DNA from: an uncultured Nitrospiraceae bacterium
GTDB lineage: Bacteria > Nitrospirota > Thermodesulfovibrionia > Thermodesulfovibrionales > SM23-35
DNA: 64,000 bases
Assembly: GCA_937138415.1 (NCBI GenBank)
Contig: CAKZPA010000044.1
Coordinates: 62,001 to 126,000 of the forward strand
Direction of reading: 5' to 3'
Positions 1-64,000 of the stretch are shown here, one piece after another. Positions within the stretch are counted from its first letter, which is position 1, and the number at the start of each line of letters is the position of its first letter. The notes beneath the pieces are model-generated. The model was given only the letters and a program-made list of their open reading frames with translations. It was not told where the DNA came from and did not search any database. Position numbers and translations under genes: made by a program.

Positions 1-1698
1 CGCGGCGAACGCGGCGAACGTGAACCGAAATGCATCGGTCCCGTACTTGTCCATCATGATGAGCGGATCGACGACATTGCCTTTGGACTTCGACATTTTT
101 TGGCCCCGTACATCCCGAACGATCGCGTGAATGTACACATCTCTGAACGGGACGTCCCGCATGAAATGAACGCCCATCATGATCATGCGGGCGACCCAGA
201 AAAAAATTATGTCGAAGGCGGTGACGAGAACGCTCGTCGGGTAGAATGTCCTGAGATCTTCCGTATCATCGGGCCATCCGAGCGTCGAAAAGGGCCACAG
301 CGCGGAAGAGAACCATGTGTCGAGGACATCTTCCTCCTGCACGAGCGAACGGGAGCCGCAGTGAGGGCAGGCCTGCGGATCGCTCCGCGAGACGATGATC
401 CCGTCGCGCCGCGCACAGACGTCGTTCCGCTTCTCCCGGCAGTACCAGATGGGCATACGGTGTCCCCACCAAATCTGGCGGGAAACGCACCAGTCCCGGA
501 TGTCCTCCATCCACGCGAAGTACGTATTTTCCCAACTGCTCGGTATGATCCTGATTTTCCCCTCCCGGACTGCCGTGATCGCGTCTTTCGCCATGGACTG
601 CACGTTCACGTACCACTGCGGCGTCGAGAGCGGTTCGGTGATCGTTTTGCAACGGTAGCAGTGGCCGATTGCCGCGCGGTGCACCTCTTCTTTTTCGATC
701 AGGTTCAGCTTTCGGAGATCGTCGACGACGAGCCTCCGGCAGGCGTATCGCTCCATCCCCGCATACCGTTCTCCCGCACGTGCGGTCATTCGGCCATCCT
801 TGCCGATCACCGAGATCGACGGCAGGGGCGGGGTCCGCCGCTTCGCCATGGCTTCGTCGTTGAAGTCGTGCGCAGGCGTTACTTTGACCGCGCCGGTCCC
901 GAACGCCGGATCGACTGCAGGGTCCGCGATGATCGGGATGACCCTGTTCGTGAGGGGGAGGAGCACCGTCTTCCCGATGACATTTCTGTATCGCTCATCG
1001 TCCGGGTGTACCGCGACGGCGGTATCGCCGAGCATCGTCTCCGGTCTGGTCGTCGCGACGATGATGTGTCTCGAACTTTCGCCCGCGAGCGGATAGCGGA
1101 TGTAGGTCAGCTTCCCGTCGATTTCTTCGTGTTCCACCTCGAGGTCCGAGAGGGCGGTGTGGCATCGGGGACACCAGTTGATGAGGCGGTTGTCGCGGTA
1201 TACCAGCCCTTCCTCGTACAGGCGCACGAACACTTCTCTCACCGCTCTCGAGAGTCCTTCGTCGAGCGTGAACCGCTCCCGAGACCAGTCGCACGATGCG
1301 CCGAGCCTCTTGAGCTGATGGAGGATTTTCCCGCCAGACTCGGCTTTCCATTTCCAGACCTCTTCGATAAAGGCATCGCGGCCGAGCTGGTGCCTGTCGA
1401 TCCCTTTAGCCGCGAGCTGTTTCTCCACGACATTCTGCGTGGCGATCCCCGCGTGGTCGGTTCCGGGCACCCAGAGGACGACGCATCCGGACATCCGTTT
1501 CCACCGCGTCAGGATGTCCTGCAAGACCGCGTTGAGTGCGTGCCCCATGTGGAGCGAGCCGGTGACGTTGGGCGGGGGAATGACGAGCGAATAGGGAGGG
1601 CCGGGCGCTTTCGGGTCAGGACGGAAATACCCCTTCGAAATCCAGTACGCGTACCATTTCTCCTCGATGCCTTTCGGCTGAAAGCCCTTGTCTAAAAT
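1..1698 (-). CDS. valS: Valyl-tRNA synthetase (3' end outside window)
   Basis: Charges tRNA-Val with valine in the cytoplasm. About 566 codons of the N-terminal part are present; the C-terminus lies beyond the window. Class Ia signatures are clear on the minus strand: [15 protein letters not shown] (HIGH motif) near residue 40, [17 protein letters not shown] of the editing domain, [10 protein letters not shown], and [13 protein letters not shown] (KMSKS) close to the window edge. The reading frame opens after an in-frame TAA with [17 protein letters not shown] and has no ATG, GTG or TTG before the HIGH motif. By alignment with typical ValS N-termini the start should be the ATT at 1698-1696, which overlaps the end of the response-regulator gene and follows a GAGAGGA sequence by about 11 nt. 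The family call is secure; the start is odd. Confidence 0.93.
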
Positions 1699-2639
1699 GC
1701 TGACTTAATCCTCTCTATCTCTTGGGAAATCATGGTCTCAGCAAGTTCGGGAACGGTCTCCCAAATCACTTTCTGGACCTCGCTCGTCAACGACTCGATC
1801 GAGCCTTTGAGAATCTCCTTGAGCATCCGCTCTATCAGCTCGGGAGTGAGATCCCAGAGAATCTTGTCGACTGAGTCCTTGATGAAGGGAGAAATGGAAG
1901 CGATCAAGGTTTCTTTCAACTCGGCAGGCGACAGAAGTGCCGAGACCCTCTCGCGGATAACGTCTTCGAATAGAGCCCGTATCTCTTCTCTCGAGAGAAA
2001 TTCTCCCGCGGTCACGGTGATCGCCCGTGCGCGCGAGAGGGTCGGTTCCCGCGGCGCCTCCTCCACGCTCTCCGCGCCGCCGGGTTCCCTGTCGACCTCT
2101 TCCGCGAGGGCGCTCAGTTGTTCCGTACTCGCGGCGGAGACGTCCCCGGGTGCTTCGGAAATCCCTGCGCGAAGCGCCGCTTCCGGCACCTGCCAGATCT
2201 CGTCTCCCTGCGTTGCTTCTTCAGGAAGGGGCAGCGTCTCTCCGGAGACGCTCGGTTCGGCCGGAGCTGTCCTCAGCGCAAGCGCCGCTGTAAGTTTGTG
2301 CGTGAGTTCCTGAGCCTCGAACGGTTTCATGAGAGAATCGTCCGCCTTCACCCGTCGAGCGCGTTCCTCATCGAGCGGTTCGAATGCCCCGATGAGGAGG
2401 ATGACCGGTGTCGAGCTCATGGCCGGATCCTCTTTTATCTTCGCGCACAGTTCGTAGCCGTTCATCGTCGGCATGTCCGTATCGGCGAGGACAACGTCCG
2501 GCTGGAACGAAGCCATGACTTCGAGAGCTTCGCGGCCGTTACCCACAGATTTGACGACCCATTCGCCCCCCGCGAGAATCAACTCCACGACTTTTTGGAT
2601 TGTCACGCTGTCATCTGCCAACAGGAGTTTGAATGCCAC
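1692..2639 (-). CDS. CheY-like response regulator with long C-terminal helical domain
   Basis: The 315-aa protein begins with a receiver domain (about residues 3-122): acidic pair in LLADDS, phospho-acceptor aspartate in VVLADTDMP, and the conserved lysine in SLMKPF. A low-complexity Glu/Ala-rich linker (about 125-205) leads to a C-terminal region (about 210-315) of amphipathic helices with repeated patterns such as [15 protein letters not shown] and [15 protein letters not shown]. No DNA-binding or enzymatic output domain is visible, so output is probably through protein contacts; the partner kinase is not in the window. The start is GTG 2639 with AAGAGGTG just upstream. It lies between rsmI (70-nt gap) and valS (overlap). 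Confidence 0.85.
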
Positions 2640-2708
2640 TGTTCACCTCTTGCCGAAGAATGAAAAATTGTATGGGTACACAGACCGAAAAGTCAAGGAG
2701 ACCGCCGT

Positions 2709-3533
2709 TCAGTCGGGGCCGAGACTTTTGCGGTAGAGGTCTCGTTTCGGGAGTCCGTAGATCTGCGCGATCCGCTGGGCCGCTTCCTTTCGGCTCAGCC
2801 CTTTTTTCATGAGCGCCCGGAGTTCGGAAACGGCTGTTTCCGTCGTCGTCTCCTCGGTCCTCGACCACCCTTCGACGACGACCACGTATTCGCCCGCGAT
2901 CGTCGAATTCCGCACCGCCTCGGCGACTGAAGGGAGCACACCGCGTATCACCTGCTCATGTATTTTCGTGAGTTCCTTTACGACCGCCGCTCGTCTCTCG
3001 CCGAGGATATCCGCCATATCCTGCAGAGATGCCGCGATGCGGTGGGGCGCTTCGTAAAAAACGATCGTCTTTTCGTCGAATCGAATCGTCTCCAGGGCTT
3101 TTCTCCGCTCGGTCGACCGCGCGGGGAGAAAGCCGAGGAAAGTGAAACGGTCGGTACGCAGTCCGGAGAGAGACAGCGCCGCGACGAGTGCGGTCGGCCC
3201 GGGCACGGCGACGATCGGGATATCCTCGTCGATGGCTTTCTTGATGAGGACCGAGCCGGGATCCGATATGCCCGGGGTTCCCGCATCCGAAATGAGCGCC
3301 ACGGACTGGCCCGCATCGAGTCTTTTTATGACATCTTCTGCCCTCGCGTCTTCCTTTTCTCTTCGGTAGCTGATCATCGGTTTCCTGATGCCGTGGTGGT
3401 TCAGGAGCTTCAGTGAGTGCCGCGCGTCTTCCGCGGCGATGAGATCGACCTCGCTCAGAACCCGCAGGGCCCTCAACGTGATGTCTTCGAGGTTTCCTAT
3501 CGGGGTCGAGACGATATAGAGCGTCCCTTTCAC
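2709..3533 (-). CDS. rsmI: 16S rRNA (cytidine1402-2'-O)-methyltransferase RsmI
   Basis: SAM-dependent 2'-O-methylation of C1402 in 16S rRNA, fine-tuning the decoding centre. The 274-aa length is normal. The tetrapyrrole-methylase-fold signatures are all present: GTLYIVSTPIGNLEDIT at the N-terminus, AAEDARHS, SDAGTPGISDPG, VPGPTALVAALSLSG, FLGFLP, and FYEAPHRI. The C-terminal tail (LMKKGLSRKEAAQRIAQ) is the usual RsmI helical extension. Its ATG overlaps the stop of the upstream small gene by 4 nt (ATGA), so the two are probably translationally coupled. Confidence 0.95.
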   Translation of the reverse strand: MKGTLYIVSTPIGNLEDITLRALRVLSEVDLIAAEDARHSLKLLNHHGIRKPMISYRREKEDARAEDVIKRLDAGQSVALISDAGTPGISDPGSVLIKKAIDEDIPIVAVPGPTALVAALSLSGLRTDRFTFLGFLPARSTERRKALETIRFDEKTIVFYEAPHRIAASLQDMADILGERRAAVVKELTKIHEQVIRGVLPSVAEAVRNSTIAGEYVVVVEGWSRTEETTTETAVSELRALMKKGLSRKEAAQRIAQIYGLPKRDLYRKSLGPD

Positions 3534-3787
3534 TCCGTTCCCAGCACCTTTTTCAGTCGTTTGTCGGCCCTGACGATTTCGTCGACGTCGTCCCCCGAGA
3601 GTTCCCAGGTATACTTCCCCTCAGCCGATCGCTTCACCTTGATCTTGACGGGTTTCTTCGGCTTCACCTGCTGAATCTCTGGTTGCTTCTTCGTCTGGGG
3701 GAACGCGCGTTCGGCAGGGAAGACAGGAGTCGAAATGAAGACGATCGAGCAGAGCACGGTCCATATCATCGTCCAAAGCCTTGCCAT
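3530..3787 (-). CDS. Small secreted basic protein, function unknown
   Basis: 85 aa with an N-terminal signal peptide (hydrophobic stretch about residues 5-22, likely cleavage after VFPA), then a Lys/Pro/Gln-rich segment (QPEIQQVKPKKPVKIKV) and a C-terminal acidic-basic part (LSGDDVDEIVRADKRLKKVL). AGGAGAG lies just upstream of the ATG. It sits 29 nt after nadE and overlaps rsmI by 4 nt, so it is surely co-transcribed. I do not recognise a family. The short mature chain and basic repeats suggest a periplasmic structural or binding protein, but no function can be assigned. Confidence 0.7.
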   Translation of the reverse strand: MARLWTMIWTVLCSIVFISTPVFPAERAFPQTKKQPEIQQVKPKKPVKIKVKRSAEGKYTWELSGDDVDEIVRADKRLKKVLGTE

Positions 3788-3816
3788 ATAGGTCTCTCCT
3801 ATCGTTCTCTCGGGCC

Positions 3817-5580
3817 TCAGAATCCCCGGTACCTGTTCGTAATCGGAAAACGCCTGTCCCTCCCGAACGCCTTCTGAGTGATTTTAATGCCCGGAGGAGA
3901 CTGCCGTCTCTTGTATTCGCTCGCATCGACCATCCTGATCACTTTGCGTATGCCTTCAATGTCGAAGCCGGCCGAGATGATTTCGGCAAATGACTTGTCT
4001 TCTTCCACGTAGGCCTTCAAGATCGGATCGAGCACATCGTACGGGGGAAGGGTATCGGTGTCCTTCTGCCCGGGCTTGAGTTCCGCGGACGGCTCTTTCG
4101 TCAGAACTCGTTCAGGAATCACCGCGCGACCCGCTTGCGCGTTCCTCCACCTGCAGAGCTGGTAAACGAGCGTCTTCGGCACGTCTTTTATGACGGCGAA
4201 ACCGCCCGCCATGTCGCCGTAGAGCGTCGCATAGCCGACGCTCATTTCGGATTTATTCCCCGTCGTCAGGACGAGCCAGCCGAATCTATTCGAGAACGCC
4301 ATGAGGATGTTCCCCCGTATCCTCGCCTGGAGGTTCTCTTCCGTCACGTCGACGCTCGTGGAGGAGAAATGTCTGCCCAGCGCACTGAGATAGCTCTCGA
4401 GAATCGACGAAATCGGGACTTCCGTCACGCGGATGCCGAGGTTTGCTCCGAGGTCGTAGACGTCCTCCCTGCTTTCCACCGAGGTATACGGAGACGGCAT
4501 GAACAGGCCATTCACGTGTTCCGGGCCGAGAGCGTCGACGGCGATCGATGCGACGAGGGAAGAATCGACCCCACCGCTCAATCCGATGACCACGTCACGG
4601 AATCCGTTCTTTTTCACGTAGTCCGACGTGCCGAGGACGAGCGCGGCGTGCACTTCTTCGAGAAGCGGTATTTGAGCCTCGCGCGGCGCGGGTCGTTTGG
4701 GCAAGGCCGGTCGGCCGGGTCGCTCCGGCCGTGTCTTCTCGATGACGATCTTCTCCGGTGCGATCTTTTTTCCTCTCGCCATCTTCGGTTTCTCCCGTCG
4801 TGCCGTATCCCTCTGCCGCACGATATCGTCGAGGACGATGTCCGATACGACGACGTCTTCTTCGAACTGTTTTCCGTGGACAACGACCGTCCCGTCCGGG
4901 GCGACGATCAGGCTCCGGCCATCGAAGACGAGTTCATCCTGCCCGCCGACAGTGTTGAGGTACGCGAGCAGGACCTTATTATCGGATGCTCTCTTCGCGA
5001 GCATGTCGCGTCTCAGGTTCGCTTTGCTCATGTGGTACGGCGAGGCATTGATGTTGATAATAATGAGCGCGCCCGCGGATGACTGGATGCGCGCCGGTCC
5101 CTCTTCATGCCAGATATCTTCGCAGATGGTGACGCCGAACCAGAGGCGTCCGAGACGGTAAACGGGGTACCGGTTTCCGGGGCGAAAGTAGCGGTATTCA
5201 TCGAATACCCCGTAATTAGGGAGAAGGACTTTGTGGTAGACGTCCACAATCTTCCCTCCGTAGATAACGGCAGCGGCGTTGCGAAGCGTTTCTCTCCTGT
5301 CCACGAAGCCGACGACGGCCACCGTGTCCGAGACCTTCCGCCGTATGACTTCCAGTGCGGAAAGATTGTCATCCACGAACCGGGATTTCAAGAGGAGATC
5401 CTCGGGTGGGTACCCGGTCACCGCGAGTTCCGGAAAAGCGACGATATCGGCGCGGAGCTCTTCTGCCTTTTTCAGATATTCGGTGATTCTCGCCACATTC
5501 CCATCGATATCCCCAACCGTCGGGTTGATCTGAGCGAGAGCGATGCGGAATTCGCGCTGTTGTCTCTTTCCGTGTGACAT
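3817..5580 (-). CDS. nadE: Glutamine-dependent NAD+ synthetase
   Basis: Makes NAD+ from deamido-NAD+, ATP and glutamine. The N-terminal nitrilase-type glutaminase domain shows the Glu-Lys-Cys triad in FPELAVTGYPPEDLL, YHKVLLPNYGVFDE and GVTICEDIWHE. The C-terminal synthetase domain has the PP-loop IGLSGGVDSSL, TTGNKSEMSVGYATLYGDMAGGF and the C-terminal KRRQSPPGIKIT element. 587 aa from ATG 5580, chosen over the in-frame TTG at 5586 because GAGG lies 6-7 nt upstream of the ATG. The linker between domains is rich in Arg/Lys/Pro. It is the first gene of a probable five-gene minus-strand operon ending in valS. Confidence 0.95.
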   Translation of the reverse strand: MSHGKRQQREFRIALAQINPTVGDIDGNVARITEYLKKAEELRADIVAFPELAVTGYPPEDLLLKSRFVDDNLSALEVIRRKVSDTVAVVGFVDRRETLRNAAAVIYGGKIVDVYHKVLLPNYGVFDEYRYFRPGNRYPVYRLGRLWFGVTICEDIWHEEGPARIQSSAGALIIININASPYHMSKANLRRDMLAKRASDNKVLLAYLNTVGGQDELVFDGRSLIVAPDGTVVVHGKQFEEDVVVSDIVLDDIVRQRDTARREKPKMARGKKIAPEKIVIEKTRPERPGRPALPKRPAPREAQIPLLEEVHAALVLGTSDYVKKNGFRDVVIGLSGGVDSSLVASIAVDALGPEHVNGLFMPSPYTSVESREDVYDLGANLGIRVTEVPISSILESYLSALGRHFSSTSVDVTEENLQARIRGNILMAFSNRFGWLVLTTGNKSEMSVGYATLYGDMAGGFAVIKDVPKTLVYQLCRWRNAQAGRAVIPERVLTKEPSAELKPGQKDTDTLPPYDVLDPILKAYVEEDKSFAEIISAGFDIEGIRKVIRMVDASEYKRRQSPPGIKITQKAFGRDRRFPITNRYRGF

Positions 5581-5597
5581 AACCAACCTCGCGCCCT

Positions 5598-5627
5598 ATT
5601 ATAGCATTTGCATAAAAAAACAACCAA
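5598..5627 (-). promoter_or_regulatory. Sigma70-type promoter for nadE operon
   Basis: On the minus strand TTGGTT (5627-5622) is followed after 18 nt by TATAAT (5603-5598). A TG one base before the -10 gives an extended -10 (TGCTATAAT). The predicted start lies about 10 nt before the nadE ATG. The spacer contains a T-run. Confidence 0.6.
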
Positions 5628-5673
5628 GGGCTTTTTTCGCCACCAACTCCGGAGGAGTAGAGTATAGTAAGAC

Positions 5674-6582
5674 ATGCGAAATGCCCGAGCACTGCAACGT
5701 CTCATCTTCGGGTGGATCTGTCTCGCGATCCTGCATCCCGTCGTCGGTATCGCGGACACCGTGCAAACGGCGGATGTGGAGATCGTCTACGAGAAGGGTA
5801 CGCGTCCGCTTGCGGAAGAAGCGCTCCGCGTGTATCCGGCGGTGAGAGCTGAGATCGAGAGGACGTTCTCCTGGAACGTCGATTTTCGCCCGACGATAAC
5901 GTTTGTCAGGGATAGGCAAGCGTTCCAAAAAACTGCCGGCAGCGACATCTACGCAGCGTATGCGGTGCCGCAGAGATACCTCATCGTGATCGATGCGGCG
6001 AAAGCGACCGCGAGCCCTTTCACCGTGAGGACGACACTCGAGCACGAGATGTGCCACCTCCTCATCCACCGGCACATTACGAAGACGCGTGTGCCCAGGT
6101 GGCTCGAAGAGGGAGTGTGCCAGTGGGCAAGCAGAGGGCTTTCGGAGCTGACGCTGACGCAGGGTGAGCGGCGCTTCTCGGAGGCGGTTCTCGCCGATTC
6201 ACTCATGCGATTCTCGGACCTTTGGGCATTCCCGGAGGACGAGGCGTCGATCGTTCTCGCGTACGAACAGAGCAAGCGTTTGATCGAGTACATCAGCTCC
6301 CGCTATGGGAGCGATACGGTCCGACGGATCCTTGACGACATGCGCGAAGGGTACGACGCGGACGCGTCGGTGCAGAAGAATCTTTCACTCAGTCTTTCGG
6401 AACTGGAGAGGGACTGGCGTGCCGACCTGAAGAGAAGGCATCCCTGGTACAGATTCGTGAGCGACAATATCTACCTTCTCCTCTTTCTCATCGGGGCGAT
6501 GATAACGCTCTACGGTTTTCTGCGCTTCGTGAAGAAGAAGAGGGAGTACGTCGATGACGGTCTCGACGATGATGGAATATGA
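5674..6582 (+). CDS. Membrane-anchored gluzincin metallopeptidase (peptidase MA-like)
   Basis: 302 aa. N-terminal signal peptide (hydrophobic LIFGWICLAILHPVVGIA), then an extracytoplasmic domain with the zinc motif HEMCH (HExxH) in LEHEMCHLLIH and a downstream WLEEGVCQW whose glutamate is suited as third zinc ligand, the pattern of the MA-like peptidase family. A C-terminal transmembrane segment (IYLLLFLIGAMITLYGFL) is followed by a charged KKKREY tail, so the catalytic domain should face the periplasm. GGAGGAG is 14-16 nt before the ATG, rather far. It heads a plus-strand run with the YvlD-like gene and argS. The substrate is unknown. Confidence 0.8.
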   Translation: MRNARALQRLIFGWICLAILHPVVGIADTVQTADVEIVYEKGTRPLAEEALRVYPAVRAEIERTFSWNVDFRPTITFVRDRQAFQKTAGSDIYAAYAVPQRYLIVIDAAKATASPFTVRTTLEHEMCHLLIHRHITKTRVPRWLEEGVCQWASRGLSELTLTQGERRFSEAVLADSLMRFSDLWAFPEDEASIVLAYEQSKRLIEYISSRYGSDTVRRILDDMREGYDADASVQKNLSLSLSELERDWRADLKRRHPWYRFVSDNIYLLLFLIGAMITLYGFLRFVKKKREYVDDGLDDDGI

Positions 6583-6645
6583 CGCGCGTTTCTGCGATAA
6601 TAATCGCCGAGCGGTGAATACTCCGGCACGAAAGGCAGGGAAGCA

Positions 6646-7032
6646 ATGACGCACGTCATCCTCCGCATTATGATCAATGCGCTCTCCATCGCCATCGCCG
6701 TGAAGATCGTGGACGGGATCACCTTCACGGGCGAGTGGTGGCGGATGATCATTGTCGGCGCGGTCTTCGGTGTCGTGAATTCTTTTCTCAAGCCAATCGT
6801 GACGCTCTTCACGTTCCCGCTCATCATTCTCACCCTCGGGCTCTTCACCCTCGTTGTCAACACCCTGATGCTCTTGGTGACGGTATCGCTCTCTGAACCG
6901 CTGAAGCTCGGCCTCGAGATTCACGGCTTCTGGCCGGCATTCAAAGGGGCGATCATCATTAGTATCGTGAGCATGATTCTGTCGTGGCTCTCCGGTATGG
7001 GCAAGACCGTGCACTTCGGTCGTCATCGGTGA
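6646..7032 (+). CDS. YvlD/phage-holin-4-2 superfamily membrane protein
   Basis: 128 aa, almost entirely four hydrophobic helices, with the family-typical pattern: a short N-terminal helix, AVFGVVNSFLKPIVTLFTFPLIILTLGLFTLVVN in the middle, and a C-terminal helix ending LSWLSG. Such proteins are common inner-membrane proteins, often linked to envelope stress. The name holin is a family label; nothing here suggests phage. It sits 63 nt after the metallopeptidase and 121 nt before argS on the same strand. Confidence 0.8.
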   Translation: MTHVILRIMINALSIAIAVKIVDGITFTGEWWRMIIVGAVFGVVNSFLKPIVTLFTFPLIILTLGLFTLVVNTLMLLVTVSLSEPLKLGLEIHGFWPAFKGAIIISIVSMILSWLSGMGKTVHFGRHR

Positions 7033-7153
7033 AGTCGGGAGACGCGGCGATGGGGTTACGCTATCGGAGGGCGGCAGTGGCGGTGCCGTGTGGACGGTTC
7101 GGTCCCGGGGATCGGATGGCATATCCCGGCCTCGCCGGGCGGGAGGTTCGTGA

Positions 7154-8797
7154 ATGAAAAAGGATTTCATCGCCGTCCTCGAGACTGCCGTGCAGCGGCT
7201 CGGCGTCACGGAGATCCCACCTATCGAGGTGGAGGTGCCGCCACAAGAGAACTTCGGCGATCTCTCGACGCCGGTAGCGATGGCACTCGCGAGAGTTCTC
7301 AGAAAACCGCCGCGCCACGTCGCGGAGACGATCGCCGGTTTTATAGCGGACGAGCCTATCTTCGACCGGGTCGATGTCGCCGGCCCCGGCTTTATCAATG
7401 TTGCCTTTGCGGGGGAGTACCTCGTGTCAGAGTTCAAGAAAATAGCGGAGTCGGGCAGCGCGTTTCTCCGGTCGAATATCGGACAGGGCAGGCGAGTACA
7501 GGTCGAGTTCGTGAGCGCGAACCCGACGGGACCCCTCCACCTTGGGCATGGCAGAGGTGGTGCCACGGGGAACGCCTTAGCGAATCTCCTGACGGCTGCC
7601 GGATACCACGTCGAGCGCGAATATTACATCAATGACGCAGGGCGGCAGATACGCCTCCTCGGGCAGTCGGTCTTCGCGCGGTATCAGCGACTGCTCGGCA
7701 TCGAATACGGCTTTCCGGATGAGGGATACAGAGGCCAGTATGTCGAGGATATCGCGCGCGACATGATTGCGGAGTTCGACGGGACGTATGTCCAGAAAGC
7801 CTTCGACGAGGTCGCGGACTTCTTTATCGACTATTCGTACAAAAAAATCCTGTCGAGTATCAGGGATGATCTGCGGGATTTCGGCATCTCTTTTGACTCA
7901 TGGCAGAGCGAACGGGAGATGTTCGATTGCGGAGAGGTCGGGCGGGCGATCGAAGATTTGCGAGCGAAGGGGTTCATCTACGAAAAAGAGGATGCGACGT
8001 GGTTTCGGGCGTCCGCGTTCGGCGACGACAAGGACAGGGTCATCATAAAAAAGGATGGCGAATACACGTATTTCACATCCGACATTGCGTATCACAGGAA
8101 GAAGATCGAAAAGAACTACGATGAAATCATCGACATTTGGGGAGCCGACCATCATGGCTACATTCCGAGGATCCAGGCGGTCATCCAGGCGCTCGGGTAC
8201 CCGAAAGAGAAATTGAAGATTCTGCTCGTTCAAATGGTGACGCTCCTGAGGGGAGGCAAGCCCGTGCAGATGTCGAAGAGAGCTGGCGAATTCGTGACGC
8301 TGCGGGAAGTGATGGAGGAGGTCGGTGCGGATACGACGAAGTTTATTTTTCTCACGCGGCGGCCCGACAGCCATCTCGAGTTCGATCTCGAGGTCGCGAA
8401 AGCCCAGTCCGCAGAAAACCCGGTGTTTTACGTGCAGTACGCCCACGCCCGGATTACGAGCATCTTTTCCCACGCGCGGGAAAAGGGGATCGAAAGGGAT
8501 GCGCTCGCACACGCGGACGTACGCCTGCTGTCGCACCATGACGAACTGAGGATCATGAAAAAACTGCTCACCTACCCGATGGTGTTCGAAGGCGCGGTGA
8601 AGACTCACGAGCCGCACCGCATTACGTTCTACGTGCAGGAACTCTCGGGCATGTTTCACCAGTATTACAACAAATGCCGAATCGTCACCGAGGAGAGGGG
8701 GCCGACGCTTGCGCGGCTTGCACTCTGCGAAGGCGTCAGGACGGTTCTCAGAGACGGCCTCGAGATTCTCGGTATCACCGCCCCCGAACGAATGTGA
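7154..8797 (+). CDS. argS: Arginyl-tRNA synthetase
   Basis: Charges tRNA-Arg. 547 aa, normal for bacterial ArgS. The N-terminal additional domain (about residues 1-110) precedes FVSANPTGPLHLGHGRGG with the HIGH-like HLGH, then YYINDAGRQI, IWGADHHGYIPRI and PVQMSKRAGEFVTL (KMSK-like loop). The C-terminal DALR anticodon-binding domain includes VQYAHARITSIF and ends FHQYYNKCRI...LRDGLEILGI. GGGAGG lies about 8 nt upstream of the ATG. Confidence 0.97.
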   Translation: MKKDFIAVLETAVQRLGVTEIPPIEVEVPPQENFGDLSTPVAMALARVLRKPPRHVAETIAGFIADEPIFDRVDVAGPGFINVAFAGEYLVSEFKKIAESGSAFLRSNIGQGRRVQVEFVSANPTGPLHLGHGRGGATGNALANLLTAAGYHVEREYYINDAGRQIRLLGQSVFARYQRLLGIEYGFPDEGYRGQYVEDIARDMIAEFDGTYVQKAFDEVADFFIDYSYKKILSSIRDDLRDFGISFDSWQSEREMFDCGEVGRAIEDLRAKGFIYEKEDATWFRASAFGDDKDRVIIKKDGEYTYFTSDIAYHRKKIEKNYDEIIDIWGADHHGYIPRIQAVIQALGYPKEKLKILLVQMVTLLRGGKPVQMSKRAGEFVTLREVMEEVGADTTKFIFLTRRPDSHLEFDLEVAKAQSAENPVFYVQYAHARITSIFSHAREKGIERDALAHADVRLLSHHDELRIMKKLLTYPMVFEGAVKTHEPHRITFYVQELSGMFHQYYNKCRIVTEERGPTLARLALCEGVRTVLRDGLEILGITAPERM

Positions 8798-8830
8798 GGG
8801 GATCGTCCGAGCCGAGCCTGCGGTGTGGAC

Positions 8831-8852
8831 GGCGCTTTCGTGCGTTTTTTTT
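8831..8852 (+). terminator. Possible weak terminator after argS
   Basis: A short GCGC/GTGC stem around a TTTC loop is followed directly by eight T residues, 34 nt after the argS stop. The stem is only about 4-5 bp with a wobble pair, so this is tentative. Confidence 0.35.
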
Positions 8853-8930
8853 CGCGTGGCCGCGCGTGCCGGATGACCGTGCACCACTCGGCGTGGGTAT
8901 CGGTTCGGCGTCGCCCGGTATCGCGCGGAA

Positions 8931-8960
8931 TTGACAACGTCCGTGCGGTACTGGTATAAA
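8931..8960 (+). promoter_or_regulatory. Sigma70-type promoter for ilvE
   Basis: TTGACA (8931-8936), 18-nt spacer, TATAAA (8955-8960). The -10 ends only 10 nt before the ilvE ATG, so the predicted transcript has a leader of just a few nucleotides and the GAGG at 8962-8965 would fall at or before the start of transcription. Confidence 0.55.
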
Positions 8961-8970
8961 TGAGGACCCC

Positions 8971-9885
8971 ATGATTCCGAAGACGAAGAAGATCTGGATG
9001 GACGGAACGTTCGTGGACTGGGATCAGGCGACAGTCCATGTCCTGACCCACTCTCTCCACTACGGCCTCGGCGTTTTCGAGGGAATCCGTTGTTACAACA
9101 CAAAGAGCGGTCCGGCCATTTTCAGGCTCGGAGAGCACATCGATCGCCTCTTCAGTTCCGCGCACATTTTTCTTATCGATATTCCCTATACGAAGAGCGA
9201 AATCACCCGCGCGGTGATCGAAACCGTGCGGGTGAATAAGATGAGGGAGTGCTACATCCGTCCCCTCGTCTACATTGGCTACGGATCAATGGGGCTCTAC
9301 CCAAAGGACAATCCCGTGAGCGTTTCGATTGCCGTGTGGTCGTGGGGCGCCTATCTCGGCGACGACGGAATCACGCAGGGGATTCGCGTCAAGACGTCGT
9401 CCTTTATCAGGAATCACGTGAATGCGAGCATGACGCGGGGAAAGGTCTGCGGCTATTATGTGAATTCGCAGCTCGCAAAGAAGGAGGCGATCTCCTGCGG
9501 GTACGACGAAGCCCTCTTGCTCGACACGGAAGGGTACGTGTCGGAGGGAAGCGGCGAGAATGTGTTCATGGTCAGGAACGGCATGCTGAAGACGACACCC
9601 TTGACCTCCATTCTGGAGGGCATCACCCGCAATAGCGTTATCACGATCGCGCGCGACAAGAAGATTCCCGTGGTAGAAGAGCGATTCACGCGCGACGAAC
9701 TCTACATAGCGGATGAGGCGTTCTTCACGGGAACAGCGGCAGAGGTGACGCCGATCCGCGAACTCGACGGGCGGAGGATTGGCGACGGAAAGCCCGGGCC
9801 GGTGACGAAGGACATCCAGAGAATTTTTTTCGATATCGTGAAGGGGAAAAACAGGAAATACGCTTCCTGGTTGACAAAAGTCTGA
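8971..9885 (+). CDS. ilvE: Branched-chain amino acid aminotransferase
   Basis: PLP-dependent interconversion of Val, Leu and Ile with their 2-oxo acids, using glutamate/2-oxoglutarate. 304 aa, fold type IV. Recognisable elements: [45 protein letters not shown], the lysine-containing region NSQLAKKEA, and [15 protein letters not shown] followed by [11 protein letters not shown] and [12 protein letters not shown]. It appears monocistronic: its own promoter lies just upstream and a convergent gene follows. ilvC is also in this window but 49 kb away. Confidence 0.95.
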
Positions 9886-9888
9886 AAG

Positions 9889-9918
9889 AAGGGGTATCGG
9901 AGCGTTCCTCTACCCCCT
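9889..9918. terminator. Possible bidirectional terminator between ilvE and cytochrome gene
   Basis: GGGGTA (9891-9896) pairs with TACCCC (9911-9916) around a 14-nt loop, in the 38 nt between the convergent ilvE and cytochrome genes. Moderately pyrimidine-rich sequence follows. The stem is short. Confidence 0.4.
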
Positions 9919-9923
9919 CGTTC

Positions 9924-10331
9924 CTACTTCTTTTCCTCGGCAGGCATCGGTGCCGGTTCTTCCTTTTTGGGCTCGGGTGCGGCTTCCGGCTTCGCCGGTT
10001 CTTCAGGAGCTTTCATGTGACACTTCCCACAGTCGGCTTCCGCACTCTGCGAGAAGGCTCGCTTGCCGTCGTGGCATATGCCACAGTACTCGGCTTTGTC
10101 GTGATCTTCCTTCGTCATCTTGAAGGAACCCTTTTTCATCCCGAAGGGCTTCGGATGACAGTCATTGCACTTCATGCCTTGTTTGGCTCCGTGCGTGTCG
10201 CCATTGAAGACGACCTTCCCCGCGTCGCCGCCCACGTACTCGACTGATTTTCCGGGACCGACCGCGAAGGCGGTACCGATCAGGAATATGGCAACGAAAA
10301 GGCTGGTGATCATCGTGAGCTTCTTCATCAC
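9924..10331 (-). CDS. Periplasmic c7-type triheme cytochrome
   Basis: 135 aa with a signal peptide (MMKKLTMITSLFVAIFLIGTAFA). Three CxxCH haem-binding motifs, CNDCH, CGICH and CGKCH, with the spacing and extra histidines (FNGDTHGAKQGMKC, TKEDHDKAEYC) of the c(7)-type triheme family, whose members carry bis-His low-spin haems and shuttle electrons in the periplasm. After the last motif there is an unusual tail of about 30 residues of Pro/Glu/Ala/Lys (PEEPAKPEAAPEPKK), possibly a flexible tether. AAAGGAGG lies just before the ATG. It is monocistronic, with galU divergent 335 nt away; no redox partner is adjacent. Confidence 0.9.
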   Translation of the reverse strand: MMKKLTMITSLFVAIFLIGTAFAVGPGKSVEYVGGDAGKVVFNGDTHGAKQGMKCNDCHPKPFGMKKGSFKMTKEDHDKAEYCGICHDGKRAFSQSAEADCGKCHMKAPEEPAKPEAAPEPKKEEPAPMPAEEKK

Positions 10332-10666
10332 TTCTCACCTCCTTTCAAAAAAAATAACCTGCTCGGCAGGCATCTCATCGTTATTATGCCACCCCGAATC
10401 TCTTCTTTGCAAAGGTTTCTTTCCCTTTGGCGACACTGCTGTCCAAACGATTTCATAGCATAGCCGGACGCCGGGCGAACACTGCGACGACACCGCGTGC
10501 GATTAGTCCATGCCTGGTTTCAGCATGAGGCGTGTGCATCGAAGTCACCCGACGAATCGTGGTGCAGGAGAGGTGTTCAGCCATGCCGGTTCTCTTACTC
10601 TGGACACGCGTGACGGGGCTCAATTCCTTGAATTATGGGGGGGGTTAAGGTAATATTAAACGGACG
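10332..10666. other. Gene-free divergent intergenic region (cytochrome/galU)
   Basis: 335 nt upstream of both the cytochrome gene (minus) and galU (plus). It holds the cytochrome ribosome-binding site next to its ATG, a small CCTGC/GCAGG inverted repeat near 10360, a CATGCCT/AGGCGTG imperfect hairpin near 10512-10535, and the predicted galU promoter. No ORF in it looks like a protein. Confidence 0.5.
10628..10656 (+). promoter_or_regulatory. Candidate promoter for galU-lon-thiL
   Basis: TTGAAT (10628-10633), 17-nt spacer containing a G8 run, TAATAT (10651-10656). As at ilvE, the -10 ends 10 nt before the ATG and no good ribosome-binding site lies between, so a very short or absent leader is predicted. 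Confidence 0.45.
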
Positions 10667-11548
10667 ATGGAGAAGACAATCCGCAAAGCGATATTGCCGG
10701 CGGGTGGGCTCGGAACGCGGTTTCTGCCAGCCACGAAGGCCTCGCCGAAGGAGATGTTGCCGATCGTCGACAAACCCATGATTCAGTATGCCGTGGAAGA
10801 GGCGTACGCGTGCGGCATCGAAGAGTTCGTCATCATCACGGGGAAGCATAAGAGGGCGATCGAGGATCACTTCGACACGGCGTTCAAGCTCGAAGAGAGC
10901 CTCAAGAAATCCGGCAAGAGCGGCCTCCTCGAGGAAATCAACCGCTTGAACCGGTTTCACTTCGCCTACATCCGGCAGCGGGAGGCGCTCGGGCTCGGGC
11001 ACGCGCTCGCCTGCGCCGCTCCGTTTGTCAAGGACGAGCCCTTCGCGGTCCTCCTCAGCGACGACATCATCGAGCCGGGAGACCGGCTGCTCGGTGCAAT
11101 GATGGACCTGTACCAGGAACTCGGCGCTCCCATTCTCGCGCTCGAGCGCGTCCCGAGATCGGAAATTCAGCGCTACGGGGTGGTCAGCGGTGAGGAAGGG
11201 CCTCGCGGAGTCGTGCGGATCACCGGTCTCGTCGAGAAGCCCTCCCCGGAGGACGCGCCGTCGGACATGGCAATAATCGGGAGGTACATTCTCACGCCCG
11301 ACATCTTCCCGGAACTCGAGCGGGTTAAGCCGGGGAAGGGCGGAGAGATTCAGCTCACTGACGCGCTGTCGGGCTTGCTGGAGAAGCGTCCGATATTCGG
11401 TTACATATTCACCGGCAAACGCTACGACGCAGGAGATAAGGTCGGATACCTGAAAGCCACCGTCGCTCTCGCCCTGAGGAATGAACAGGTCTCGGAGCAG
11501 TTCAGCGCGTACCTGCTCGACGTCGCGGGACGTCTGAAAAAACAATAG
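10667..11548 (+). CDS. galU: UTP--glucose-1-phosphate uridylyltransferase
   Basis: Makes UDP-glucose from UTP and glucose-1-phosphate for envelope polysaccharide and glucan synthesis. 293 aa, typical. N-terminal nucleotidyltransferase motif [24 protein letters not shown] (read from residue 6), then [48 protein letters not shown], and the C-terminal [10 protein letters not shown] and [15 protein letters not shown] segments. The sequence between -10 and ATG lacks a clear ribosome-binding site. lon begins 10 nt downstream. Confidence 0.96.
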
Positions 11549-11558
11549 AGGGGTCAAC

Positions 11559-13979
11559 ATGGCGAATGTGACAGATGAGGAACAGAAAGTAGAGAAAGAG
11601 ATCGTGATCCCCGACACCCTGCCGGTCTTGCCGGTGAGGGATATCGTCGTGTTTCCGTACATGATTCTTCCCCTCTTCGTGGGAAGGGAGATGTCGATTA
11701 AAGCGATCGAACATTCCCTGAATACGCACAGGCTGGTGCTCTTGCTCACGCAGAAAGATCTCTCGATCGAGAATCCGAACCCCGAGGATCTCTTCTCGAC
11801 GGGAACGATCGTGCTCATCATGAGGATGCTCAAACTCCCTGATGGGAGGGTGAAAATCCTCGTGCAAGGGCTGTCCAAGGCGCGTGCGGTGAGCTACTCC
11901 CAGACGGAGCCGTTCTTCACGGCAAACATCGAGCGTATCAAAGAGCAGAGGTACGAGAAATTAACGATCGAGGATGAAGCGCTCTTGCGGAACGTGAAGG
12001 CCCAACTCGAGAAGGTCGTGTCCCTTGGCAAGTCGATCCTCCCGGATGTCATGGGGGTGATCGAGAACATCGAGGACCCCGGACGGCTCGCTGACCTGGT
12101 GGCATCGAATATCGGATTGAAGACGGATCAGTCGCAGGAGGTCCTGGAGATTATCGATCCCATCCAGCGGCTGAAGCGCGTGAGCGAACTCCTTGCCCGC
12201 GAGATCGAACTCCTCACCGTCCAGCAGAAGATCCAATCGGAGGCGAGGGGCGAGATAGACAAGACACAGCGCGAGTATTTCCTGAGGGAGCAACTCAAAG
12301 CGATCCAGAAGGAACTCGGGGATATCGACGAGCGCGCTGAAGAGATCAAGGAATTCCGGAAGAAGATCGAAGAAGCGAAGATGCCGGAGAAAGTGATGAA
12401 GGAAGCGGAGAAGCAGTTGAAACGTCTCGAAAAGATGCATCCCGACAGCGCGGAGGCCGCGACGGTGCGAACGTACCTCGACTGGCTCGTCGAGCTGCCG
12501 TGGGCCAGGTCCACCACCGACAACCTCGATATCAAGGCCGCGGAAAAGGTGCTGAACGAAGATCACTACGATCTGGAAAAGGTCAAGGAACGCATTCTCG
12601 AGTACCTGAGCGTGAGAAAGCTGAAGGACAAGATGAAAGGTCCGATTCTCTGTTTCATCGGTCCACCGGGCGTGGGAAAGACGTCGCTCGGCAAATCGAT
12701 CGCCCGCGCGCTCGGAAGGGAATTCGTGAGGATGTCGCTCGGCGGGGTGAGGGATGAGGCGGAGATACGGGGACACAGGAGAACGTACGTCGGCGCGCTT
12801 CCCGGGAGGATCATCCAGGGAATCAAGACCGCCGGGACGAACAACCCCGTATTCATGCTCGACGAGATCGACAAGATAGGGATGGATTTCAGAGGCGATC
12901 CGTCGTCGGCCCTTCTCGAAGTGCTCGATCCCGAGCAGAACTTCGCTTTTACGGATCATTACCTCGCGGTGCCTTTCGATCTGTCGAATGTTATGTTCAT
13001 CACGACCGGAAATCTGGCGGATACGATACCCGGGCCTCTCCGGGATAGGATGGAGGTCATTTATCTGTCGGGGTACACGACAGAGGAGAAGCGAGGTATC
13101 GCGCGAAACTATCTCATCCCCAAGCAGCTCCAGGAGCATGGCATCAGCGACAAAGTACTGAAGATCACCGATCCCGGTCTCCGGACCCTCATCGCGCAGT
13201 ACACGCGGGAAGCGGGCGTGCGAAACCTCGAGCGCGAGATCGCCCACCTCTGCAGAAAAGTCGCGAAAAAGATCGCGGAAGGAAAGGAGAAGGTGTTCGT
13301 CATCACGGCGCAGAATATCCATAGATATCTCGGCGTACCTAAATACCTGCCGGAAGAGGAGATCGAAAGAGACGAAGTCGGCGTTGCGACGGGGCTCGCG
13401 TGGACCGAGACCGGCGGGGATATTATCTATGTCGAGGCGACGACGATGAAGGGGAAGGGGAATCTCACGCTGACCGGCCAGCTCGGTGACGTCATGAAAG
13501 AGTCTGCGCAGGCCGCGCTCAGTTACGTGCGGTCGAAAGCGAAGAATCTCAATATCAAGGACGAACTCTTGTCGAAATCCGATCTCCACATCCATGTGCC
13601 TGCGGGAGCGATTCCGAAGGACGGTCCTTCTGCGGGCATTACGATGGCGACCGCAATCGCCTCAGCCCTGACCGGTATCCCGGTGAACAAGAGCGTTGCC
13701 ATGACCGGGGAAGTGACGTTGCGCGGGCGGGTACTGCCCATCGGGGGACTGAAGGAAAAGACGCTCGCGGCGAAGCGAATGGGCATCAAAACGATCATTA
13801 TCCCGAAGAGAAACAACAAGGATCTCGAGGATATCCCGAAGTATATCAAGAAGGATATGGAGTTTGTCTTCGCGGAAACGATGGACGACGTGCTCGCCGT
13901 TTCCCTGAAGAAGCCGAGAAATGCGAAGCGGGGCCGCGGACCGAAGAGGGAAAGGCCCGCGGGGAAGAAGAGTCGGTAG
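11559..13979 (+). CDS. lon: ATP-dependent protease Lon
   Basis: Cytoplasmic AAA+ serine protease that degrades misfolded and regulatory proteins. 806 aa. N-terminal substrate-binding domain starting [19 protein letters not shown], coiled-coil region about residues 190-290, Walker [14 protein letters not shown], Walker [11 protein letters not shown], and a C-terminal protease domain with the catalytic Ser in [13 protein letters not shown] and Lys in [16 protein letters not shown]. The C-terminus has a basic tail ([19 protein letters not shown]). It is placed between galU and thiL on the same strand with very short gaps, so likely transcribed with them. Confidence 0.97.
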
Positions 13980-13983
13980 TTTC

Positions 13984-15042
13984 TTGAGAGCGAGGAGAAG
14001 ACGCGGTAGCGGCGCTTGCCTGAGCGAACTCGCTCTCGTCAACGATATTCGCCGTCTCTTTGTCGGCAAACGACCGGAAATTCTGGTCGGCATCGGGGAC
14101 GATGCCGCGGTCATCGCTCCGAAGGGGCGGCATCTTCTCGCGACGACCGACATGATGGTCGAAGGGATACACTTCGACCTTCGTTTTGCGACCGCCTTCC
14201 AAATCGGCTTCAAGCTCATTTCGGTGAACGTGAGCGATATCTACGCGATGGGCGGGGAGCCTCGCTATGCGCTTTTGAACGTGGCGGTGGCGAACCGAAC
14301 GTCTCCTGCGTTTGTTTCCGAATTCCTGAACGGTGTGCGAAAGGCGCTCGCTCGTTACGGTGCGGATCTCGTCGGAGGTGATATATCCGCTTCGCGGCGT
14401 GGAATGGCCTTCTCCGCAACGCTCCTCGGTGTCGCTCGGCGGATCGTCTGTCGCTCCGGAGCCCGGGTTGGCGACGGGGTATACGTGACCGGCACGCTCG
14501 GAGATTCCGCCTGTGGCCTGGAGATTTTAAAGATGGTGAAACGAACGATACCGATGACCGTCGCGCCGTCTCGTTCGCGGCTCGATACGCTGCCGGAGAA
14601 GGTGCCCGTGCTGAGGAAGCTCGCTCGCCGGAGCAAAGACGCGTGGCATATTATCGAGCCGCTTCTGAGGCGGCACTTGCTGCCGGAAGCGCGACACCAC
14701 GGATCGATCGCTCGTTACGCTTCCGCTATGATCGACGTGAGTGACGGTCTCCTCGTGGATCTCACGAGGCTCTGCGATGAGAGCGGTGTCGGTGCCCGGA
14801 TTTACGAGGATAAAGTGCCGGTTTCCCCTGCCTGCCGGGAAGCGGCCGACGCCCTCGGGGTCGATTACCGCGCGTTCTCTCTGAAGGGTGGCGAAGACTA
14901 CGAACTCCTCTTCACCGCCCCGAAGGGGAAGAACGTTAGCGCGACCTGTATCGGGGAAGTGACCGGGAGGGAGAGGACTATCGTGACCGCATCTGGGACC
15001 GAACGGGAATTTTCGGCCGAGGGGTATCTGCACTTTCGATGA
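13984..15042 (+). CDS. thiL: Thiamine-monophosphate kinase
   Basis: Phosphorylates thiamine monophosphate to the diphosphate cofactor. PurM/SelD-like fold: GIGDDAAVI, TTDMMVEGIHFDLRFATAFQIG, VNVSDIYAMGGEPRYALL, GADLVGGDISAS, GARVGDGVYVTGTLGDSACGLEIL, SAMIDVSDGLLVDLTRLCDESGVGARI and FSLKGGEDYELLFTAP. The open frame extends back into lon to 13921, but that part is an Arg/Gly-rich lon shadow. I place the start at TTG 13984, four nt after lon, leaving 352 aa; a later CTG before LSELALVND would also fit the family. No strong ribosome-binding site decides it. Confidence 0.9.
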   Translation: MRARRRRGSGACLSELALVNDIRRLFVGKRPEILVGIGDDAAVIAPKGRHLLATTDMMVEGIHFDLRFATAFQIGFKLISVNVSDIYAMGGEPRYALLNVAVANRTSPAFVSEFLNGVRKALARYGADLVGGDISASRRGMAFSATLLGVARRIVCRSGARVGDGVYVTGTLGDSACGLEILKMVKRTIPMTVAPSRSRLDTLPEKVPVLRKLARRSKDAWHIIEPLLRRHLLPEARHHGSIARYASAMIDVSDGLLVDLTRLCDESGVGARIYEDKVPVSPACREAADALGVDYRAFSLKGGEDYELLFTAPKGKNVSATCIGEVTGRERTIVTASGTEREFSAEGYLHFR

Positions 15043-15227
15043 ACAAGTATCAGAAGATCGCTCTCCTCGTCGGTGCTATCGTTCTCATCCTCATATTTGG
15101 CAAGACCGTGACCCAGATCGGATTGAGGACGATGGGCGCGCTCGGCGCACTTCTCTGGAAGATTATCGTCATCATCGTCGCCGTTGCACTCGTCGTTTCT
15201 TTCCTGAAAAAGAAAATGAGACAGTAG
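15039..15227 (+). CDS. Two-TM membrane miniprotein
   Basis: 62 aa. Two hydrophobic helices (IALLVGAIVLILIFG and LLWKIIVIIVAVALVVSFL) joined by a short KTVTQIGLRTMGALG loop and ending with KKKMRQ. The positive tail suggests a cytoplasmic C-terminus. Its ATG overlaps the thiL stop (ATGA), which argues that it is a real translationally coupled gene. No family recognised. Confidence 0.6.
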   Translation: MNKYQKIALLVGAIVLILIFGKTVTQIGLRTMGALGALLWKIIVIIVAVALVVSFLKKKMRQ

Positions 15228-15503
15228 CGAACTGCGCCGCGAGTATCTTTTTGCACGGTATCCTGCGTATTCGAACTGCAAGAAGTGATTGGCGGTTTGT
15301 CTGGATGGAAAGAGCGGAGCCTGCCCGGAGAAAAAGTATCCAGTGCGGGGGCGCCGTTCCGTTATCCGCCAGCGGCATCGCGATAGTGCGCTGCACAATG
15401 CCGTCCGTCCGCCGCACGATGCGGCAACGAAACAAGCTCTCGTCGCGCAACGGTACCGCTGGAACGAATGGTTCGGCGCAGGAGGCGGAGAAGCCGCTCG
15501 TCG

Positions 15504-17003
15504 CTATGTGCCGTAGGGCGCCGATATCTCTCCGAGCGCCCACGCAACGTTCCGCCTGACGCGTGAATCTTCGTCCCGGAGTGCGGCGATAAGAGGTTCG
15601 ATCGCCCGCGTGTCCTTGATCTTCCCCAGAGCGGCTACCACGTTAAGCCGGAAGTAGGTGTTATTGTCTTTGAGCGCGTCGATGAGGAGGTCGACGGACG
15701 GGGAGCCGATCTTGCCGAGAGCCCACACGGCGTTCTCTCTTACCCTTGGGTCTTCGTCCCTCAGTGCGGCGATGAGGGGTTCGATCGCCCGCGTATCTTT
15801 GATTTTTCCGAGTATCTCGATGATATGTTCTCTGACGGATGCGTCCCCGTCTTTCAGATTCGCGATGAGTGACTCCACGGCCGGAGAGCCGATCTTGCCG
15901 AGGGCCCAGACGGCGTTCTCCCGCACCTGCGGGTTGTCGTCTTTGAGGTTTTCGATGAGCGGAGCGACGGCCGGAGAGCCGATCTTGCCGAGGGCCCAGA
16001 CGGCGTTCTCCTGGACCCGGGGGTCCTCGCTTTTGAGGTTTTCGATGAGCGGAGCGACGGCCGGAGAGCCGATCTTGCCGAGGGCCCAGACGGCGTTCTC
16101 CCGCATCCGGGGGTCCTCTTCTCGAAGAGCCGCGATCAGAGGCTCGACCGCTTTCGGATTCTTGATCTTGCCGAGTGTCTCGGCGGCTTTGTATCGAATG
16201 TTCGCGTCTTCGTGGCTCAGGGCCCGGATAAGTGGTTCGACGGCGAGGTCCCCCATTCTCCAGAGTGCTGCGACGGCATTTTCCCTCACGCGAGGATTCT
16301 CGTCCTTGAACGAATTGATCAGTGCGGGAATGGCGCTCGGATCCTTGATTTCGCCGAGAGCGCGTATCGCTGATTCCCGGACTCTCATATCGCCGACCTT
16401 GAGGGCGGCGATAAGGGGTTCGACCGCCGCGACTCCGATTTCCATGAGCGCCCATACGACGTGTTCTCTGAACCGCGCGTCTTCGTCTTTCAGTGTAGAG
16501 ATGAGCGGCGCAATCGAAGCGACCCCTATTTCCCGAAGGGAGAAGACGGCGTTCTCGCGAACCCTCGAATCCTCGTCTTTCAGCGCGCCGATGAGCGGGT
16601 CGATCGCGCGCTGATCCTTTATTTCGCCGAGCGTTTCCGCCGCGTGGCACCGTATCTGCGGGTTCGCATGCTTGAGGGACTCGATGAGGCGCTCGACCGC
16701 AGGTTCGCCTATTTCGCTGAGAGCCCACACCGCGCTTTCACGCACCCGGGCGTCTTCGTCTCTGAAGGCGGAAACGAGCGGCTCGATCGCCGGGACACCG
16801 ATTTCCCCGAGCGCCCATATCGCGTTCCACCTCACATCCGAGTCGTTGTCTTTCAGCGCAGCGATGAGCGGCTCGATCGCCCGAATGTCCTTGATCTTTC
16901 CCAGGGCTTCGACAGCATTTTGCCTGACTTCGGGGTCAGGGTCTCTCGAAGCCGCTATCAAAGGTTCTACCGCTCTTTCGTCTTTCACTCGTATCGGTCT
17001 CAT
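15504..17003 (-). CDS. HEAT-repeat protein with 16 tandem repeats
   Basis: 499 aa made almost wholly of 16 HEAT (PBS-lyase-like) repeats of 30-31 residues, consensus [29 protein letters not shown]. Repeats ending GKIKD (31 aa) and ending GxIG (30 aa) alternate irregularly. The start is ATG 17003 with AAGGAGA upstream; the open frame runs to 17129 but that extension is not repeat-like. No signal peptide or other domain is present, so it is probably a cytoplasmic scaffold. The family covers lyases of bilin attachment and general protein-protein scaffolds; nothing nearby suggests phycobilins. Repeats at about 15880-16120 are almost identical in DNA, a sign of recent tandem duplication. Confidence 0.9.
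   Translation of the reverse strand: [499 protein letters not shown]
15880..16110. repeat. Near-identical tandem repeat units inside HEAT gene
   Basis: Three successive units (starting near 15881, 15971 and 16061, 90-nt period) share a segment of about 40 nt covering GSPAV and [11 protein letters not shown] codons with few or no differences. Unit copy number here could vary by slippage or recombination. Confidence 0.75.
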
Positions 17004-17131
17004 CGTTTCTCCTTTTCGTTCATTCGGCGGATATGACCGCGCATTCTCCCATACTCGCTCCACGGGGATGATCTCTGCGGAGAGAAGGGATGCACGATCA
17101 CACGCGCAAGGCGTTTGCGTGATTATCATTT

Positions 17132-17162
17132 ATTATGAACGGTGACCGTCACTGTTTGTCAA
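17132..17162 (-). promoter_or_regulatory. Candidate promoter and palindromic operator upstream of HEAT gene
   Basis: On the minus strand TTGACA (17162-17157) is followed by CATAAT (17137-17132), spacing 19 nt, or by overlapping -10 alternatives at 17-18 nt. The palindrome GTGACCGTCAC (17142-17152) lies in the spacer, where a bound repressor would block transcription. The leader to the ATG would be about 125 nt. Confidence 0.45.
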
Positions 17163-17225
17163 TCCCGAATGGTCGGCGAGGGGGTCAGGAAAGCTTCACT
17201 GAAATCTCATGCCCTTCGATCTCTT

Positions 17226-17687
17226 CTACTTAGAGGGGAACGCCTTCAGAAAGTGCAGGCCGCGGAGCGCCTCCTTCATCTTCACATAGGTTGCGTCCAC
17301 CCCCAAATACTCCACACGGACCGTGCATATTCCGAGGGAGAGCATGTCGAGAACCCGCGCCGCCGCGTATGAGAGATCGAGATCCCTCACGGTTTCGAAC
17401 GGCCCGCGATCGTTCACGACGCAGAATGTCGTCTTGTTGTTGACCATATTGGTGATTCTCAGCAAAGTGCCGAACGGGAAGGTCCTGTGAGCGCACGTAA
17501 AATGGTGCATGTCGAAGACCTCTCCCGAGGCCGTCGTTTTCCCGTGGAACTGGTGGCCGTACCACGACGCGAGTGCATAGTAAATCTGACCGTAAAAAGG
17601 GACATCCATCCCCGCGTTCGCGAAAACCGGAACGACCAGAGACGTCAGAAGGATGACGATGATGACTATTCTCCGCATGGTTTCCAT
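17226..17687 (-). CDS. rlpA: RlpA-family septal ring lytic transglycosylase-like protein
   Basis: 153 aa with a signal peptide (IVIIVILLTSLVVPVFANA) and a single double-psi beta-barrel domain: ALASWYGHQFHGKTTASGEVFD, AHRTFPFGTLLRITN, VVNDRGPF, LDLSYAAARVLDML. These include the Asp/His region characteristic of RlpA (DRGPF). RlpA cleaves denuded glycan strands at the division septum. There is no lipobox cysteine and no SPOR domain, so this is the short form, free or loosely attached in the periplasm. Confidence 0.88.
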   Translation of the reverse strand: METMRRIVIIVILLTSLVVPVFANAGMDVPFYGQIYYALASWYGHQFHGKTTASGEVFDMHHFTCAHRTFPFGTLLRITNMVNNKTTFCVVNDRGPFETVRDLDLSYAAARVLDMLSLGICTVRVEYLGVDATYVKMKEALRGLHFLKAFPSK

Positions 17688-17842
17688 TTCTCTCTGAACA
17701 CCGCTGAATGACGTCGCGGTTATACTGAAGTGCTTTTTCCCCCGTCCAACTCTACCAAATCATAAGAAGAGGACTGTTGTCAATAAAAAAATAGTAATAG
17801 ATCGATTATACTATGTTATAGATTCGTCTCGTGCAGGCTACG

Positions 17843-18964
17843 ATGGGAGCGGTTGGAATAAGCGAGAAAATTCAGAAGATTCTCACGCAGACGGGAATCG
17901 TCATCAACGGTCCGAATCCCTGGGATATCCAGGTGCGGCACGATCGCTTCTTCCAGAGGGTACTCAGAGAAGGCAGCATCGGTCTCGGCGAGTCATACAT
18001 GGACGGCTGGTGGGAGTGCGATCGTCTCGATGAATTCTTCTGCAGGATCATGCCGTTCAAACCGGAAGACGCTGTGAAGAGAAACCCTGCGCTCCGGCTC
18101 GAACTCCTCAAGGCCCTCGTCGGCAAACGCGCATCAGGCAGGAGGGCGTTCACCGTCGGTGAAAAGCACTACGACCTGGGCAACGAACTCTTCGCGAGGA
18201 TGTTGGACAGGAACATGATGTACAGTTGCGGGTACTGGAAGGGCGCGGCGACACTCGACGAAGCGCAGCTCGCGAAGATGGATCTCATATGCCGGAAGAT
18301 CGGCCTTCGGCCGGGGGACCGCATTCTCGATATCGGCTGCGGCTGGGGCGGATTCCCCCGGTACGCCGCAGAGCGTTACGGAGCGTCCGTGATGGGGATT
18401 ACCGTCTCGCAAAAGCAGGTGGCATTCGCACGGGAATTGTGCGCAGGGTTGCCCGTCGAAATCAGGTACCAGGACTATCGGGAGGTATCCGGGACGTTCG
18501 ACCACGTCGTTTCCATCGGCATGTTCGAACACGTGTGCTACGAGCACTACAGGACGTACATGAGCATCGTGCACAGATGCTTGAAGGATGGCGGACTCTT
18601 TTTGCTCCATACCATTGGGAGCAACGAGTCGAAGGTGACGGTCGATCCATGGTTCGGCAAGTACATTTTCCCGAATTCGATGATTCCTTCCATGAAACAG
18701 ATCAGCGAATCGGTCGAGGGGCTCTTCGTCGTCGAAGACTGGCACAACATCGGACCCCACTACGATCCGACCCTCATGGCATGGTTCCGGAATTTCGATG
18801 CTGCGTGGGATGAACTCCGCGGGCTCTACGACGACCGCTTCTATCGAATGTGGAAGTACTACCTCCTCAGCTCGGCGGGGACGTTCCGTGCCCGCTGTCT
18901 GCAGGTCTGGCAGATCGTCCTTTCGAAGGGCGGCATCCCGGGAGGGTATCTCTCCATCCGTTGA
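17843..18964 (+). CDS. cfa: Cyclopropane-fatty-acyl-phospholipid synthase
   Basis: Transfers a methylene group from SAM to cis double bonds of membrane phospholipid acyl chains. 373 aa from ATG 17843; a GTG at 17831 is in frame but has no ribosome-binding site. The N-terminal domain (NPWDIQVRHDRFFQRVLREGSIGLGESYMDGWW) precedes the SAM-binding motif DIGCGWGGFPRYAAERYGASVMGITVS and the active-site segments EKHYDLGNELFARMLDRNMMYSCGYW (read in two parts) and SIGMFEHVCYEHY. The upstream 80 nt are strikingly AT-rich for this region. It appears to stand alone. Confidence 0.95.
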   Translation: MGAVGISEKIQKILTQTGIVINGPNPWDIQVRHDRFFQRVLREGSIGLGESYMDGWWECDRLDEFFCRIMPFKPEDAVKRNPALRLELLKALVGKRASGRRAFTVGEKHYDLGNELFARMLDRNMMYSCGYWKGAATLDEAQLAKMDLICRKIGLRPGDRILDIGCGWGGFPRYAAERYGASVMGITVSQKQVAFARELCAGLPVEIRYQDYREVSGTFDHVVSIGMFEHVCYEHYRTYMSIVHRCLKDGGLFLLHTIGSNESKVTVDPWFGKYIFPNSMIPSMKQISESVEGLFVVEDWHNIGPHYDPTLMAWFRNFDAAWDELRGLYDDRFYRMWKYYLLSSAGTFRARCLQVWQIVLSKGGIPGGYLSIR

Positions 18965-19048
18965 GGATCGATGACGATCCGCACGGACGTTCGACGGTCT
19001 GTCAGGGTCTGTCCTGCGGCGAAAATGTCGTCGTGGGAAGAGGACGGT

Positions 19049-19492
19049 TCATCGTCTGGAATCGATGAGAATGCTCACCGGCCCGTCGTTGACGAGACGT
19101 ATCCTCATGGTGGCGCCGAATTCTCCGGTACGTACCCGTATTCCCATCGCCCTGAGCCCTTCCACGAATTGTTCGTAGAGCACCTTCGCTCTCGAGGGAT
19201 CTTCGGCGGAATCGAATGAGGGGCGGTTTCCCTTGCGGCAATCGGCGGCGAGCGTGAACTGAGAGACCACCAATATCTCGCCGTCGGCATCCTGAACCGA
19301 TCGGTTCATCTTCCGCTCCATGTCTTCGAAAATTCGCAGGTGAGCGATTTTCTTTGCGAGATACGCGAGGTCACGATCGGTGTCACCTCTCTCGACGCCG
19401 AGAAACACGAGCAGACCCCTGCCTATTCGGGAGAATGTTGTGCCGCCGATTTCAACTTCTGCTTCGGAAACCCTTTGTATTAAGGCTTTCAT
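19049..19492 (-). CDS. dtd: D-aminoacyl-tRNA deacylase
   Basis: Hydrolyses D-amino acids and glycine mis-attached to tRNA. 147 aa from ATG 19492 (KALIQRVSEAEVEI is the conserved N-terminus; six residues upstream are excluded). The family hallmarks SQFTLAADCRKGNRPSF and NDGPVSILIDS (the Gly-Pro motif region) are both present. It is the last gene of a probable minus-strand operon after the GH57 gene, 80 nt downstream of it. Confidence 0.95.
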   Translation of the reverse strand: MKALIQRVSEAEVEIGGTTFSRIGRGLLVFLGVERGDTDRDLAYLAKKIAHLRIFEDMERKMNRSVQDADGEILVVSQFTLAADCRKGNRPSFDSAEDPSRAKVLYEQFVEGLRAMGIRVRTGEFGATMRIRLVNDGPVSILIDSRR

Positions 19493-19574
19493 ACTATGAA
19501 AAGGGATCAAGGATTCACGGGGTCAAGTGATTCAATTATTGACGCGAACCTGTGAACCCTCGGGCCCTGTTCTT

Positions 19575-21749
19575 TCAATACCACATCATTGCTTCGAAAT
19601 CGGGTGTCGGAACCGTAATCGAAACGTGACCCCTGAAAGGGCAGCGCTCCACCTCCTCGCCGTCTTTTGCGAGGCAGACGGAAAAACAGATTTCGTCCCG
19701 CTCCCGGGCACCGAGAAGCTCGAACGGAATTCGTGCTTCCAGGATATTGTCGGCTGCAACGTCGGGAAGGTCCTGGAGCGTTTGCCACCCGCTTTCGGTT
19801 CTCCTCAGGATCCGTGCGTGCAGGGAGGGACGGAAGGAGATGACGATCCGCTTGACCGACGGCTTCGTGAAATCGATCGAGACGCTCATATCCTCCGCAA
19901 ATTCCCGAAGCGGCACGGTGGCGTCGACCCTCAGGAAGAGCGACTCCTTGTTGAATCCGTAATAGAGCGTCGAGAGGACACTCTCGGCCTTGTGCATGCT
20001 GCCGCCTGCCTTGCGAATGTCGATGGAGGCGGCCTGGTACCATTCGTAGTAGCTCGTCACGATGCCGTCGATTTTCGGATCGATGAAGCCGCGGATGGTC
20101 ACCGAGGGGGTGATACTCCGGTCTTCACGGAGGACCGGGCTGAAGAGATGGGGCGGGATCTCCTTGCCGATCTCGCGGTATACCTTCATGAGGTGGAGAC
20201 GGAAGAGCTCGTCGAAATCTTTCTGGTTTTCGGTCGAATGCTCGTCGCCGTACCACCAGTTCCAGTCGCTCCCCTCCGCGATGTACAGCGCTTTCCACGC
20301 GCGCGAAAGATCATCGTTCGGGTGCGTTGCCTGGAACCGGGCGAGGTCTCCCCGCGTCTCAGCAAGGTAATCCCAGGCGGTGTTGTCTTCTTCGTGTCCG
20401 ATCCAGACGGCGAAATTCGCGTAGATCCACGAGCCCGCGTGGATCCTCGGAAGGGGGCTCCCGGGGTAGCCGCTCCCGAGAAAATCCGATACGGTGACCG
20501 TTTTCAGGCGATGTTCCTTGGAGATCCCTTCGTAGAGGAAGCGGAGAAAGTCGTGGCCGTCATTCGCATAGTATTCCCACGCGTTTTCTCCGTCGAGGAT
20601 GATCGATACGAGATACGGCCGGTCTCCGGGCACGGACCGCCATATGTGGAGGAGCTTTGCGATGAGATCTTCAGCGGCTTTCCGGGAGTCCCACCGTGCG
20701 TACTCGAAACCAATGAGATCGGAGAGGGCGTGGTCCCTGAACACGATGGACACACCCTCGAACTGATGGGGGCTGTAGAGGGAACGGCTGTCGATGACAT
20801 TCCGCGACGCATCTCTGAGGGGTTTCCCGAGAGAAATGGACAGGATGTCTTCATCCGTCGCGATCCAGCGTATTCCTTCGCCGGCAATGATGCGGAGGAC
20901 TTCTTCGCTGACGGACCCCTCGGATGGCCACAGGCCGGCAGGCCTCTGTCCGAACACCTGTTCGAAGTATTCGATCCCCATCCTGATCTGGCGCTGCGCA
21001 TCTTCCGGGTGCGCAAATCTCTTTTTCGGAAGACGTATGTCGGGCAGTGCGATCTTCGCGACATTCGTATCGCACAGGAGCGGAAGGATCGGGTGGTAAA
21101 AAGGCGAGACGGAGAGCTCGATGCGACCCTCCGCGGCCATTTCGCGGTAGCGCGGAATGATTCTCCTGAGCAACTCGAGCTGCTTTTCGAGGAGGAGAGT
21201 TTTTTCTTCCTCGGTGAACTCCCGCCCCTTGCGCACCAGCTCATCGAGCAGAGGATCTTTTTTCCGGTGCGCAGGATCTACCCAGCAGAGGTTGAAGAGG
21301 ACCTGGAGATCGAGGAACTCCTGCACGCTGAAGTACGTCGCCATCCGTTTGAGCTCGCTCGAGATAAGGCGAAATCCCCGCTTTCTCAGCAGTTCGTAGT
21401 ATCTCGGAAAGGGTTTGATCATGTGATCCCAGTTCGCGAGGAAGAAGTTCTGGAGGATGAACATGCGTTCCTGGATATCCAGATCGGAAGCCCTTTTGAG
21501 AGAGACGACGAGATACTGATCCCGCGCCTGGTGATCCGAATAGTCGATGATCTGTTCGAGGAGAGAAGGGGTGAAGTTGAACGTCTGCTTCACGTCCGGA
21601 AAATCCGAGAGAATGTCGACCATATCCAGGTAGTCTTTTGTCCCGTGGAGACGAACCCAGGGGAGACGGTAGAGACCCGTGAAGGGGTCTTTATAATACG
21701 GCTGGTGCATGTGCCAGAGGAAGGAAATGTAGAGGGGCCTATCGGTCAT
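19575..21749 (-). CDS. GH57 glycoside hydrolase (alpha-amylase/glucanotransferase type)
   Basis: 724 aa. N-terminal catalytic (beta/alpha)7 barrel with the GH57 motifs in order: HMHQPYY (motif 1), GRIELS (motif 2), GLWPSEGSVSEEV with the nucleophile Glu (motif 3), LVSIILDGENAWEYY with the acid/base Asp (motif 4) and WIGHEEDNTAWDYLA (motif 5). A beta-rich C-terminal domain (about 500-724) follows. There is no signal peptide, so it acts on cytoplasmic alpha-glucan. The ATG at 21749 overlaps the stop of the ftsB-like gene (tat-gac-cga-tag), indicating translational coupling; the longer frame to 21767 is less likely. The exact specificity (amylase, glucanotransferase or branching) cannot be told from sequence. 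Confidence 0.9.
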   Translation of the reverse strand: MTDRPLYISFLWHMHQPYYKDPFTGLYRLPWVRLHGTKDYLDMVDILSDFPDVKQTFNFTPSLLEQIIDYSDHQARDQYLVVSLKRASDLDIQERMFILQNFFLANWDHMIKPFPRYYELLRKRGFRLISSELKRMATYFSVQEFLDLQVLFNLCWVDPAHRKKDPLLDELVRKGREFTEEEKTLLLEKQLELLRRIIPRYREMAAEGRIELSVSPFYHPILPLLCDTNVAKIALPDIRLPKKRFAHPEDAQRQIRMGIEYFEQVFGQRPAGLWPSEGSVSEEVLRIIAGEGIRWIATDEDILSISLGKPLRDASRNVIDSRSLYSPHQFEGVSIVFRDHALSDLIGFEYARWDSRKAAEDLIAKLLHIWRSVPGDRPYLVSIILDGENAWEYYANDGHDFLRFLYEGISKEHRLKTVTVSDFLGSGYPGSPLPRIHAGSWIYANFAVWIGHEEDNTAWDYLAETRGDLARFQATHPNDDLSRAWKALYIAEGSDWNWWYGDEHSTENQKDFDELFRLHLMKVYREIGKEIPPHLFSPVLREDRSITPSVTIRGFIDPKIDGIVTSYYEWYQAASIDIRKAGGSMHKAESVLSTLYYGFNKESLFLRVDATVPLREFAEDMSVSIDFTKPSVKRIVISFRPSLHARILRRTESGWQTLQDLPDVAADNILEARIPFELLGARERDEICFSVCLAKDGEEVERCPFRGHVSITVPTPDFEAMMWY

Positions 21750-22065
21750 ACTGGAAGACGTATTCATCCGGCTTCGCCAGTCCGTAATCCTCCCGCGCGT
21801 GTTTCTCCTTCAAAAAGGAGTCTTCCTTGAGAGACTTCAATTGGGCTCTGAGTCTCGCGTTGTCCTGTTCGATGTCCCGGATTTCCTTCACGAGACGCGC
21901 TTCCGTTTTGCGCAGTTCGCGATACCGCATGTACCCCATATTGCCGAAGATCATGGTGATGATGACAGACATGATGGTCAGCAGCATGACGGTCAGAAAG
22001 ATCAGGCGGCGTCTCCGCAACTCCGCGCACACCTGTTTTCGTAAGAAGTGACCGTGCAGTGCCAT
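21739..22065 (-). CDS. FtsB/DivIC-family septum protein
   Basis: 108 aa. Short basic N-terminus (LRKQVCAELRRRR), one TM helix (LIFLTVMLLTIMSVIITMIFG), then a coiled coil rich in Glu/Arg/Leu (ELRKTEARLVKEIRDIEQDNARL) and the characteristic end KEKHAREDYGLAKPDEYVFQ, which matches the ARE-LGMVKPGE-like ending of FtsB/DivIC proteins. These join the divisome FtsQLB complex. The gene overlaps the downstream GH57 gene and follows lpdA by 97 nt, an unexpected place for a division gene. Confidence 0.85.
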   Translation of the reverse strand: MALHGHFLRKQVCAELRRRRLIFLTVMLLTIMSVIITMIFGNMGYMRYRELRKTEARLVKEIRDIEQDNARLRAQLKSLKEDSFLKEKHAREDYGLAKPDEYVFQYDR

Positions 22066-22162
22066 GGTTCACATTATAGAATACTTTTGCATCCCCGTGT
22101 ACGTTCTTTTGACCGAGAGGGAAGGCGAGATACTGGCGGATCGGTCGGAGGACCGGGGAGGC

Positions 22163-23548
22163 TCACGTTCCGCGGGCATGAATCGCTTCCCCGTGCACGG
22201 CGGCTGCGGCCTCCTGGATCACCTCCGCCAGCGTCGGGTGTGCGTGCAGCGAACGGGCAACGTCCCTCGCCGTGAGACCGCGTGATAGCGCAAGGACACC
22301 CTCGTGGATGAGGTCCGACGCGTGCGGCCCGATGATGTGCATGCCGAGAATGCGATCCGTTGTTGCGTCGGCGATTATTTTCACGATTCCCTCAATGTCG
22401 CCCAAGACGTGCGACCGCGCGAGTGAGCGGAAGGCAAAATGGCCCGAGCGGACGGAGCGCCCAGTCGCGGCCGCGTCCTGCTCCCTGAGACCGACCGATG
22501 CGATTTCCGGCGTGGTGAATATTGCGGAAGGGACCGCGGTATAATCGACGCGCTCATCGCCTCCCATACAATTCACTGCGGCGACGATCCCTTGAGCGGA
22601 CGCGACGTGTGCGAGCAAGTGACCGCCTGTGACGTCGCCGACGGCGTACACGGAAGGAATCGTCGTTTCCATGCGGTCGTCGACGACAATCTCACCGAAG
22701 GAGCCCGTGCGCACCCCGACCGTCTCCAGACCGATGCGTTCGCTGTTGAACGTCCTGCCGGCCGAGACGAGGACCTTCTCCCCTTCCACCTCGTTTCCGT
22801 TCGTCAAGAGGATCCGTACCCTGTCATCGGTGAAGAGTGCCTGATCGACCGTGACGCCGGTGAGGATGCGTACCCCTCTCTTTTTCATTTCCCGCTCGAA
22901 GAGGTCGGATATCTCGATGTCCTCTGTGGGGAGGGCCCTCGGCAATTTTTCGATCACGGTCACCCGCGATCCGAACTGCGAAAAAATGCTCGCGAACTCG
23001 CACCCGCTCACGCCGGCGCCGATGATCACGAGGCTCCGGGGGGGGTCGTGCAGATCGAAGACATCGTCCGTCGAGAGGATCCGTCGGCGATCGAACGGAA
23101 GGCCGGGAAGCTCGTACGGTCTGGATCCTGTTGCGATGATGATACGGTCGGCTCGGACTGTTTCCCTCGGGGCGTCGGCGGAGGAGACCGCTATTTCTGT
23201 CGGCGAAAGGAGTTCGCCGCGTCCTCTCTTAAAAACGATGCCGCGCATTTTGAAGAGAGAGAGGATCCCTTTCGCCTGGAGGGTCACGATTCTCTGTTTC
23301 CGTTCGAGTATTCGCGTGAAATCGAGAGAAACCGTCCCGGTCAGCTCGATACCGTAATCACGGACTCTCGCGAGTTTCGTCAATAACTCTGCAGACGTGG
23401 CGAGGACTTTTGTTGGGATGCATCCCCAATTGAGGCAGGTTCCTCCGACGAGGCTTTCTTCAACGACGGTGACGTGGGCGCCTAACTGTGCGGCTTTGAT
23501 CGCGGCGACGTATCCCCCCGGACCAGAACCGAGTATGGCCACCTTCAT
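22163..23548 (-). CDS. lpdA: Dihydrolipoyl dehydrogenase
   Basis: FAD flavoprotein that reoxidises dihydrolipoyl groups with NAD+. 461 aa. N-terminal FAD motif KVAILGSGPGGYVAAIKAAQLG, redox-active disulfide in GGTCLNWGCIPTK, NAD-binding SLVIIGAGVSGCEFASIFSQFG, YAVGDVTGGHLLAHVAS, and the C-terminal dimer-interface HAHPTLAEVIQEAAAAVHG with the catalytic His-Glu. Its ATG overlaps the gcvH stop (ATGA). The pairing with gcvH indicates service to the glycine cleavage system or another lipoyl-protein function; P and T proteins are not in the window. Confidence 0.96.
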   Translation of the reverse strand: MKVAILGSGPGGYVAAIKAAQLGAHVTVVEESLVGGTCLNWGCIPTKVLATSAELLTKLARVRDYGIELTGTVSLDFTRILERKQRIVTLQAKGILSLFKMRGIVFKRGRGELLSPTEIAVSSADAPRETVRADRIIIATGSRPYELPGLPFDRRRILSTDDVFDLHDPPRSLVIIGAGVSGCEFASIFSQFGSRVTVIEKLPRALPTEDIEISDLFEREMKKRGVRILTGVTVDQALFTDDRVRILLTNGNEVEGEKVLVSAGRTFNSERIGLETVGVRTGSFGEIVVDDRMETTIPSVYAVGDVTGGHLLAHVASAQGIVAAVNCMGGDERVDYTAVPSAIFTTPEIASVGLREQDAAATGRSVRSGHFAFRSLARSHVLGDIEGIVKIIADATTDRILGMHIIGPHASDLIHEGVLALSRGLTARDVARSLHAHPTLAEVIQEAAAAVHGEAIHARGT

Positions 23549-23931
23549 TTCGCTTCTTCTTCGACATACTTTGCGTACTCGGATGCGTCCATGAGGTCGT
23601 CGAGCTCAGATGCATCGTCGAGCTCGATGACAGCGATCCATCCCTTGCCATAGGGGTCGTCATTGATTATTTCAGGCGATTCAGCGAGGTCGTCGTTGAC
23701 CTGTACTATTCGCCCGCTCACCGGGGCAATGATCGAAGACGTTGCTTTCGTCGATTCTATCTCTCCGATCTCGCTGTTCGCTTCCGTCTCGGTGTCGACT
23801 TCTGGAAGATCAATGTACACGATATCGCCGAGAGCATCCTGTGCGTAGTTCGTGATGCCGATCGTCGCTTTCTTGCCCGATGTTCTGACCCAGGTATGCT
23901 CTTTGTGGTACTTCAGGTCGTCCGGATCCAT
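23545..23931 (-). CDS. gcvH: Glycine cleavage system H protein
   Basis: 128 aa lipoyl carrier. KYHKEHTWVRTSGKKATIGITNYAQDALGDIVYIDLPEVDTE (seen in pieces) leads to the lipoylation lysine in GEIESTKATSSIIAPVSG and the closing VNDDLAESPEIINDDPYGKGW. AAGGAGGTG lies 4 nt before the ATG, a very strong ribosome-binding site. First gene of the gcvH-lpdA operon. Confidence 0.96.
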   Translation of the reverse strand: MDPDDLKYHKEHTWVRTSGKKATIGITNYAQDALGDIVYIDLPEVDTETEANSEIGEIESTKATSSIIAPVSGRIVQVNDDLAESPEIINDDPYGKGWIAVIELDDASELDDLMDASEYAKYVEEEAK

Positions 23932-23963
23932 TCACACCTCCTTCACGAGAGTTCTGTCCTGAT

Positions 23964-23993
23964 TTCTTATCACAGGCTTTTCTCCTTTGTCAA
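23964..23993 (-). promoter_or_regulatory. Candidate promoter for gcvH-lpdA
   Basis: Minus strand TTGACA (23993-23988), 18-nt spacer, TAAGAA (23969-23964). The -35 is perfect and the -10 poor, so this may need an activator. It lies back to back with the consensus promoter at 24010. Confidence 0.45.
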
Positions 23994-24009
23994 GGAAAGT
24001 CCGCGTCGC

Positions 24010-24039
24010 TTGACACTTTTCAAAGCCACTTCTTATAAT
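24010..24039 (+). promoter_or_regulatory. Consensus sigma70 promoter for DUF177-rpmF-plsX-fabH
   Basis: TTGACA (24010-24015), 18-nt spacer, TATAAT (24034-24039): both hexamers match the consensus perfectly. The predicted start is about 22 nt before the DUF177 ATG. It is the strongest promoter by sequence in the window, fitting a ribosomal-protein and lipid-synthesis operon. Confidence 0.8.
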
Positions 24040-24068
24040 GGAATACTTTTGCTCTCGTTCCTTCAAAA

Positions 24069-24575
24069 ATGAGGATACTCATTCCTGACATACCGAAAGA
24101 AGGCATCGATGTCGAGGTCGAGGAATCGCTCCCCTCGGACGATGCGCCTTCGTTCGTGAAAGGGCAACTGAGAGTCGAAAAGGTGGAGAGCGAGGTCATG
24201 GTGCGGGGCAGTCTGACGGCGGACATCGACCTGACGTGCAGCCGGTGCCTGAAAGTCTTCGTCATGACCATGGTGATCCCTGTCGATGTCGCGTATCATC
24301 CTCTTTCGGATCTTCCGGGGGATGAAAATCATGAGATTACGGCTGATGAACTCGACCTCGATTACTATGCCGACGATGAGCTGGATATCGATAGATTGCT
24401 CAGCGAGCAGGTGTCGCTGAATATCCCGATGAAGCCGCTCTGCAGCGAGGCGTGCAAAGGTCTTTGCGCGCGATGCGGTGCGGATCTGAACGTGGGGACG
24501 TGCGCGTGCGCGCTCGACGCCCTTGATCCGCGATTTCGGGAACTCAAAAAATTTCTTGAAGGAGGGAAAGGCTGA
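24069..24575 (+). CDS. DUF177 (YceD-family) protein
   Basis: 168 aa. Two Cys pairs: CSRCLKVF near the middle and LCSEACKGLCARCGADLN near the C-terminus, the conserved pattern of the DUF177/YceD family, members of which are encoded next to rpmF across bacteria and are linked to 23S rRNA metabolism. The N-terminus (MRILIPDIPKEGIDVEVEESLP) is typical. rpmF starts 3 nt downstream. No clear ribosome-binding site precedes the ATG, though the transcript leader is short. Confidence 0.9.
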   Translation: MRILIPDIPKEGIDVEVEESLPSDDAPSFVKGQLRVEKVESEVMVRGSLTADIDLTCSRCLKVFVMTMVIPVDVAYHPLSDLPGDENHEITADELDLDYYADDELDIDRLLSEQVSLNIPMKPLCSEACKGLCARCGADLNVGTCACALDALDPRFRELKKFLEGGKG

Positions 24576-24578
24576 GAC

Positions 24579-24767
24579 ATGGCAAATCCGACACATCGAC
24601 ATACACGGTCGCGGCGTGACAAGAGGAGAGCGCACTGGAAAGGAACGTTACCGAATCTGAGTCTCTGTCCTGACTGTCACGAGTTGAGGCTGCCCTTTAA
24701 AGTCTGCCCGCAGTGCGGCTCCTACAACGGCCGCAGAGTGCTCACCGTCGTCGAAAAAGAAGAATGA
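24579..24767 (+). CDS. rpmF: 50S ribosomal protein L32
   Basis: 62 aa. Starts MANPTHRHTRSRRDKRRAHWK, the standard L32 N-terminus, and has the two zinc-binding Cys pairs in LCPDCHELRLPFKVCPQCGSYNGR. GGAGGGAAAGG lies upstream. Its stop overlaps the plsX start. Confidence 0.97.
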   Translation: MANPTHRHTRSRRDKRRAHWKGTLPNLSLCPDCHELRLPFKVCPQCGSYNGRRVLTVVEKEE

Positions 24768-25792
24768 GAATTGCCCTTGACGCAATGGGGGGGGACTACG
24801 CCCCCGCAGTGACGATCGAGGGCGCAGTCGAGACAGTCAACGCGTGTGAGGATATCGATATTATTCTCGTCGGCGACGAGCCGACGATAACGAGAGAGCT
24901 CGACAGCAGAAAATTCCCCGCAAACCGTATCACGATAAAGCACGCGTCGCAGGTCGTCCGTATGGACGAGCCGACGGCGTCGGCGATACGGAAGAAGAGG
25001 GACTCTTCCATACGGCGTGGACTGGAGCTCGTGAAGGCGAACGAGGCGGACGGGTTCGTCAGCGCCGGACATTCCGGAGTCATCATGGGGACCGCCCTCC
25101 TCGTCCTCGGCGTGTCCGAGGTTGTCGACAGGCCGGCTATCGCGGCGATCATGCCCACGCTCCAATTCCCGTTTGTCCTCATCGATGCGGGGGCGAACCT
25201 TTCGTGCAAGCCGGGCAATCTCCTCCAGTTTGCTCTGATGGGGAGCACCTACTGCCGCTACATTCTCGGCCGTGAGGAGCCGCGCGTCGCGCTGATCAGC
25301 ACGGGGGAGGAAGACACAAAGGGGAATGAACTTATCAGGGAGACGTTCAAGTTGCTGAAAGAGTCGGCAGTGAATTTCATCGGTAACGTGGACGGGAAGG
25401 ATATTTTTACGGGTGCAGCGGACGTGCTCGTCTGCGACGGCTTCATCGGTAACGTCATTCTGAAGACGAGCGAAGGGCTTGCAGATGCGATCGTGCGAAT
25501 GCTCAAGAGGGAAGTTGCATCCCTCGCCACGGGGAGGATCGGCTATCTGTTGCTGAAGCCCGCTCTCAGAAACTTCAAGAAGAAAACCGACTACGATGAG
25601 TACGGCGGTGCGCCGCTGCTGGGCATTAACGGAACCTGCATCATCAGTCACGGGAGATCGACGGCGAAGGCGGTGAAGAACGCGATTCGCGTCGCCTCTG
25701 ATTTTGCGAGGAAAAGAGTGTACGAGGTCATCTCATCCGAGATCCACAATGATCTCTCCCATCACGAGGGGCTGCCGATTGCGAAGAAGTAG
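24764..25792 (+). CDS. plsX: Phosphate acyltransferase PlsX
   Basis: Makes acyl-phosphate from acyl-ACP for phospholipid synthesis. 342 aa from ATG 24764, which overlaps the rpmF stop (ATGA); the frame extends further upstream only as an rpmF shadow. Conserved MRIALDAMGGDYAPAV, GFVSAGHSGVIMGTALLVLG, PTLQFPFVLIDAGANLSCKP, ALISTGEEDTKGNEL, VCDGFIGNVILKTSEGLA and EYGGAPLLGINGTCIISHG are all present. Confidence 0.96.
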   Translation: MRIALDAMGGDYAPAVTIEGAVETVNACEDIDIILVGDEPTITRELDSRKFPANRITIKHASQVVRMDEPTASAIRKKRDSSIRRGLELVKANEADGFVSAGHSGVIMGTALLVLGVSEVVDRPAIAAIMPTLQFPFVLIDAGANLSCKPGNLLQFALMGSTYCRYILGREEPRVALISTGEEDTKGNELIRETFKLLKESAVNFIGNVDGKDIFTGAADVLVCDGFIGNVILKTSEGLADAIVRMLKREVASLATGRIGYLLLKPALRNFKKKTDYDEYGGAPLLGINGTCIISHGRSTAKAVKNAIRVASDFARKRVYEVISSEIHNDLSHHEGLPIAKK

Positions 25793-26759
25793 AATCGCTG
25801 CCCTCGGTTCGTACCTCCCGGAAAAAATCCTCTCGAACGCCGATCTCGAAGCGATGGTCGACACGTCCGACGCCTGGATAACGGAGAGGACCGGCATCAA
25901 GGAGCGGCGGATCGCAGGGGAAGGACAGGCGACGTCGGATCTCGCATACGAAGCCTCGCGGGTGGCGCTCGCGCGTGCCGGCATCGACGCTGCTGATATA
26001 GAGATGATCATCGTCGCGACCATCACCGGCGACATGCCGTTTCCGTCGACGGCCTGTTTTCTCCAGAACAAGCTCGGGGCGGTGCGGGCCGTCGGGTTCG
26101 ACATCAATGCAACCTGCTCCGGCTTCCTCTACGCGCTCTACATAGCGGACGGGCTCATCCGCGCGAACGTGCACGACAAGATCCTCGTCGTGGGAGCGGA
26201 AGTCCTCTCGAAGGTGACCGACTGGCAGGATCGGTCGACCTGCGTGCTCTTCGGTGACGGAGCTGGGGCCGCGGTCGTTGAAGCGACCTACGAAGACCGC
26301 GGGCTTCTCTCGATCTCGATCAATTCGGACGGGAGCATGTGGGAACTGATCAATATCCCGGGGGGCGGATCCCGCAATCCTGTTTCGCCGGAGACCATTA
26401 GGGAGAGGATGCACTACATCCGCATGAAGGGGAATGAGACGTTCAAAGTAGCCGTTCGGACGCTCGAAGACGTCGCCCTGAAAATGCTCGCGGACAACGG
26501 CTTGGCTTCGTCGCAGATCTCGCTCCTCATCCCTCATCAGGCGAATCTCCGCATCATCCAGGCAACCGCTGAACGCCTCAACCTGCCGATGGAAAAAGTC
26601 TTCGTGAATCTGGAACGCTATGGGAACACCTCCGCGGCATCCATTCCCATTGCGCTCGATGAGGCGGTGCGTTCAGGCCGGGTCAGAGAAGGGGACTATC
26701 TTCTCCTCGAGGCATTCGGGGGAGGCTTGACCTGGGCTGCCGCGCTAATGAAGTGGTAG
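25779..26759 (+). CDS. fabH: Beta-ketoacyl-ACP synthase III
   Basis: Condenses acyl-CoA with malonyl-ACP to start fatty-acid synthesis. 326 aa. Catalytic Cys in FDINATCSGFLYAL, His in LIPHQANLRII, Asn in RYGNTSAASIPIAL; the C-terminal GGGLTWAAALMKW is standard. The best start is TTG 25779, 7 nt after GAGGGG, giving RRSRIAALGSYLPEKIL as the N-terminus; ATG 25749 is an alternative. Either overlaps plsX. Last gene of the operon. Confidence 0.94.
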   Translation: MRRSRIAALGSYLPEKILSNADLEAMVDTSDAWITERTGIKERRIAGEGQATSDLAYEASRVALARAGIDAADIEMIIVATITGDMPFPSTACFLQNKLGAVRAVGFDINATCSGFLYALYIADGLIRANVHDKILVVGAEVLSKVTDWQDRSTCVLFGDGAGAAVVEATYEDRGLLSISINSDGSMWELINIPGGGSRNPVSPETIRERMHYIRMKGNETFKVAVRTLEDVALKMLADNGLASSQISLLIPHQANLRIIQATAERLNLPMEKVFVNLERYGNTSAASIPIALDEAVRSGRVREGDYLLLEAFGGGLTWAAALMKW

Positions 26760-27211
26760 ACGTTCGATAACGCCTCCAAAAAACTAAAAGTTATACTTTA
26801 ACTCTGTCCAATAACTGCCTGAATAATCACGCTTCTTATTTCTGCTAAAATAGGTCACGATATGGCTGTACGCCGAAGAAACACCATGACGATTATCTTT
26901 TTCCGGACGGGGATGCGGCCCCGAAAGGGGCGGATCTGGGGAAGGGATTCACCCGTAGTACCGAGTTGCGGTGGTGGCCTGGAGTGTGCGACGACCTGAT
27001 ATACAGAGCTCCTCGCTCGAGCGGCCGGAAAGGGAGGTCATCGCGAAGGCGAGTTGAGCGAGCCCGTCGCGATCGTGTTGTTTCTATCAGGAAAAGAGAG
27101 AGTGCAGCGTCGGCTTTTCAGGCCTCTTTGCGCTGAGATGGCACATAAGTAATCGACTCGCCTGAGTGCATCGCCTCCGCCTTAGCCTGGATTATTCATA
27201 AGTATTTAGTT

Positions 27212-27275
27212 CTGTGAGAGGACACAGCTTTCTCGCTCATACCCGGTCCCGACGTGGATCGGTCCCCCGCTGCAG
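27212..27275. repeat. Dispersed intergenic repeat, copy 1
   Basis: Begins TGTGAGAGGACACAG and continues TTTCTCGCTCAT, TGGATCGG and CTGCAG. It matches the segment at 60888-60952 in the same orientation: TGAGAGGACA and TTCTCGCT are exact, with weaker similarity beyond. CTGTG/CACAG forms a small stem around AGAGGA. Confidence 0.5.
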
Positions 27276-27285
27276 TGTGCCTGAT

Positions 27286-27465
27286 GAGAACCTCTCTCAA
27301 CATCACGTCATACCGGTGAGAGCCGGTATCCGGCGACGCAGTGTTTAACATTTGTGATTCGTCATTCTTTGTTTTTAAAGTAAAGAATAAAACGGCAGCG
27401 TCACTGGATTCCGTGTCAGGCACGGAATGACAAAAAAAGAGAACCGATTGTTGAGAGAGGTTCTC
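27286..27465. repeat. 180-bp element with perfect 17-bp terminal inverted repeats
   Basis: GAGAACCTCTCTCAACA (27286-27302) is the exact reverse complement of TGTTGAGAGAGGTTCTC (27449-27465). Inside are two hairpins: TACCGG/CCGGTA (27311-27328) and ATTCCGTG/CACGGAAT (27408-27428). No transposase and no target-site duplication are visible. The layout suggests a MITE-like element or a strongly structured RNA. Confidence 0.75.
27361..27431. repeat. Nested palindromic sub-element
   Basis: GTCATTC (27361-27367) and GAATGAC (27425-27431) form an inverted repeat around an A/T-rich interior and the ATTCCGTG/CACGGAAT hairpin. Similar GTCATTCC...GGAATGAC sequences are, from general knowledge, common dispersed repeats in bacterial genomes. 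Confidence 0.6.
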
Positions 27466-27577
27466 GTATCGAATACACAGAGTTTGCGTATCGGCACGAA
27501 GAATGGACTCGGACACTATGTCCTGTCAACATTGCGAAAAATTCATGAATGAACCGGGTGAGCAGTAAACGGAACCA

Positions 27578-28123
27578 TTAGTCGCGATTAACCTTCGTTT
27601 TGCCCTTCCTGTCGCGGTGAACCGATAAGCGCCTTGACCTCTCGTTCGTCGCGGGATCGTTCTCGACGACTTTCGGTTTGTCCCTCTTCGCGTTGACGAT
27701 GCAGAGGAACCCGAAGGGTTCGTCGCCCTCGTTTCTCAGTTGGTGGAGTTCGCGCGGCGCGATGTAGAGTGCGTCGAGGTGACCGATGGCGTAAGTCTTC
27801 GCGCCGACTCTGCAGATGCCGCGACCTCTGATCCCGATGACGACGTGCTCATGACGGTGGAATTCGAGACTCGTGAAACCGCCCGGAGCGACTTCGAAGT
27901 ATCTCACGTGGAATCTCACCGATTCTCCTCTCGTGCCGAAGAGTTCCTGCCTCGAGATGCCCTTCCAGTCGGCACCCTCCCGTTTGTAGCGCGTCTGCTC
28001 GATCCCTCTCCACGTAAAATTTTTCCTGAATGGAAGGAATTTGGTAGCGTTACGCATGAGCCGGGTCCGTATCCTCGGAGCTACGTCGCAGACGGACAGT
28101 CTTTTTTTCTGCACCTTACCCAT
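27578..28123 (-). CDS. Cupin-domain protein
   Basis: 181 aa. The C-terminal half is a single cupin barrel: FEVAPGGFTSLEFHRHEHVVIGIRGRGICRVG contains the metal-binding pattern G(X)nHRHEH...G, and YIAPRELHQLRNEGDEPFGFLCIV supplies the second motif with its His. The N-terminus (FTWRGIEQTRYKREGADWKGISRQELFG) is found before cupins of this type. The basic C-terminal tail (RRLSVHRDRKGKTKVNRD) is unusual. The ATG at 28123 overlaps the end of the upstream dehydrogenase; ATG 28057 is an alternative. The cupin may be an isomerase, oxygenase or sensor domain; I cannot choose. Confidence 0.8.
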   Translation of the reverse strand: MGKVQKKRLSVCDVAPRIRTRLMRNATKFLPFRKNFTWRGIEQTRYKREGADWKGISRQELFGTRGESVRFHVRYFEVAPGGFTSLEFHRHEHVVIGIRGRGICRVGAKTYAIGHLDALYIAPRELHQLRNEGDEPFGFLCIVNAKRDKPKVVENDPATNERSRRLSVHRDRKGKTKVNRD

Positions 28124-29150
28124 TTTCTCCGAATACAATGGCGCATTTGAGGGAATTTTTTGCCTCGGCGGTCAAACGAAACGCATCCTCAGTCCGTTCG
28201 ATCGGGAACCGATGCGTGATGATCTTTTCGGCCGTTACGACTCCTTCACCGATAATGCGCAGCGCCTCTCTCGTGTCGTCGGGTCCGCAGGAATAGCTCG
28301 TGATGAGCGAGATGTCCTTGAAGTACAGATCGTTCGGGTGGATGACAAGCTGGTCGTCCGGTTTTGCCGGCGTGAAGAAGAGCACGGTGCCACCCGGTCC
28401 TGTCGCACCGATGCCTTGTTCCATTGCGACGACACTGTTCGGATTGACGATGACAACGTCCGCCATTTCTCCGTCCGTCAGTTCGCGTAACGCGGTGGTG
28501 AGGTTCTCCGCCGATACATCGATCACCTCGTCGGCGCCAAAGTCTTTCGCTTTCCGCAGACGGTACGGGACGAGGTCCGCGCCGACAATTCGCTCCGCGC
28601 CGTTCCTCCGCGCGAGGAGGATATGTATCTGGCCCATGGCGCCGAGTCCAATGACGAGAACTGTCTCTCCGCCCGTCAAGTGGACTCTTCTCTGTGCCTT
28701 CACGACGCACGCGAGAGGTTCGATGAGAGATGCGTCTTCGTCACTCATCCCGTCGGGAATGCGTATCGTGTCATGCTCGAGGTTGATGCGCGGAATCAAG
28801 ATGAACTCAGAAATCCCCCCGGGGACGAGATTCGTTCTCCTCCACGTCTCGCACTGCACGTAGTTGCCTCTCCTGCACCGTCTGCAAGAAAAGCACGGAG
28901 CGTGGTGGTGCACGAACACCCTGTCCCCTCTTCGAAAAGATGACACGTTTTCTCCCGTCTCCACAATTTCACCGACAGGCTCGTGGCCAATGACGAGGGG
29001 CGCTTTTTTTTCGATATACCACTGCATGACGTCCCCCGAGCAGATCCCGCACACTGTAGTCCTGAGGAGCGCGTCCCCGGGACCAACGCGAGGCACCGGC
29101 ACGTCCTCGATCCGAATGTCGCTGAAACTATAGAGTTTAGCGACCCTCAT
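28116..29150 (-). CDS. Zinc-dependent alcohol dehydrogenase-like protein (second of pair)
   Basis: 344 aa MDR-family oxidoreductase. Catalytic-zinc ligands: Cys in TTVCGICSGDV, GHEPVGEIVETG and the Glu region IEPLACVVKAQ; structural-zinc cysteines in CFSCRRCRRGNYVQC. Rossmann motif VLVIGLGAMGQIHILLARRNGAERIVGADLVPYR, whose Asp after the beta strand suggests NAD+ preference. ATG 29150 is chosen because RVAKLYSFSDIRIEDVPVP is the conserved N-terminus; the frame runs on to 29222. Close to sorbitol/threonine-dehydrogenase-like enzymes. It is the fourth gene of the GHKL-ATPase cluster and overlaps the cupin gene. Confidence 0.88.
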   Translation of the reverse strand: MRVAKLYSFSDIRIEDVPVPRVGPGDALLRTTVCGICSGDVMQWYIEKKAPLVIGHEPVGEIVETGENVSSFRRGDRVFVHHHAPCFSCRRCRRGNYVQCETWRRTNLVPGGISEFILIPRINLEHDTIRIPDGMSDEDASLIEPLACVVKAQRRVHLTGGETVLVIGLGAMGQIHILLARRNGAERIVGADLVPYRLRKAKDFGADEVIDVSAENLTTALRELTDGEMADVVIVNPNSVVAMEQGIGATGPGGTVLFFTPAKPDDQLVIHPNDLYFKDISLITSYSCGPDDTREALRIIGEGVVTAEKIITHRFPIERTEDAFRLTAEAKNSLKCAIVFGENG

Positions 29151-29205
29151 GATCCCCGCTGCGTTTTCTGAACCTGTTGTGAACCAACACAGCTCACTGG
29201 TCTCG

Positions 29206-30684
29206 TCAATCAACAAAAGCATCTTTGAGGAGTTTGCTCTGCCGCTCGAATGCCAGGCGCGGGTTCCTCGGATCCTTCATGAGGGCGATCTCCTGCGTGA
29301 TGAGCCGAGCGAGGTTCAACGTGTGCGTGTCCACGTTCGAGGACTCTCTCTTGTAGAGGGGATGGTCGCGGTTGATGTATATGGTCGTTTCCTCCGAAAA
29401 GACCTCTGGTCCGTCCTCGCCGAAACTGTCGACCACGCACGAGACCCCCGTCTCGCCGAATTTGATTTTCTTTATGATCGCATTCGGCGTGAGTCTCCTG
29501 ACTTTTGGCCTCTTCGTCTGTTTCTTCTTGTCGCTCGCGAGCGTTCTGCCCTCTTTGCCTGCGGATACCTCCACCTCTTCCGCCGACGGGCCTTCCTTTT
29601 TCGCTCCGAGCAGCGCTGATTCACCGATCCCCTTCGTTTGGCTCCCGAGCGGTAGCGCTCCAAAAGGCGAAAGGTCAGGGTTCATGGCGAGTGCCTTGTA
29701 AATTCTGCGGAGCGCCTCTTTGAGGGCGCGGCTCACTTTCTTGCTCTCCTTTTGGAGCGTCAATTTCTGGAGCGTCGTCTTGACCCCGTCCATGACGGTG
29801 CCCATCGCGGCGAGAAATGTTTTATATTCCTCGGAGTCCTTGATGAAGCCGGTTCGGTCGCTCGTGATCGGAAGAAAGTCCGCGTTCACCTCTCCCCTCA
29901 CCCGAGCCATTCCTTTCCCCCACGTCTCCATGCCGAAGAATTCCCGTTTGACGGTCACCTGTTTCACCTTTACTTCGATGCCTAGGTCTGTCGTTGCGGA
30001 AGCAGTCTCCGAGAGGATGACGACCTCGCCGCTTATCGGACCGAATGGCGTGCCTTCGAGGAAAGGAATCCGATGTCCCGAGAGGCTCCGCGGAGTGACG
30101 GTGTGATTGTTGATCCTCACTTTGAAATGTGGAGCCTTGATAGGGGTTCCCTCGATGATCTTCTGTTCTATGTCTTTCGGGTCGAACCGGCGATCGAGCC
30201 CGGTGAGGATGACGGTCGTTCCGTCTTGTTTTCTGAAATTGGCGGGCAGGATCTCGAGTGGCAAACGCCACGGGTCGCTCCCTTTCTCCCAGTCTTCTTT
30301 GTCGAAGACGACCCGCGCGACGAACTCGCCTTTCTTCGTGACGACCTCGAATCGTTTGCAGGCGGAGAGGCTCGCAAATTTCCCGATGCCGAACTGGCCG
30401 ATCCTGTCCCGCCCGTAAATGGGAGACGTCGCGTCGTACAGCTTCTGCTGTGAACCGATGTTGAAGTACTGGTTGAGTCCGTCTCTGTCCATGCCGCTCC
30501 CGTTGTCCCGGATCTCGATCGCATCTTCCCACACGATGACCTCGACGAGGGTCGCATCTGCGTCGTATGCATTGTTGACGAGTTCCCTCACGAATTCGAT
30601 GCTTTCCGTATAGAGTCGTTCACCGATAGTGATGATGTGACTCTTGTCGATGGTGACCGGTATGTAGTCAGGGGATGATTGCAT
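29206..30684 (-). CDS. GHKL (Hsp90/MutL-fold) ATPase, family of unknown function
   Basis: 492 aa. N-terminal Bergerat ATP-binding fold: N box FVRELVNNAYDADAT (Asn at about 37-38), G1 box EIRDNGSGMD (about 59-65), G2 box GRDRIGQFGIGKFAS (about 92-105). A second domain (about 190-310: VKVKQVTVKREFFGMETWGKGMAR, in parts) resembles the S5-like middle domain of MutL/Hsp90/MORC-type proteins. A Lys-rich linker (ASDKKKQTKRPKVRRLT) leads to a C-terminal domain with INRDHPLYKRE and LITQEIALMKDPRNP. There is no kinase H box, so this is not a histidine kinase. ATG 30684 follows GGAAAGGAA and overlaps the upstream dehydrogenase. Its role beside two dehydrogenases and a cupin is unknown. Confidence 0.85.
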   Translation of the reverse strand: MQSSPDYIPVTIDKSHIITIGERLYTESIEFVRELVNNAYDADATLVEVIVWEDAIEIRDNGSGMDRDGLNQYFNIGSQQKLYDATSPIYGRDRIGQFGIGKFASLSACKRFEVVTKKGEFVARVVFDKEDWEKGSDPWRLPLEILPANFRKQDGTTVILTGLDRRFDPKDIEQKIIEGTPIKAPHFKVRINNHTVTPRSLSGHRIPFLEGTPFGPISGEVVILSETASATTDLGIEVKVKQVTVKREFFGMETWGKGMARVRGEVNADFLPITSDRTGFIKDSEEYKTFLAAMGTVMDGVKTTLQKLTLQKESKKVSRALKEALRRIYKALAMNPDLSPFGALPLGSQTKGIGESALLGAKKEGPSAEEVEVSAGKEGRTLASDKKKQTKRPKVRRLTPNAIIKKIKFGETGVSCVVDSFGEDGPEVFSEETTIYINRDHPLYKRESSNVDTHTLNLARLITQEIALMKDPRNPRLAFERQSKLLKDAFVD

Positions 30685-31720
30685 ACTTGATTCCTTTCCC
30701 TTTCGATAGTAGTTCAAAGACGTGCTGGATCCGCGAGAGGGGAAAGCAACCGGAGACGAGGGGCAGCACTCCCACCTTGGATCCGCACAAGAGATCGTAG
30801 GCCTTTTTCACATCCTCTGGCCTGAAGTGGAAAACTCCCCGGAGGGTAATTTCATCGTAGTGGAGGCGCCCCGCATCGTAGGTGACACTCGTGCCGGATG
30901 GACAACCCCCAAAGAGGATCACCGTGCCTCCTTTCCTCACATACGTGACCGATTCCTCCCAGACGTCCCGCGAGCCCGTGCATTCGAATACGCAGTCGAA
31001 CATACCGATACGGTCGGTCTTTGTTCGGCGGAGAATCTCCTTGCGTGGCGAGAGGGTTCGCAGCAACTGACCGTCCTCTGCCGTGATCGTCCGGTCGGCA
31101 CCAAGATTTTTCGCGATCGCCAACCGAGCCCTGTTCGTGTCCATGACCGCGACAGAAAACCCCCGTTTTTTGAGGAGGAGGAGGTGGAGCAAGCCGATCG
31201 GACCTGCACCAATGATGAGCGCATACCCATCGCGCTTGGTCCCGAGCATTTCGAGGCCGTGCACGACGCATGCGAGCGGCTCCAGCATGGCTGCTTCCGA
31301 AAATGAGAGATGGGAGGGTTTGGGGAAGACATTCTGCGAGACGATGTGCGCCGGCAGGAGAATTTCTTCGGCGAATGCTCCGAGGATCTTCGTCTCCATG
31401 ATGTGGTCGCAATGGTTGTACAGTTTTCTCTTGCAGTACTGGCAGGAGCGGCACGGAGCGGAGTGGACCGCCATGATCGCGTCGCCTTCCCTGAATCGCC
31501 TGACCCCTTTCCCCACTTCCGTAACGAATCCGGAAAATTCGTGGCCGAAGGGCCCCGGCATCGGGATTACGGGGTGGCCGCGCCTGAACGCTTTGAGGTC
31601 GGTTCCGCAGGTGAGCGCCGTGTGCACATGGACGAGGAGTTCACCGCGGCGGGGCCGAGGGCGGGGGATATCCCGAACTTCTATGACGCCCGGTGTAAGG
31701 AGAATGGCGGCCCGCATCAC
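30668..31720 (-). CDS. Zinc-dependent alcohol dehydrogenase-like protein (first of pair)
   Basis: 350 aa. TALTCGTDLKAFRRGH and GHEFSGFVTEVGKGV give the catalytic zinc site, CRSCQYCKRKLYNHC the structural site, and ALIIGAGPIGLLHLLLLKKRG the Rossmann motif followed by VAVMDTNRAR (Asp suggests NAD+). LEPLACVVHGLEM and FECTGSRDVWEE are standard. It is related to the second dehydrogenase of this cluster but only distantly, so the two probably act on different substrates or consecutive steps rather than being a recent duplication. Its ATG overlaps the stop of the upstream membrane protein (ATGA). Confidence 0.9.
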   Translation of the reverse strand: MMRAAILLTPGVIEVRDIPRPRPRRGELLVHVHTALTCGTDLKAFRRGHPVIPMPGPFGHEFSGFVTEVGKGVRRFREGDAIMAVHSAPCRSCQYCKRKLYNHCDHIMETKILGAFAEEILLPAHIVSQNVFPKPSHLSFSEAAMLEPLACVVHGLEMLGTKRDGYALIIGAGPIGLLHLLLLKKRGFSVAVMDTNRARLAIAKNLGADRTITAEDGQLLRTLSPRKEILRRTKTDRIGMFDCVFECTGSRDVWEESVTYVRKGGTVILFGGCPSGTSVTYDAGRLHYDEITLRGVFHFRPEDVKKAYDLLCGSKVGVLPLVSGCFPLSRIQHVFELLSKGKGIKYAIIP

Positions 31721-31968
31721 GAGAGGTGGAGCCGTCCGCCCAGGAGTTGTCCGGAAAGTGCCGCAATAGCGAAGAGGGGTATGCAGTTCATCTCAATGTG
31801 CGACAGATTCCGTATAATAAAGATCACTGGAATCGGGACGTGGATGCAGAGAAACCAGCGAAACGAGAAACGTCGTGTCCTCGCGCGCGCGAATCCGAAG
31901 GGGAGGTTCAGCAGAAACGTGAGGATCGAGAGGAGCAGAAGAGCGAAGAATTTATTCTCAATATCCAT
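31717..31968 (-). CDS. Small conserved-looking membrane protein
   Basis: 83 aa. Hydrophobic helix FFALLLLSILTFLLNLPFG at the N-terminus, a basic loop ARARTRRFSFRWFLCIH, a second helix VPIPVIFIIRNL and a third CIPLFAIAALSGQLLGG. The order of helices with the RRFSFRWFL loop looks like a compact inner-membrane protein. The ATG at 31968 is chosen; the upstream extension of the frame to 32148 is antisense to the NifU-like gene and is rejected. Its stop overlaps the dehydrogenase start, so it leads the five-gene cluster. Confidence 0.7.
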   Translation of the reverse strand: MDIENKFFALLLLSILTFLLNLPFGFARARTRRFSFRWFLCIHVPIPVIFIIRNLSHIEMNCIPLFAIAALSGQLLGGRLHLS

Positions 31969-32021
31969 TATGCAAGATACCCGAAAGGGAAACGACAAGT
32001 CAAATTGAGAGCGGTGCGACC

Positions 32022-32291
32022 ATGGGCGTGAACGAAGAAACTCGACGATCTGATGCGGTGGGCGATGAACAGGGAGCGATTGCTGCTCGGCGAAAGGAAC
32101 AGAGGATACGCGAGATTCTCCGGGGCCTCGAGTGCATCCTGACGGCACACGATAGCTGCGCCGAACTGGTCGAAGTGAGAGACAATACGGCGGTCATCTA
32201 TTGCGGAGGGCCCTGCATGAAGTGCGATAACCGGTGCATCGAAAGCGCGGTCAAGGAACAGCTGCCCGATATCGAGGTCGTGATCCAGTAG
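32022..32291 (+). CDS. NifU-like C-terminal domain miniprotein
   Basis: 89 aa. A charged N-terminus of about 30 residues, then REILRGLECILTAHDSCAELVEVRDNTAVIY (seen in parts) and CGGPCMKCDNRCIESAVKEQLPDIEVV, which matches the layout of the NifU C-terminal domain with its CxxC (CMKC) that holds a bridging Fe-S cluster; extra cysteines at CGGPC and CIES are notable. Proteins of this type act as Fe-S scaffolds or carriers. It is a single gene, divergent from the small membrane protein. Confidence 0.65.
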   Translation: MGVNEETRRSDAVGDEQGAIAARRKEQRIREILRGLECILTAHDSCAELVEVRDNTAVIYCGGPCMKCDNRCIESAVKEQLPDIEVVIQ

Positions 32292-32365
32292 ATTCGAAAA
32301 AAAAGAGCATTCGGTACGGTTGCTTTTCCCTCTCGCAAGAACACGCCCGGAAGAGATGTTCGCTC

Positions 32366-34732
32366 CTACTTCATCGTGACGACCGTTACTCCCGCTCCGC
32401 CTTCCTCGCGCGTCCCTCTCCGATAACCCTTCACGAGCGGATGGGCGGACAGGTGTTCGTGGACCGCTTTTGAGAGGATCCCTTTCCCAACACCATGGAC
32501 GATGAGCACCTCCGGAAGGTCCGAGAGCGACGCATCGTTGAGGAATCGCTCGAGGCGGGAGAGAGCCTCGTCGACCCGCTGGCCGACGAGATGGAGCTTC
32601 ATGAGGACGGGTGCTTCGTTCCCGACGCTGTACCCGTTCTGCCGCGCGTCTCCTGATTCCGGTTTCGTTGCAAAGGCGATGTCCGCGAGCGGAACCTCCG
32701 CCTCGACATTCCCTGCGGTCACCCTGACGCGTGCATTGCGCGCGTCGACTTCCGACACCCGCGCCTGCACGCCGAGAGAACGGACGTAGAGGACGTCCCC
32801 CTTCCTGATCTCTTCAAGGGACAGGTTGTGGACGCTCTCGGGTTCCAATTCTCTCAGCTTTCCTTCGACGATGGCTCCTGCCTCCGCGATTTTCTTGAGC
32901 GCTTTCCGCCGTTCGGCTCTCTCCTTGAGCCGCGCTTCGTCGAGGATCGCGCGCATTTCCCGCTTTGCGTTCGCGATGATTTCCGATGCCTCGCGGTAGG
33001 CGTCTGACAATACCTTCTTCTCCCGTTCCCGTGCCTCGGCGAGTGCCCTGTCGAGCGCCCTTCGTTGTTCTGCCGCCGCGGACAGCGAGGTCTCGAGGTC
33101 GCGGCGTGCTCGCTCATGCTCTTCCTTCGCGCGGTGCAGATCGGCGATCATGCGATCGAGGTCGACCTTTGTGCTCCCGAGCATTTTCCGTGCGTCTTCG
33201 ATGATCGCCTCGGGGATACCGTATCTCAGGGCAATGTCGAGAGCGTGGGACTGTCCCGGCTCCCCGATTTTCAGTCGGTAGAGAGGCGTGAACGTCTGTC
33301 GGTCGAATTCCATCGACGCGTTTACCATGCCCTCCGATGTGTGCACGAACCCTTTGATCTCGGAGAGGTGCGTCGTCGCGAAGACGAGAGCCCCGCTTTT
33401 CCGGAGCTCTTTGAGAATGGCGCACGCGAGTGCCGCTCCTTCGTCGGGGTCGGTTCCGGTGCCGAGTTCGTCGATGAGCACGATCGTACCGAATTCCCTC
33501 TGTTTGAGGATCGCGGCGACATTCTCCACGTGTGCCGAAAACGTCGAAAGATTGTTCTCGATCGACTGTTCGTCGCCGATATCGACGAGCAGGTGTGTCG
33601 TAAAAGGTATCGATGATGAGGAATGTGCCGGGACGGGCAACCCCGACAGGGCCATGACGATGACGAGACCGATCGTTTTGAGCGCAATCGTTTTCCCGCC
33701 GGCGTTCGCACCCGTGATGACCATGACGGTGTCTTCACCGCCGAGCGCAACGTCAAGGGGGACGACGTGGCGCCGCGGTGTCGTCTTCGCGAGGGAAATC
33801 TCCAGGAGGGGATGCCGCGCACCGGACAGGAACAGACGGCCCGTTTCGGTGAGAGCGGGGTTCTCCATGCCGAGGGAGTCGGCGAATTGTGCGACGCTCC
33901 ACATGACATCAAGGGAGACAACGATACCGAATTCCCGCGAAATGTCGTCGATGACGTTCCGGATCGTCGCGCACAATTCACGGAGGATGCGCAGTTCCTC
34001 CGCCTTTTGATCGGCGATGAGGTTTTCGAGTTCGTTCGACAGGTGAATGATGGAGAGAGGTTCGATGAAGGCCGTCTCCCCCGATTTCGAAACGTCGTGC
34101 ACGACGCCGGGCACCATCCCTTTCGAGTCCATTCTCACCGGGATGACCCACCGGCCGGAGCGTGTCGTGACGAAATCGTCCTGAAGGAACGGCGCAATCC
34201 GCTCGTCCCGCGCGATCTCGTCGAGTCTCTTTTTGATCTTTCCTTCGAGTTTCCGAATCTGCGACCTCAAATCAGCGAGGAGGAACGAGGCCGAATCGAG
34301 GATATTCCCGTCGGCATCGATCGACGTTTCTAATCGTCCGAGGATGTGCGGGAATCCCGTGAGAGAACCGACGAATTCTCTCAGGTGAGGGACGTCGGTC
34401 CTCCCGTGCACCGCCTCTTTGATGGAAGAAGCAATTTGAAGAAAAGGAACGAAGTCGGCGAGTTCCTTCGCGTCGAGGACGGAACCTTCGGGGCGAATGT
34501 TCGCGAGGTGCGGCGAAATGTCCCCGAAACGCATGAAACGGAGGGGTGCGCCTTCGTGAGCCAATTTCCGAATATCCGCGATCAGGCGAAGGCGCCGTTC
34601 GGCGTCTTCTCTCGATTCGAAGGGTCTTAGCGCGTGGACACCCGCAACGGTCGGTTCGCTGTGCGCGTAGCCAGCGATCAGCGCGAGGACTTTCGGGAAA
34701 TCGAGCACGTCAATGGTATTGTCCGCGATCAT
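32366..34732 (-). CDS. mutS2: Endonuclease MutS2
   Basis: 788 aa. MutS-type lever and clamp regions in the first 300 residues, then Walker A VITGANAGGKTIALKTIGL, Walker B TIVLIDELGTGTDPDEG and FATTHLSEIKGF. A long coiled coil (about 510-620) precedes a KOW-like segment and the C-terminal Smr nuclease domain ending VLIVHGVGKGILSKAVHEHLSAHP. The family acts in anti-recombination or, in some species, on collided ribosomes; it is not mismatch repair MutS. The ATG overlaps the rarA stop by 4 nt. Confidence 0.96.
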   Translation of the reverse strand: MIADNTIDVLDFPKVLALIAGYAHSEPTVAGVHALRPFESREDAERRLRLIADIRKLAHEGAPLRFMRFGDISPHLANIRPEGSVLDAKELADFVPFLQIASSIKEAVHGRTDVPHLREFVGSLTGFPHILGRLETSIDADGNILDSASFLLADLRSQIRKLEGKIKKRLDEIARDERIAPFLQDDFVTTRSGRWVIPVRMDSKGMVPGVVHDVSKSGETAFIEPLSIIHLSNELENLIADQKAEELRILRELCATIRNVIDDISREFGIVVSLDVMWSVAQFADSLGMENPALTETGRLFLSGARHPLLEISLAKTTPRRHVVPLDVALGGEDTVMVITGANAGGKTIALKTIGLVIVMALSGLPVPAHSSSSIPFTTHLLVDIGDEQSIENNLSTFSAHVENVAAILKQREFGTIVLIDELGTGTDPDEGAALACAILKELRKSGALVFATTHLSEIKGFVHTSEGMVNASMEFDRQTFTPLYRLKIGEPGQSHALDIALRYGIPEAIIEDARKMLGSTKVDLDRMIADLHRAKEEHERARRDLETSLSAAAEQRRALDRALAEAREREKKVLSDAYREASEIIANAKREMRAILDEARLKERAERRKALKKIAEAGAIVEGKLRELEPESVHNLSLEEIRKGDVLYVRSLGVQARVSEVDARNARVRVTAGNVEAEVPLADIAFATKPESGDARQNGYSVGNEAPVLMKLHLVGQRVDEALSRLERFLNDASLSDLPEVLIVHGVGKGILSKAVHEHLSAHPLVKGYRRGTREEGGAGVTVVTMK

Positions 34733-35967
34733 GGAGCGTCGTACTTCTTTTTCTTTTTCAGGTAGTCTTGTTCGACGTGGCCGCCGTAGTCATGCGGATA
34801 CCGGTAGCCGGTCCCGCGGCCGAGTTTCTTCGCTCCCGGGTAGTGGCTGTCCTTGAGGTGGTCCGGTACTTCCATGATCCCTTCGGTTTCTACATCGTGG
34901 AGCGCCGCTTCGATCGCCCGGTACGCCGCGTTGCTCTTCGGGGCCTTCGCGACGTACAGTGCTGCCTGAGCGAGGGGGATCTGCGCTTCCGGCATGCCGA
35001 CAAATTCGACCGCGCGGAGCGCCGCTATCGCAAGCACCAGCGCCATCGGATCTGCGTTGCCGACATCCTCGGAGGCGCAGATCACGATTCTCCTCGCGAT
35101 GAAACGGGGGTCTTCTCCCGCGTAGATCATCTTCGCGAGGTAGTACACGGCGGCATCGGGATCCGAACCTCTCATACTCTTTATGAAGGCGGAGATCGTG
35201 TCGTAGTGCTGGTCGCCCTTGCGGTCATAGAGGACGCTCTTCTTTTGGATGGAATCTTCCGCGACGGCGAGCGAGATGTGGATGCGCCCGTCTCCGGGTA
35301 GCGTCGTGAGCGCGGCCACCTCGAGCGCGGTCAGGGCCCTCCGGGCATCCCCGTCCGCCATGCGCGCGAGATGCGCGAGGGCTTCTTCGTCGACGCGGAG
35401 GGGGAGCTTGCCGAGGCCACGTTCCGTATCCTCCAACGACCTGCGGAGGATCGTGACGATGTCGCTCTCGGACAGAGGTTTAAGCTCGAAGATCTGACTT
35501 CGCGAGACGAGCGCCGCGTTGACGTAAAAGAAAGGATTTTCGACCGTCGCCGAGATGAGGGTGATCGCGCCTTCCTCGACGTCGGGGAGGAGAGCGTCCT
35601 GCTGGAGCTTGTTGAATCGGTGAATCTCATCGAGGAAGAGGATCGTCTTCACGCCCCTCGAGCGTCTCGATCGCGCCTGGTTGAGAGCTTTTCTTATTTC
35701 ATCGAGGCCAACCGTCGCGGCATTCATCCATTCGAAATGCGCGCGCGTCTGTGCGGCGATGATCCGCGCCAGGGCGGTCTTGCCGGTTCCGGGCGGTCCG
35801 TAGAGGATGATGGAGCTGATCCGGTCCGACTCGATCGCGCGCCGCAGCAGTTTCCCGGGCCCGAGGATGTGGGTCTGCCCGACGTATTCATCGAGACTCC
35901 TCGGACACATGCGGAAGGCTAAAGGCTGATCGATCGCACCGTTGGCATCGTTCTCGAAGAGACCCAT
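34729..35967 (-). CDS. rarA: Replication-associated recombination protein A (AAA ATPase)
   Basis: 412 aa from ATG 35967 (GLFENDANG); the frame runs back to 36036 but the extra residues are atypical. Clamp-loader-like AAA+ ATPase: [16 protein letters not shown]-type N-terminus (here [16 protein letters not shown]), Walker [17 protein letters not shown], Walker [21 protein letters not shown], sensor region [14 protein letters not shown] and the C-terminal tetramerisation part with [20 protein letters not shown] and [16 protein letters not shown]. Acts at stalled replication forks. Operon with mutS2. Confidence 0.95.
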
Positions 35968-36074
35968 GCTCTTATGTTCTCTCAAACGCCGGGAAATTTG
36001 CAATGGAACCATTACCGTCCGACGTATGTCAGTCATACCGGTGCTCTTATTCGGGACAGGTAGTGAATGGAACC

Positions 36075-36101
36075 TTGCCCGTCAAAGGAACATGATATAC
36101 T
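36075..36101 (+). promoter_or_regulatory. Extended -10 promoter for nicotinate phosphoribosyltransferase gene
   Basis: TGATATACT gives an extended -10 (TATACT at 36096-36101), with TTGCCC at 36075-36080 (15-nt spacing). The predicted leader of about 32 nt contains the GGGAG ribosome-binding site of the ATG at 36140. Confidence 0.5.
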
Positions 36102-36139
36102 ATGTCTGGTCGCCGGAAAGACGTTTCCCGGGAGTGAAC

Positions 36140-37300
36140 ATGTTCCATACCGCGCATCCCGAAGATATCATCAGTGGACGCATCACCGATGTCTATTTCG
36201 AGAGAACCCTGAGGATCCTCCAGGCGAAGGGGATCAATCCGTCCGTGAAAGCGGAATTCATCGCGAAGAGTCTCCCGGATCAGTGGCCGTGGGCCGTTTT
36301 CGCCGGTCTCGAGGAAGCCCTGTCTCTCCTCGAGCGCCTGCCGGTGAAGGTGAGGGCGATGCGGGAGGGCTCGGTCTTTTTCCCCTACGAGCCGGTGATG
36401 GAGATCGAAGGACGATACCAGGATTTCTGCGTGTACGAGACGGCGCTCCTCGGGTTGATCTGCCAGGCATCGGGAATCGCGACGCAGGCGGCCCGGTTCA
36501 GGAAGTTGGTCGGCGAGCGTCTCCTCATCAGCTTCGGAGCGAGGAGGATGCACCCGGTGCTCGCCCCGATGATCGAACGGAACGCGTTCATCGGCGGCTG
36601 CGACGGCGTCTCCGTCGTGAAGTCGGGCGAGATGATCGGCGAAGATCCGATGGGGACGATGCCCCATTCGCTCATTCTCTGCCTCGGCTCGACGGTCGAC
36701 GCGATCCGGGCGTACGACGAGGTTCTGGAACCGGCGGTGAAGCGGGTGGCCCTCATCGACACCTTCCTCGACGAAAAATTCGAGTGTCTGAATGTCGCGA
36801 GTGCGATGGGCGGGAAACTCTTTGCGGTGCGTTTCGATACCCCTTCGTCACGGAGGGGTAACTTCTTTCGTCTCCTCGAGGAGTGCCGCTGGGAGATGGA
36901 CATGCGGGGATACCGACACGTGAAGTTCTACGTGAGCGGCGGGATTCGCGAAGAGGATATCCCGGTGCTCAATCAGGTGGTGGACGGTTACGGCATCGGT
37001 ACGTCGATCAGCGACGCTCCCGTCGTCGATTACGCGATGGACATAATGGAAATCGAGGGGGAGTCGCGCGCAAAGCGCGGTAAGTGGTCGGGGAGCAAGA
37101 GAGTCTTGCGCTGCCTCCTGTGCGGGGAGAGGATGATCGTGCCGTGCGCAGACGGGCGGGATGCCTGCCCGTGCGGCGGAAAGTACGAAGACGTTCTCGT
37201 GCCGGTTCTCGATCACGGAGCCTACCTCAGGGACGTCGAAAAACCCGCGGCAATCAGAAAATACGTTCTCCAGAACATCAAGGATCTGCCGCTGAGATAA
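36140..37300 (+). CDS. Nicotinate phosphoribosyltransferase with C-terminal zinc-ribbon-like tail
   Basis: 386 aa from ATG 36140 (MFHTAHPEDIISGRITDVYF, the conserved N-terminus; GGGAG 5-8 nt upstream). Converts nicotinate, PRPP and ATP to nicotinate mononucleotide in NAD salvage. Conserved LISFGARRMHPVLAPM, GGCDGVSVVKSGEMIGEDPMGTMPHSL (in parts), LIDTFLDEKFE, VKFYVSGGIREEDI and YGIGTSISDAPVVDYA. After the catalytic core, CLLCGE and CPCGG form a likely zinc-binding tail, as in archaeal-type enzymes. With nadE it gives the window both ends of the salvage route. Confidence 0.9.
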   Translation: MFHTAHPEDIISGRITDVYFERTLRILQAKGINPSVKAEFIAKSLPDQWPWAVFAGLEEALSLLERLPVKVRAMREGSVFFPYEPVMEIEGRYQDFCVYETALLGLICQASGIATQAARFRKLVGERLLISFGARRMHPVLAPMIERNAFIGGCDGVSVVKSGEMIGEDPMGTMPHSLILCLGSTVDAIRAYDEVLEPAVKRVALIDTFLDEKFECLNVASAMGGKLFAVRFDTPSSRRGNFFRLLEECRWEMDMRGYRHVKFYVSGGIREEDIPVLNQVVDGYGIGTSISDAPVVDYAMDIMEIEGESRAKRGKWSGSKRVLRCLLCGERMIVPCADGRDACPCGGKYEDVLVPVLDHGAYLRDVEKPAAIRKYVLQNIKDLPLR

Positions 37301-37372
37301 TGGGTCCTCTCGTTCGTCCCTCTCCTGACACGATCGGCGTGTGCCCATCCCTCTCACTTGTCTGCTGACGGC

Positions 37373-38203
37373 ATGGCTTCGATCGCCATTCTCGCCGCCA
37401 TTTTCCTCTGGAGTTCCCTCGGCGTTGTCGTGCGTCTCTCCGGCGTCGAAATCCACGTCCTCATGTTCTACTCACTGGTTGTCGCATCCCTCGTGCAGGG
37501 GGTCATCCTCTGCGGGCGGCGCTATCGCGGCGCCGTGCTCCGGAGGGAAAACGTGCAATTCCCGGTGGTCCTCGGCATCGTGTCCTGCGTCAATACCTTC
37601 ACCTATTTCTTCGCGTTCACCCGCACGACGATCGCGAATGCCGTCCTCACGCACTACACGGCGCCCGTCATCGTCGCATTTCTCGCGCCGTTCTTCCTGA
37701 GGGAACGGCTCACGGCGAAGATCCTCTTCGTGATCGCGCTCGCGACGGCGGGGCTCTGGATTATGCTCGATGGCTTCTCGATCGCGGAAGAACAGATGAT
37801 GGGGATTGTCGCCGGCCTCGTCTCGGGCGTCGCGTACGCGATCATCATCATTCTGCTGAAGATGCACGCCCAGAGGTATCATCCCCTCCTCCTCGCGTTC
37901 TTCGCGAATCTCACCGTCATGCTCATCCTCGCCCCCTTTGTCCGAAGTTTCCCTGCGCACGCTGCATGGAGCTACCTCGTTATCGGCATAATCCATTCGA
38001 CGATTGCGCCTCTCCTCTATTTCTGGGGTTTCAAAGGGGTGACCGCCAACAGGGCGGCGATTCTCGGCTACATCGAACCTGTGTGCGCGATTGTCTTCGG
38101 CATGATGTTCCTGCAGGAAAAACCGGGGATTCATTCGCTGATCGGCGGAGTGCTGATACTCGTGTCGGGATACCTGACGCTCCGGAGGTCGGGGACGGAG
38201 TAG
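37373..38203 (+). CDS. EamA/DMT-family transporter
   Basis: 276 aa, ten predicted TM helices in two EamA repeats; typical patterns are TYFFAFTRTTIANAVLTHYTAPVIVAFLAPFFLRERL (seen in parts) in the first and FWGFKGVTANRAAILGYIEPVCAIVFGMMFLQEKPG in the second. Such carriers export amino acids, nucleosides or other metabolites; the substrate cannot be told. ATG 37373 is used; TTG 37358 is in frame. It is convergent with the efflux operon, with stop codons 1 nt apart. Confidence 0.9.
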   Translation: MASIAILAAIFLWSSLGVVVRLSGVEIHVLMFYSLVVASLVQGVILCGRRYRGAVLRRENVQFPVVLGIVSCVNTFTYFFAFTRTTIANAVLTHYTAPVIVAFLAPFFLRERLTAKILFVIALATAGLWIMLDGFSIAEEQMMGIVAGLVSGVAYAIIIILLKMHAQRYHPLLLAFFANLTVMLILAPFVRSFPAHAAWSYLVIGIIHSTIAPLLYFWGFKGVTANRAAILGYIEPVCAIVFGMMFLQEKPGIHSLIGGVLILVSGYLTLRRSGTE

Positions 38204-39427
38204 CTATGTGCGGATGACGTCGATCGGCTGGATGCGAACGGCTTTCTGCGACGGATAGATGCCGGCGAGAATGCCGACGGTGACGCTCGCGAGGAACGAG
38301 AGCGCGTGTCCGAACGGCGAAATGGTGAAGGGGAGGTGCACGAGCCAGAAGATGAGGACCGTGGCGAGGCTGCTCAGGAGCACGCCGATGGTGCCGCCGC
38401 TGAACGAAATGAACGACGCCTCGAGGAGAAACTGAAGGACGATATCCTTCTTCCGCGAACCGACCGCCCGCCGGATACCGATCTCGAGCCTTCTCTCGTT
38501 CACGATGAGGATCATGATCGAGAGAATCCCGAGACCTCCGATAAGGAAAGAGACGGTGGCGGAAATCCGCCCGAGGAGTGTGATCATCGAGACGGCCTGC
38601 GTTTTCAATGCCATGACATCCTTCAGGTCGATCACGGTGAAGTCGTCGTTCTGGCCGGGGCGGATCTTGTGTCGAGTCCGAAGGATATTTTCGATCTGCT
38701 CCTTCGTTGCCGCTAAAACCTGCGCGTCGCTCACCTGCACCGAGATCACATTGATGTACTCCTTGTTCACGAACCGCTTGAGGTAGGTATTAAGCGGGAT
38801 GAAAATCTGGTTGTCCTGATCCACCCCCGATATGTCGACGCCTTTTTCCTGCATGATGCCGATTACCTGGCACGGCACGCGCCAGATGAGGATGTATTTA
38901 CCGATAGGGTTTTCTCGCCCGAAAAGCCGCTCCGCGACCTTCGTGCCGAGGACGGCCACCTTGCCGAGGGTTCGGTCGTCCTCATCGGACAAGAAACGGC
39001 CTTCGCCGACCGGGAAATTTCTGATTCGCGAGTAATTCGGCGTAACACCGGCGACGAGAACCGCCTTCAATACGGTATTCTCGTACCGGATGGGGAAGAA
39101 CGTATTCCCCGAAGGCGACACATCGGTCACGAACTGCGACCCATCCCGAATCGCCCGGGCATCACCCACCGTGAGCGTCGTCGCCTCGCTCAGGAGACGG
39201 GTGCCGGTGCCGACTCTCCTCACGATTCCGCTCCTCACGATGAGGAGGTTTTTTCCGAAACTCTCAGCCTCCCGTTCGGTTTTGATCGTGAGCGCCTTGG
39301 AGACGTTCGACACGACGATGAGGGAAAAAGTTCCGAGAAGGACACCGAGAATGGCGAGGATGGATCTGACCTTGAAGTTCATCAGCGAGCGGACGGCGAT
39401 CCGAAGATTCAGGATGATCCTTTTCAT
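38204..39427 (-). CDS. MacB-type ABC transporter permease (second)
   Basis: 407 aa. One N-terminal TM helix (SILAILGVLLGTFSLIVVSNV), a periplasmic MacB-PCD-like domain of about 220 residues, and three C-terminal TM helices with the FtsX-type signature LIVNERRLEIGIRRAVGSRKKDIVLQFLLEA (seen in parts). End: PSQKAVRIQPIDVIRT. Last gene of the efflux operon, 58 nt after the first permease gene. Having a second, similar-sized permease suggests a heterodimeric transporter. Confidence 0.9.
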   Translation of the reverse strand: MKRIILNLRIAVRSLMNFKVRSILAILGVLLGTFSLIVVSNVSKALTIKTEREAESFGKNLLIVRSGIVRRVGTGTRLLSEATTLTVGDARAIRDGSQFVTDVSPSGNTFFPIRYENTVLKAVLVAGVTPNYSRIRNFPVGEGRFLSDEDDRTLGKVAVLGTKVAERLFGRENPIGKYILIWRVPCQVIGIMQEKGVDISGVDQDNQIFIPLNTYLKRFVNKEYINVISVQVSDAQVLAATKEQIENILRTRHKIRPGQNDDFTVIDLKDVMALKTQAVSMITLLGRISATVSFLIGGLGILSIMILIVNERRLEIGIRRAVGSRKKDIVLQFLLEASFISFSGGTIGVLLSSLATVLIFWLVHLPFTISPFGHALSFLASVTVGILAGIYPSQKAVRIQPIDVIRT

Positions 39428-39485
39428 GTGTCCGTAAAATACGAAACTGGCGCGTGTGCGGTCTGGATGCTATTCGCGTATGGCA

Positions 39486-40709
39486 TCACCCTTTGATCGC
39501 TTCGATGGGTTTGAGGTTCGCGGCTCTGTTCGCCGGCTGGAGGCCGAAGCCGATGCCGACTGCCCATGAGAGGACCATGCCGACCACGAACGCTTTAGAA
39601 GAAAAGTGGATCGGAAACTCGGCGACCGACGTGAGGAGTTTCGAGGAAGCGAACGCAAGCGCGAATCCCGCGAGACCGCCGAGTGTCGTGATGAGGACGG
39701 ACTCACCGAGGAACTGGAACATGATGTCTCGTCTCTTGGCGCCCGCCGCGCGGCGGATCCCTATTTCCTGCGTCCTCTCCCTCACGGAGAGGAGAAAGAG
39801 GTTCGCGATCACGAACCCCGCGACGACGAGGGCGATGACCCCCGTAATGCCGAGGAAAGCGACGAGAGAACCCGTGAGCGCAACGAGAAACTTCGTAATT
39901 TCGCGCGGCGACACGGTCGTGAAGTCGTCCGGCTCTTCCGTCGGGAGTTTATGCCGTGCACGGAGAAAGGTTCGCAGCTCCTCGACGTGCGCGTAGAGGT
40001 TTTCTCGATCGAGAAAACGTATCCTCATCGCCGACACGTACGTCGTTTCGTTCTGGAGTTTTCTCATGATCGTCGAGATGGGAATGATGACGCGGTCATC
40101 GAGGCGCTCACCCGTGGGGGTCGTGCCTCTCTCGGAGAGTACCCCGACGATCTTGACGGGGATCCGCTTGATGAGGATCGTTTTACCAACGGGATCTTCG
40201 TCGCCGAACAGCTCCGAGGCGAGAAACTGCCCTATGAGACCCACATTGCGCAGACCCCTCACGTCGTCGTCCGTGAAGTCCGATCCCTGGACGACAGGCC
40301 ATGTCCAGACGCGGCTGTAGTCGCTCGTCGATCCGATGACGAGCGACTGGTATTTCCTGTTTCTGTAAGAGACAGGGACGTCTCTCATCGCCGTCATCGG
40401 GACGACGAGGTACGCGGTCGAGAAGGCGTCCCTGACCGCGTCGATGTCGTCGAGCGTGATCGTTTTCTGACGGCGACCCGTCGCGCGTGCTTCTTCCCCT
40501 CCGCCAAAGACGAGGAGGGAATCGGGGCCGAACCGGGCGACGATTTCGAACGCTTTCTGGTACGCCCCTTCCGTCGCCGCGACGATGAGGGTGATCGAGG
40601 CGATGCCGAAGGCGACGCTGACGAGACAGAAGACGGTCCTCAGCGTGTAGGAGCGGACAGCTTTCGCGGATTGGGAGAGAATTCTGAGAAACCGGCCCGC
40701 GTCACTCAC
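39486..40709 (-). CDS. MacB-type ABC transporter permease (first)
   Basis: 407 aa, same architecture: N-terminal TM (TVFCLVSVAFGIASITLIVAA), large periplasmic domain, three C-terminal TMs with FLLSVRERTQEIGIRRAAGAKRRDIMFQFLGES and closing PANRAANLKPIEAIKG. Clearly related to, but diverged from, the adjacent permease. Starts inside the end of the ATPase gene (ATGA-type overlap at 40706-40709). No ATPase domain is fused, unlike E. coli MacB. Confidence 0.92.
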   Translation of the reverse strand: MSDAGRFLRILSQSAKAVRSYTLRTVFCLVSVAFGIASITLIVAATEGAYQKAFEIVARFGPDSLLVFGGGEEARATGRRQKTITLDDIDAVRDAFSTAYLVVPMTAMRDVPVSYRNRKYQSLVIGSTSDYSRVWTWPVVQGSDFTDDDVRGLRNVGLIGQFLASELFGDEDPVGKTILIKRIPVKIVGVLSERGTTPTGERLDDRVIIPISTIMRKLQNETTYVSAMRIRFLDRENLYAHVEELRTFLRARHKLPTEEPDDFTTVSPREITKFLVALTGSLVAFLGITGVIALVVAGFVIANLFLLSVRERTQEIGIRRAAGAKRRDIMFQFLGESVLITTLGGLAGFALAFASSKLLTSVAEFPIHFSSKAFVVGMVLSWAVGIGFGLQPANRAANLKPIEAIKG

Positions 40710-41371
40710 ACGATAACGCCGTCTTTCATCGTGACGATCCTGTTCGCGTACTTCGCGACATTCGGGTCATGGGTGATGAGGATGATCGTTTTTCCCCGGT
40801 CGTGCATCTGAACGAGGAGATCCATGATTTCCCCGGCGGTCTTGCTGTCGAGCTGGCCCGTCGGCTCGTCGGTGAGGATAATGTCGGGGTCATTGATGAG
40901 GGCCCGCGCGATCGCGACTCGCTGCTGTTCCCCCCCCGAGAGCTGGCTCGGCTTGAATTTCGTGCGTTCCCGGAGCCCCACGATCGCGAGCAGGTCGTGC
41001 GCCCTCTTCACGAAATCGTCTTTCGATTTTTCGACGTAGAGCGATGGGAGGAGCACATTTTCGAGGACGGTCGCATAAGGGAGAAGGTAGAAGTTCTGGA
41101 AGACGAATCCGATGTGCTCGTTCCTGATGACGGAGAGTTCATCGTCGGAAAGGCGTGACACTTCCCTGTCCGCGAGAATGTACCGTCCGGACGTGGGCAC
41201 GTCGAGGCAGCCGATGATATTGACGAGGGTTGTCTTGCCGGAACCCGAGGCCCCCATGATCGCGATGAACTCTCCCCGTTCGACGAGGAGATTGACGCCC
41301 CTGAGGACCATCACGTCGATATCTCCCATTCTGTACGTTTTCTTGATGTCCTCGAGGATACAGATCGGCAT
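40706..41371 (-). CDS. ABC transporter ATP-binding protein (MacB/LolD type)
   Basis: 221 aa. Walker [19 protein letters not shown]-loop [18 protein letters not shown], signature [15 protein letters not shown], Walker [15 protein letters not shown]-loop [13 protein letters not shown]. It powers the two adjacent permeases in a tripartite MacAB-TolC-like export system. The 15-nt gap to the adaptor gene indicates one operon. Confidence 0.95.
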
Positions 41372-41386
41372 GGGAAAGATCCGGGA

Positions 41387-42574
41387 CTACTGAGATTCGG
41401 GCTTCGAGGAGACGGGGAGGACGAGTTTCGTGGCGAGCACGTCACCCTCGGAGAGCCCGGAGACGATTTCGGTCATATCCTCACCCCTGATTCCCGTCTT
41501 CACGTCGACCTTTTCGACCTTGTTCGGTCCCACGACCCGGTACGCGACCTGCTTCCCTAATTCGAACTTTATCGCGGCATTCGGCGCAACGAGGATATTC
41601 TCCTTCCGGTCCGTGATGATCTTGATGTGCGTCGTCATCTCGGGCCTGAGGAAGGCGCTGTCTTCTTTCGAGACGCGAACGATGGCGAGATAGTACACGA
41701 TGTTCTCCTTCACGACCGGTTGCGGATAGATTTTCTCGATGGAGCCGTGGAACACCTTGTCCGTGAACGTATCGACCGTGTATTCGACCGGCTGCCCCAC
41801 ACGGACGTTCCCGATATCCGTTTCGTCGACGTATATCCACATTTCGAGGAGCGTCGGATCGAGCACCGTCACGAGATTTGCAACTTGGAGTCCCGCGACG
41901 ATCGTTTCCCCTTCCTGAGCCGTCACGTCGGCGACGATCCCGTCAATGGGGGAAAAAATCTTCGTGTAGGTGAGCTTCGTTTCCTGCTGCCTGAGCTGGG
42001 CCGATATGTCCTCGATGTGCGCTTTCGCGATCGCGAGCTGCGTTTCGTATTCGCTCCGGAGTCTTTTCAGGATGGCATCGGTCGCGTCGTACTGGCTCCT
42101 CGCGCGGTCAACGGCATCCTGCGTCGTGAATTCACGTTTCAGGAGTTCGGTTTCCCGTTCGTAGGTGCGTTTTGCGTAGTCCACGTTCGCGGCAGCTTCC
42201 CTGATCCGCTCCGGATACGTGAGTTCGATCTGCGCGAGGGTATTCCGCGCCGCGGTGAGGGACGCCCGCTGCTGTTCGATCGCCCGTTGGATCTCACGGT
42301 CGTCGATGAGCGCGATGAGCTGCCCGCTCTTCACTCTGTCGCCTATCTTGACGTTCATCTTGGTGATCGTCCCCGTTGCGCGCGCACCGATCTTGACGAC
42401 GGCGCCGACTTGCGGCTTGATGATTCCCGTTTGGACGATAATGCCCCGAATATCGCCTTTAGCGACGCGGGCCGTATCGAGGACCTTCGTCGCCGGTTTC
42501 GTGAGGGCTCTGGCGGCGATCAATCCTGCAACGAGGATGGCGATGCCGATGCCGATGACGATCAGTTTTTTCAT
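41387..42574 (-). CDS. Periplasmic adaptor protein (HlyD/MacA family)
   Basis: 395 aa. N-terminal membrane anchor (IVIGIGIAILVAGLIAARAL) without lipobox, lipoyl half-motifs (VVKIGARATGTITKMNVKIGDRVKSGQLIALID in parts and FSPIDGIVADVTAQEGETIVAG), between them a long alpha-helical hairpin (about 75-190), then beta-barrel and membrane-proximal domains. Connects the ABC permeases to the outer-membrane TolC-like channel. The ATG overlaps the stop of the TolC-family gene. Confidence 0.94.
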   Translation of the reverse strand: MKKLIVIGIGIAILVAGLIAARALTKPATKVLDTARVAKGDIRGIIVQTGIIKPQVGAVVKIGARATGTITKMNVKIGDRVKSGQLIALIDDREIQRAIEQQRASLTAARNTLAQIELTYPERIREAAANVDYAKRTYERETELLKREFTTQDAVDRARSQYDATDAILKRLRSEYETQLAIAKAHIEDISAQLRQQETKLTYTKIFSPIDGIVADVTAQEGETIVAGLQVANLVTVLDPTLLEMWIYVDETDIGNVRVGQPVEYTVDTFTDKVFHGSIEKIYPQPVVKENIVYYLAIVRVSKEDSAFLRPEMTTHIKIITDRKENILVAPNAAIKFELGKQVAYRVVGPNKVEKVDVKTGIRGEDMTEIVSGLSEGDVLATKLVLPVSSKPESQ

Positions 42575-43851
42575 CGGTCAGGGACGGGGGGTTCGCATGT
42601 CCTCATTCCGGTGACCCGTTCGAGAACCGCTTTGGAGAGCATCACGCCGAGTTTCGAGCGTACGAGCTGTTCCCGGGAAGCGGCGAGGAAGCTTTCAGCC
42701 TGGATGAGCGCGAGAATGTCTCCCTTTCCCACTTTGTACTCACCGAACGCCTGCGAATAGTTGTGCTCTGCCTGCTGAAGTTGCGTTCTCGCGACCTCGA
42801 GTTCCTTCTGAGCGGTCGCCATGTCTTCGTACGCCTTCCTGACGTCGAGCGAAACGGCCCTCTTCAACTCGTTCAGTGTTTCGACGGATGCGTTTTTCTG
42901 GAACTCCGTCGCGCGATACGTATAAAATTTCCCGAGTTCGAAGATGTTCCAGACGGCCCTCACGGTCGCCGTCTTCTCCTCCCGCGCAAGGGATCTGCTG
43001 ACATCGCCGTCGATGGTGCTGTACGACGCGTCGGCAGAAAACGAGGGGAGGAATGTGCTGCGGATGATGGAAGCGGACTGCTCCTCGATGCGGATCGCGT
43101 ATTCCACTCTCTTTACTTCGGGCCGCTCGAGCGAACGTTGCACGAGCGTTTCGAAATCGGGAAGGGCCGCCACCGGTTCGACGATGGTACCGGTGTCATG
43201 ATCCGTCTCGAGCGGGGACCCGATGAGGGAGTTCAGCTCCGACAGGGCTTTCTTCAAGTCTCCCTGAGCCTGGACAAGGTGAAACCGCGCCTGCTCCAAT
43301 CTCACCGATGCCTGGAGCACATCGGAGAGCCGTGCGACGCCGAACTGATAGCGTCCCGCGGCGACCTCGTGATCCTTTTCCGCGTCCGCGAGCTGAATCG
43401 TTCGCTGCTCGACCGCTTCCTTGTACGCCTGAACGGTGTAGAAAGCGGACTTGACGGCGTACTCGAGATCGAGGAGGGTTTCCTCCACGTCCGCTCCGCT
43501 GCTGTCGAGGTTGAGCCGGGCTATATTTCTCTGCGCCTTTCTTTTCCCCCAATCGAAGAGGGTGTAGCTCAAGGTGAGATCCGCTGTCTGGAACCTCGAC
43601 TCGTCACCCGAAGTGAAAGACCGCCCCTGTGAAAAACTCGCATCGAGCGACGGGAGGTAGGGAGAGAGAGAGGCGCGATAGAGGGCCTCCGAGGCTCTCT
43701 GCTTTTCCAGAGAAGCGCGGTACGAAGGGAGGTTCCGCTTTGCGAGCGAGATCGCCTCGTCGAGCGTGAGTCCGTGCGAAATGACGGATGCAAAAATGAC
43801 GGAGAAAAAAGTCATAATCGGCAGAAATCTGAGAAAAAATGATGCGCTCAT
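42571..43851 (-). CDS. TolC-family outer-membrane efflux protein
   Basis: 426 aa from ATG 43851 with a signal peptide (FFLRFLPIMTFFSVIFASVISHG) followed by LTLDEAISLAKRNLPSYRAS, the standard start of the outer-membrane efflux protein family, and two alpha-helical-barrel repeats (long heptad regions near 130-230 and 330-420). A further ATG at 43893 is in frame but lies at the predicted transcription start. First gene of the five-gene efflux operon. Confidence 0.92.
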   Translation of the reverse strand: MSASFFLRFLPIMTFFSVIFASVISHGLTLDEAISLAKRNLPSYRASLEKQRASEALYRASLSPYLPSLDASFSQGRSFTSGDESRFQTADLTLSYTLFDWGKRKAQRNIARLNLDSSGADVEETLLDLEYAVKSAFYTVQAYKEAVEQRTIQLADAEKDHEVAAGRYQFGVARLSDVLQASVRLEQARFHLVQAQGDLKKALSELNSLIGSPLETDHDTGTIVEPVAALPDFETLVQRSLERPEVKRVEYAIRIEEQSASIIRSTFLPSFSADASYSTIDGDVSRSLAREEKTATVRAVWNIFELGKFYTYRATEFQKNASVETLNELKRAVSLDVRKAYEDMATAQKELEVARTQLQQAEHNYSQAFGEYKVGKGDILALIQAESFLAASREQLVRSKLGVMLSKAVLERVTGMRTCEPPVPDR

Positions 43852-43901
43852 CGTGTATCGTACCTGCCGTTTTTTTAAAAATTGCTTGTGCATTTTTAAA
43901 T

Positions 43902-43930
43902 ATTATAGTTTACGGTGATGGTGAAATAAA
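43902..43930 (-). promoter_or_regulatory. Promoter for efflux operon
   Basis: Minus strand TTTATT (43930-43925), 17-nt spacer, TATAAT (43907-43902). Predicted start about 7 nt downstream gives a leader of roughly 45 nt to ATG 43851. Confidence 0.55.
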
Positions 43931-44165
43931 ACGATGAATCTAAAGGTTCCACAATGGAGGCCGGTTTTTATCGGTGGTTTCTCGGCGGCCTACCGGGATC
44001 GGGAATCCGCTAGAGATTGGACGAGATACTCCTCTTTTGGTTGATCTGCCGAGGCTATACAACGCCTAAGGCGGGAGACAATTCGGGAGGCAACGAAGAG
44101 GCCGCCGTGCAATTTCGGGCGTTTGCGATGAGACTATCCAAGCTGATCGATTTTCCTGAAATCGG
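43931..44165. other. Gene-free region between efflux operon and chitinase
   Basis: Together with the promoter and leader this makes about 310 nt without a gene. It contains two imperfect hairpins: AGGCCG...CGGCGGCCT near 43953-43991 and GCCGAGGC/GCCTAAGGC near 44048-44073. Neither has a T-run, so a terminator is not evident. No ORF resembles a protein. Confidence 0.4.
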
Positions 44166-45803
44166 TCACATTCCTGAGCACGGATCCGTCGCAGGGGGAT
44201 CCGACTGCAGACCTTCGTGAATTGAGGAGAGGAGAACCCCGTCGTCGGTGTCGCCGCTCATTTCCCAGAACATCATTCCTCCGAGTTTGTGATACGTAAC
44301 GTAGCGCGCTTTGAACGCCAGTGAACGCGGTTCATCGAACGTCCAGAACGTCCGGGTGGCACCGTCGTAGAGCCATGCGGCCCGGGCGCGGTCGTCCCAG
44401 TAGGGGATGTACCCGTTCGACATGTTTTGCTCTAAATCCCTGTATAACTCGTATCCATTCTCATAGGTACCCGGAGCCCCGCCACCTTTCCTCTGATACA
44501 GACCGTTTTGGGCGCTCTCCACGCCGGTCCAGCCTCGCGCATAGAAGGCGGCGCCAACGAGTATCTTCTCGGCCGGTACCCTGTACCGATCCCGATAGAG
44601 TTTCACCGTTTGATCGACCGACAACGACCATTCGGGATACCCGGGATCCCCCGGTGAGGGGCAGAGATTCGTGTGATGGCCGGTGGTGCCGCTCCAGTCG
44701 CCGTAGAAATCGTATGACATGAGCAGAACGTAGTCGAGATAAGGGTGATTGTCGCTCAACCGATAGTTGTCGGCATACTGTTCGCCGGCGGGCACCGCCG
44801 CGGTCAGGAGGAGATCTTCCCTGCCGATCGCCTTGAACTGCCGGCGGAATTCGGCGACCAAAAGGCCGAAATTCGTTGCGTCATCGATCGAGTGGCGTAT
44901 TCCCTCGTGTCCTCCCGACACAGGGAACTCCCAGTCAAGGTCGAATCCGTCGAAAATGCCGGCTGCAACCGCGTGGCCACCCGCATTGCTCTGCTGTGGA
45001 AGGTTGCCTCGTACGTAGGTGTCGATGCAGGATGTTACGAATGCACTGCGGGTTGCATCCGTCGATGCAGCATCCGAGAAATATGTGGAGCCAAGCCAGC
45101 CACCGATCGAAACGACGATTTTCAGATGTGGATACATCCTCTTGAGTTTCCTGAGCTGGTTGAAGTGTCCCCTCAATGGCTGGCGTGGGTCGTCCGCGAT
45201 TCCGTCGACGCTCTCTTGCGCCGAGTACGGTCTCTGGAAAGCGCTCCATGGGTCGTCGAGCTGGCACGTCACGACCCCTTTCGAATCGGGCTTGGGGATC
45301 GCGAATGCGTAATTGAGGACGGCTAACTTCTCCGCCGATCCGCTCGCCACGACATTTTTGACAAGATATGGCGGCTGTCGATAGATTCCCCACTCGGGGA
45401 AGTATCCCACGATGCGAAGATTGCCCTCGCCGGAGGCATCGGTGGAGGGGTCGCACGTTTGTCTGAAGACCGCTCTCGCTTTCACCCGAGAATGTTTCCG
45501 GCTGGTGCGAAAGGTGACGGGATTCGCCGTTCCGGATACATTGCCCTCCCAATGGTCGAATTCATAGCATGGGTTCGGAACGGCCCTTATGAGGAGAGTG
45601 CGACTTCTCGCGTATCCGAGCGGGGAGACCTCTACTGAGCCGGCGAGGTCGGGAATGGCTTCCGTGACAATGGCGCCGGTGCCTGCCGACGCGGTGCTGC
45701 TCAGAGGCGTTGCCATGAGAGACACTAGGATAAATAAGCAGGCGAAAAAACGCAGCGCATAGCGCTCTCTTGTTCCTGCCCTTGCCGTAAAGTCCCCCAT
45801 CAC
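44166..45803 (-). CDS. Secreted GH18 chitinase-like glycosidase
   Basis: 545 aa. Signal peptide (LRFFACLFILVSLMATPLSSTASA), an N-terminal beta-sandwich-like module of about 80 residues ending with FDHWEGNVSGTANPVTF (Gly-rich, divergent InlB-B-repeat-like), then a full GH18 barrel: RIVGYFPEWGIYRQPPY, KIVVSIGGWLGS, the catalytic FDGFDLDWEF (DxxDxDxE complete), YVLLMSYDFYGDWS and GGMMFWEMSGDTDDG. It should hydrolyse chitin or other beta-1,4-GlcNAc polymers outside the cytoplasm. The start is GTG/ATG at 45803-45800. Located next to a processive GT2 synthase, it may trim a self-made polymer rather than feed on chitin. Confidence 0.92.
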   Translation of the reverse strand: MMGDFTARAGTRERYALRFFACLFILVSLMATPLSSTASAGTGAIVTEAIPDLAGSVEVSPLGYARSRTLLIRAVPNPCYEFDHWEGNVSGTANPVTFRTSRKHSRVKARAVFRQTCDPSTDASGEGNLRIVGYFPEWGIYRQPPYLVKNVVASGSAEKLAVLNYAFAIPKPDSKGVVTCQLDDPWSAFQRPYSAQESVDGIADDPRQPLRGHFNQLRKLKRMYPHLKIVVSIGGWLGSTYFSDAASTDATRSAFVTSCIDTYVRGNLPQQSNAGGHAVAAGIFDGFDLDWEFPVSGGHEGIRHSIDDATNFGLLVAEFRRQFKAIGREDLLLTAAVPAGEQYADNYRLSDNHPYLDYVLLMSYDFYGDWSGTTGHHTNLCPSPGDPGYPEWSLSVDQTVKLYRDRYRVPAEKILVGAAFYARGWTGVESAQNGLYQRKGGGAPGTYENGYELYRDLEQNMSNGYIPYWDDRARAAWLYDGATRTFWTFDEPRSLAFKARYVTYHKLGGMMFWEMSGDTDDGVLLSSIHEGLQSDPPATDPCSGM

Positions 45804-46169
45804 GCTCGCGTGCTGTTCTCCTTGCTCAATCTCTGGCGGTCCGCGTTTGTCGGATCTGTGGTAAGTCTATGGAAACAGCGGCGAGAGCAATGTGTCGGAA
45901 ATCACAGAAGGCGAGGCTTTGCGTGAAACTCTCGCCCGGCGACGGAACGATTACCGTGCGGGACGCGATCGAGAATCGATACCCATCGATGAAGATGCGT
46001 GTCGGGGCCTGCCAAGGAGGAGAGGCGTTGTTGTGGCGATCGTCAGAGGTGCTTCGTTAGGGAAACCGGATCGGTGTCGTCGTTATGGGTGGATAGGCGG
46101 GGCGGTCGAAGCCTCGGCTCTCTTACAGAACGGGTGAAAACCGCAGCGTTTCGAAGGGCACGGTCCGGG
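45804..46169. other. Gene-free region upstream of chitinase
   Basis: 366 nt between the GT2 stop and the chitinase start, both minus strand. AAGGAGA lies about 13 nt before the chitinase start. GGCGAGAG and CTCTCGCC, 8-bp complementary arms, enclose about 45 nt (45886-45940), so the chitinase leader may fold. No clear promoter; the short plus-strand ORFs look spurious. Confidence 0.45.
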
Positions 46170-47240
46170 TCAATGCCCTTTTTCCCAGACCATCAAACGG
46201 TCCCTGACGATCCATTCTTTCCAGAGGGCTTTCCAGAACAGGTAGAAGTTAAACGGTCTGATCACGAAGAATGCCCATATGGACAAGAGGGTTTCCCTGA
46301 GCATTCCAATCCTGAGACCGGTGACGGAACAGATCAGGACGATAATGAACAGCTCGATCAAGAGAGCTCCGAGGAGCACCGACAATAAATGGGGCGTAAA
46401 GGCATAGACCGCGAATGCGAGGAGCGGCGCCGAGACGCTGTCGAGCAGGTACCCGTAAATAAACCCCGCCAGTTTCACATTCTTGCGCAGCCGATGGACG
46501 GAGATATTTTGGAAGAAGCTCCGATACCACCGCTCGACCTGGGCCTTGAATATCGCGAACGTTGGGGGATCCAAAGGATAACAGTACGCGTCCGGACAAT
46601 AGTGCACGTGGTAGCCGTGAATGAGGAATTCCCAGGTCAGATCCATGTCTTCCGCCATAGTCCTCGCTTTGAATCCGCCCATCTCCTTCAGGTGTCGCAT
46701 TCTGAACACGGAGAAGCAGCCGGACGACACGAGTATCGCGCCCGCGTTCATTTGCGCGGATTTAAAGACCGATAACCCGAACATGTACTCGATGAACCGT
46801 CCCCGCTCCCACAGGGTTTTGATTCTCTGCGGGATGACGAATCCGCAGACCGATGCCGTGCGCTCGTCATTGAAATAGGGGAGCGTTTTCAGGATGGCAT
46901 CTCGGTGCAGTACCGTATCGGCATCGATGGTGACCATCAGATCCGTGTCGATTCCGTCGAGGACATAGTTTTGCGCTGACGCCTTGGTCCCCTGGTTCCT
47001 GTGCGTGCGGACGACCGTCACGCCCTCGGCGGCGGCGAGCTCACCGGTCCGGTCGGTCGAACAATCGTCCACGACGATGATGCGATCGATCGCGACGGAT
47101 TGGTTCTTGACGCTTCTGATCGTGCTCACGATGGTTTTTTCCTCGTTGTAAGCCGGGATAACGACGGTAATGGAGTAGTGCCTATGTGGAGGTTGCGCGA
47201 GCACTTTCGGTTTGAGGCCAAAGAGCCATCGCCAGTTCAT
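46170..47240 (-). CDS. Processive family 2 glycosyltransferase (polysaccharide synthase type)
   Basis: 356 aa from ATG 47240 (AAGGAGAGACC upstream); the longer frame to 47468 is antisense noise. Catalytic features: VVIPAYNEEKTIVSTIRSV, VVDDCSTDRT, TIDADTV (DxD), SGCFSVFRM, MAEDMDLTWEF (acceptor Asp) and QVERWYRSF (QxxRW), the set of processive beta-glycosyltransferases such as PgaC/IcaA, hyaluronan and chitin synthases. Three or four C-terminal TM helices follow. It probably makes and extrudes a beta-linked polymer; GlcNAc is suggested only by the nearby GH18 gene. It overlaps the upstream gene by 4 nt. Confidence 0.9.
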   Translation of the reverse strand: MNWRWLFGLKPKVLAQPPHRHYSITVVIPAYNEEKTIVSTIRSVKNQSVAIDRIIVVDDCSTDRTGELAAAEGVTVVRTHRNQGTKASAQNYVLDGIDTDLMVTIDADTVLHRDAILKTLPYFNDERTASVCGFVIPQRIKTLWERGRFIEYMFGLSVFKSAQMNAGAILVSSGCFSVFRMRHLKEMGGFKARTMAEDMDLTWEFLIHGYHVHYCPDAYCYPLDPPTFAIFKAQVERWYRSFFQNISVHRLRKNVKLAGFIYGYLLDSVSAPLLAFAVYAFTPHLLSVLLGALLIELFIIVLICSVTGLRIGMLRETLLSIWAFFVIRPFNFYLFWKALWKEWIVRDRLMVWEKGH

Positions 47241-47866
47241 GGTCTCTCCTTTTTCACGAGAGACTTCACTCTGTTCAGGTAATCCGTGGGTATTTTCCTC
47301 CCCGCCTGCTTCCAGGCGTCGAGTCTCGTCGGCCCGTAGTGGTAGGCGGTGATGGCGGTATCCACGGATTTGTACCGATGGACCAGGTCCAGGAAATACA
47401 GGTAGGCGAATTGGATGTTCGCGGTTTCGGAGTTCAGGACCTCGTCCGTGCCGGCGATATCTTTGCACGTCGGAAGTCTCTCGAGCACGTCCTGCAATGC
47501 CATTTCGGTCAATCCGGTCGGCCCGTACGACTTGCCGTCGGGATGGACGCCGACGGGCCCTTTGCCGAGGGAGACCATCGCGTCGAAAGACTTCTTCGCT
47601 TCATCGAGGATTGACTTGTCGAGGCTGCTTTCCGCCTTCATGATCGCGTCGAACGCCGGCGGGGATTGTTTCGCGAGTGCGGCCGCGTGGGTATTCGTCT
47701 CCAGTCGCGCGACTTTGCGCCCGATCGCTTCGTCCGGATCGGACCCTTTCATCGTGTTCGTCACGAAAGCGCCGGCGCCGATCAATCCCATGGCAATGAC
47801 GAGTATGGGATACTTGATGAGCGTATGGAGCACTAAACTGCATAACCCTTTCGGTTCAGCGTACAC
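47237..47866 (-). CDS. Membrane-anchored transglycosylase-like (SLT-fold) protein
   Basis: 209 aa from GTG 47866, which is preceded by AGGAGGT at ideal distance. One TM helix (LVLHTLIKYPILVIAMGLIGAGAFV), then a periplasmic part. The C-terminal half has the layout of a lytic transglycosylase: GPTGLTEMALQDVL, NIQFAYLYFLDLVHRYKSVDTAITAYHYGPTRLDAW. The canonical catalytic Glu-Ser pair (ESG) before the GLMQ-like segment is not obvious, so it may be catalytically altered. It may locally open peptidoglycan for polymer export. Five nt after the secreted beta-rich gene. Confidence 0.7.
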   Translation of the reverse strand: MYAEPKGLCSLVLHTLIKYPILVIAMGLIGAGAFVTNTMKGSDPDEAIGRKVARLETNTHAAALAKQSPPAFDAIMKAESSLDKSILDEAKKSFDAMVSLGKGPVGVHPDGKSYGPTGLTEMALQDVLERLPTCKDIAGTDEVLNSETANIQFAYLYFLDLVHRYKSVDTAITAYHYGPTRLDAWKQAGRKIPTDYLNRVKSLVKKERP

Positions 47867-47871
47867 GGTTC

Positions 47872-48330
47872 TTACCTCCTCTTTTTCCAGTCGCCGCCGA
47901 ACGACCACTGGAAGAATGCGACCCCCCTCAGGGTGCTCTTGTCCGATTCATGAAAATAGCCGAAGTATTCCCCGCGGATTCCGATTGCCAGTTCCCCCCA
48001 ATCGTTCACGCTCATGTGAACGGGGTGTTTGAGTTTCAAACCGACCGCGGGCCTTATTCGGTTGTTCCAAAAATCCTCCCGGTGATCCGATACGACCAAC
48101 CCGAGCCCGACAAAGTTGTTCACGATCCACTGCGTGCCGCCCAACCGAGTCCAATCGATGCCCTGTTCGACGTACAGGTCGAGCTTGACGCCTTTCTCGA
48201 TGTCGTTTGAGGTCGAATACGACAGTTCCCCCCACGTCGCCCACGGGTAGCCGAGGATCTCGGCGCCGGACTGCCGGGCGGCGAAACACACACAGATGAC
48301 GGTAAAGATTGCTGCCAGATACTTTTTCAT
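47872..48330 (-). CDS. Secreted beta-rich protein of polysaccharide locus
   Basis: 152 aa from ATG 48330 with GGAGG 6 nt upstream; the frame to 48495 overlaps the promoter and is rejected. Signal peptide (YLAAIFTVICVCFAARQSGA). The mature chain alternates polar and aromatic residues (WGELSYSTSND, KLDLYVEQGIDWTRLG, VGLKLKHPVHMSVNDWGELAIGIRGEYFGYF) in a pattern of beta hairpins and ends with FFQWSFGGDWKK, an aromatic-rich C-terminus typical of small outer-membrane barrels. No family assigned. As the first gene of the synthase operon it may form the outer-membrane exit or a polymer-binding component. Confidence 0.65.
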   Translation of the reverse strand: MKKYLAAIFTVICVCFAARQSGAEILGYPWATWGELSYSTSNDIEKGVKLDLYVEQGIDWTRLGGTQWIVNNFVGLGLVVSDHREDFWNNRIRPAVGLKLKHPVHMSVNDWGELAIGIRGEYFGYFHESDKSTLRGVAFFQWSFGGDWKKRR

Positions 48331-48430
48331 CGAAACCTCCTGTTCGCATGTTTTGAAAGAAAAGGTGCCCCGTTCACTTTCCCAGGTGACGCGCCTTTTC
48401 TCCGTGAGTGCTCGACGGCATCTCATGAGT

Positions 48431-48497
48431 TTTATAGAAAGGATTTTCGGACGCGCGGGCAATACTTGAAAAGGGGTAATCTCCGCAGGATACACCC
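48431..48497 (-). promoter_or_regulatory. Conserved promoter/activator motif, copy 1 (synthase operon)
   Basis: In gene orientation: GGGTGTAT (48497-48490), GAGATTA, AGTATTGCCCGC, CCGAAA (to 48445), then TATAAA (48436-48431) as a -10. The 53 nt at 48445-48497 match 49698-49750 at 40 positions with no gap. It ends about 100 nt before the first gene of the synthase operon and also lies upstream of the divergent LuxR-type gene. Confidence 0.75.
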
Positions 48498-48579
48498 GAA
48501 AGGAGGTGTCCGCTGCCCGTATCGTGGTCGCCGCTGCACTTGAATTTGGGCAGTGGATATGCTATGAAAGAAGGCAGAA

Positions 48580-49236
48580 ATGGACGACACCATCTACCGA
48601 CCGGCGACGATCCCAGCTCCCAACGCATTCCTCATTTATCGTCCGGAGGTGAAGATAACGAAGGAAGTGGTTTTCCAGAATCCGGAGGCGCTCCGTATTC
48701 TCACGTACCCCCCTGCGACCGGAAAAGGGAAAGAAGCGTTTCCGGATATCGTCTCCCTCTGTGCGAAATGGAAAAAACTGCTGAAGGAGAAAGTGGATCA
48801 GGCGGAGACATCGGGACGGTCCGCTCCAGGCGAAAAGAGGTCTTCCCCCGTTTTTCTCGAGATGATCAAGAGCGGACGGCGGAGGTACGTGGTACGCGGG
48901 ATGGTACTCCTCGGACAAAAATCGGAGACGAGCGAGGAGAATTACCTGTTCCTCCTCGACCGCATCAGTCCCGAGAAGATCAACATCCCGTTGATCGCGC
49001 GGCAGTGGCAGTTGAGCCCGAGGGAACGAGACATCGTGCGTCTGCTGCTCGAGGACCGCAGCAACAAGGAGATCGCTCATCTCCTCGAGTTGAGCGTTAA
49101 TACGGTGAAGGCGTATTTAAAGATGCTGATGAGGAAGCTGAAGGTGTCGAGCCGGGCCGGCATCGTGTCCTGCGTCCTCACGAAGCAGCCTGCCCCCCAA
49201 ATTGACGAGGGATCCGCCGCATTCGGGGAGCGATAA
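48580..49236 (+). CDS. LuxR-type (HTH) transcriptional regulator
   Basis: 218 aa. N-terminal sensor-like domain (about 15-130; FLIYRPEVKITKEVVFQNPEALRIL looks PAS-like) and a C-terminal GerE/LuxR helix-turn-helix: WQLSPRERDIVRLLLEDRSNKEIAHLLELSVNTVKAYLKMLMRKLKVSSR (seen in parts), with the recognition-helix pattern SVNTVKAYL. No receiver aspartate is present, so it is not a classical response regulator. It is flanked on both sides by minus-strand genes that carry the same 53-nt upstream motif, making it the obvious candidate regulator. AAGAAGG near the ATG is a weak ribosome-binding site. Confidence 0.85.
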   Translation: MDDTIYRPATIPAPNAFLIYRPEVKITKEVVFQNPEALRILTYPPATGKGKEAFPDIVSLCAKWKKLLKEKVDQAETSGRSAPGEKRSSPVFLEMIKSGRRRYVVRGMVLLGQKSETSEENYLFLLDRISPEKINIPLIARQWQLSPRERDIVRLLLEDRSNKEIAHLLELSVNTVKAYLKMLMRKLKVSSRAGIVSCVLTKQPAPQIDEGSAAFGER

Positions 49237-49295
49237 CCCTCTTCCCTGTGAGGTCGAAAACCGAGTCTTCCGCTCTTTCTCCGCTTGGACGATGG

Positions 49296-49619
49296 TTAGA
49301 CGAGAAACTGCAGGCCGACGTGGTAACGGCGATACCGGACCTTATTCGCCCACTTGATCTGTGCGATGACCGGCAGGGTGACGCTCCGCTCAGGCAGAGG
49401 TATCCTGACCTGTACGATCGAGCCTTCCATCGGCAACATTCCCTCGACGCGAAGTTTTATCCCGCCGTCACTCAGATCGAGCAGCGTCACGCTGCCCGAC
49501 AGTTCTTCCGGATAGCGCCCCGTTTCTCCCATGTCAATGGACGGGATAGGACATTCGTGAGCGATTCTCGTGCTCGACCTCTTCTCACGAAAGTTGGTCG
49601 GAGTCGTTTCTCTCTGCAT
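49296..49619 (-). CDS. PilZ-domain (c-di-GMP-binding) protein
   Basis: 107 aa. REKRSSTRI supplies an RxxxR-like motif and LLDLSDGGIKLRVEG the D/NxSxxG motif, the two signature elements that grip cyclic di-GMP; the remaining VQVRIPLPERSVTLPVIAQIKW and YHVGLQFLV complete the six-stranded barrel. GAGGAGG precedes the ATG. Stand-alone PilZ proteins commonly control polysaccharide synthases. Its promoter motif matches that of the synthase operon. Confidence 0.88.
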   Translation of the reverse strand: MQRETTPTNFREKRSSTRIAHECPIPSIDMGETGRYPEELSGSVTLLDLSDGGIKLRVEGMLPMEGSIVQVRIPLPERSVTLPVIAQIKWANKVRYRRYHVGLQFLV

Positions 49620-49683
49620 TGCGTCGCCTCCTCGTCTCGTATTTGGGGGCTCTGGCTGTGGTCGATCCTGCTGACGTCATGGA

Positions 49684-49750
49684 ATTAGTGAAACGAATTT
49701 CGGTGAGGCGGGCAATACTCCAAAAAAGATAATCTCTTCGGAATACACCC
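49684..49750 (-). promoter_or_regulatory. Conserved promoter/activator motif, copy 2 (PilZ gene)
   Basis: In gene orientation GGGTGTAT (49750-49743), GAGATTA, AGTATTGCCCGC, CCGAAA (to 49698), followed at the same distance as in copy 1 by ACTAAT (49689-49684) as a weaker -10. It ends about 65 nt before the PilZ ATG. Confidence 0.75.
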
Positions 49751-49848
49751 AATGGAGGGTACCCCCGTCCGCTCCGCGCACGGCATCGCGGCCCGCGGAC
49801 GCCGCGGACCGGCGGGCGCGTTGACGATGACGCGGTCGCCCTTTTGTC

Positions 49849-51126
49849 CTACTGATAGACCATCGAGGCGATCTTGAGGGTAAGGTCGCCGAGCATGTGC
49901 GTGTAGCTCCCCAGTTCGTTGTCGTACCAGCCGTAGATGACCGCGTTCGTAATGGGGATTTCGGGATCCGCCGGAACGGTCGACAGCGCCTCAGCGGGCA
50001 GGTTGAGCATCTTTCCGATGTCGAGGGTAACGTAAGCGGTCCGCGTGTGCGTTTCGTGTCCTTCGATGATGGCGGCAGGCCCGATGATCCCGATGATATC
50101 GGACGATACGTTCTGTTCGTCCGTGTACCTGATATATCCGCGCTTTTCCCTCTTCGCCGCTTCTTTGTAAATCGAGTTGATGAGGGCGGCATTGACCGGC
50201 GGACGATCGATTTCATCTCGCAGCGTGATGACCAGAATGATGAGAGAACCGGTCGTGACGGGAATACGAACCGACTCGGCCATGAAACCGATTTTGTTCA
50301 TTGCGGGTATCACCAATCCGAGTGTTTTCGCTGCGCCTGTCGTTGTGAGGATGATGTTATTCATCACGCTCCGCGTTTTCCTGAGATCGGTCGCGCCCGC
50401 TTTCGGGAGGCGGTCGAGCACCTCCTGCGTGCCGGTGCACGCGTGGATCGTGTCCATGGACGCGCTGATGATCTTCTCGGGACCGAAGTAGTCGAGGAGC
50501 GGTTTCACCATGTGGGCGAGGCACGTCGTCGTGCACGATGCGCCCGAGATGATCTGGTGTTTCGCGTGGTCGTACTCCTCCTCGTTGATTCCCATGACGA
50601 TCGTGATGATGTCCGTCGGCATGGGGATATTCTTGTCTTTCACCTTGAACGGCGCTGAGATGATCACTTTTTCCGCTCCGGCCTCGAGGTGACCGCGCAC
50701 GGATCCTTCCGCGGCATCGAAGGGAACCGTTGGATTCGTGAATTTTCCGGTCGCCTCGACGACGACCTTCACCCCGTGCTCCTTCCACGGGATGTTCCTC
50801 GGATTGCGCGACTCTCTGAGGATCGTCACCGGCACGCCGTCTATCTTCATGGTCCCGCTGTGCTCGTCTATGTCGGTGATGATCCGCTCGGCGGCGTAGC
50901 CGTACAGAAAGTGGTGGAGCATGCCGTACGTCGAGTCTTTTTCTATGTAGTGCGCGACGTCTTCGAGTTTCGTGCCGGCCCTCCTGCCGATGTTCACGAC
51001 GATGCCGGAAAAATACTTTCTGGCGATGTGGTCCCACAACGTCAGTTTTCCGATGCGGCCGAGACCGTTGATTCCGAGAACGGCGTGTTTGTCCGAGAGA
51101 GATTTCTGTTTTCCCTTGGCTGCCAT
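49849..51126 (-). CDS. Divergent glyceraldehyde-3-phosphate dehydrogenase
   Basis: 425 aa, about 90 longer than ordinary GapA. N-terminal NAD motif LGINGLGRIGKLTLWDHIARK, VVEATGKFTNP, the catalytic Cys in SGASCTTTCLAH (canonical SNASCTTNCLAP), and the catalytic His in DTIHACTGTQEVLDRLPK; the C-terminal GWYDNELGSYTHMLGDL is conserved. Extra residues sit in the N-terminal half (AHYIEKDSTYGMLHHFLYG) and around YDHAKHQIISG. AAGGGGGATG precedes the ATG. It should interconvert glyceraldehyde-3-phosphate and 1,3-bisphosphoglycerate, but the altered active-site neighbours leave room for another aldehyde-phosphate substrate. Confidence 0.85.
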   Translation of the reverse strand: MAAKGKQKSLSDKHAVLGINGLGRIGKLTLWDHIARKYFSGIVVNIGRRAGTKLEDVAHYIEKDSTYGMLHHFLYGYAAERIITDIDEHSGTMKIDGVPVTILRESRNPRNIPWKEHGVKVVVEATGKFTNPTVPFDAAEGSVRGHLEAGAEKVIISAPFKVKDKNIPMPTDIITIVMGINEEEYDHAKHQIISGASCTTTCLAHMVKPLLDYFGPEKIISASMDTIHACTGTQEVLDRLPKAGATDLRKTRSVMNNIILTTTGAAKTLGLVIPAMNKIGFMAESVRIPVTTGSLIILVITLRDEIDRPPVNAALINSIYKEAAKREKRGYIRYTDEQNVSSDIIGIIGPAAIIEGHETHTRTAYVTLDIGKMLNLPAEALSTVPADPEIPITNAVIYGWYDNELGSYTHMLGDLTLKIASMVYQ

Positions 51127-51206
51127 GTCACATCCCCCTTTTCAACCTGGTTACCCGTCTGTCTGTTCTGTGACCGATTCCCTTTTCAAGGATTATAGCA
51201 CTCCGC

Positions 51207-54200
51207 TCACGCCTTCGATATCGTCTGTGTCGTGATTTCCTGCGTCGGATGCCGTCCGAGGTAGACCGAACCGTTCCGACCGTCGATGCTCAGAAAGTCG
51301 CCCACTTTGACGATCTTCCTGTTGATCCTGCACCTCTTCTCCTGTTCCCAGACGGTCAGGTTGTTGCATCCGACGACGCACGTCTTCCCCAGTCGGTTCG
51401 CGATGATCGACGCGTGCGACGTCGATCCGCCGCGCGCCGTGAGCAAGCCGTCCGCGGCAGAGATGTGCCGGATATCATCCGGAACGGTGTCGGAACGTAT
51501 CAGGATGAGCGGCGTGGAAGGATCCTTTTCCCTGAGTTCCCTGATCTCGTCGAGGTCGAATACCGCTCTGCCGCTCAGCGCGCCCCCGCCGACGCCGATG
51601 CCCCGGGAAAGATAGGTGGTTGCCAGTCTCCTCGAAGGCACGAACGCCGTGAATTTCTCCTGCCGCTTGATTGCCATGTCTCGGGTCTGGAGGATGAAGA
51701 GGTTTTCTGGTTGCTTGCCCTCGAACGTAAACTCGATCTCCTGGGCGCCCCACCGTTCCCCGTAGATCAATTGTTTGCTGATGAGAAGGAGCCTCTGGTA
51801 CAGATCGGGGAACGTGTCCTCGAAGGTGACCTCGCTTTCGCGGTCTTCGTACCGCCTCTGCTCGTTCGAGATCGCGAGCGTTCTCACCAGCCCCGATACG
51901 ATGTCTTCGCCCTGGGCGCCGATCGCGAAATCGCCCCAGAGAGTGACCCGGTCGCCCGGCTCCTGAGGGTTCCGCGTGAAGAGGACGCCCGTTCCGGAAT
52001 TCACGTCGAGGTTGCCGTACGCCATCGCCTGCACGATGACCGCCGTCCCCCAGTGTTCAGAGATGTCCATGATCTCGCGATATGCCTGGGCCTTTCGCGA
52101 GTACCAGGACTGGAAAACCTGCTCGATGGCGGTCTCGAGCTGCGCGTACGGGTCTTCGACGATCTCGATGCCGTGGTCGAGGATCGAAGAACGGTACGAA
52201 AGGGCAACGTCGCGCATCTGCTCGGGGGAGAACAGTATCTTCCTCGGGACGCTGAACCTGTCCTTGAACTCGTTCATGATGGCGTCGAAGTGGTCCCGCT
52301 CGATGCCGTAGGACATTCCCCAGCACTGAAGGAATCGTCGATAGCAATCCCATACGAACCACGGTTTCCCGGTCCGTTCTATGAGCCCTTCGCAGATCTC
52401 TTCGTTCATCCCCACGTTGAGGAAAGACATCATCATGCCCGGCATCGAAATCGCGCCGCCGCTCCGCACCGACACGAGGAGCGGATTCCGCCTGTCTCCG
52501 AACGCTTTGCGCGTCTGGCGCTCGAGCCGCGCGAGGTGATTGCGGACGCACGCCGTGAGATGTTCGTAGACGCGCCGGAAACTGGAGATCGCCCTCTTGC
52601 AGCGGAATACTTCCGTCGTGACGATGAAGCCCGGCGGCACCGGTATCCCGAGCGCCGCGAGCCTGATGAGGTTGTGGCCCTTGTTGCCGAGGTGGATGCG
52701 GTCCTGCGTTGCTCTGTTCGGCGCGTGAATTCCAGAGAGGGCCTTCTTGGGATCGTAGCTCATCAGGAGATCGAGGTTCTGCACGTCGAGGCCTTCTGCT
52801 TGTTCGAAGAGCGTCTTGAGCACCCTGCTGACGAAGGTATCCAGTTGCTGGAGACCGAACGATCCCGCGACCATGTCCCTGAGGAATTGTTCCGAAATCT
52901 GATTGACCAATTCGTGTTCCGTCTGCCATTGCCCCGCCTGCCGGTATTTTGGCACGATACGGTCCACTCTCATCGTGGGGATAATCTGCTTCAGGTTATG
53001 CTTGAACACGTCGCTGTAGTGCGTGTTCAGAACGTCCTGCACCGCCTCCGAAAAACCCCTGAAGATATCGATATACTGAGAGAAGGAGAATCTCCTGACC
53101 TCGAGCGCGACGGCGAGCAGCTCGAGGTAGTTTTCGAGCTTGACAGAGGAGATGCCGTCGAGCTGCAGCGCCGCGTAGAAGAGGTTCAGGTACTTGTCGA
53201 TCTGGAAGAGGGCGGCCCTCGTGATAAAATTCAGGCTCATCTTCTGAATCAACTCTTCGAAGAGAACGTTCGCGAGGTTTTCGAGGCGGAAAGAGAGCGC
53301 GAGCGCGTCGAACTTCCTCTCGTGGTATTTCCCGTAGAGAGACGGGATGCCCGCTGCGATATGCCTCTTCCGGAAGATGTTTTCGACCGGTTCGTTCTTT
53401 TCCGGCGAGAGGATGACCTCTTTCAGGCGACCGAGGTACTGGAGTATCCCTTCGAGACGATCGGAAACGTTCTCGCTCGAGAGGCGTTCGATCAGCGACG
53501 CAGGATTGGGAAGACCGAGCGTGGCGGCATACGAGAGATGATCGCCGATGTCCAAGGGATCGAGCCGGTACTTGCGGTGGAGGAGCTGGTAGAAGCGAAC
53601 GGCGAGGAACGCCCGCCGCTTTTCTCTCGGTGACACCGCCTCGACGGTTTCCGTGAGCGCCTGCAGGTCCCCTTCCGTGAGGTGGAGGAGATCGGCCACG
53701 CGCGAGAACCCTTTTCGCCGGAAGAGGTCCGTAAAGATCGCGTGCAGGTCGTCGATATACGGTCCTGATGTCCTGACCTTCTCATAGACATCCTCCGGGA
53801 GGAATCCGGCGAGGTGGGCCTTATCGCGGGTCATCCAGAAAGAGATGACGCCTTCGATGAAATCGACGACCCTCGCGCTGCTCTCCACGTGGCTCTGCTT
53901 GCGAAGGAAGTGGACGAGCGCATCGGCCCTGTGCGTCAATTCATCGATCTCGGTCGACACCTCCCGCAAGGGGCCTTCTGCGCCGATGTCGCTGAAGTAG
54001 ACGGGGAACTCCTTCGCCAACGTCTTGACGAGGTGGTAAACGGGAGCGATATCGCTGTCGAGGAGCGCCGTGACGTCTTTCTGGAAGATGTCGGTGTCGC
54101 TGATATGCACACCGCACAGTCTGAGGTTAATGATGAGGGCAGAGATGAGGGACTTCGACCATTTCGGGTTCTGCTCGATGAGTTCGAGCCACACGCGGAT

Positions 54201-55373
54201 ATTCCGCAGGTGAGCCCGGTTCGACTTTACCTGCCACTCATCGGTGACACCGCTGATATCGGGGTTTTGGAATCCGATGGCGATCACGTGCTGGAGATAC
54301 CACTCGACGAGGCCGCTCGTCCCCTTCCGGTAGATCTCGCCGCCGATCATCCGGACGCAGTAGAGCACGGTTTCCGGAAAGGTGTCCGCGACGCTCCTGA
54401 GGACGGACATCAACTCCGCCAAACTCTTTTTGATGAACTCCTGGTCGCCGAGCTGGATCGCCTTCGCCGCGACGCGCTGGAGTTCGCGAAGCGTGTTTTC
54501 GCGGGAGCCTTCGAGGCCGTCGATCTCCATCAGGTGGAGCAGATAGCGCATCTTCAGGGTCAGGTCTTTCATCGCGTCGCCCGTAATGGAGAGCCGGTCG
54601 ACGATATCGCCGTAGAGGGAGGCGATCTGCACGAAGCCGGGGAGGGAGAGGAGCTGATGGAGTTTCTCGAAGGGATCTCCGATCTCGTTGTACTTCGTGA
54701 GGAGGGCGGTCAGCTCTCTCAGGTGGCTGTGGGATATCGCGCGCACGAGGTCGTCGAGGACGGACGCCTGCTCCCTGTCGAGTATAGTTTTTGTTTCCCG
54801 GCGGAACCAGTCGCGCGGATCTTCTTGCGCGAGCCAGAATGCGTAGGTTTGGGAGAAGTACCGTGAGAGGAGTGCGGTGAACGGCGCGATATCGAGGGCG
54901 GCCGGTTTCTTCCCCACGATGATCTGACCGAGCTTCTTGATCTGGTGAGGGTTCCTCACGAGCACGGCAAAATTTCTATCCCGGAGCCCATAGAGCCGTG
55001 CGAAACATGACTCCAGGGACGGCGCGTAGCGACCGAGGTCGGCGTGGCTGTCCACGAGAATTTTTTCGAGGTAGAAGACGAGACTTTCGCATGCCGTCTC
55101 CCGGGCGGCCCCGTCGTGGTTCTCGAGGACGTCGAGGAAGATATCGAGAATGAGTCCGATCGCTTCGGCGCCGCGCTCGTGGTGATCGTGGAGATAGAAA
55201 TTCTTGAGGGCGTACACGCGGAGTTCGCGAATGACGGCAGCCCAGTCCGGCTGCGGTCGGCTCATCTCCCTGAAGAGCGGCTCCGAAGCGCTCAGAATTC
55301 CGGGATAATCCTTGACGATATCCCGCAGGACCTCGTAACGGTGCGGAACGGCGATCTCTGGGGGGGCGGCCAT
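51207..55373 (-). CDS. Giant dikinase-like protein: unknown N-terminus + PPDK/PEP-synthase ATP-binding and phosphohistidine domains
   Basis: 1388 aa from ATG 55373 (GTG 55391 is in frame). Residues 1 to about 890 are helical and match no family I recognise (they include KILVDSHADLGRYAPSLES and LRDRNFAVLVRNPHQIKK). From about 896 a PPDK/PEP-synthase ATP-grasp domain follows: LGNKGHNLIRLAALGIPVPPGF, SVRSGGAISMPGMMMSFLNVG, TGVLFTRNPQEPG, QEIEFTFEGKQPENLFILQTR (in parts). The mobile phosphohistidine domain closes the protein: LLTARGGSTSHASIIANRLG with the phospho-His near 1320. The PEP/pyruvate TIM barrel of PPDK and PpsA is absent. The phosphate acceptor is therefore unknown; a glucan dikinase role is one possibility. 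It faces queE. Confidence 0.85.
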   Translation of the reverse strand: MAAPPEIAVPHRYEVLRDIVKDYPGILSASEPLFREMSRPQPDWAAVIRELRVYALKNFYLHDHHERGAEAIGLILDIFLDVLENHDGAARETACESLVFYLEKILVDSHADLGRYAPSLESCFARLYGLRDRNFAVLVRNPHQIKKLGQIIVGKKPAALDIAPFTALLSRYFSQTYAFWLAQEDPRDWFRRETKTILDREQASVLDDLVRAISHSHLRELTALLTKYNEIGDPFEKLHQLLSLPGFVQIASLYGDIVDRLSITGDAMKDLTLKMRYLLHLMEIDGLEGSRENTLRELQRVAAKAIQLGDQEFIKKSLAELMSVLRSVADTFPETVLYCVRMIGGEIYRKGTSGLVEWYLQHVIAIGFQNPDISGVTDEWQVKSNRAHLRNIRVWLELIEQNPKWSKSLISALIINLRLCGVHISDTDIFQKDVTALLDSDIAPVYHLVKTLAKEFPVYFSDIGAEGPLREVSTEIDELTHRADALVHFLRKQSHVESSARVVDFIEGVISFWMTRDKAHLAGFLPEDVYEKVRTSGPYIDDLHAIFTDLFRRKGFSRVADLLHLTEGDLQALTETVEAVSPREKRRAFLAVRFYQLLHRKYRLDPLDIGDHLSYAATLGLPNPASLIERLSSENVSDRLEGILQYLGRLKEVILSPEKNEPVENIFRKRHIAAGIPSLYGKYHERKFDALALSFRLENLANVLFEELIQKMSLNFITRAALFQIDKYLNLFYAALQLDGISSVKLENYLELLAVALEVRRFSFSQYIDIFRGFSEAVQDVLNTHYSDVFKHNLKQIIPTMRVDRIVPKYRQAGQWQTEHELVNQISEQFLRDMVAGSFGLQQLDTFVSRVLKTLFEQAEGLDVQNLDLLMSYDPKKALSGIHAPNRATQDRIHLGNKGHNLIRLAALGIPVPPGFIVTTEVFRCKRAISSFRRVYEHLTACVRNHLARLERQTRKAFGDRRNPLLVSVRSGGAISMPGMMMSFLNVGMNEEICEGLIERTGKPWFVWDCYRRFLQCWGMSYGIERDHFDAIMNEFKDRFSVPRKILFSPEQMRDVALSYRSSILDHGIEIVEDPYAQLETAIEQVFQSWYSRKAQAYREIMDISEHWGTAVIVQAMAYGNLDVNSGTGVLFTRNPQEPGDRVTLWGDFAIGAQGEDIVSGLVRTLAISNEQRRYEDRESEVTFEDTFPDLYQRLLLISKQLIYGERWGAQEIEFTFEGKQPENLFILQTRDMAIKRQEKFTAFVPSRRLATTYLSRGIGVGGGALSGRAVFDLDEIRELREKDPSTPLILIRSDTVPDDIRHISAADGLLTARGGSTSHASIIANRLGKTCVVGCNNLTVWEQEKRCRINRKIVKVGDFLSIDGRNGSVYLGRHPTQEITTQTISKA

Positions 55374-55424
55374 TTCTCTTCGACTCCTCACTCATTATAT
55401 AATACGGCAGCACGGTTTGAGCGC

Positions 55425-56060
55425 ATGAAAGTCAGCGAATTATTCGCGAGTATCCAGGGAGAATCTCGCTTTGCGGGGATGCCGTGCACCTTCGTCCGTT
55501 TGAGCGGCTGCAATTTGAGATGCACGTACTGCGACACGACGTATGCGTATAGCGGAGGCTTTGAGTGTTCGGAAGACGAGATCGTCCACAGGGTCGAGCA
55601 GGCGGGGCTCGGGCTCGTCGCGATTACGGGTGGAGAACCTTTGCTCCAGGGCGACGTCTACCGTTTGATCCGGCGCCTGCTCGATGACGGACGGACGGTT
55701 TTGGTCGAGACGAACGGATCCCGCAGTATAACGGAAGTCGACCGGCGCGCGGTCATTGTGCTCGATGTGAAGACGCCCGGCAGCGGGATGAGCGGGGAGA
55801 TGAATTTTTCGAATCTGGAGCAGGTGCGCGACCGCGACGAGGTGAAATTCGTCGTCACCGACCGGCGCGACTACGACTGGGCGAAGGAAATTATCGAGGA
55901 GTTTCGCCTCGCGGGGAAATGCCACATTCTCGTTTCGCCGGCATTCGGTATTGTGCGTCCGGAGGATCTCGCGCGTTGGATGATCGCGGACCGGCTCTCC
56001 GCGCGACTCAACGTGCAGCTTCACAAATATGTCTTCGGCGCGGAAAAGAAGGGTGTCTGA
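55425..56060 (+). CDS. queE: 7-carboxy-7-deazaguanine synthase (radical SAM)
   Basis: Ring contraction of 6-carboxytetrahydropterin in queuosine synthesis. 211 aa from ATG 55425; the frame extends upstream as a shadow of the dikinase gene. SIQGESRFAGMPCTFVRLSGCNLRCTYCDTTYAYSGG (seen in parts) carries the CxxxCxxC cluster motif (CNLRCTYC), GGEPLLQ is the SAM motif, VETNGSRSI and VLDVKTPGSGMSG are typical. A TATAAT sequence at 55398-55403 may be the -10. QueC, QueD and QueF are not in the window. Confidence 0.95.
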   Translation: MKVSELFASIQGESRFAGMPCTFVRLSGCNLRCTYCDTTYAYSGGFECSEDEIVHRVEQAGLGLVAITGGEPLLQGDVYRLIRRLLDDGRTVLVETNGSRSITEVDRRAVIVLDVKTPGSGMSGEMNFSNLEQVRDRDEVKFVVTDRRDYDWAKEIIEEFRLAGKCHILVSPAFGIVRPEDLARWMIADRLSARLNVQLHKYVFGAEKKGV

Positions 56061-56090
56061 GGATATGCGGCTCGCGGAGGGAGCGGTTTC

Positions 56091-58220
56091 ATGAGAGAGA
56101 AATTTCCGTATCTCCCGGAACGGATTTCCGGCCTCGCCGATATCGCGTACAATCTCTGGTGGAGCTGGCATCCGTCGGCCCGCATGCTCTTCAAGCGTCT
56201 CGATCGAATCGCCTGGAAGGAGAGCAGGCACAATCCCGTGCGCATGCTGATGGATCTCCCGCCTGATGTTTTGAAGTCCGCGGCGGAGAACCGTGACTAC
56301 CTCGACCACTATGAACAGGTCATGGCCCGTTTTCACGAAGATATGGAGACGAGGGTGTGCTGGTTTGCCGCGAATATTCGGGAGGCGGCCTGTCAGCCCA
56401 TCGCCTACTTTTCGGCGGAGTACGGCCTCCACCACTCGCTTCCGTTCTACGCCGGGGGGCTTGGGTTTCTCGCCGGCGACTTCGTGAAGGAGTGTAGCGA
56501 CCTCGGCGTGCCGATGGTCGCGGTCGGGTTTGCGTATCCCGGGGGCTATCTCCGCCAGAAGATTCGTATGGACGGGTGGCAGGAAGACGTCCATGAAGTC
56601 CTCGACGGGACCGCCGCACCCATCGAAAGAGTCGTCGATGGATCGGGAGAACCCCTCATCGTCCAGGTCCCGTTCGTTGAACCGCCTATCCATGTGGCTG
56701 TCTGGAAGGTGGCCGTCGGAAAGATCCCCTTATATCTGATGGATACGGACATCGAGCGAAATGAGCCATGGAACCGTGGGATCAGCGCCCGTCTGTACAT
56801 CGGCGACATGGAAGAGCGTCTCAGACAGGAGATGGTGCTGGGGTTCGGGGGCATCGCGATGCTCGATGCGCTGCGCATCGGGCATTCGATCATTCACCTC
56901 AACGAGGGGCATTCTGCGTTCGCGATTCTCGAACGGATCAGGAGGAGGGTCGAATCGGGCGACTCCCTCGATCGCGCGATCGAGCGGGTTCGCGCGACGA
57001 CCGTCTTCACCACTCACACTCCCGTGCCCGCGGGCCACGATGTCTTCCCTTTCCACCTCATGGATAAGTATTTCGGGCACTGTTACCGGAGACTGGGGCT
57101 CACGCGCGAGCAGTTCTTGGAGATGGGCTCCGATCCGGCGGCTCCCGCCGCCGGCTTCAACATGACCGTACTGTCTCTCCGCCTCTCTTCTTTCAGTAAC
57201 GGCGTGAGCAGAAGACACGGTGAAGTGACGCGCAGGATGTGGGCGCATCTCTGGCCGGGATCGAACGACGACGCCGTTCCCATCGCCGCGATTACCAACG
57301 GAATACACGTGCCGTCGTGGGTCGAGCCGAAAATGGAGATGCTCTTCAATAAGTATCTCGGTCCGGGGTGGCTCGAAGGGCATGACGATCCGTCCACGTG
57401 GGATTCGGTCGACGCGATCCCGGATCAGGAACTATGGAAGATCCACCTTTGGCTGAAGATCAAACTGCTCAACTTTATACGGGAGCAGGCGCGCAGACGG
57501 TGGATGGAAAACAGGGCGAGCCCCGCCACTATCATCTCGAACGGCGTTCTCCTCGATCCGACCACTCTCACCATCGGTTTCGCGAGGAGGTTCACGGCCT
57601 ACAAAAGGCCCGATCTGATTTTCTCGAAGCCGGACAGGCTGAAGAGGATCCTCAATAATCGGTGGCGCCCGGTACAGATAATCTTCGCCGGCAAGGCTCA
57701 TCCCGCCGATGACGAAGGGAAACGGATTCTCCAGCGCATTTTTACGCTCGCCCACGATACGGACATGGGAGGCAGAATCGCGTTTGTCGAAAACTACGAC
57801 GAGCAGCTCGCACAGTACATGGTGCACGGGGTCGATCTCTGGTTGAACAACCCGAGGGCACCGCTGGAGGCGTGCGGGACGAGCGGCATGAAAGCGGCGC
57901 TGAACGGGGTTCCCCACCTCAGTATTCTCGACGGGTGGTGGATCGAAGGACATAGGGGGACGAACGGATGGGCGTTCCCGGCCGACGGCGATGAGCGGGA
58001 CGCGGCAGCCATATACGATCTTATCGAAAAGGAGATCGTCCCCCTGTACTACCGGCTGGACGAAGCGGGCGTGCCCGCCGGTTGGGTGAAAGTGATGAAG
58101 GAGGCGATCAAGCACGCGGGGGCGCACTTCAGCGCGCGGCGCATGGTGAAAGAGTACGCCCTGACGTTCTACCAGCATGCGATACGATCGGCGGGAGAGG
58201 AACGGCTCGGTGTCAGGTAG
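56091..58220 (+). CDS. glgP: Alpha-glucan phosphorylase (glycogen/maltodextrin type)
   Basis: Phosphorolysis of alpha-1,4-glucan to glucose-1-phosphate. 709 aa, the short bacterial/archaeal form with the DUF3417 N-terminus PYLPERISGLADIAYNLWWSWHPSARMLF (in parts). AYFSAEYGLHHSLPFYAGGLGFLAGDF, LNEGHSAFAILERI, TTHTPVPAGHDVFP, GFARRFTAYKRPDLI and the PLP-lysine motif EACGTSGMKAALNGV are present. The first gene in the glucan set that ends with the GH57 branching enzyme at 63.2 kb. Confidence 0.95.
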   Translation: MREKFPYLPERISGLADIAYNLWWSWHPSARMLFKRLDRIAWKESRHNPVRMLMDLPPDVLKSAAENRDYLDHYEQVMARFHEDMETRVCWFAANIREAACQPIAYFSAEYGLHHSLPFYAGGLGFLAGDFVKECSDLGVPMVAVGFAYPGGYLRQKIRMDGWQEDVHEVLDGTAAPIERVVDGSGEPLIVQVPFVEPPIHVAVWKVAVGKIPLYLMDTDIERNEPWNRGISARLYIGDMEERLRQEMVLGFGGIAMLDALRIGHSIIHLNEGHSAFAILERIRRRVESGDSLDRAIERVRATTVFTTHTPVPAGHDVFPFHLMDKYFGHCYRRLGLTREQFLEMGSDPAAPAAGFNMTVLSLRLSSFSNGVSRRHGEVTRRMWAHLWPGSNDDAVPIAAITNGIHVPSWVEPKMEMLFNKYLGPGWLEGHDDPSTWDSVDAIPDQELWKIHLWLKIKLLNFIREQARRRWMENRASPATIISNGVLLDPTTLTIGFARRFTAYKRPDLIFSKPDRLKRILNNRWRPVQIIFAGKAHPADDEGKRILQRIFTLAHDTDMGGRIAFVENYDEQLAQYMVHGVDLWLNNPRAPLEACGTSGMKAALNGVPHLSILDGWWIEGHRGTNGWAFPADGDERDAAAIYDLIEKEIVPLYYRLDEAGVPAGWVKVMKEAIKHAGAHFSARRMVKEYALTFYQHAIRSAGEERLGVR

Positions 58221-58276
58221 CGCGGGCAGCGAGGGAGACATCGTGACCTTTTTTGCCGGCGAAAGGGTAAGATAAT

Positions 58277-58294
58277 CGTCGGCCGTGACCGACG
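58277..58294. other. Perfect 6-bp hairpin between glgP and ilvC
   Basis: CGTCGG (58277-58282) and CCGACG (58289-58294) pair around CCGTGA, followed by TTTCGG. It may be a weak terminator for glgP or a leader structure of ilvC. No leader peptide or known riboswitch is seen. Confidence 0.35.
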
Positions 58295-58381
58295 TTTCGG
58301 AGAATTGCGCATAGGTTGGATTGCAGTTGGAAAACGGTGTCGGAACGGATACCGAACGGTTAATCGAAGGAGGTCGGTACG

Positions 58382-59398
58382 ATGAATATTTACTATGACA
58401 GGGATGCGAATCTGCAGGATCTCGCGGGGAAGAGGATCGCGGTCATGGGGTACGGGAGTCAGGGGCACGCGCACGCCAACAACCTTCGGGACAGTGGCGC
58501 TGACGTGATCATCGGCGTCAAGAAAGGCGGTCCCGGATGGATGAAGGCGGAAGCGGCGGGCTTCCCCGTCTTCGTTCCGTCGGAGGCTGCAGAGCAGGCG
58601 CACGTTATCATGATGCTCGTGCCGGACGAGTACATGGCCGATATCTACAAGGCCGAGATCGCGCCGCGCGTCAGATCCGGCGCTTACCTCGGTTTTGCGC
58701 ACGGCTTCAACATCCACTTCGGGCAGATCATCCCGTCCGCTGAGATCAACGTGTTCATGGTGGCGCCGAAGGGACCCGGACACCTCGTGCGTTCGGAGTA
58801 TTCGAAGGGGAGCGGGGTGCCCTGTTTGATCGCCGTTCATCAGGATCCTTCAGCCGACACGAAGAAGGTTGCGCTCGCGTATGCGTCGGCGATCGGGGGC
58901 GGGAGAGCGGGCATCATCGAGACGAGTTTCAGGGAGGAGACCGAGACGGATCTCTTCGGTGAACAGGTTGTCCTCTGCGGTGGGCTGACGGCGCTCATCA
59001 CGACGGCGTTCGACACGCTCGTCGAGGCGGGGTATTCGCCCGAGATGGCGTACTTCGAATGTCTCCACGAGGTGAAGCTGATCGTCGATCTCATTTACGA
59101 GGGCGGCATTTCGACGATGCGCTACTCGATCAGCAACACCGCCCAGTACGGCGATCTCACAAGGGGCCCGAGAATCATCACGGGCGAGACCAAGAATGAG
59201 ATGAAGAAGATACTGGACGAGATCCAATCGGGGGCGTTCGCGAGGGAGTGGATCCTGGAGTGCAGGGCGAATAAACCGGTGTTCAACGCCCTGACGAAAA
59301 GGGGCGAGCAGCATCCGATCGAGGAGGTTGGAGCGAAACTCAGGGCGATGATGCCGTGGCTCTCGAAAGGGAAACTCGTGGACAAATCGAAGGCATGA
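58382..59398 (+). CDS. ilvC: Ketol-acid reductoisomerase
   Basis: NADPH-dependent isomeroreduction in valine and isoleucine synthesis. 338 aa, class [22 protein letters not shown] is the nucleotide site, then [57 protein letters not shown] with the Mg ligands, and [26 protein letters not shown] lies 8 nt before the ATG. Followed by psd with a 4-nt overlap. Confidence 0.97.
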
Positions 59399-60081
59399 AA
59401 GTTGCCCCCGAAGGGTATCCCTTCATCGTAGGGTCCCTTCTCGTTGCCGTTGTCGCTTTCTTCTTTTCCGTATGGCTGACGGGAAAGCATCACGGTCCCC
59501 TCACGACGTGGGCCGGGCTGGGCGTTTTCGGCATCTCGTGCGCCGTGGGCATCTTCATGGTGTTCTTCTTTCGGGATCCGGAGAGGGTTTCACCCGTGGG
59601 CGAGGGGCTCTATGTCGCGCCCGCCGACGGCAAGGTGATACGGACGAGAGACGTCTACGAAGACGAGTTCCTCGCTTCCGAAGCCCGGGAAATCAGTATC
59701 TTCATGTCGCCGCTCGACGTGCACGTGAACCGCTCCCCCTGTGACGGGAGGGTCGTCGCCGTGCGGCATCGTCCCGGTGTGTTCTTCGCGGCGTATCGTG
59801 AAGACGCGTCAGAGAGGAACGAGAACATCGTCCTCGTGATCGAGCAGGCGAAGGGAAAGGTGCTCGTTCGCCAGGTCGCCGGCTTCCTCGCGAGAAGGGC
59901 GGTGTGCAGGGTGGGGGAAGGGGATCTGTTGCGAAGGGGGCAGCGGTACGGGATGATAAAGTTCGGGTCGAGGCTCGATGTCCTCGTTCCGAGGAGCGCG
60001 CGCGTGACGGTAAACGTCGGGGACAGGACGAGGGCGGGAGAAACGGTCATCGCCGTCGACGACGAGAGCGGACAGCGGTGA
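59395..60081 (+). CDS. psd: Phosphatidylserine decarboxylase proenzyme (short type)
   Basis: 228 aa from ATG 59395, overlapping the ilvC stop. Two N-terminal TM helices ([40 protein letters not shown]), then [36 protein letters not shown], and the self-cleavage site [12 protein letters not shown], where Gly-Ser is processed to give the pyruvoyl group. It makes phosphatidylethanolamine. The usual neighbour pssA does not follow; a 17-codon open frame (60078-60131) overlaps its stop but has no PssA features. Confidence 0.94.
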
Positions 60082-60152
60082 AGGAAGCCGCGGGCGCGAT
60101 CATCGTGCCGTTCAGGACCGAAAAGAGATAGCAATCACAAGGAGGGAGCAAC

Positions 60153-60821
60153 ATGGCGGACGTTCCAAAGGGTGCGATCCTTCAGAGGGATAAAGAGACG
60201 TATGCGATCGTGCCGAGAATCCCGATGGGGATTCTCACCCCGGAAATTCTCGAGAAACTCGCGGATATCGCGCGGAGGTACCGCGTCCGCATCATAAAGA
60301 TTACCTCCGGCCAGCGTATCGCGCTCGTCGGATTCAAAGCCGAGGATATCGAAAAAGTCTGGAAGGAACTCGACATCGAAGTGGGTCCTGCAGAAGGTCC
60401 CTGCGTCCACTACGTGCAGGCGTGCCCCGGTACCGAGACCTGCAAATTCGGGCAGGGGGATTCGCTCGGGCTCGCCGCGAAGATCGAGGAGATGTTCGTC
60501 GGCAGGGAGGATACGGTTCCCGCGAAGACGAAGTTCGGCATATCGGGGTGCACGTTGAACTGCGCGGAGAGTTACCTCAGGGACTTCGGAGCGTTCGCGA
60601 CACCGAAAGGGTGGACGGTCGTCGTCGGGGGCAATTCCGGTGGAAGACCTCGCATCGGCAATCCCATCGCGGAGAAATTGACCGACGAAGAGGCGCTCCT
60701 CCTCCTGAAGAAGTGTCTCGAATACTACGCGCGGCACGCGCGGCAAAAGGAGCGCATGCCGAGGTTCATCGAACGGATCGGCATAGAAGAGTTCAGGAAG
60801 GGCGTACTTTCGGAAGAGTAA
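60153..60821 (+). CDS. Small sirohaem nitrite/sulfite reductase (assimilatory type)
   Basis: 222 aa. One ferredoxin-like half-domain (IMPVRIP-type start: YAIVPRIPMGILTPEIL, TSGQRIALVGF), then the cluster-binding cysteines CVHYVQACPGTETCKFGQG and GISGCTLNCAESYLRDFG, which would hold the 4Fe-4S centre coupled to sirohaem. Length matches the small low-spin assimilatory-type sulfite reductases of Desulfovibrio-like anaerobes, about half the size of CysI/NirA. AAGGAGGGAG precedes the ATG. No reductase partner is adjacent. Confidence 0.85.
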   Translation: MADVPKGAILQRDKETYAIVPRIPMGILTPEILEKLADIARRYRVRIIKITSGQRIALVGFKAEDIEKVWKELDIEVGPAEGPCVHYVQACPGTETCKFGQGDSLGLAAKIEEMFVGREDTVPAKTKFGISGCTLNCAESYLRDFGAFATPKGWTVVVGGNSGGRPRIGNPIAEKLTDEEALLLLKKCLEYYARHARQKERMPRFIERIGIEEFRKGVLSEE

Positions 60822-60887
60822 CGTCGCCCTCTTCATACGCAATGCGCAGGCCATCGCGGTGGCGCGCCCGGATTCATCGTATGTTCA

Positions 60888-60952
60888 ATGAGAGGACATA
60901 GTATTCTCGCTTATTCTCCGCCCCCCCGGTGGAGATCGGAAGGTCTGCGGCG
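60888..60952. repeat. Dispersed intergenic repeat, copy 2
   Basis: TGAGAGGACATAG, ATTCTCGCTTAT, TGGAGATCGG and CTGCGG parallel the copy at 27212-27275. It lies in the 262-nt gap before lptF. A GAGCGGCCGGAAGG stretch 145 nt further on (61034) also recurs in the other region, there upstream of the repeat. Confidence 0.5.
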
Positions 60953-61083
60953 CGATCGCGCCTCGTTCCAATCGACTACACGGTGTTTGACTATCGACAC
61001 AATAAACCCGCTCGAGCACGATGGCCTCTCACGAGCGGCCGGAAGGCATGAATGGAAAGGGTTGAATCACTGAATCCCGTCCC

Positions 61084-62151
61084 ATGAAGATACTCCACAG
61101 ATCAATACTCAGGGAACTCGTCCTCGCCTTCTTCATTAGCCTCGCCTCTCTCAATTTTATTCTCATGACGGAGAAACTCCTGCGGTTGAGCAGGATTTTG
61201 TCCAGTGTCGGCGCGTCGGTGTTCGACATGGCGAGACTCATTCTCTACGTCCAGCCGCCATTGTTGCTGCTCACCGTGCCCATGGCGTTCCTGCTCGCGA
61301 CGCTGGTCGTCTACGGGAAGCTGAACATGGACAACGAACTCATCATCATGCGCATGAGCGGCATGCCGTTCAGCGGGACTGTCGTCCCCGTCGTCGTGCT
61401 CGGGATAGCGTGCTTCTTCCTGAGTCTCTTCGTCAGTTTCTACGCGGGTCCGAAGAGTGCCACCGCCGTGAGGGAGGAGACCGCGGATATCGTCAAGAGG
61501 CGGACGCCGGTCGCGATCGAGGAGGGAACGTTTTCCACCGTCTTTCGCGATGTCGTCATCTTCGTAAAGGAGAAGCCGACTGAGCACACGGTGAGGAATC
61601 TTTTTCTCTACGACAGCAGGAACAAGGCGGAACCGAGGGTCCTGATCGCGAGAGAGGGTACCGTCCAGGTGCACGACGGCTTCACGATCAGCCTTCTCCT
61701 GAGGGATGGCTCTCTCAACACGGTGCGCGGCGGGAGGAGCACGGACGTTTTTTTTGACCGGTACCACATGAGCCTCAAACTGGAACCCGGGCACGGGACG
61801 AGAAAGAATTCGGAAATGACGCTGACCGAGCTGCTGCAGGAGGCGCGAAAAGCGGGAAAGTGCACGCCGGCGGCGCTCTGTCTCGAACTCTACCGCAGGT
61901 TTTCACTGCCGGTCATGTCACTGATCCTCATTTTTTTGGGCCCTCCGCTCGCTGTGCGCGCCGGAAGGACAGGGACGCTCGGCGGGCTGACGGTCGGCCT
62001 CATCGTCTTCACTGCTTACTACATGGTGCTCATCTACGGTGAGAATCTTGCTCGGGCGGGGAGCGTTCCTTCGGTCGTGGGAGGGTGGGGAGCGACGGTG
62101 ATCGTGGTCATCGCGGCTCTCCTCCTCTTCAGAAGGGAAAGCCTCAGGTGA
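61084..62151 (+). CDS. lptF: LPS export ABC permease LptF
   Basis: 355 aa. Three N-terminal TM helices, a periplasmic beta-jellyroll domain (about 115-265), three C-terminal TMs: the YjgP/YjgQ layout. KILHRSILRELVLAFFISLASLNFILM and LYVQPPLLLLTVPMAFLLATLVVYGKL (each seen in parts) match LptF, as does MRMSGMPFSG, the coupling-helix region. Works with LptG and the ATPase LptB (not in the window) to extract LPS. First gene of a pair with lptG. Confidence 0.92.
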   Translation: MKILHRSILRELVLAFFISLASLNFILMTEKLLRLSRILSSVGASVFDMARLILYVQPPLLLLTVPMAFLLATLVVYGKLNMDNELIIMRMSGMPFSGTVVPVVVLGIACFFLSLFVSFYAGPKSATAVREETADIVKRRTPVAIEEGTFSTVFRDVVIFVKEKPTEHTVRNLFLYDSRNKAEPRVLIAREGTVQVHDGFTISLLLRDGSLNTVRGGRSTDVFFDRYHMSLKLEPGHGTRKNSEMTLTELLQEARKAGKCTPAALCLELYRRFSLPVMSLILIFLGPPLAVRAGRTGTLGGLTVGLIVFTAYYMVLIYGENLARAGSVPSVVGGWGATVIVVIAALLLFRRESLR

Positions 62152-63227
62152 ACATTCTCCAGGCATTGTATGTGAGGGAGTACCTCGCACTGCTCGTCAT
62201 CATCTGTCCGGGGCTGGGCTTGATTTTCAGCCTTCTCGATCTCATCGACAAGATCGATAACTTTGTCCCGGGCGGACTGACGATCGGGAGCATCGGTTAC
62301 TACGTGTCTCTCGTCATGCCGAAATATCTCCTCTATCTCCTCCCGATGTCTCTCCTCCTCTCGAGCCTCTTCGTGTTCGGGCTCGCGTCGCGAAACAGGG
62401 AACTCATCGCCGTGCAGGCGTCGGGCGGTAGACTCAAGAGACTCTTTTCTCCATTTCTCTTCATGGGCATCGGGGCCAGCGTCCTCGCCTTTGTCCTCGG
62501 CGAGTTCGTTCTGCCTGCCCACACGGAACGCCTCATCGATTTCCGGAGGACCTATATGGGGAAGACGGAAAAAGTCACCGTTGTGGATGGCGTGGTCTGG
62601 TTGCGGGGTTCAGACGGTTCTCTGGTGCGGATAGCGCTCTACCTGCCCGATGCGCGGAGCGCGAGGGGACTGAGCATTTTCTATCCGGGCGGAAATGCCC
62701 TCGTCAGACGCATCGAAGCGGAAGAAGCGCAGTGGCTGGATCCCGCCGGGGGACAGGGAACGTGGAGGCTCGCACGGGTGAGGGCATACGATGTCATGGA
62801 GGGAACCGTTCAGGAGATGCCGACGATGGATTACCCGCACATCGCCGCCCCGTCGGTTTTCGAGCGCGGGATCAGGAAACCGGAAGAGATGGGGATCGTC
62901 GAACTCTCGCGGTATCGCGCGACATTGAGCGCTGCCGGCATAAAGGACCCGAAGCTCTCTGTCGACACGCACGTCAAACTATCCTACCCCATCATGAACC
63001 TCATCATGATGCTCCTCGGTCTATCCCTCGCCCCCGTGAGGAGAGGCGGGGGAGGCCTTTTTATCGCCGGCGTCGGCATATTTTTCAGTTTTCTCTATTG
63101 GCTCCTCTACACGTTCACGCTCTCGATGGGGTATGCGCGTGTCGTTCACCCCGTGGTCGCGGCGTGGGCGGTGCCGGTTCTCTTCGGATGCCTCGCCGCC
63201 TACCTCTTCACGAGGATACCGGAGTGA
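62148..63227 (+). CDS. lptG: LPS export ABC permease LptG
   Basis: 359 aa from GTG 62148, which overlaps the lptF stop (GTGA); AAGGGAAA lies upstream. Same layout as LptF: TM helices, periplasmic domain, TM helices. ALYVREYLALLVIICPGLG, YLLPMSLLLSSLFVFGLASRNRELIAVQASG (in parts) and LSYPIMNLIMMLLGLSLAP are typical. Partner of LptF. The frame continues upstream to 62085 but only as an lptF shadow. Confidence 0.92.
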   Translation: MNILQALYVREYLALLVIICPGLGLIFSLLDLIDKIDNFVPGGLTIGSIGYYVSLVMPKYLLYLLPMSLLLSSLFVFGLASRNRELIAVQASGGRLKRLFSPFLFMGIGASVLAFVLGEFVLPAHTERLIDFRRTYMGKTEKVTVVDGVVWLRGSDGSLVRIALYLPDARSARGLSIFYPGGNALVRRIEAEEAQWLDPAGGQGTWRLARVRAYDVMEGTVQEMPTMDYPHIAAPSVFERGIRKPEEMGIVELSRYRATLSAAGIKDPKLSVDTHVKLSYPIMNLIMMLLGLSLAPVRRGGGGLFIAGVGIFFSFLYWLLYTFTLSMGYARVVHPVVAAWAVPVLFGCLAAYLFTRIPE

Positions 63228-63230
63228 CGC

Positions 63231-64000
63231 GTGGGTAGGCCCGACGGTTATCTCTGCGTCGTCCTCCACGCCCATCTGCCGTTCGTGAAACACCCGGAGC
63301 ACCCTTTTTTCCTCGAGGAGAACTGGCTCTACGAGGCGATGACGGAGTGTTACCTCCCGCTCCTCGATGTTTTTTCGCGGCTCGTGAACGATGGGATCGA
63401 TTTTAAGATCGTCCTTTCTCTGAGCCCCTCCCTCGTCGAGATGCTCATCGATCCGCTCCTCATGGACCGGTACGTGACGCATCTCCTGAGGCTTCAGGCG
63501 CTTGCCGAAGCGGAGAAGAGACGGCACAGGCGGGATATCCGCATCGAGCCGATCGTGCGGATGTACGAGGAGCGGTTAAATCGGGTTCGCGAACTCTTCG
63601 AGGATGTGTACGGAAAAAACCTGATGCCGGTGTTCCGCCAACTGCAGGATCAGGGGAACATCCTCATCGTACCGTCGGCAGCCACGCACGCCTACCTTCC
63701 GCTCCTCGCGACGTATCCGGCCGCTGTGCGCGCTCAGCTTTCGATCGGGGCGGAGCAGTACCGGCGGCATTTCGGGAGCGTTCCGCAGGGGCTGTGGCTG
63801 CCGGAGTGCGGGTTTGCGCCGGGAATCGACGGGCAGCTTCGCAACCTGGGCCTCCGTTTCTTTTTCCTCGAGTCCCACGGTGTGGTGCGAGGCGATCCGA
63901 CGCCGCGGTACGGGACTTTTTTGCCGGTCGTCTGCCGGTCAGGGGCGATCGCGTTCGGCAGGGACACCGACGCCTCGAGGCAGGTGTGGTCGGCGCATGG
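63231..64000 (+). CDS. GH57 1,4-alpha-glucan branching enzyme (5' part)
   Basis: About 256 codons from GTG 63231, cut by the window end. GYLCVVLHAHLPFVKHPEHP is GH57 motif 1 of the branching-enzyme subfamily (DUF1957-associated), FKIVLSLSPSLVEML follows, and PQGLWLPECGFAPGID is motif 3 with the nucleophile Glu. It would introduce alpha-1,6 branches into glycogen. It starts 3 nt after lptG, so it shares that transcript. Subfamily assignment is good; the C-terminal half cannot be checked. Confidence 0.88.
   Translation, partial: MGRPDGYLCVVLHAHLPFVKHPEHPFFLEENWLYEAMTECYLPLLDVFSRLVNDGIDFKIVLSLSPSLVEMLIDPLLMDRYVTHLLRLQALAEAEKRRHRRDIRIEPIVRMYEERLNRVRELFEDVYGKNLMPVFRQLQDQGNILIVPSAATHAYLPLLATYPAAVRAQLSIGAEQYRRHFGSVPQGLWLPECGFAPGIDGQLRNLGLRFFFLESHGVVRGDPTPRYGTFLPVVCRSGAIAFGRDTDASRQVWSAH

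Follow-up and report, generated by a model that had tools for sequence, protein, structure and literature searches.

A candidate compact exopolysaccharide operon in a Nitrospiraceae bacterium and the small secreted beta protein that it encodes

To our knowledge, the known synthase-dependent exopolysaccharide systems have large outer-membrane porins with TPR domains. The locus described here lies in a window of 64,000 nucleotides (the whole stretch of DNA that was analysed), and raises the question of what could take the place of such a porin beside a membrane glycosyltransferase. All six genes named in the first-pass annotation are present where it placed them, as judged by open reading frames and Pfam. 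Its claim that the known outer-membrane parts are absent locally also holds, as the same searches found no Pga, Bcs or TPR gene locally around the operon.

Gene layout and conservation of the locus

The features of the locus are as follows.

44166..45803, minus strand: secreted GH18 glycosidase with an N-terminal Flg_new_2-like domain (Pfam GH18, 1.1e-74)
46170..47240, minus strand: processive family-2 glycosyltransferase (GT2) of 356 aa with C-terminal TM helices (Pfam, AlphaFold, Foldseek, trees)
47237..47866, minus strand: inner-membrane protein with one N-terminal TM helix and a degenerate SLT domain, GTG start (Pfam SLT)
47872..48330, minus strand: small secreted beta-strand protein of 152 aa with a signal peptide, first gene of the operon (sequence, no family match)
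48580..49236, plus strand: LuxR-type regulator, divergent from the beta-SLT-GT2 operon (Pfam GerE)
49296..49619, minus strand: PilZ protein with c-di-GMP-binding motifs, neighbour of the operon (Pfam PilZ)

A Shine-Dalgarno-like site precedes each of the beta, SLT-like and GT2 genes. That of the SLT-like gene overlaps the 3' end of the beta gene, whose stop is separated from the SLT-like start codon by 5 nt, and the SLT-like stop and GT2 start overlap as ATGA. From the overlapping Shine-Dalgarno site and the ATGA junction, beta-SLT-GT2 is therefore a single minus-strand operon. The likely corrected starts are 48330 for beta, 47866 for the SLT-like gene (a GTG codon, chosen from its Shine-Dalgarno site and spacing) and 47240 for GT2. 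GH18 lies downstream of GT2 after a gap of 366 bp, and is probably transcribed separately. The LuxR gene stands between the operon and the PilZ gene, which is back on the minus strand and outside the operon. A promoter scan at the locus found none, and terminator-like sites there were near the level of shuffled sequence. Directly 3' of GH18 (window positions 38204-43893) are genes for TolC, a MacA-like adaptor, an ABC ATPase and two MacB/FtsX-like permeases. This MacAB-TolC set was considered as the polymer exporter and rejected, as it is not seen at the other loci that carry the three-gene operon.

The beta-SLT-GT2 trio is found in 3 of 345 genomes of the phylum: the window genome (G000), G002 (locus L014) and G246 (locus L049), which represent three genera and two families of one order. 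The GT2 identities are 67% (G002) and 57% (G246). The gene neighbourhood is thus kept in relatives for the trio, which therefore passes the test of conservation set in the first-pass annotation. Thirty further members of the family to which G246 belongs lack the trio GT2, and the distribution is therefore patchy. In G285 the GT2 gene, here a more distant one, is paired with beta alone. Of the six genes proposed as one system, the trio stands, with GH18 linked to it, while PilZ and LuxR lie outside the conserved unit. Neither is conserved with the trio, and no LuxR gene is present at L014 or L049. The LuxR/GerE protein (Pfam, 58.7 bits) is nevertheless a plausible candidate regulator of the operon. 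The PilZ protein (Pfam, 38.6 bits) has both motifs of a c-di-GMP receptor (RxxxR as RSSTR, D/NxSxxG as DLSDGG), and PilZ occurs at nine places in the genome, of which this is one; it was rejected as a part of the system for want of conservation with the trio. Apart from this protein, c-di-GMP control is hinted at only in G002, where a GGDEF-EAL gene is directly 3' of GT2 and a PilZ-DUF4388-DnaJ-TPR protein is encoded two genes away. Judged from these motifs and neighbours, control of the machine by c-di-GMP, as first proposed, is plausible, although the window PilZ itself does not travel with the trio.

The synthase and its SLT-like partner

The GT2 (Pfam, 101 bits) carries the motifs DAD, AEDMD and QVERW, corresponding to DxD, ED and QxxRW. 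In an alignment with 17 relatives there are 14 invariant columns, and the processive motifs are invariant or nearly so. Its AlphaFold model (pLDDT 88.6) retrieves hyaluronan synthases as top matches in Foldseek, followed by PcManGT and cellulose synthases. With its motifs, TM channel helices and HAS/BcsA-type fold, the protein is a processive GT2 membrane synthase, and the tree agrees, placing it beside processive families rather than with non-processive enzymes. The presence of the non-polymerising mannosyltransferase PcManGT among the top fold matches would fit a short glycan or glycolipid as the product in place of a secreted polymer. We consider this very unlikely given the QxxRW motif, the HAS/BcsA-type fold with hyaluronan synthases first, and the secreted partners.

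The GT2 falls below the cut-offs of the named synthase families. In NCBIfam it scores highest with PgaC_IcaA (118.7 bits, where the cut-off is 422.3), and it reaches 70.3 bits against 550 for the NodC equivalog and 54.6 bits against 699 for CelA (the BcsA cellulose synthase). In trees built with HasA sequences left out, the trio GT2s sit in a separate clade (100/99 support) with members in many phyla, several of which have been seen only as MAGs. This clade adjoins NodC (98/99, or 90/96 without long branches) and not PgaC/IcaA. The AU test does not reject a placement with PgaC/IcaA (p-AU 0.158). On sequence grounds the clade may thus be nearer to NodC than to PgaC/IcaA, a point that the tree does not settle. 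GT2s of the same clade also occur at L070, L072, L074 and L149-L152 (for example in Cycloclasticus, and in the phylum relatives G200, G207 and G208), where they are followed by a small TM protein that begins with MNVGLPGTGIGG or a similar sequence; the one that was checked, from L070, has no family match.

The second protein of the trio had been described as transglycosylase-like. In the window it matches Pfam SLT at 26.0 bits against a cut-off of 21.3, and has an ES dipeptide where the catalytic Glu could lie, as would be expected of an active lytic transglycosylase that opens peptidoglycan for passage of the polymer. However, the SLT domain is absent from the 131-aa protein of G002, and in G246 the match is sub-threshold (17.6 bits) and confined to the C-terminal half, the N-terminal half having been lost. 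The part kept in relatives is only the N-terminal TM motif CxLVIHLLIKxPIL. Given these losses, a shared enzyme was rejected, and there is probably no working transglycosylase in all members; activity of this kind seems unlikely. A search against PDB gave no match. The pattern of retention suggests instead that the SLT-like protein is a structural partner of the synthase.

GH18, deacetylases and the nature of the polymer

The window GH18 (Pfam, 252 bits) has the sequence DGFDLDWE, which fits the catalytic DxxDxDxE motif of the family. GH18 genes are found in only 3 of 61 relatives. There is a single copy in G000 and a single one in G246, each next to the trio but at opposite ends of it, and the two enzymes are about 25% identical and belong to divergent subfamilies, that of G246 being 52% identical to an enzyme of G007. 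They were therefore probably recruited independently. As GH18 is rare, and yet the sole copy flanks the trio in two of the three trio genomes, with both the side and the subfamily differing between them, there looks to be a functional link, in line with the original claim that GH18 is tied to the synthase. The window was chosen partly for its GH18, and G246 provides the independent test. A chitinase unrelated to the synthase, serving feeding or cell-wall turnover and adjacent by chance, would account for the 366-bp gap in the window, the change of side in G246 and the lack of GH18 at the G002 trio. We regard chance adjacency as improbable, considering how few relatives carry the gene, the position of the sole copy in two genomes with two subfamilies, and the finding that a third GH18, from G007 and of the same type as that of G246, lies close to a deacetylase/TPR locus. 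At that locus (L178:614-7669 and L176:8736-10532), where no GT2 gene is nearby, a PgaB-like protein, a TPR protein of 1,300 aa and a second deacetylase are encoded.

An IcaB-like deacetylase is encoded directly 3' of GT2 in G246, and a polysaccharide deacetylase occupies the equivalent place after GT2 at L075, L068 and L076, the last a contig of an ANME-1 archaeon. The placement of GH18 and the deacetylases therefore favours GlcNAc as the unit, and our best guess is a GlcNAc polymer, possibly beta-1,4-linked. Thus, of the beta-1,4-GlcNAc-like polymer first proposed, the sugar is favoured by GH18, the deacetylases and the NodC-side tree, and the linkage is only possible. The ANME-1 locus (L076:5899-11249) has a GT2 of the same clade followed by the deacetylase, a 215-aa TM protein and a DUF4015/GH-like protein, with no beta protein. 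The 215-aa protein has a weak match to the SLT-like TM motif, and the locus is possibly an archaeal exopolysaccharide locus.

The polymer could alternatively be PNAG-like (beta-1,6-GlcNAc) or another hexosamine, with the GT2 a divergent PgaC/IcaA and GH18 acting like the glycosidase domain of PgaB. The top NCBIfam match to PgaC_IcaA, the IcaB-like character of the G246 deacetylase and the unrejected PgaC/IcaA grouping in the AU test are all consistent with this, but the score is far under the PgaC cut-off and the clade lies beside NodC whether or not long branches are included. A PNAG-like product is therefore conceivable, although rather doubtful.

The beta protein family and a model of the system

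The mature beta module is about 128 aa, which is small for a polymer pore. The protein has no match in Pfam, NCBIfam or PDB, none to the barrel families NfrA_C, BcsS and BcsC, and no sequence signal with E. coli NfrA, BcsC or PgaA. An AlphaFold model of the protein alone, without relatives, has a pLDDT of 35, too low for use, and the strand periodicity of the beta sequence is only weakly above that of shuffled sequences (p 0.03). A profile search found 22 beta loci in 20 genomes of the phylum. Processive GT2s are found within a few genes of beta at 20 of the 22 (16 BcsA and four other GT2s), and the beta gene is often 12-50 bp from BcsA. The two loci with no GT2 beside beta are in G009, where the contig ends close by, and G116. 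BcsG is also present at twelve loci, and tandem two-module beta proteins are found at eight. In G158, a 1,062-aa protein with TPRs followed by two C-terminal beta modules is encoded between bcsZ and bcsG, in the BcsC slot (L063:6587-9775). Among the operons listed, no other unassigned protein of at least 600 aa is encoded beside a beta gene. Searches for the family gave nothing in 349 genomes of the phylum to which Cycloclasticus belongs, in seven genomes carrying related GT2s, or in phages, plasmids and viral contigs.

The BcsA loci vary in content. L055, L057, L051, L052, L056 and L059 have two- or three-gene BcsA-beta(-BcsG) operons that lack BcsC and in most cases BcsB, and that seem to represent a compact type of Bcs not described before. 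BcsA is about 1,000 aa in two of them, longer than in the others (L056:7485-10490 and L059:6540-9581), and one of these has a weak PgaA match. In G054, BcsG is seemingly split into two reading frames, by pseudogene formation or assembly error (L016:9920-11464).

The simplest reading of this company of genes is that beta would be a minimal outer-membrane partner of processive GT2 synthases. At the window locus it probably fills, to judge from sequence, the outer-membrane role of the missing known parts, which went unnoticed in the first-pass annotation. The module is too small for a monomeric pore and BcsG co-occurs at 12 loci, so that beta may instead be a periplasmic or outer-membrane accessory (a scaffold, a lid or a modification partner of BcsG or GT2) that forms no pore. 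This is a serious possibility, short of an even chance, against which stand the BcsA-beta pairs with no BcsG nearby (L055-L057 and L059) and the TPR-beta-beta protein in the BcsC slot. A more specific form of the outer-membrane reading is a new family of half-barrel exporters, in which single modules would dimerise into a pore and tandem proteins would be a covalent pore, one relative carrying it behind TPRs in the BcsC slot; we put this forward as a speculative proposal, more probably wrong than right.

In its way of working the system resembles Pga, Bcs and Nfr, but it falls outside each of them by the tests run. It shares with PgaABCD/IcaADBC a membrane GT2, a small TM partner and, in relatives, an IcaB-like deacetylase and a glycosidase. 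However, no PgaA porin, PgaB or PgaD is encoded beside the synthase in the window neighbourhood, at L014 or at L049, and the tiny beta protein replaces the TPR porin. NodC is the nearest named GT2 clade in the trees, and its GlcNAc chemistry would fit GH18, although NodC is accompanied by neither an exporter beta protein nor an SLT-like protein. The BcsA-type fold and the beta family are shared with the compact BcsA(-BcsG) operons of relatives, but the trio operon lacks BcsB, BcsC and BcsZ, has GH18 instead of GH8, and its GT2 is not BcsA. The N4 glycan receptor NfrA/NfrB likewise combines a GT2 with an outer-membrane export partner (PMC8669472); it differs in that NfrA has TPRs and a large barrel, and NfrB an MshEN c-di-GMP domain. 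The beta family is the undescribed part of the system, and no paper matching it or the beta-SLT-GT2 gene set was found in the literature.

We slightly favour the interpretation of the beta-SLT-GT2 operon as a compact synthase-dependent exopolysaccharide machine, with a GlcNAc polymer, exit through beta and trimming by GH18. In this model, UDP-GlcNAc would be polymerised by GT2, and the beta-linked product, either chitin-like or deacetylated in part, would be pushed out through the TM channel of the enzyme itself. The SLT-like protein may pack its single TM helix against the synthase, as PgaD does, and its periplasmic SLT-fold domain may guide the chain or the cell wall. At the outer membrane the exit would be formed by the beta protein, perhaps as a dimer, and GH18 would trim or clear the polymer, as BcsZ does for cellulose. 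The restriction of the trio to three genomes and the G002 version, with neither GH18 nor the SLT domain, count against this interpretation.

If a module of about 130 residues that accompanies unrelated GT2 synthases is indeed an exporter, such parts can be very small. Production of cellulose and GlcNAc polymers that annotation has missed would then come to light across the phylum, represented here mostly by draft genomes. If the half-barrel proposal is true, one phylum would have a minimal means of export for both cellulose and a chitin-like polymer.

Follow-up and report, generated by a model that had tools for sequence, protein, structure and literature searches.

Two copies of one regulatory element, located in the window (the whole 64,000-nt stretch of Nitrospiraceae DNA analysed here), are best read as activator-dependent σ70-type promoter-operators that would be recognised by a PAS-like LuxR-type regulator and would drive a PilZ gene as well as an operon encoding a secreted protein, a lytic-transglycosylase-like (SLT) protein and a family 2 glycosyltransferase (GT2); we put the probability of this reading at roughly 0.72. 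Judged by sequence comparison, the element is an evolutionarily conserved regulatory site and not a coincidence. The operator would most likely be bound by a dimer of the neighbouring LuxR-type protein, which in turn would recruit RNA polymerase to a weak promoter composed of a -35 hexamer, a 17-bp spacer and a -10 hexamer. In the window genome this would lead to expression of the single-domain PilZ protein, a cyclic-di-GMP receptor, and of the secreted/SLT/GT2 operon, while in related genomes the same site would drive PilZ genes (in one case with a diguanylate cyclase gene after it), a Tad/Flp pilus locus and genes of secreted proteins.

Two related copies in one genome

Aligned without a gap on the minus strand (48497-48445 versus 49750-49698), the two copies are identical at 40 of 53 positions, as the earlier note on this DNA had reported, and shuffling places this likeness far above chance: the best ungapped local score between them is 32, compared with a maximum of 16 over 500 Markov shuffles. 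The blocks GGGTGTAT, GAGATTA, AGTATTGCCCGC and CCGAAA are present as given there, and the likeness extends about 9-14 bp further upstream and downstream through about +64. A 43-nt pattern derived from both copies has two matches in the window and none across 100 shuffles. With up to three mismatches it occurs exactly twice in the whole genome (2.11 Mb), namely as the window pair, which is also all that a 67-position profile of both copies returned from this genome at E ≤ 10. Random scatter of the motif, which the note had named as counterevidence, was not seen upon scanning; each strong copy lies between genes and faces one of them, and such copies occur only in genomes that have the LuxR ortholog and, downstream, PilZ, secreted-protein or pilus genes.

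A profile built from the window copies alone (R1) found no relatives at genome scale, its weak matches in L074, L089 and L034 lying at the right places. The single-core pattern GAGATTA-N10-AGTATTGCCC, run with 2 mismatches over 101 genomes, gave scattered, chance-like matches outside the window genome (G000) and was discarded.

Proposed architecture of operator and promoter

One layout recurs in 8/8 known sites, which stem from four genomes of four genera, several of these genomes being fragmented: a 24-bp operator and, after a gap, -35 and -10 hexamers spaced exactly 17 bp apart, the gap amounting to 11 bp except in G017, where it measures 25 bp. The operator consensus of the eight sites, GGGTG...YC....G.G...CC, is partly symmetric. 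Copy 1 on the minus strand comprises the operator GGGTGTATCCTGCGGAGATTACCC (48474..48497, 24 bp, a partial dyad), the T-rich gap CTTTTCAAGTA leading from operator to -35 (48463..48473), the predicted -35 TTGCCC (48457..48462), whose position is conserved in the 8 sites, and the -10 TTCTAT (48434..48439) 17 bp after it, with a predicted start at about 48427. Copy 2, likewise on the minus strand, consists of the operator GGGTGTATTCCGAAGAGATTATCT (49727..49750, 24 bp), the T-rich gap TTTTTGGAGTA (49716..49726), the predicted -35 TTGCCC (49710..49715) and the -10 TTCACT (49687..49692; predicted start at about 49680). Both operators were delimited by pattern, matrices and placement scan, and both gaps as well as the -35 of copy 2 by the placement scan. 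In either copy, TTGCCC falls inside the third of the blocks named above.

For the placement scan the first G of GGGTG was set to 0, pairs of -35 and -10 hexamers were scored, and the downstream positions of G017 were shifted by 14 bp. Among 855 placements scored, the clear winner has the -35 at +35, a 17-bp spacer and the -10 at +58; it was equalled in 0/300 shuffles and remained unchanged with G017 omitted. The hexamers of G017, TTGCAT/TAAGAT, are both displaced 14 bp downstream as one unit, those of G435 read TTTACA/TAATCT or near, and those of G012 TTTACA/TAATGT. Besides the gap lengthened by 14 bp, the G017 site (L074 656-760) contains a second operator-like match offset by 14 bp.

A -10-like hexamer, as previously proposed, is present in both copies; the version that fits all eight copies is TTCTAT/TTCACT and not the overlapping TATAAA. 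The broader claim of an activator site plus promoter holds, a conserved -35/17 bp/-10 arrangement following every copy. A generic scan for promoters with 9 of 12 consensus positions did not list the -35/-10 of the sites, so the predicted hexamers are weak, as expected for an activator-dependent promoter. Relative to the predicted start, the operator (0 to +23) is centred at about -59, a usual position of an activator at bacterial promoters. We infer activation rather than repression, and likewise an action on surface behaviour. A dyad describes the operator only in part, and direct repeats of 14 bp and 29 bp suit it too; the putative 14-bp internal repeat (autocorrelation at shift 14, p 0.0012; 0.043 allowing any shift) is suggestive only. 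Readings of the element as a sigma-54 or sigma-28 promoter were dropped after comparison by eye.

Sites in related genomes and the proposed regulon

A five-site profile run over 177 genomes of the order returned sites of at least 29.5 bits only in the window genome (two), G012 (one), G017 (one) and G435 (four), all remaining matches reaching at most 20.5 bits and the best two of these lying inside coding genes. No further strong site emerged from 396 genomes of the phylum, whereby both the 177- and the 396-genome searches used stricter filters, so that weak copies may be lost. Weak matches of a further profile (R3) in G435 (C42) and G011, both within coding genes, were set aside as chance. Close LuxR orthologs (at least 199 bits), a clade of PilZ proteins (at least 148 bits) and the motif (at least 29 bits) occur in the identical 4/177 genomes, to which the PilZ clade is confined; this co-occurrence is partly circular, the first site of each genome having been found beside LuxR. 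The three extra sites of G435 and the lack of strong sites elsewhere are free of that circularity.

Hold-out tests point in the same direction. With leave-one-genome-out matrices the right site ranks first in every genome's region. A matrix from G012, G435 and G017 places the window sites at ranks 1-2 out of some 128,000 positions, with 16.4 and 15.9 bits versus 7.5 for the runner-up, and a profile made without G435 sequence scores the four G435 sites at 20.8-27.2 bits, the next best in 44 kb being 6.3.

Concerning the genes served, the G012 site is flanked by PilZ and LuxR genes that diverge from it, and a PocR-GAF-GGDEF gene (L073 7391-9391, minus strand) with the family assignment of a diguanylate cyclase comes after PilZ in the same orientation; its product is likely such an enzyme, tying the motif to cyclic-di-GMP synthesis. 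In G017 the site is situated between LuxR and a secreted-protein gene, after which PilZ comes next. In G435, a relative from another family, the LuxR-side site precedes PilZ and then a PKD-domain secreted protein, and the four sites have as their targets the genes of two PilZ proteins and of a PxKF/Ig-like secreted protein as well as a Tad/Flp pilus locus (Flp pilins, a TadV-like peptidase, RcpC, a secretin and a TadA-type ATPase). Since about 400 bp separate the Tad/Flp and PxKF sites from the first clear gene, the target link is looser for these two. A PEP-CTERM-type gene (L124 1679-2032, minus strand) is found just upstream of the PxKF-protein site. Each LuxR-adjacent site of the relatives (G012, G017, G435) points away from LuxR, toward PilZ or a secreted gene. 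The common theme, drawn from PilZ, the diguanylate cyclase, the Tad pilus, secreted proteins and one GT2 operon, is cyclic-di-GMP together with surface functions; the co-regulated programme suggested by the earlier note is supported, though not as one of polysaccharide alone.

The LuxR-type regulator and its PilZ neighbour

The candidate reader of the element is encoded at 48580..49236 on the plus strand and combines a predicted PAS-like N-terminal domain with a GerE helix-turn-helix (HTH; PF00196, 58.7 bits, cut-off 23.5). The N-terminal domain has no match in Pfam, PAS included. A fold model of the protein (mean pLDDT 73.8) has EL222 and VqmA as top Foldseek matches, at TM-scores of only about 0.3-0.36, and suggests a PAS-like sensor at the N-terminus. 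Searching the genome contigs with the protein retrieved unrelated GerE proteins only. Its orthologs in three other genera (52% identity in G012, 42% in G017, E 7.9e-59 in G435) carry the element and have a gene for a one-domain PilZ protein in the vicinity. The homolog of G268 is more distant (140 bits) yet accompanied by neither the motif nor an adjacent PilZ, so the link between LuxR and motif breaks with divergence.

Co-occurrence and position suggest the LuxR-type protein as the reader, the site residing within the divergent upstream region of its gene in the window, G012, G017 and G435. Copy 1, placed by the earlier note upstream of the secreted/SLT/GT2 operon, also stands 83 bp ahead of the LuxR-type gene, which diverges from that operon. 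Because this site is common to the operon and to the regulator's own upstream region, autoregulation is likely.

Copy 2 precedes the gene of a single-domain PilZ protein of 107 aa (49296..49619, minus strand; PF07238, 38.6 bits, cut-off 22.5) with the motifs RxxxR and DxSxxG; RxxxR and [D/N]xSxxG are legible in 5/5 aligned members. PilZ neighbours the LuxR-type gene in the window, G012, G017 and G435, the two not forming one operon. For the PilZ gene of G435 (L089 2487-2520), the start may be a TTG after AGGAG and not the ATG at 2487.

The copy 1 operon and its surroundings

The copy 1 operon opens with an ORF for a secreted protein of 152 aa (47872..48330, minus strand), which has relatives in G002 and G268 and no family in Pfam. 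An ATG near the transcription start predicted for copy 1 (48423 and upstream) shares the reading frame of this ORF and would lengthen it upstream; the shorter start is more likely owing to a ribosome-binding site before MKKYLAA. The SLT ORF (47237..47908, minus strand; PF01464, 26.0 bits, cut-off 21.3) probably has its true start inside this frame, and the GT2 ORF (46170..47468, minus strand; PF00535, 101 bits) probably starts near 47237 (MNWRW...). Against a PgaC-like model the GT2 protein scores 118.7 bits, under the cut-off of 422. As the secreted/SLT/GT2 cluster is also present in G002 and G268, there without the motif, it looks like a recruited target in the window genome.

Downstream of the operon, the minus strand holds ORFs for a secreted GH18 protein (44166-45803; PF00704, 252 bits), a protein that looks TolC-like (42571-43893) and one that looks HlyD-like (41387-42574). 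A GH18-like gene (L149 2161-3381) adjoins the secreted/SLT/GT2 cluster in G268 too. On these grounds, the cluster may serve to synthesise, trim and export a glycan of amino sugars.

Alternative readings

The main rivals of the promoter-operator reading are an RNA leader hairpin and a different reader protein. According to the former, which we consider quite unlikely, the element would form a hairpin GGGUG..YUC-N4-GAG..YCC in a 5' leader RNA, near the transcript start and followed by a U-rich stretch, and would exert control after initiation. The consensus fold of the 8 copies places standard pairs in 93.8% of pair cells, versus 34-67% when slid, and the operator hairpin beats column shuffles on the gene strand (p 0.003-0.007), the other strand giving no structure. 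Within the paired columns, most substitutions are transitions that preserve wobble pairing (8 transitions to 2 transversions, versus 16:25 elsewhere). The same helix, however, contains no double compensatory change in the 8 copies, the invariant TAT block lies outside it, other hairpins differ from copy to copy, and Rfam yielded no match above threshold, one chance match elsewhere falling below it. Most copies are devoid of a convincing promoter upstream of the motif, whereas the -35/17/-10 promoter lies downstream at a fixed position in all and moves as a unit by 14 bp in G017; a hairpin upstream of the conserved promoter would not be transcribed from it. Two further hairpins were discarded: an upstream arm paired with GGGTG, the first such idea, was unsupported, and a CCCC-TTTT-GGGG hairpin of G435 (its helix drawn slightly out of register) is absent from the other copies, folds differing between copies.

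The promoter-operator would stay the same if it were read by the PilZ protein itself, as by MrkH, or by an unlinked regulator, which appears unlikely. The PilZ clade tracks the motif across the 177 genomes as exactly as LuxR does, cyclic-di-GMP dependence would account for the targets, and DNA binding is reported for the PilZ domain of MrkH (PMC5055493). On the contrary, the PilZ proteins of the genomes with the element are single-domain proteins of 100-110 aa without a known DNA-binding part, and the HTH belongs to the LuxR-type protein, in whose divergent upstream region the site lies in all four genomes. A third notion regards the copies as what is left of an ancestral PilZ<-site->LuxR unit after tandem duplication. 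G012 and G435 each have one site flanked by PilZ and LuxR genes that diverge from it; doubling such a unit and deleting one PilZ and one LuxR yields the exact window layout with both sites correctly oriented, and the layout may have arisen by this route. That one copy would as a consequence have little present function is very improbable, given that operator, -35 and -10 positions are kept while the flanks diverged, so that both copies look maintained. Duplication accounts for origin and not for function, and is compatible with the promoter-operator reading.

A more far-reaching proposal, doubtful though conceivable, is that of an undescribed module in which the PAS-like LuxR-type regulator and the single-domain PilZ protein, linked to one shared operator-promoter, constitute a sensing loop. 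Through this loop a small-molecule signal and cyclic-di-GMP would jointly control pili, secreted adhesins and the export of glycans; in transcripts begun further upstream, the site might in addition act as an RNA hairpin.

The promoter-operator reading equips an uncharacterised LuxR-type/PilZ pair with a defined motif of operator and promoter, known from eight sites in four genera, and with a short list of targets. A single purified protein and two short pieces of DNA would then suffice for a direct test of a concrete circuit linking cyclic-di-GMP and surface attachment. The case also illustrates how hold-out tests across genomes can confirm as a regulon a motif first noticed by eye in two places.

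Comparison with known systems

A literature search on LuxR/PilZ direct-repeat or PEP-CTERM promoter motifs returned nothing relevant. Among known regulators, EpsA (TIGR03020), a LuxR-type protein associated with PEP-CTERM and exopolysaccharide, is the top NCBIfam match of the HTH region and shares the exopolysaccharide context, but the match covers the HTH region only, with 42.7 bits versus a cut-off of 170. VqmA and EL222, LuxR-type regulators with a PAS or LOV domain, are the best fold matches of the whole model, whose own sensor is predicted to be PAS-like next to the GerE HTH; identity is 12-19%, the overall TM-score is low and the gene neighbours differ. VpsT and CsgD, LuxR-type regulators of biofilms, are GerE-type HTH regulators of matrix and surface genes with a link to cyclic-di-GMP as well; in contrast to these, the window protein has no receiver domain in Pfam, the cyclic-di-GMP motif of VpsT, W[FLM][TS]R, is absent from its translation, and the CsgD model scores 34.9 bits against a cut-off of 250.

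In Klebsiella, the PilZ activator MrkH (234 aa) and the LuxR-type MrkI regulate type 3 fimbriae (PMC3161979), and the operator of MrkH is a 12-bp palindrome centred at -78.5 (PMC3828302). Both systems feature neighbouring PilZ and LuxR-type genes, ties to adhesion and cyclic-di-GMP, an operator upstream of a weak promoter and, here in G435, pilus genes as targets. MrkH, however, binds the operator itself and has an extra N-terminal domain, whereas the window PilZ consists of the PilZ domain only; the element described here spans 24 bp at about -59 instead of 12 bp at -78.5, and its targets comprise genes for PilZ, the Tad pilus, secreted proteins and GT2 instead of mrkABCDF. The window locus works along similar lines to MrkH/MrkI but is not a member of that system; its motif and regulon appear to be new, built on a known plan.
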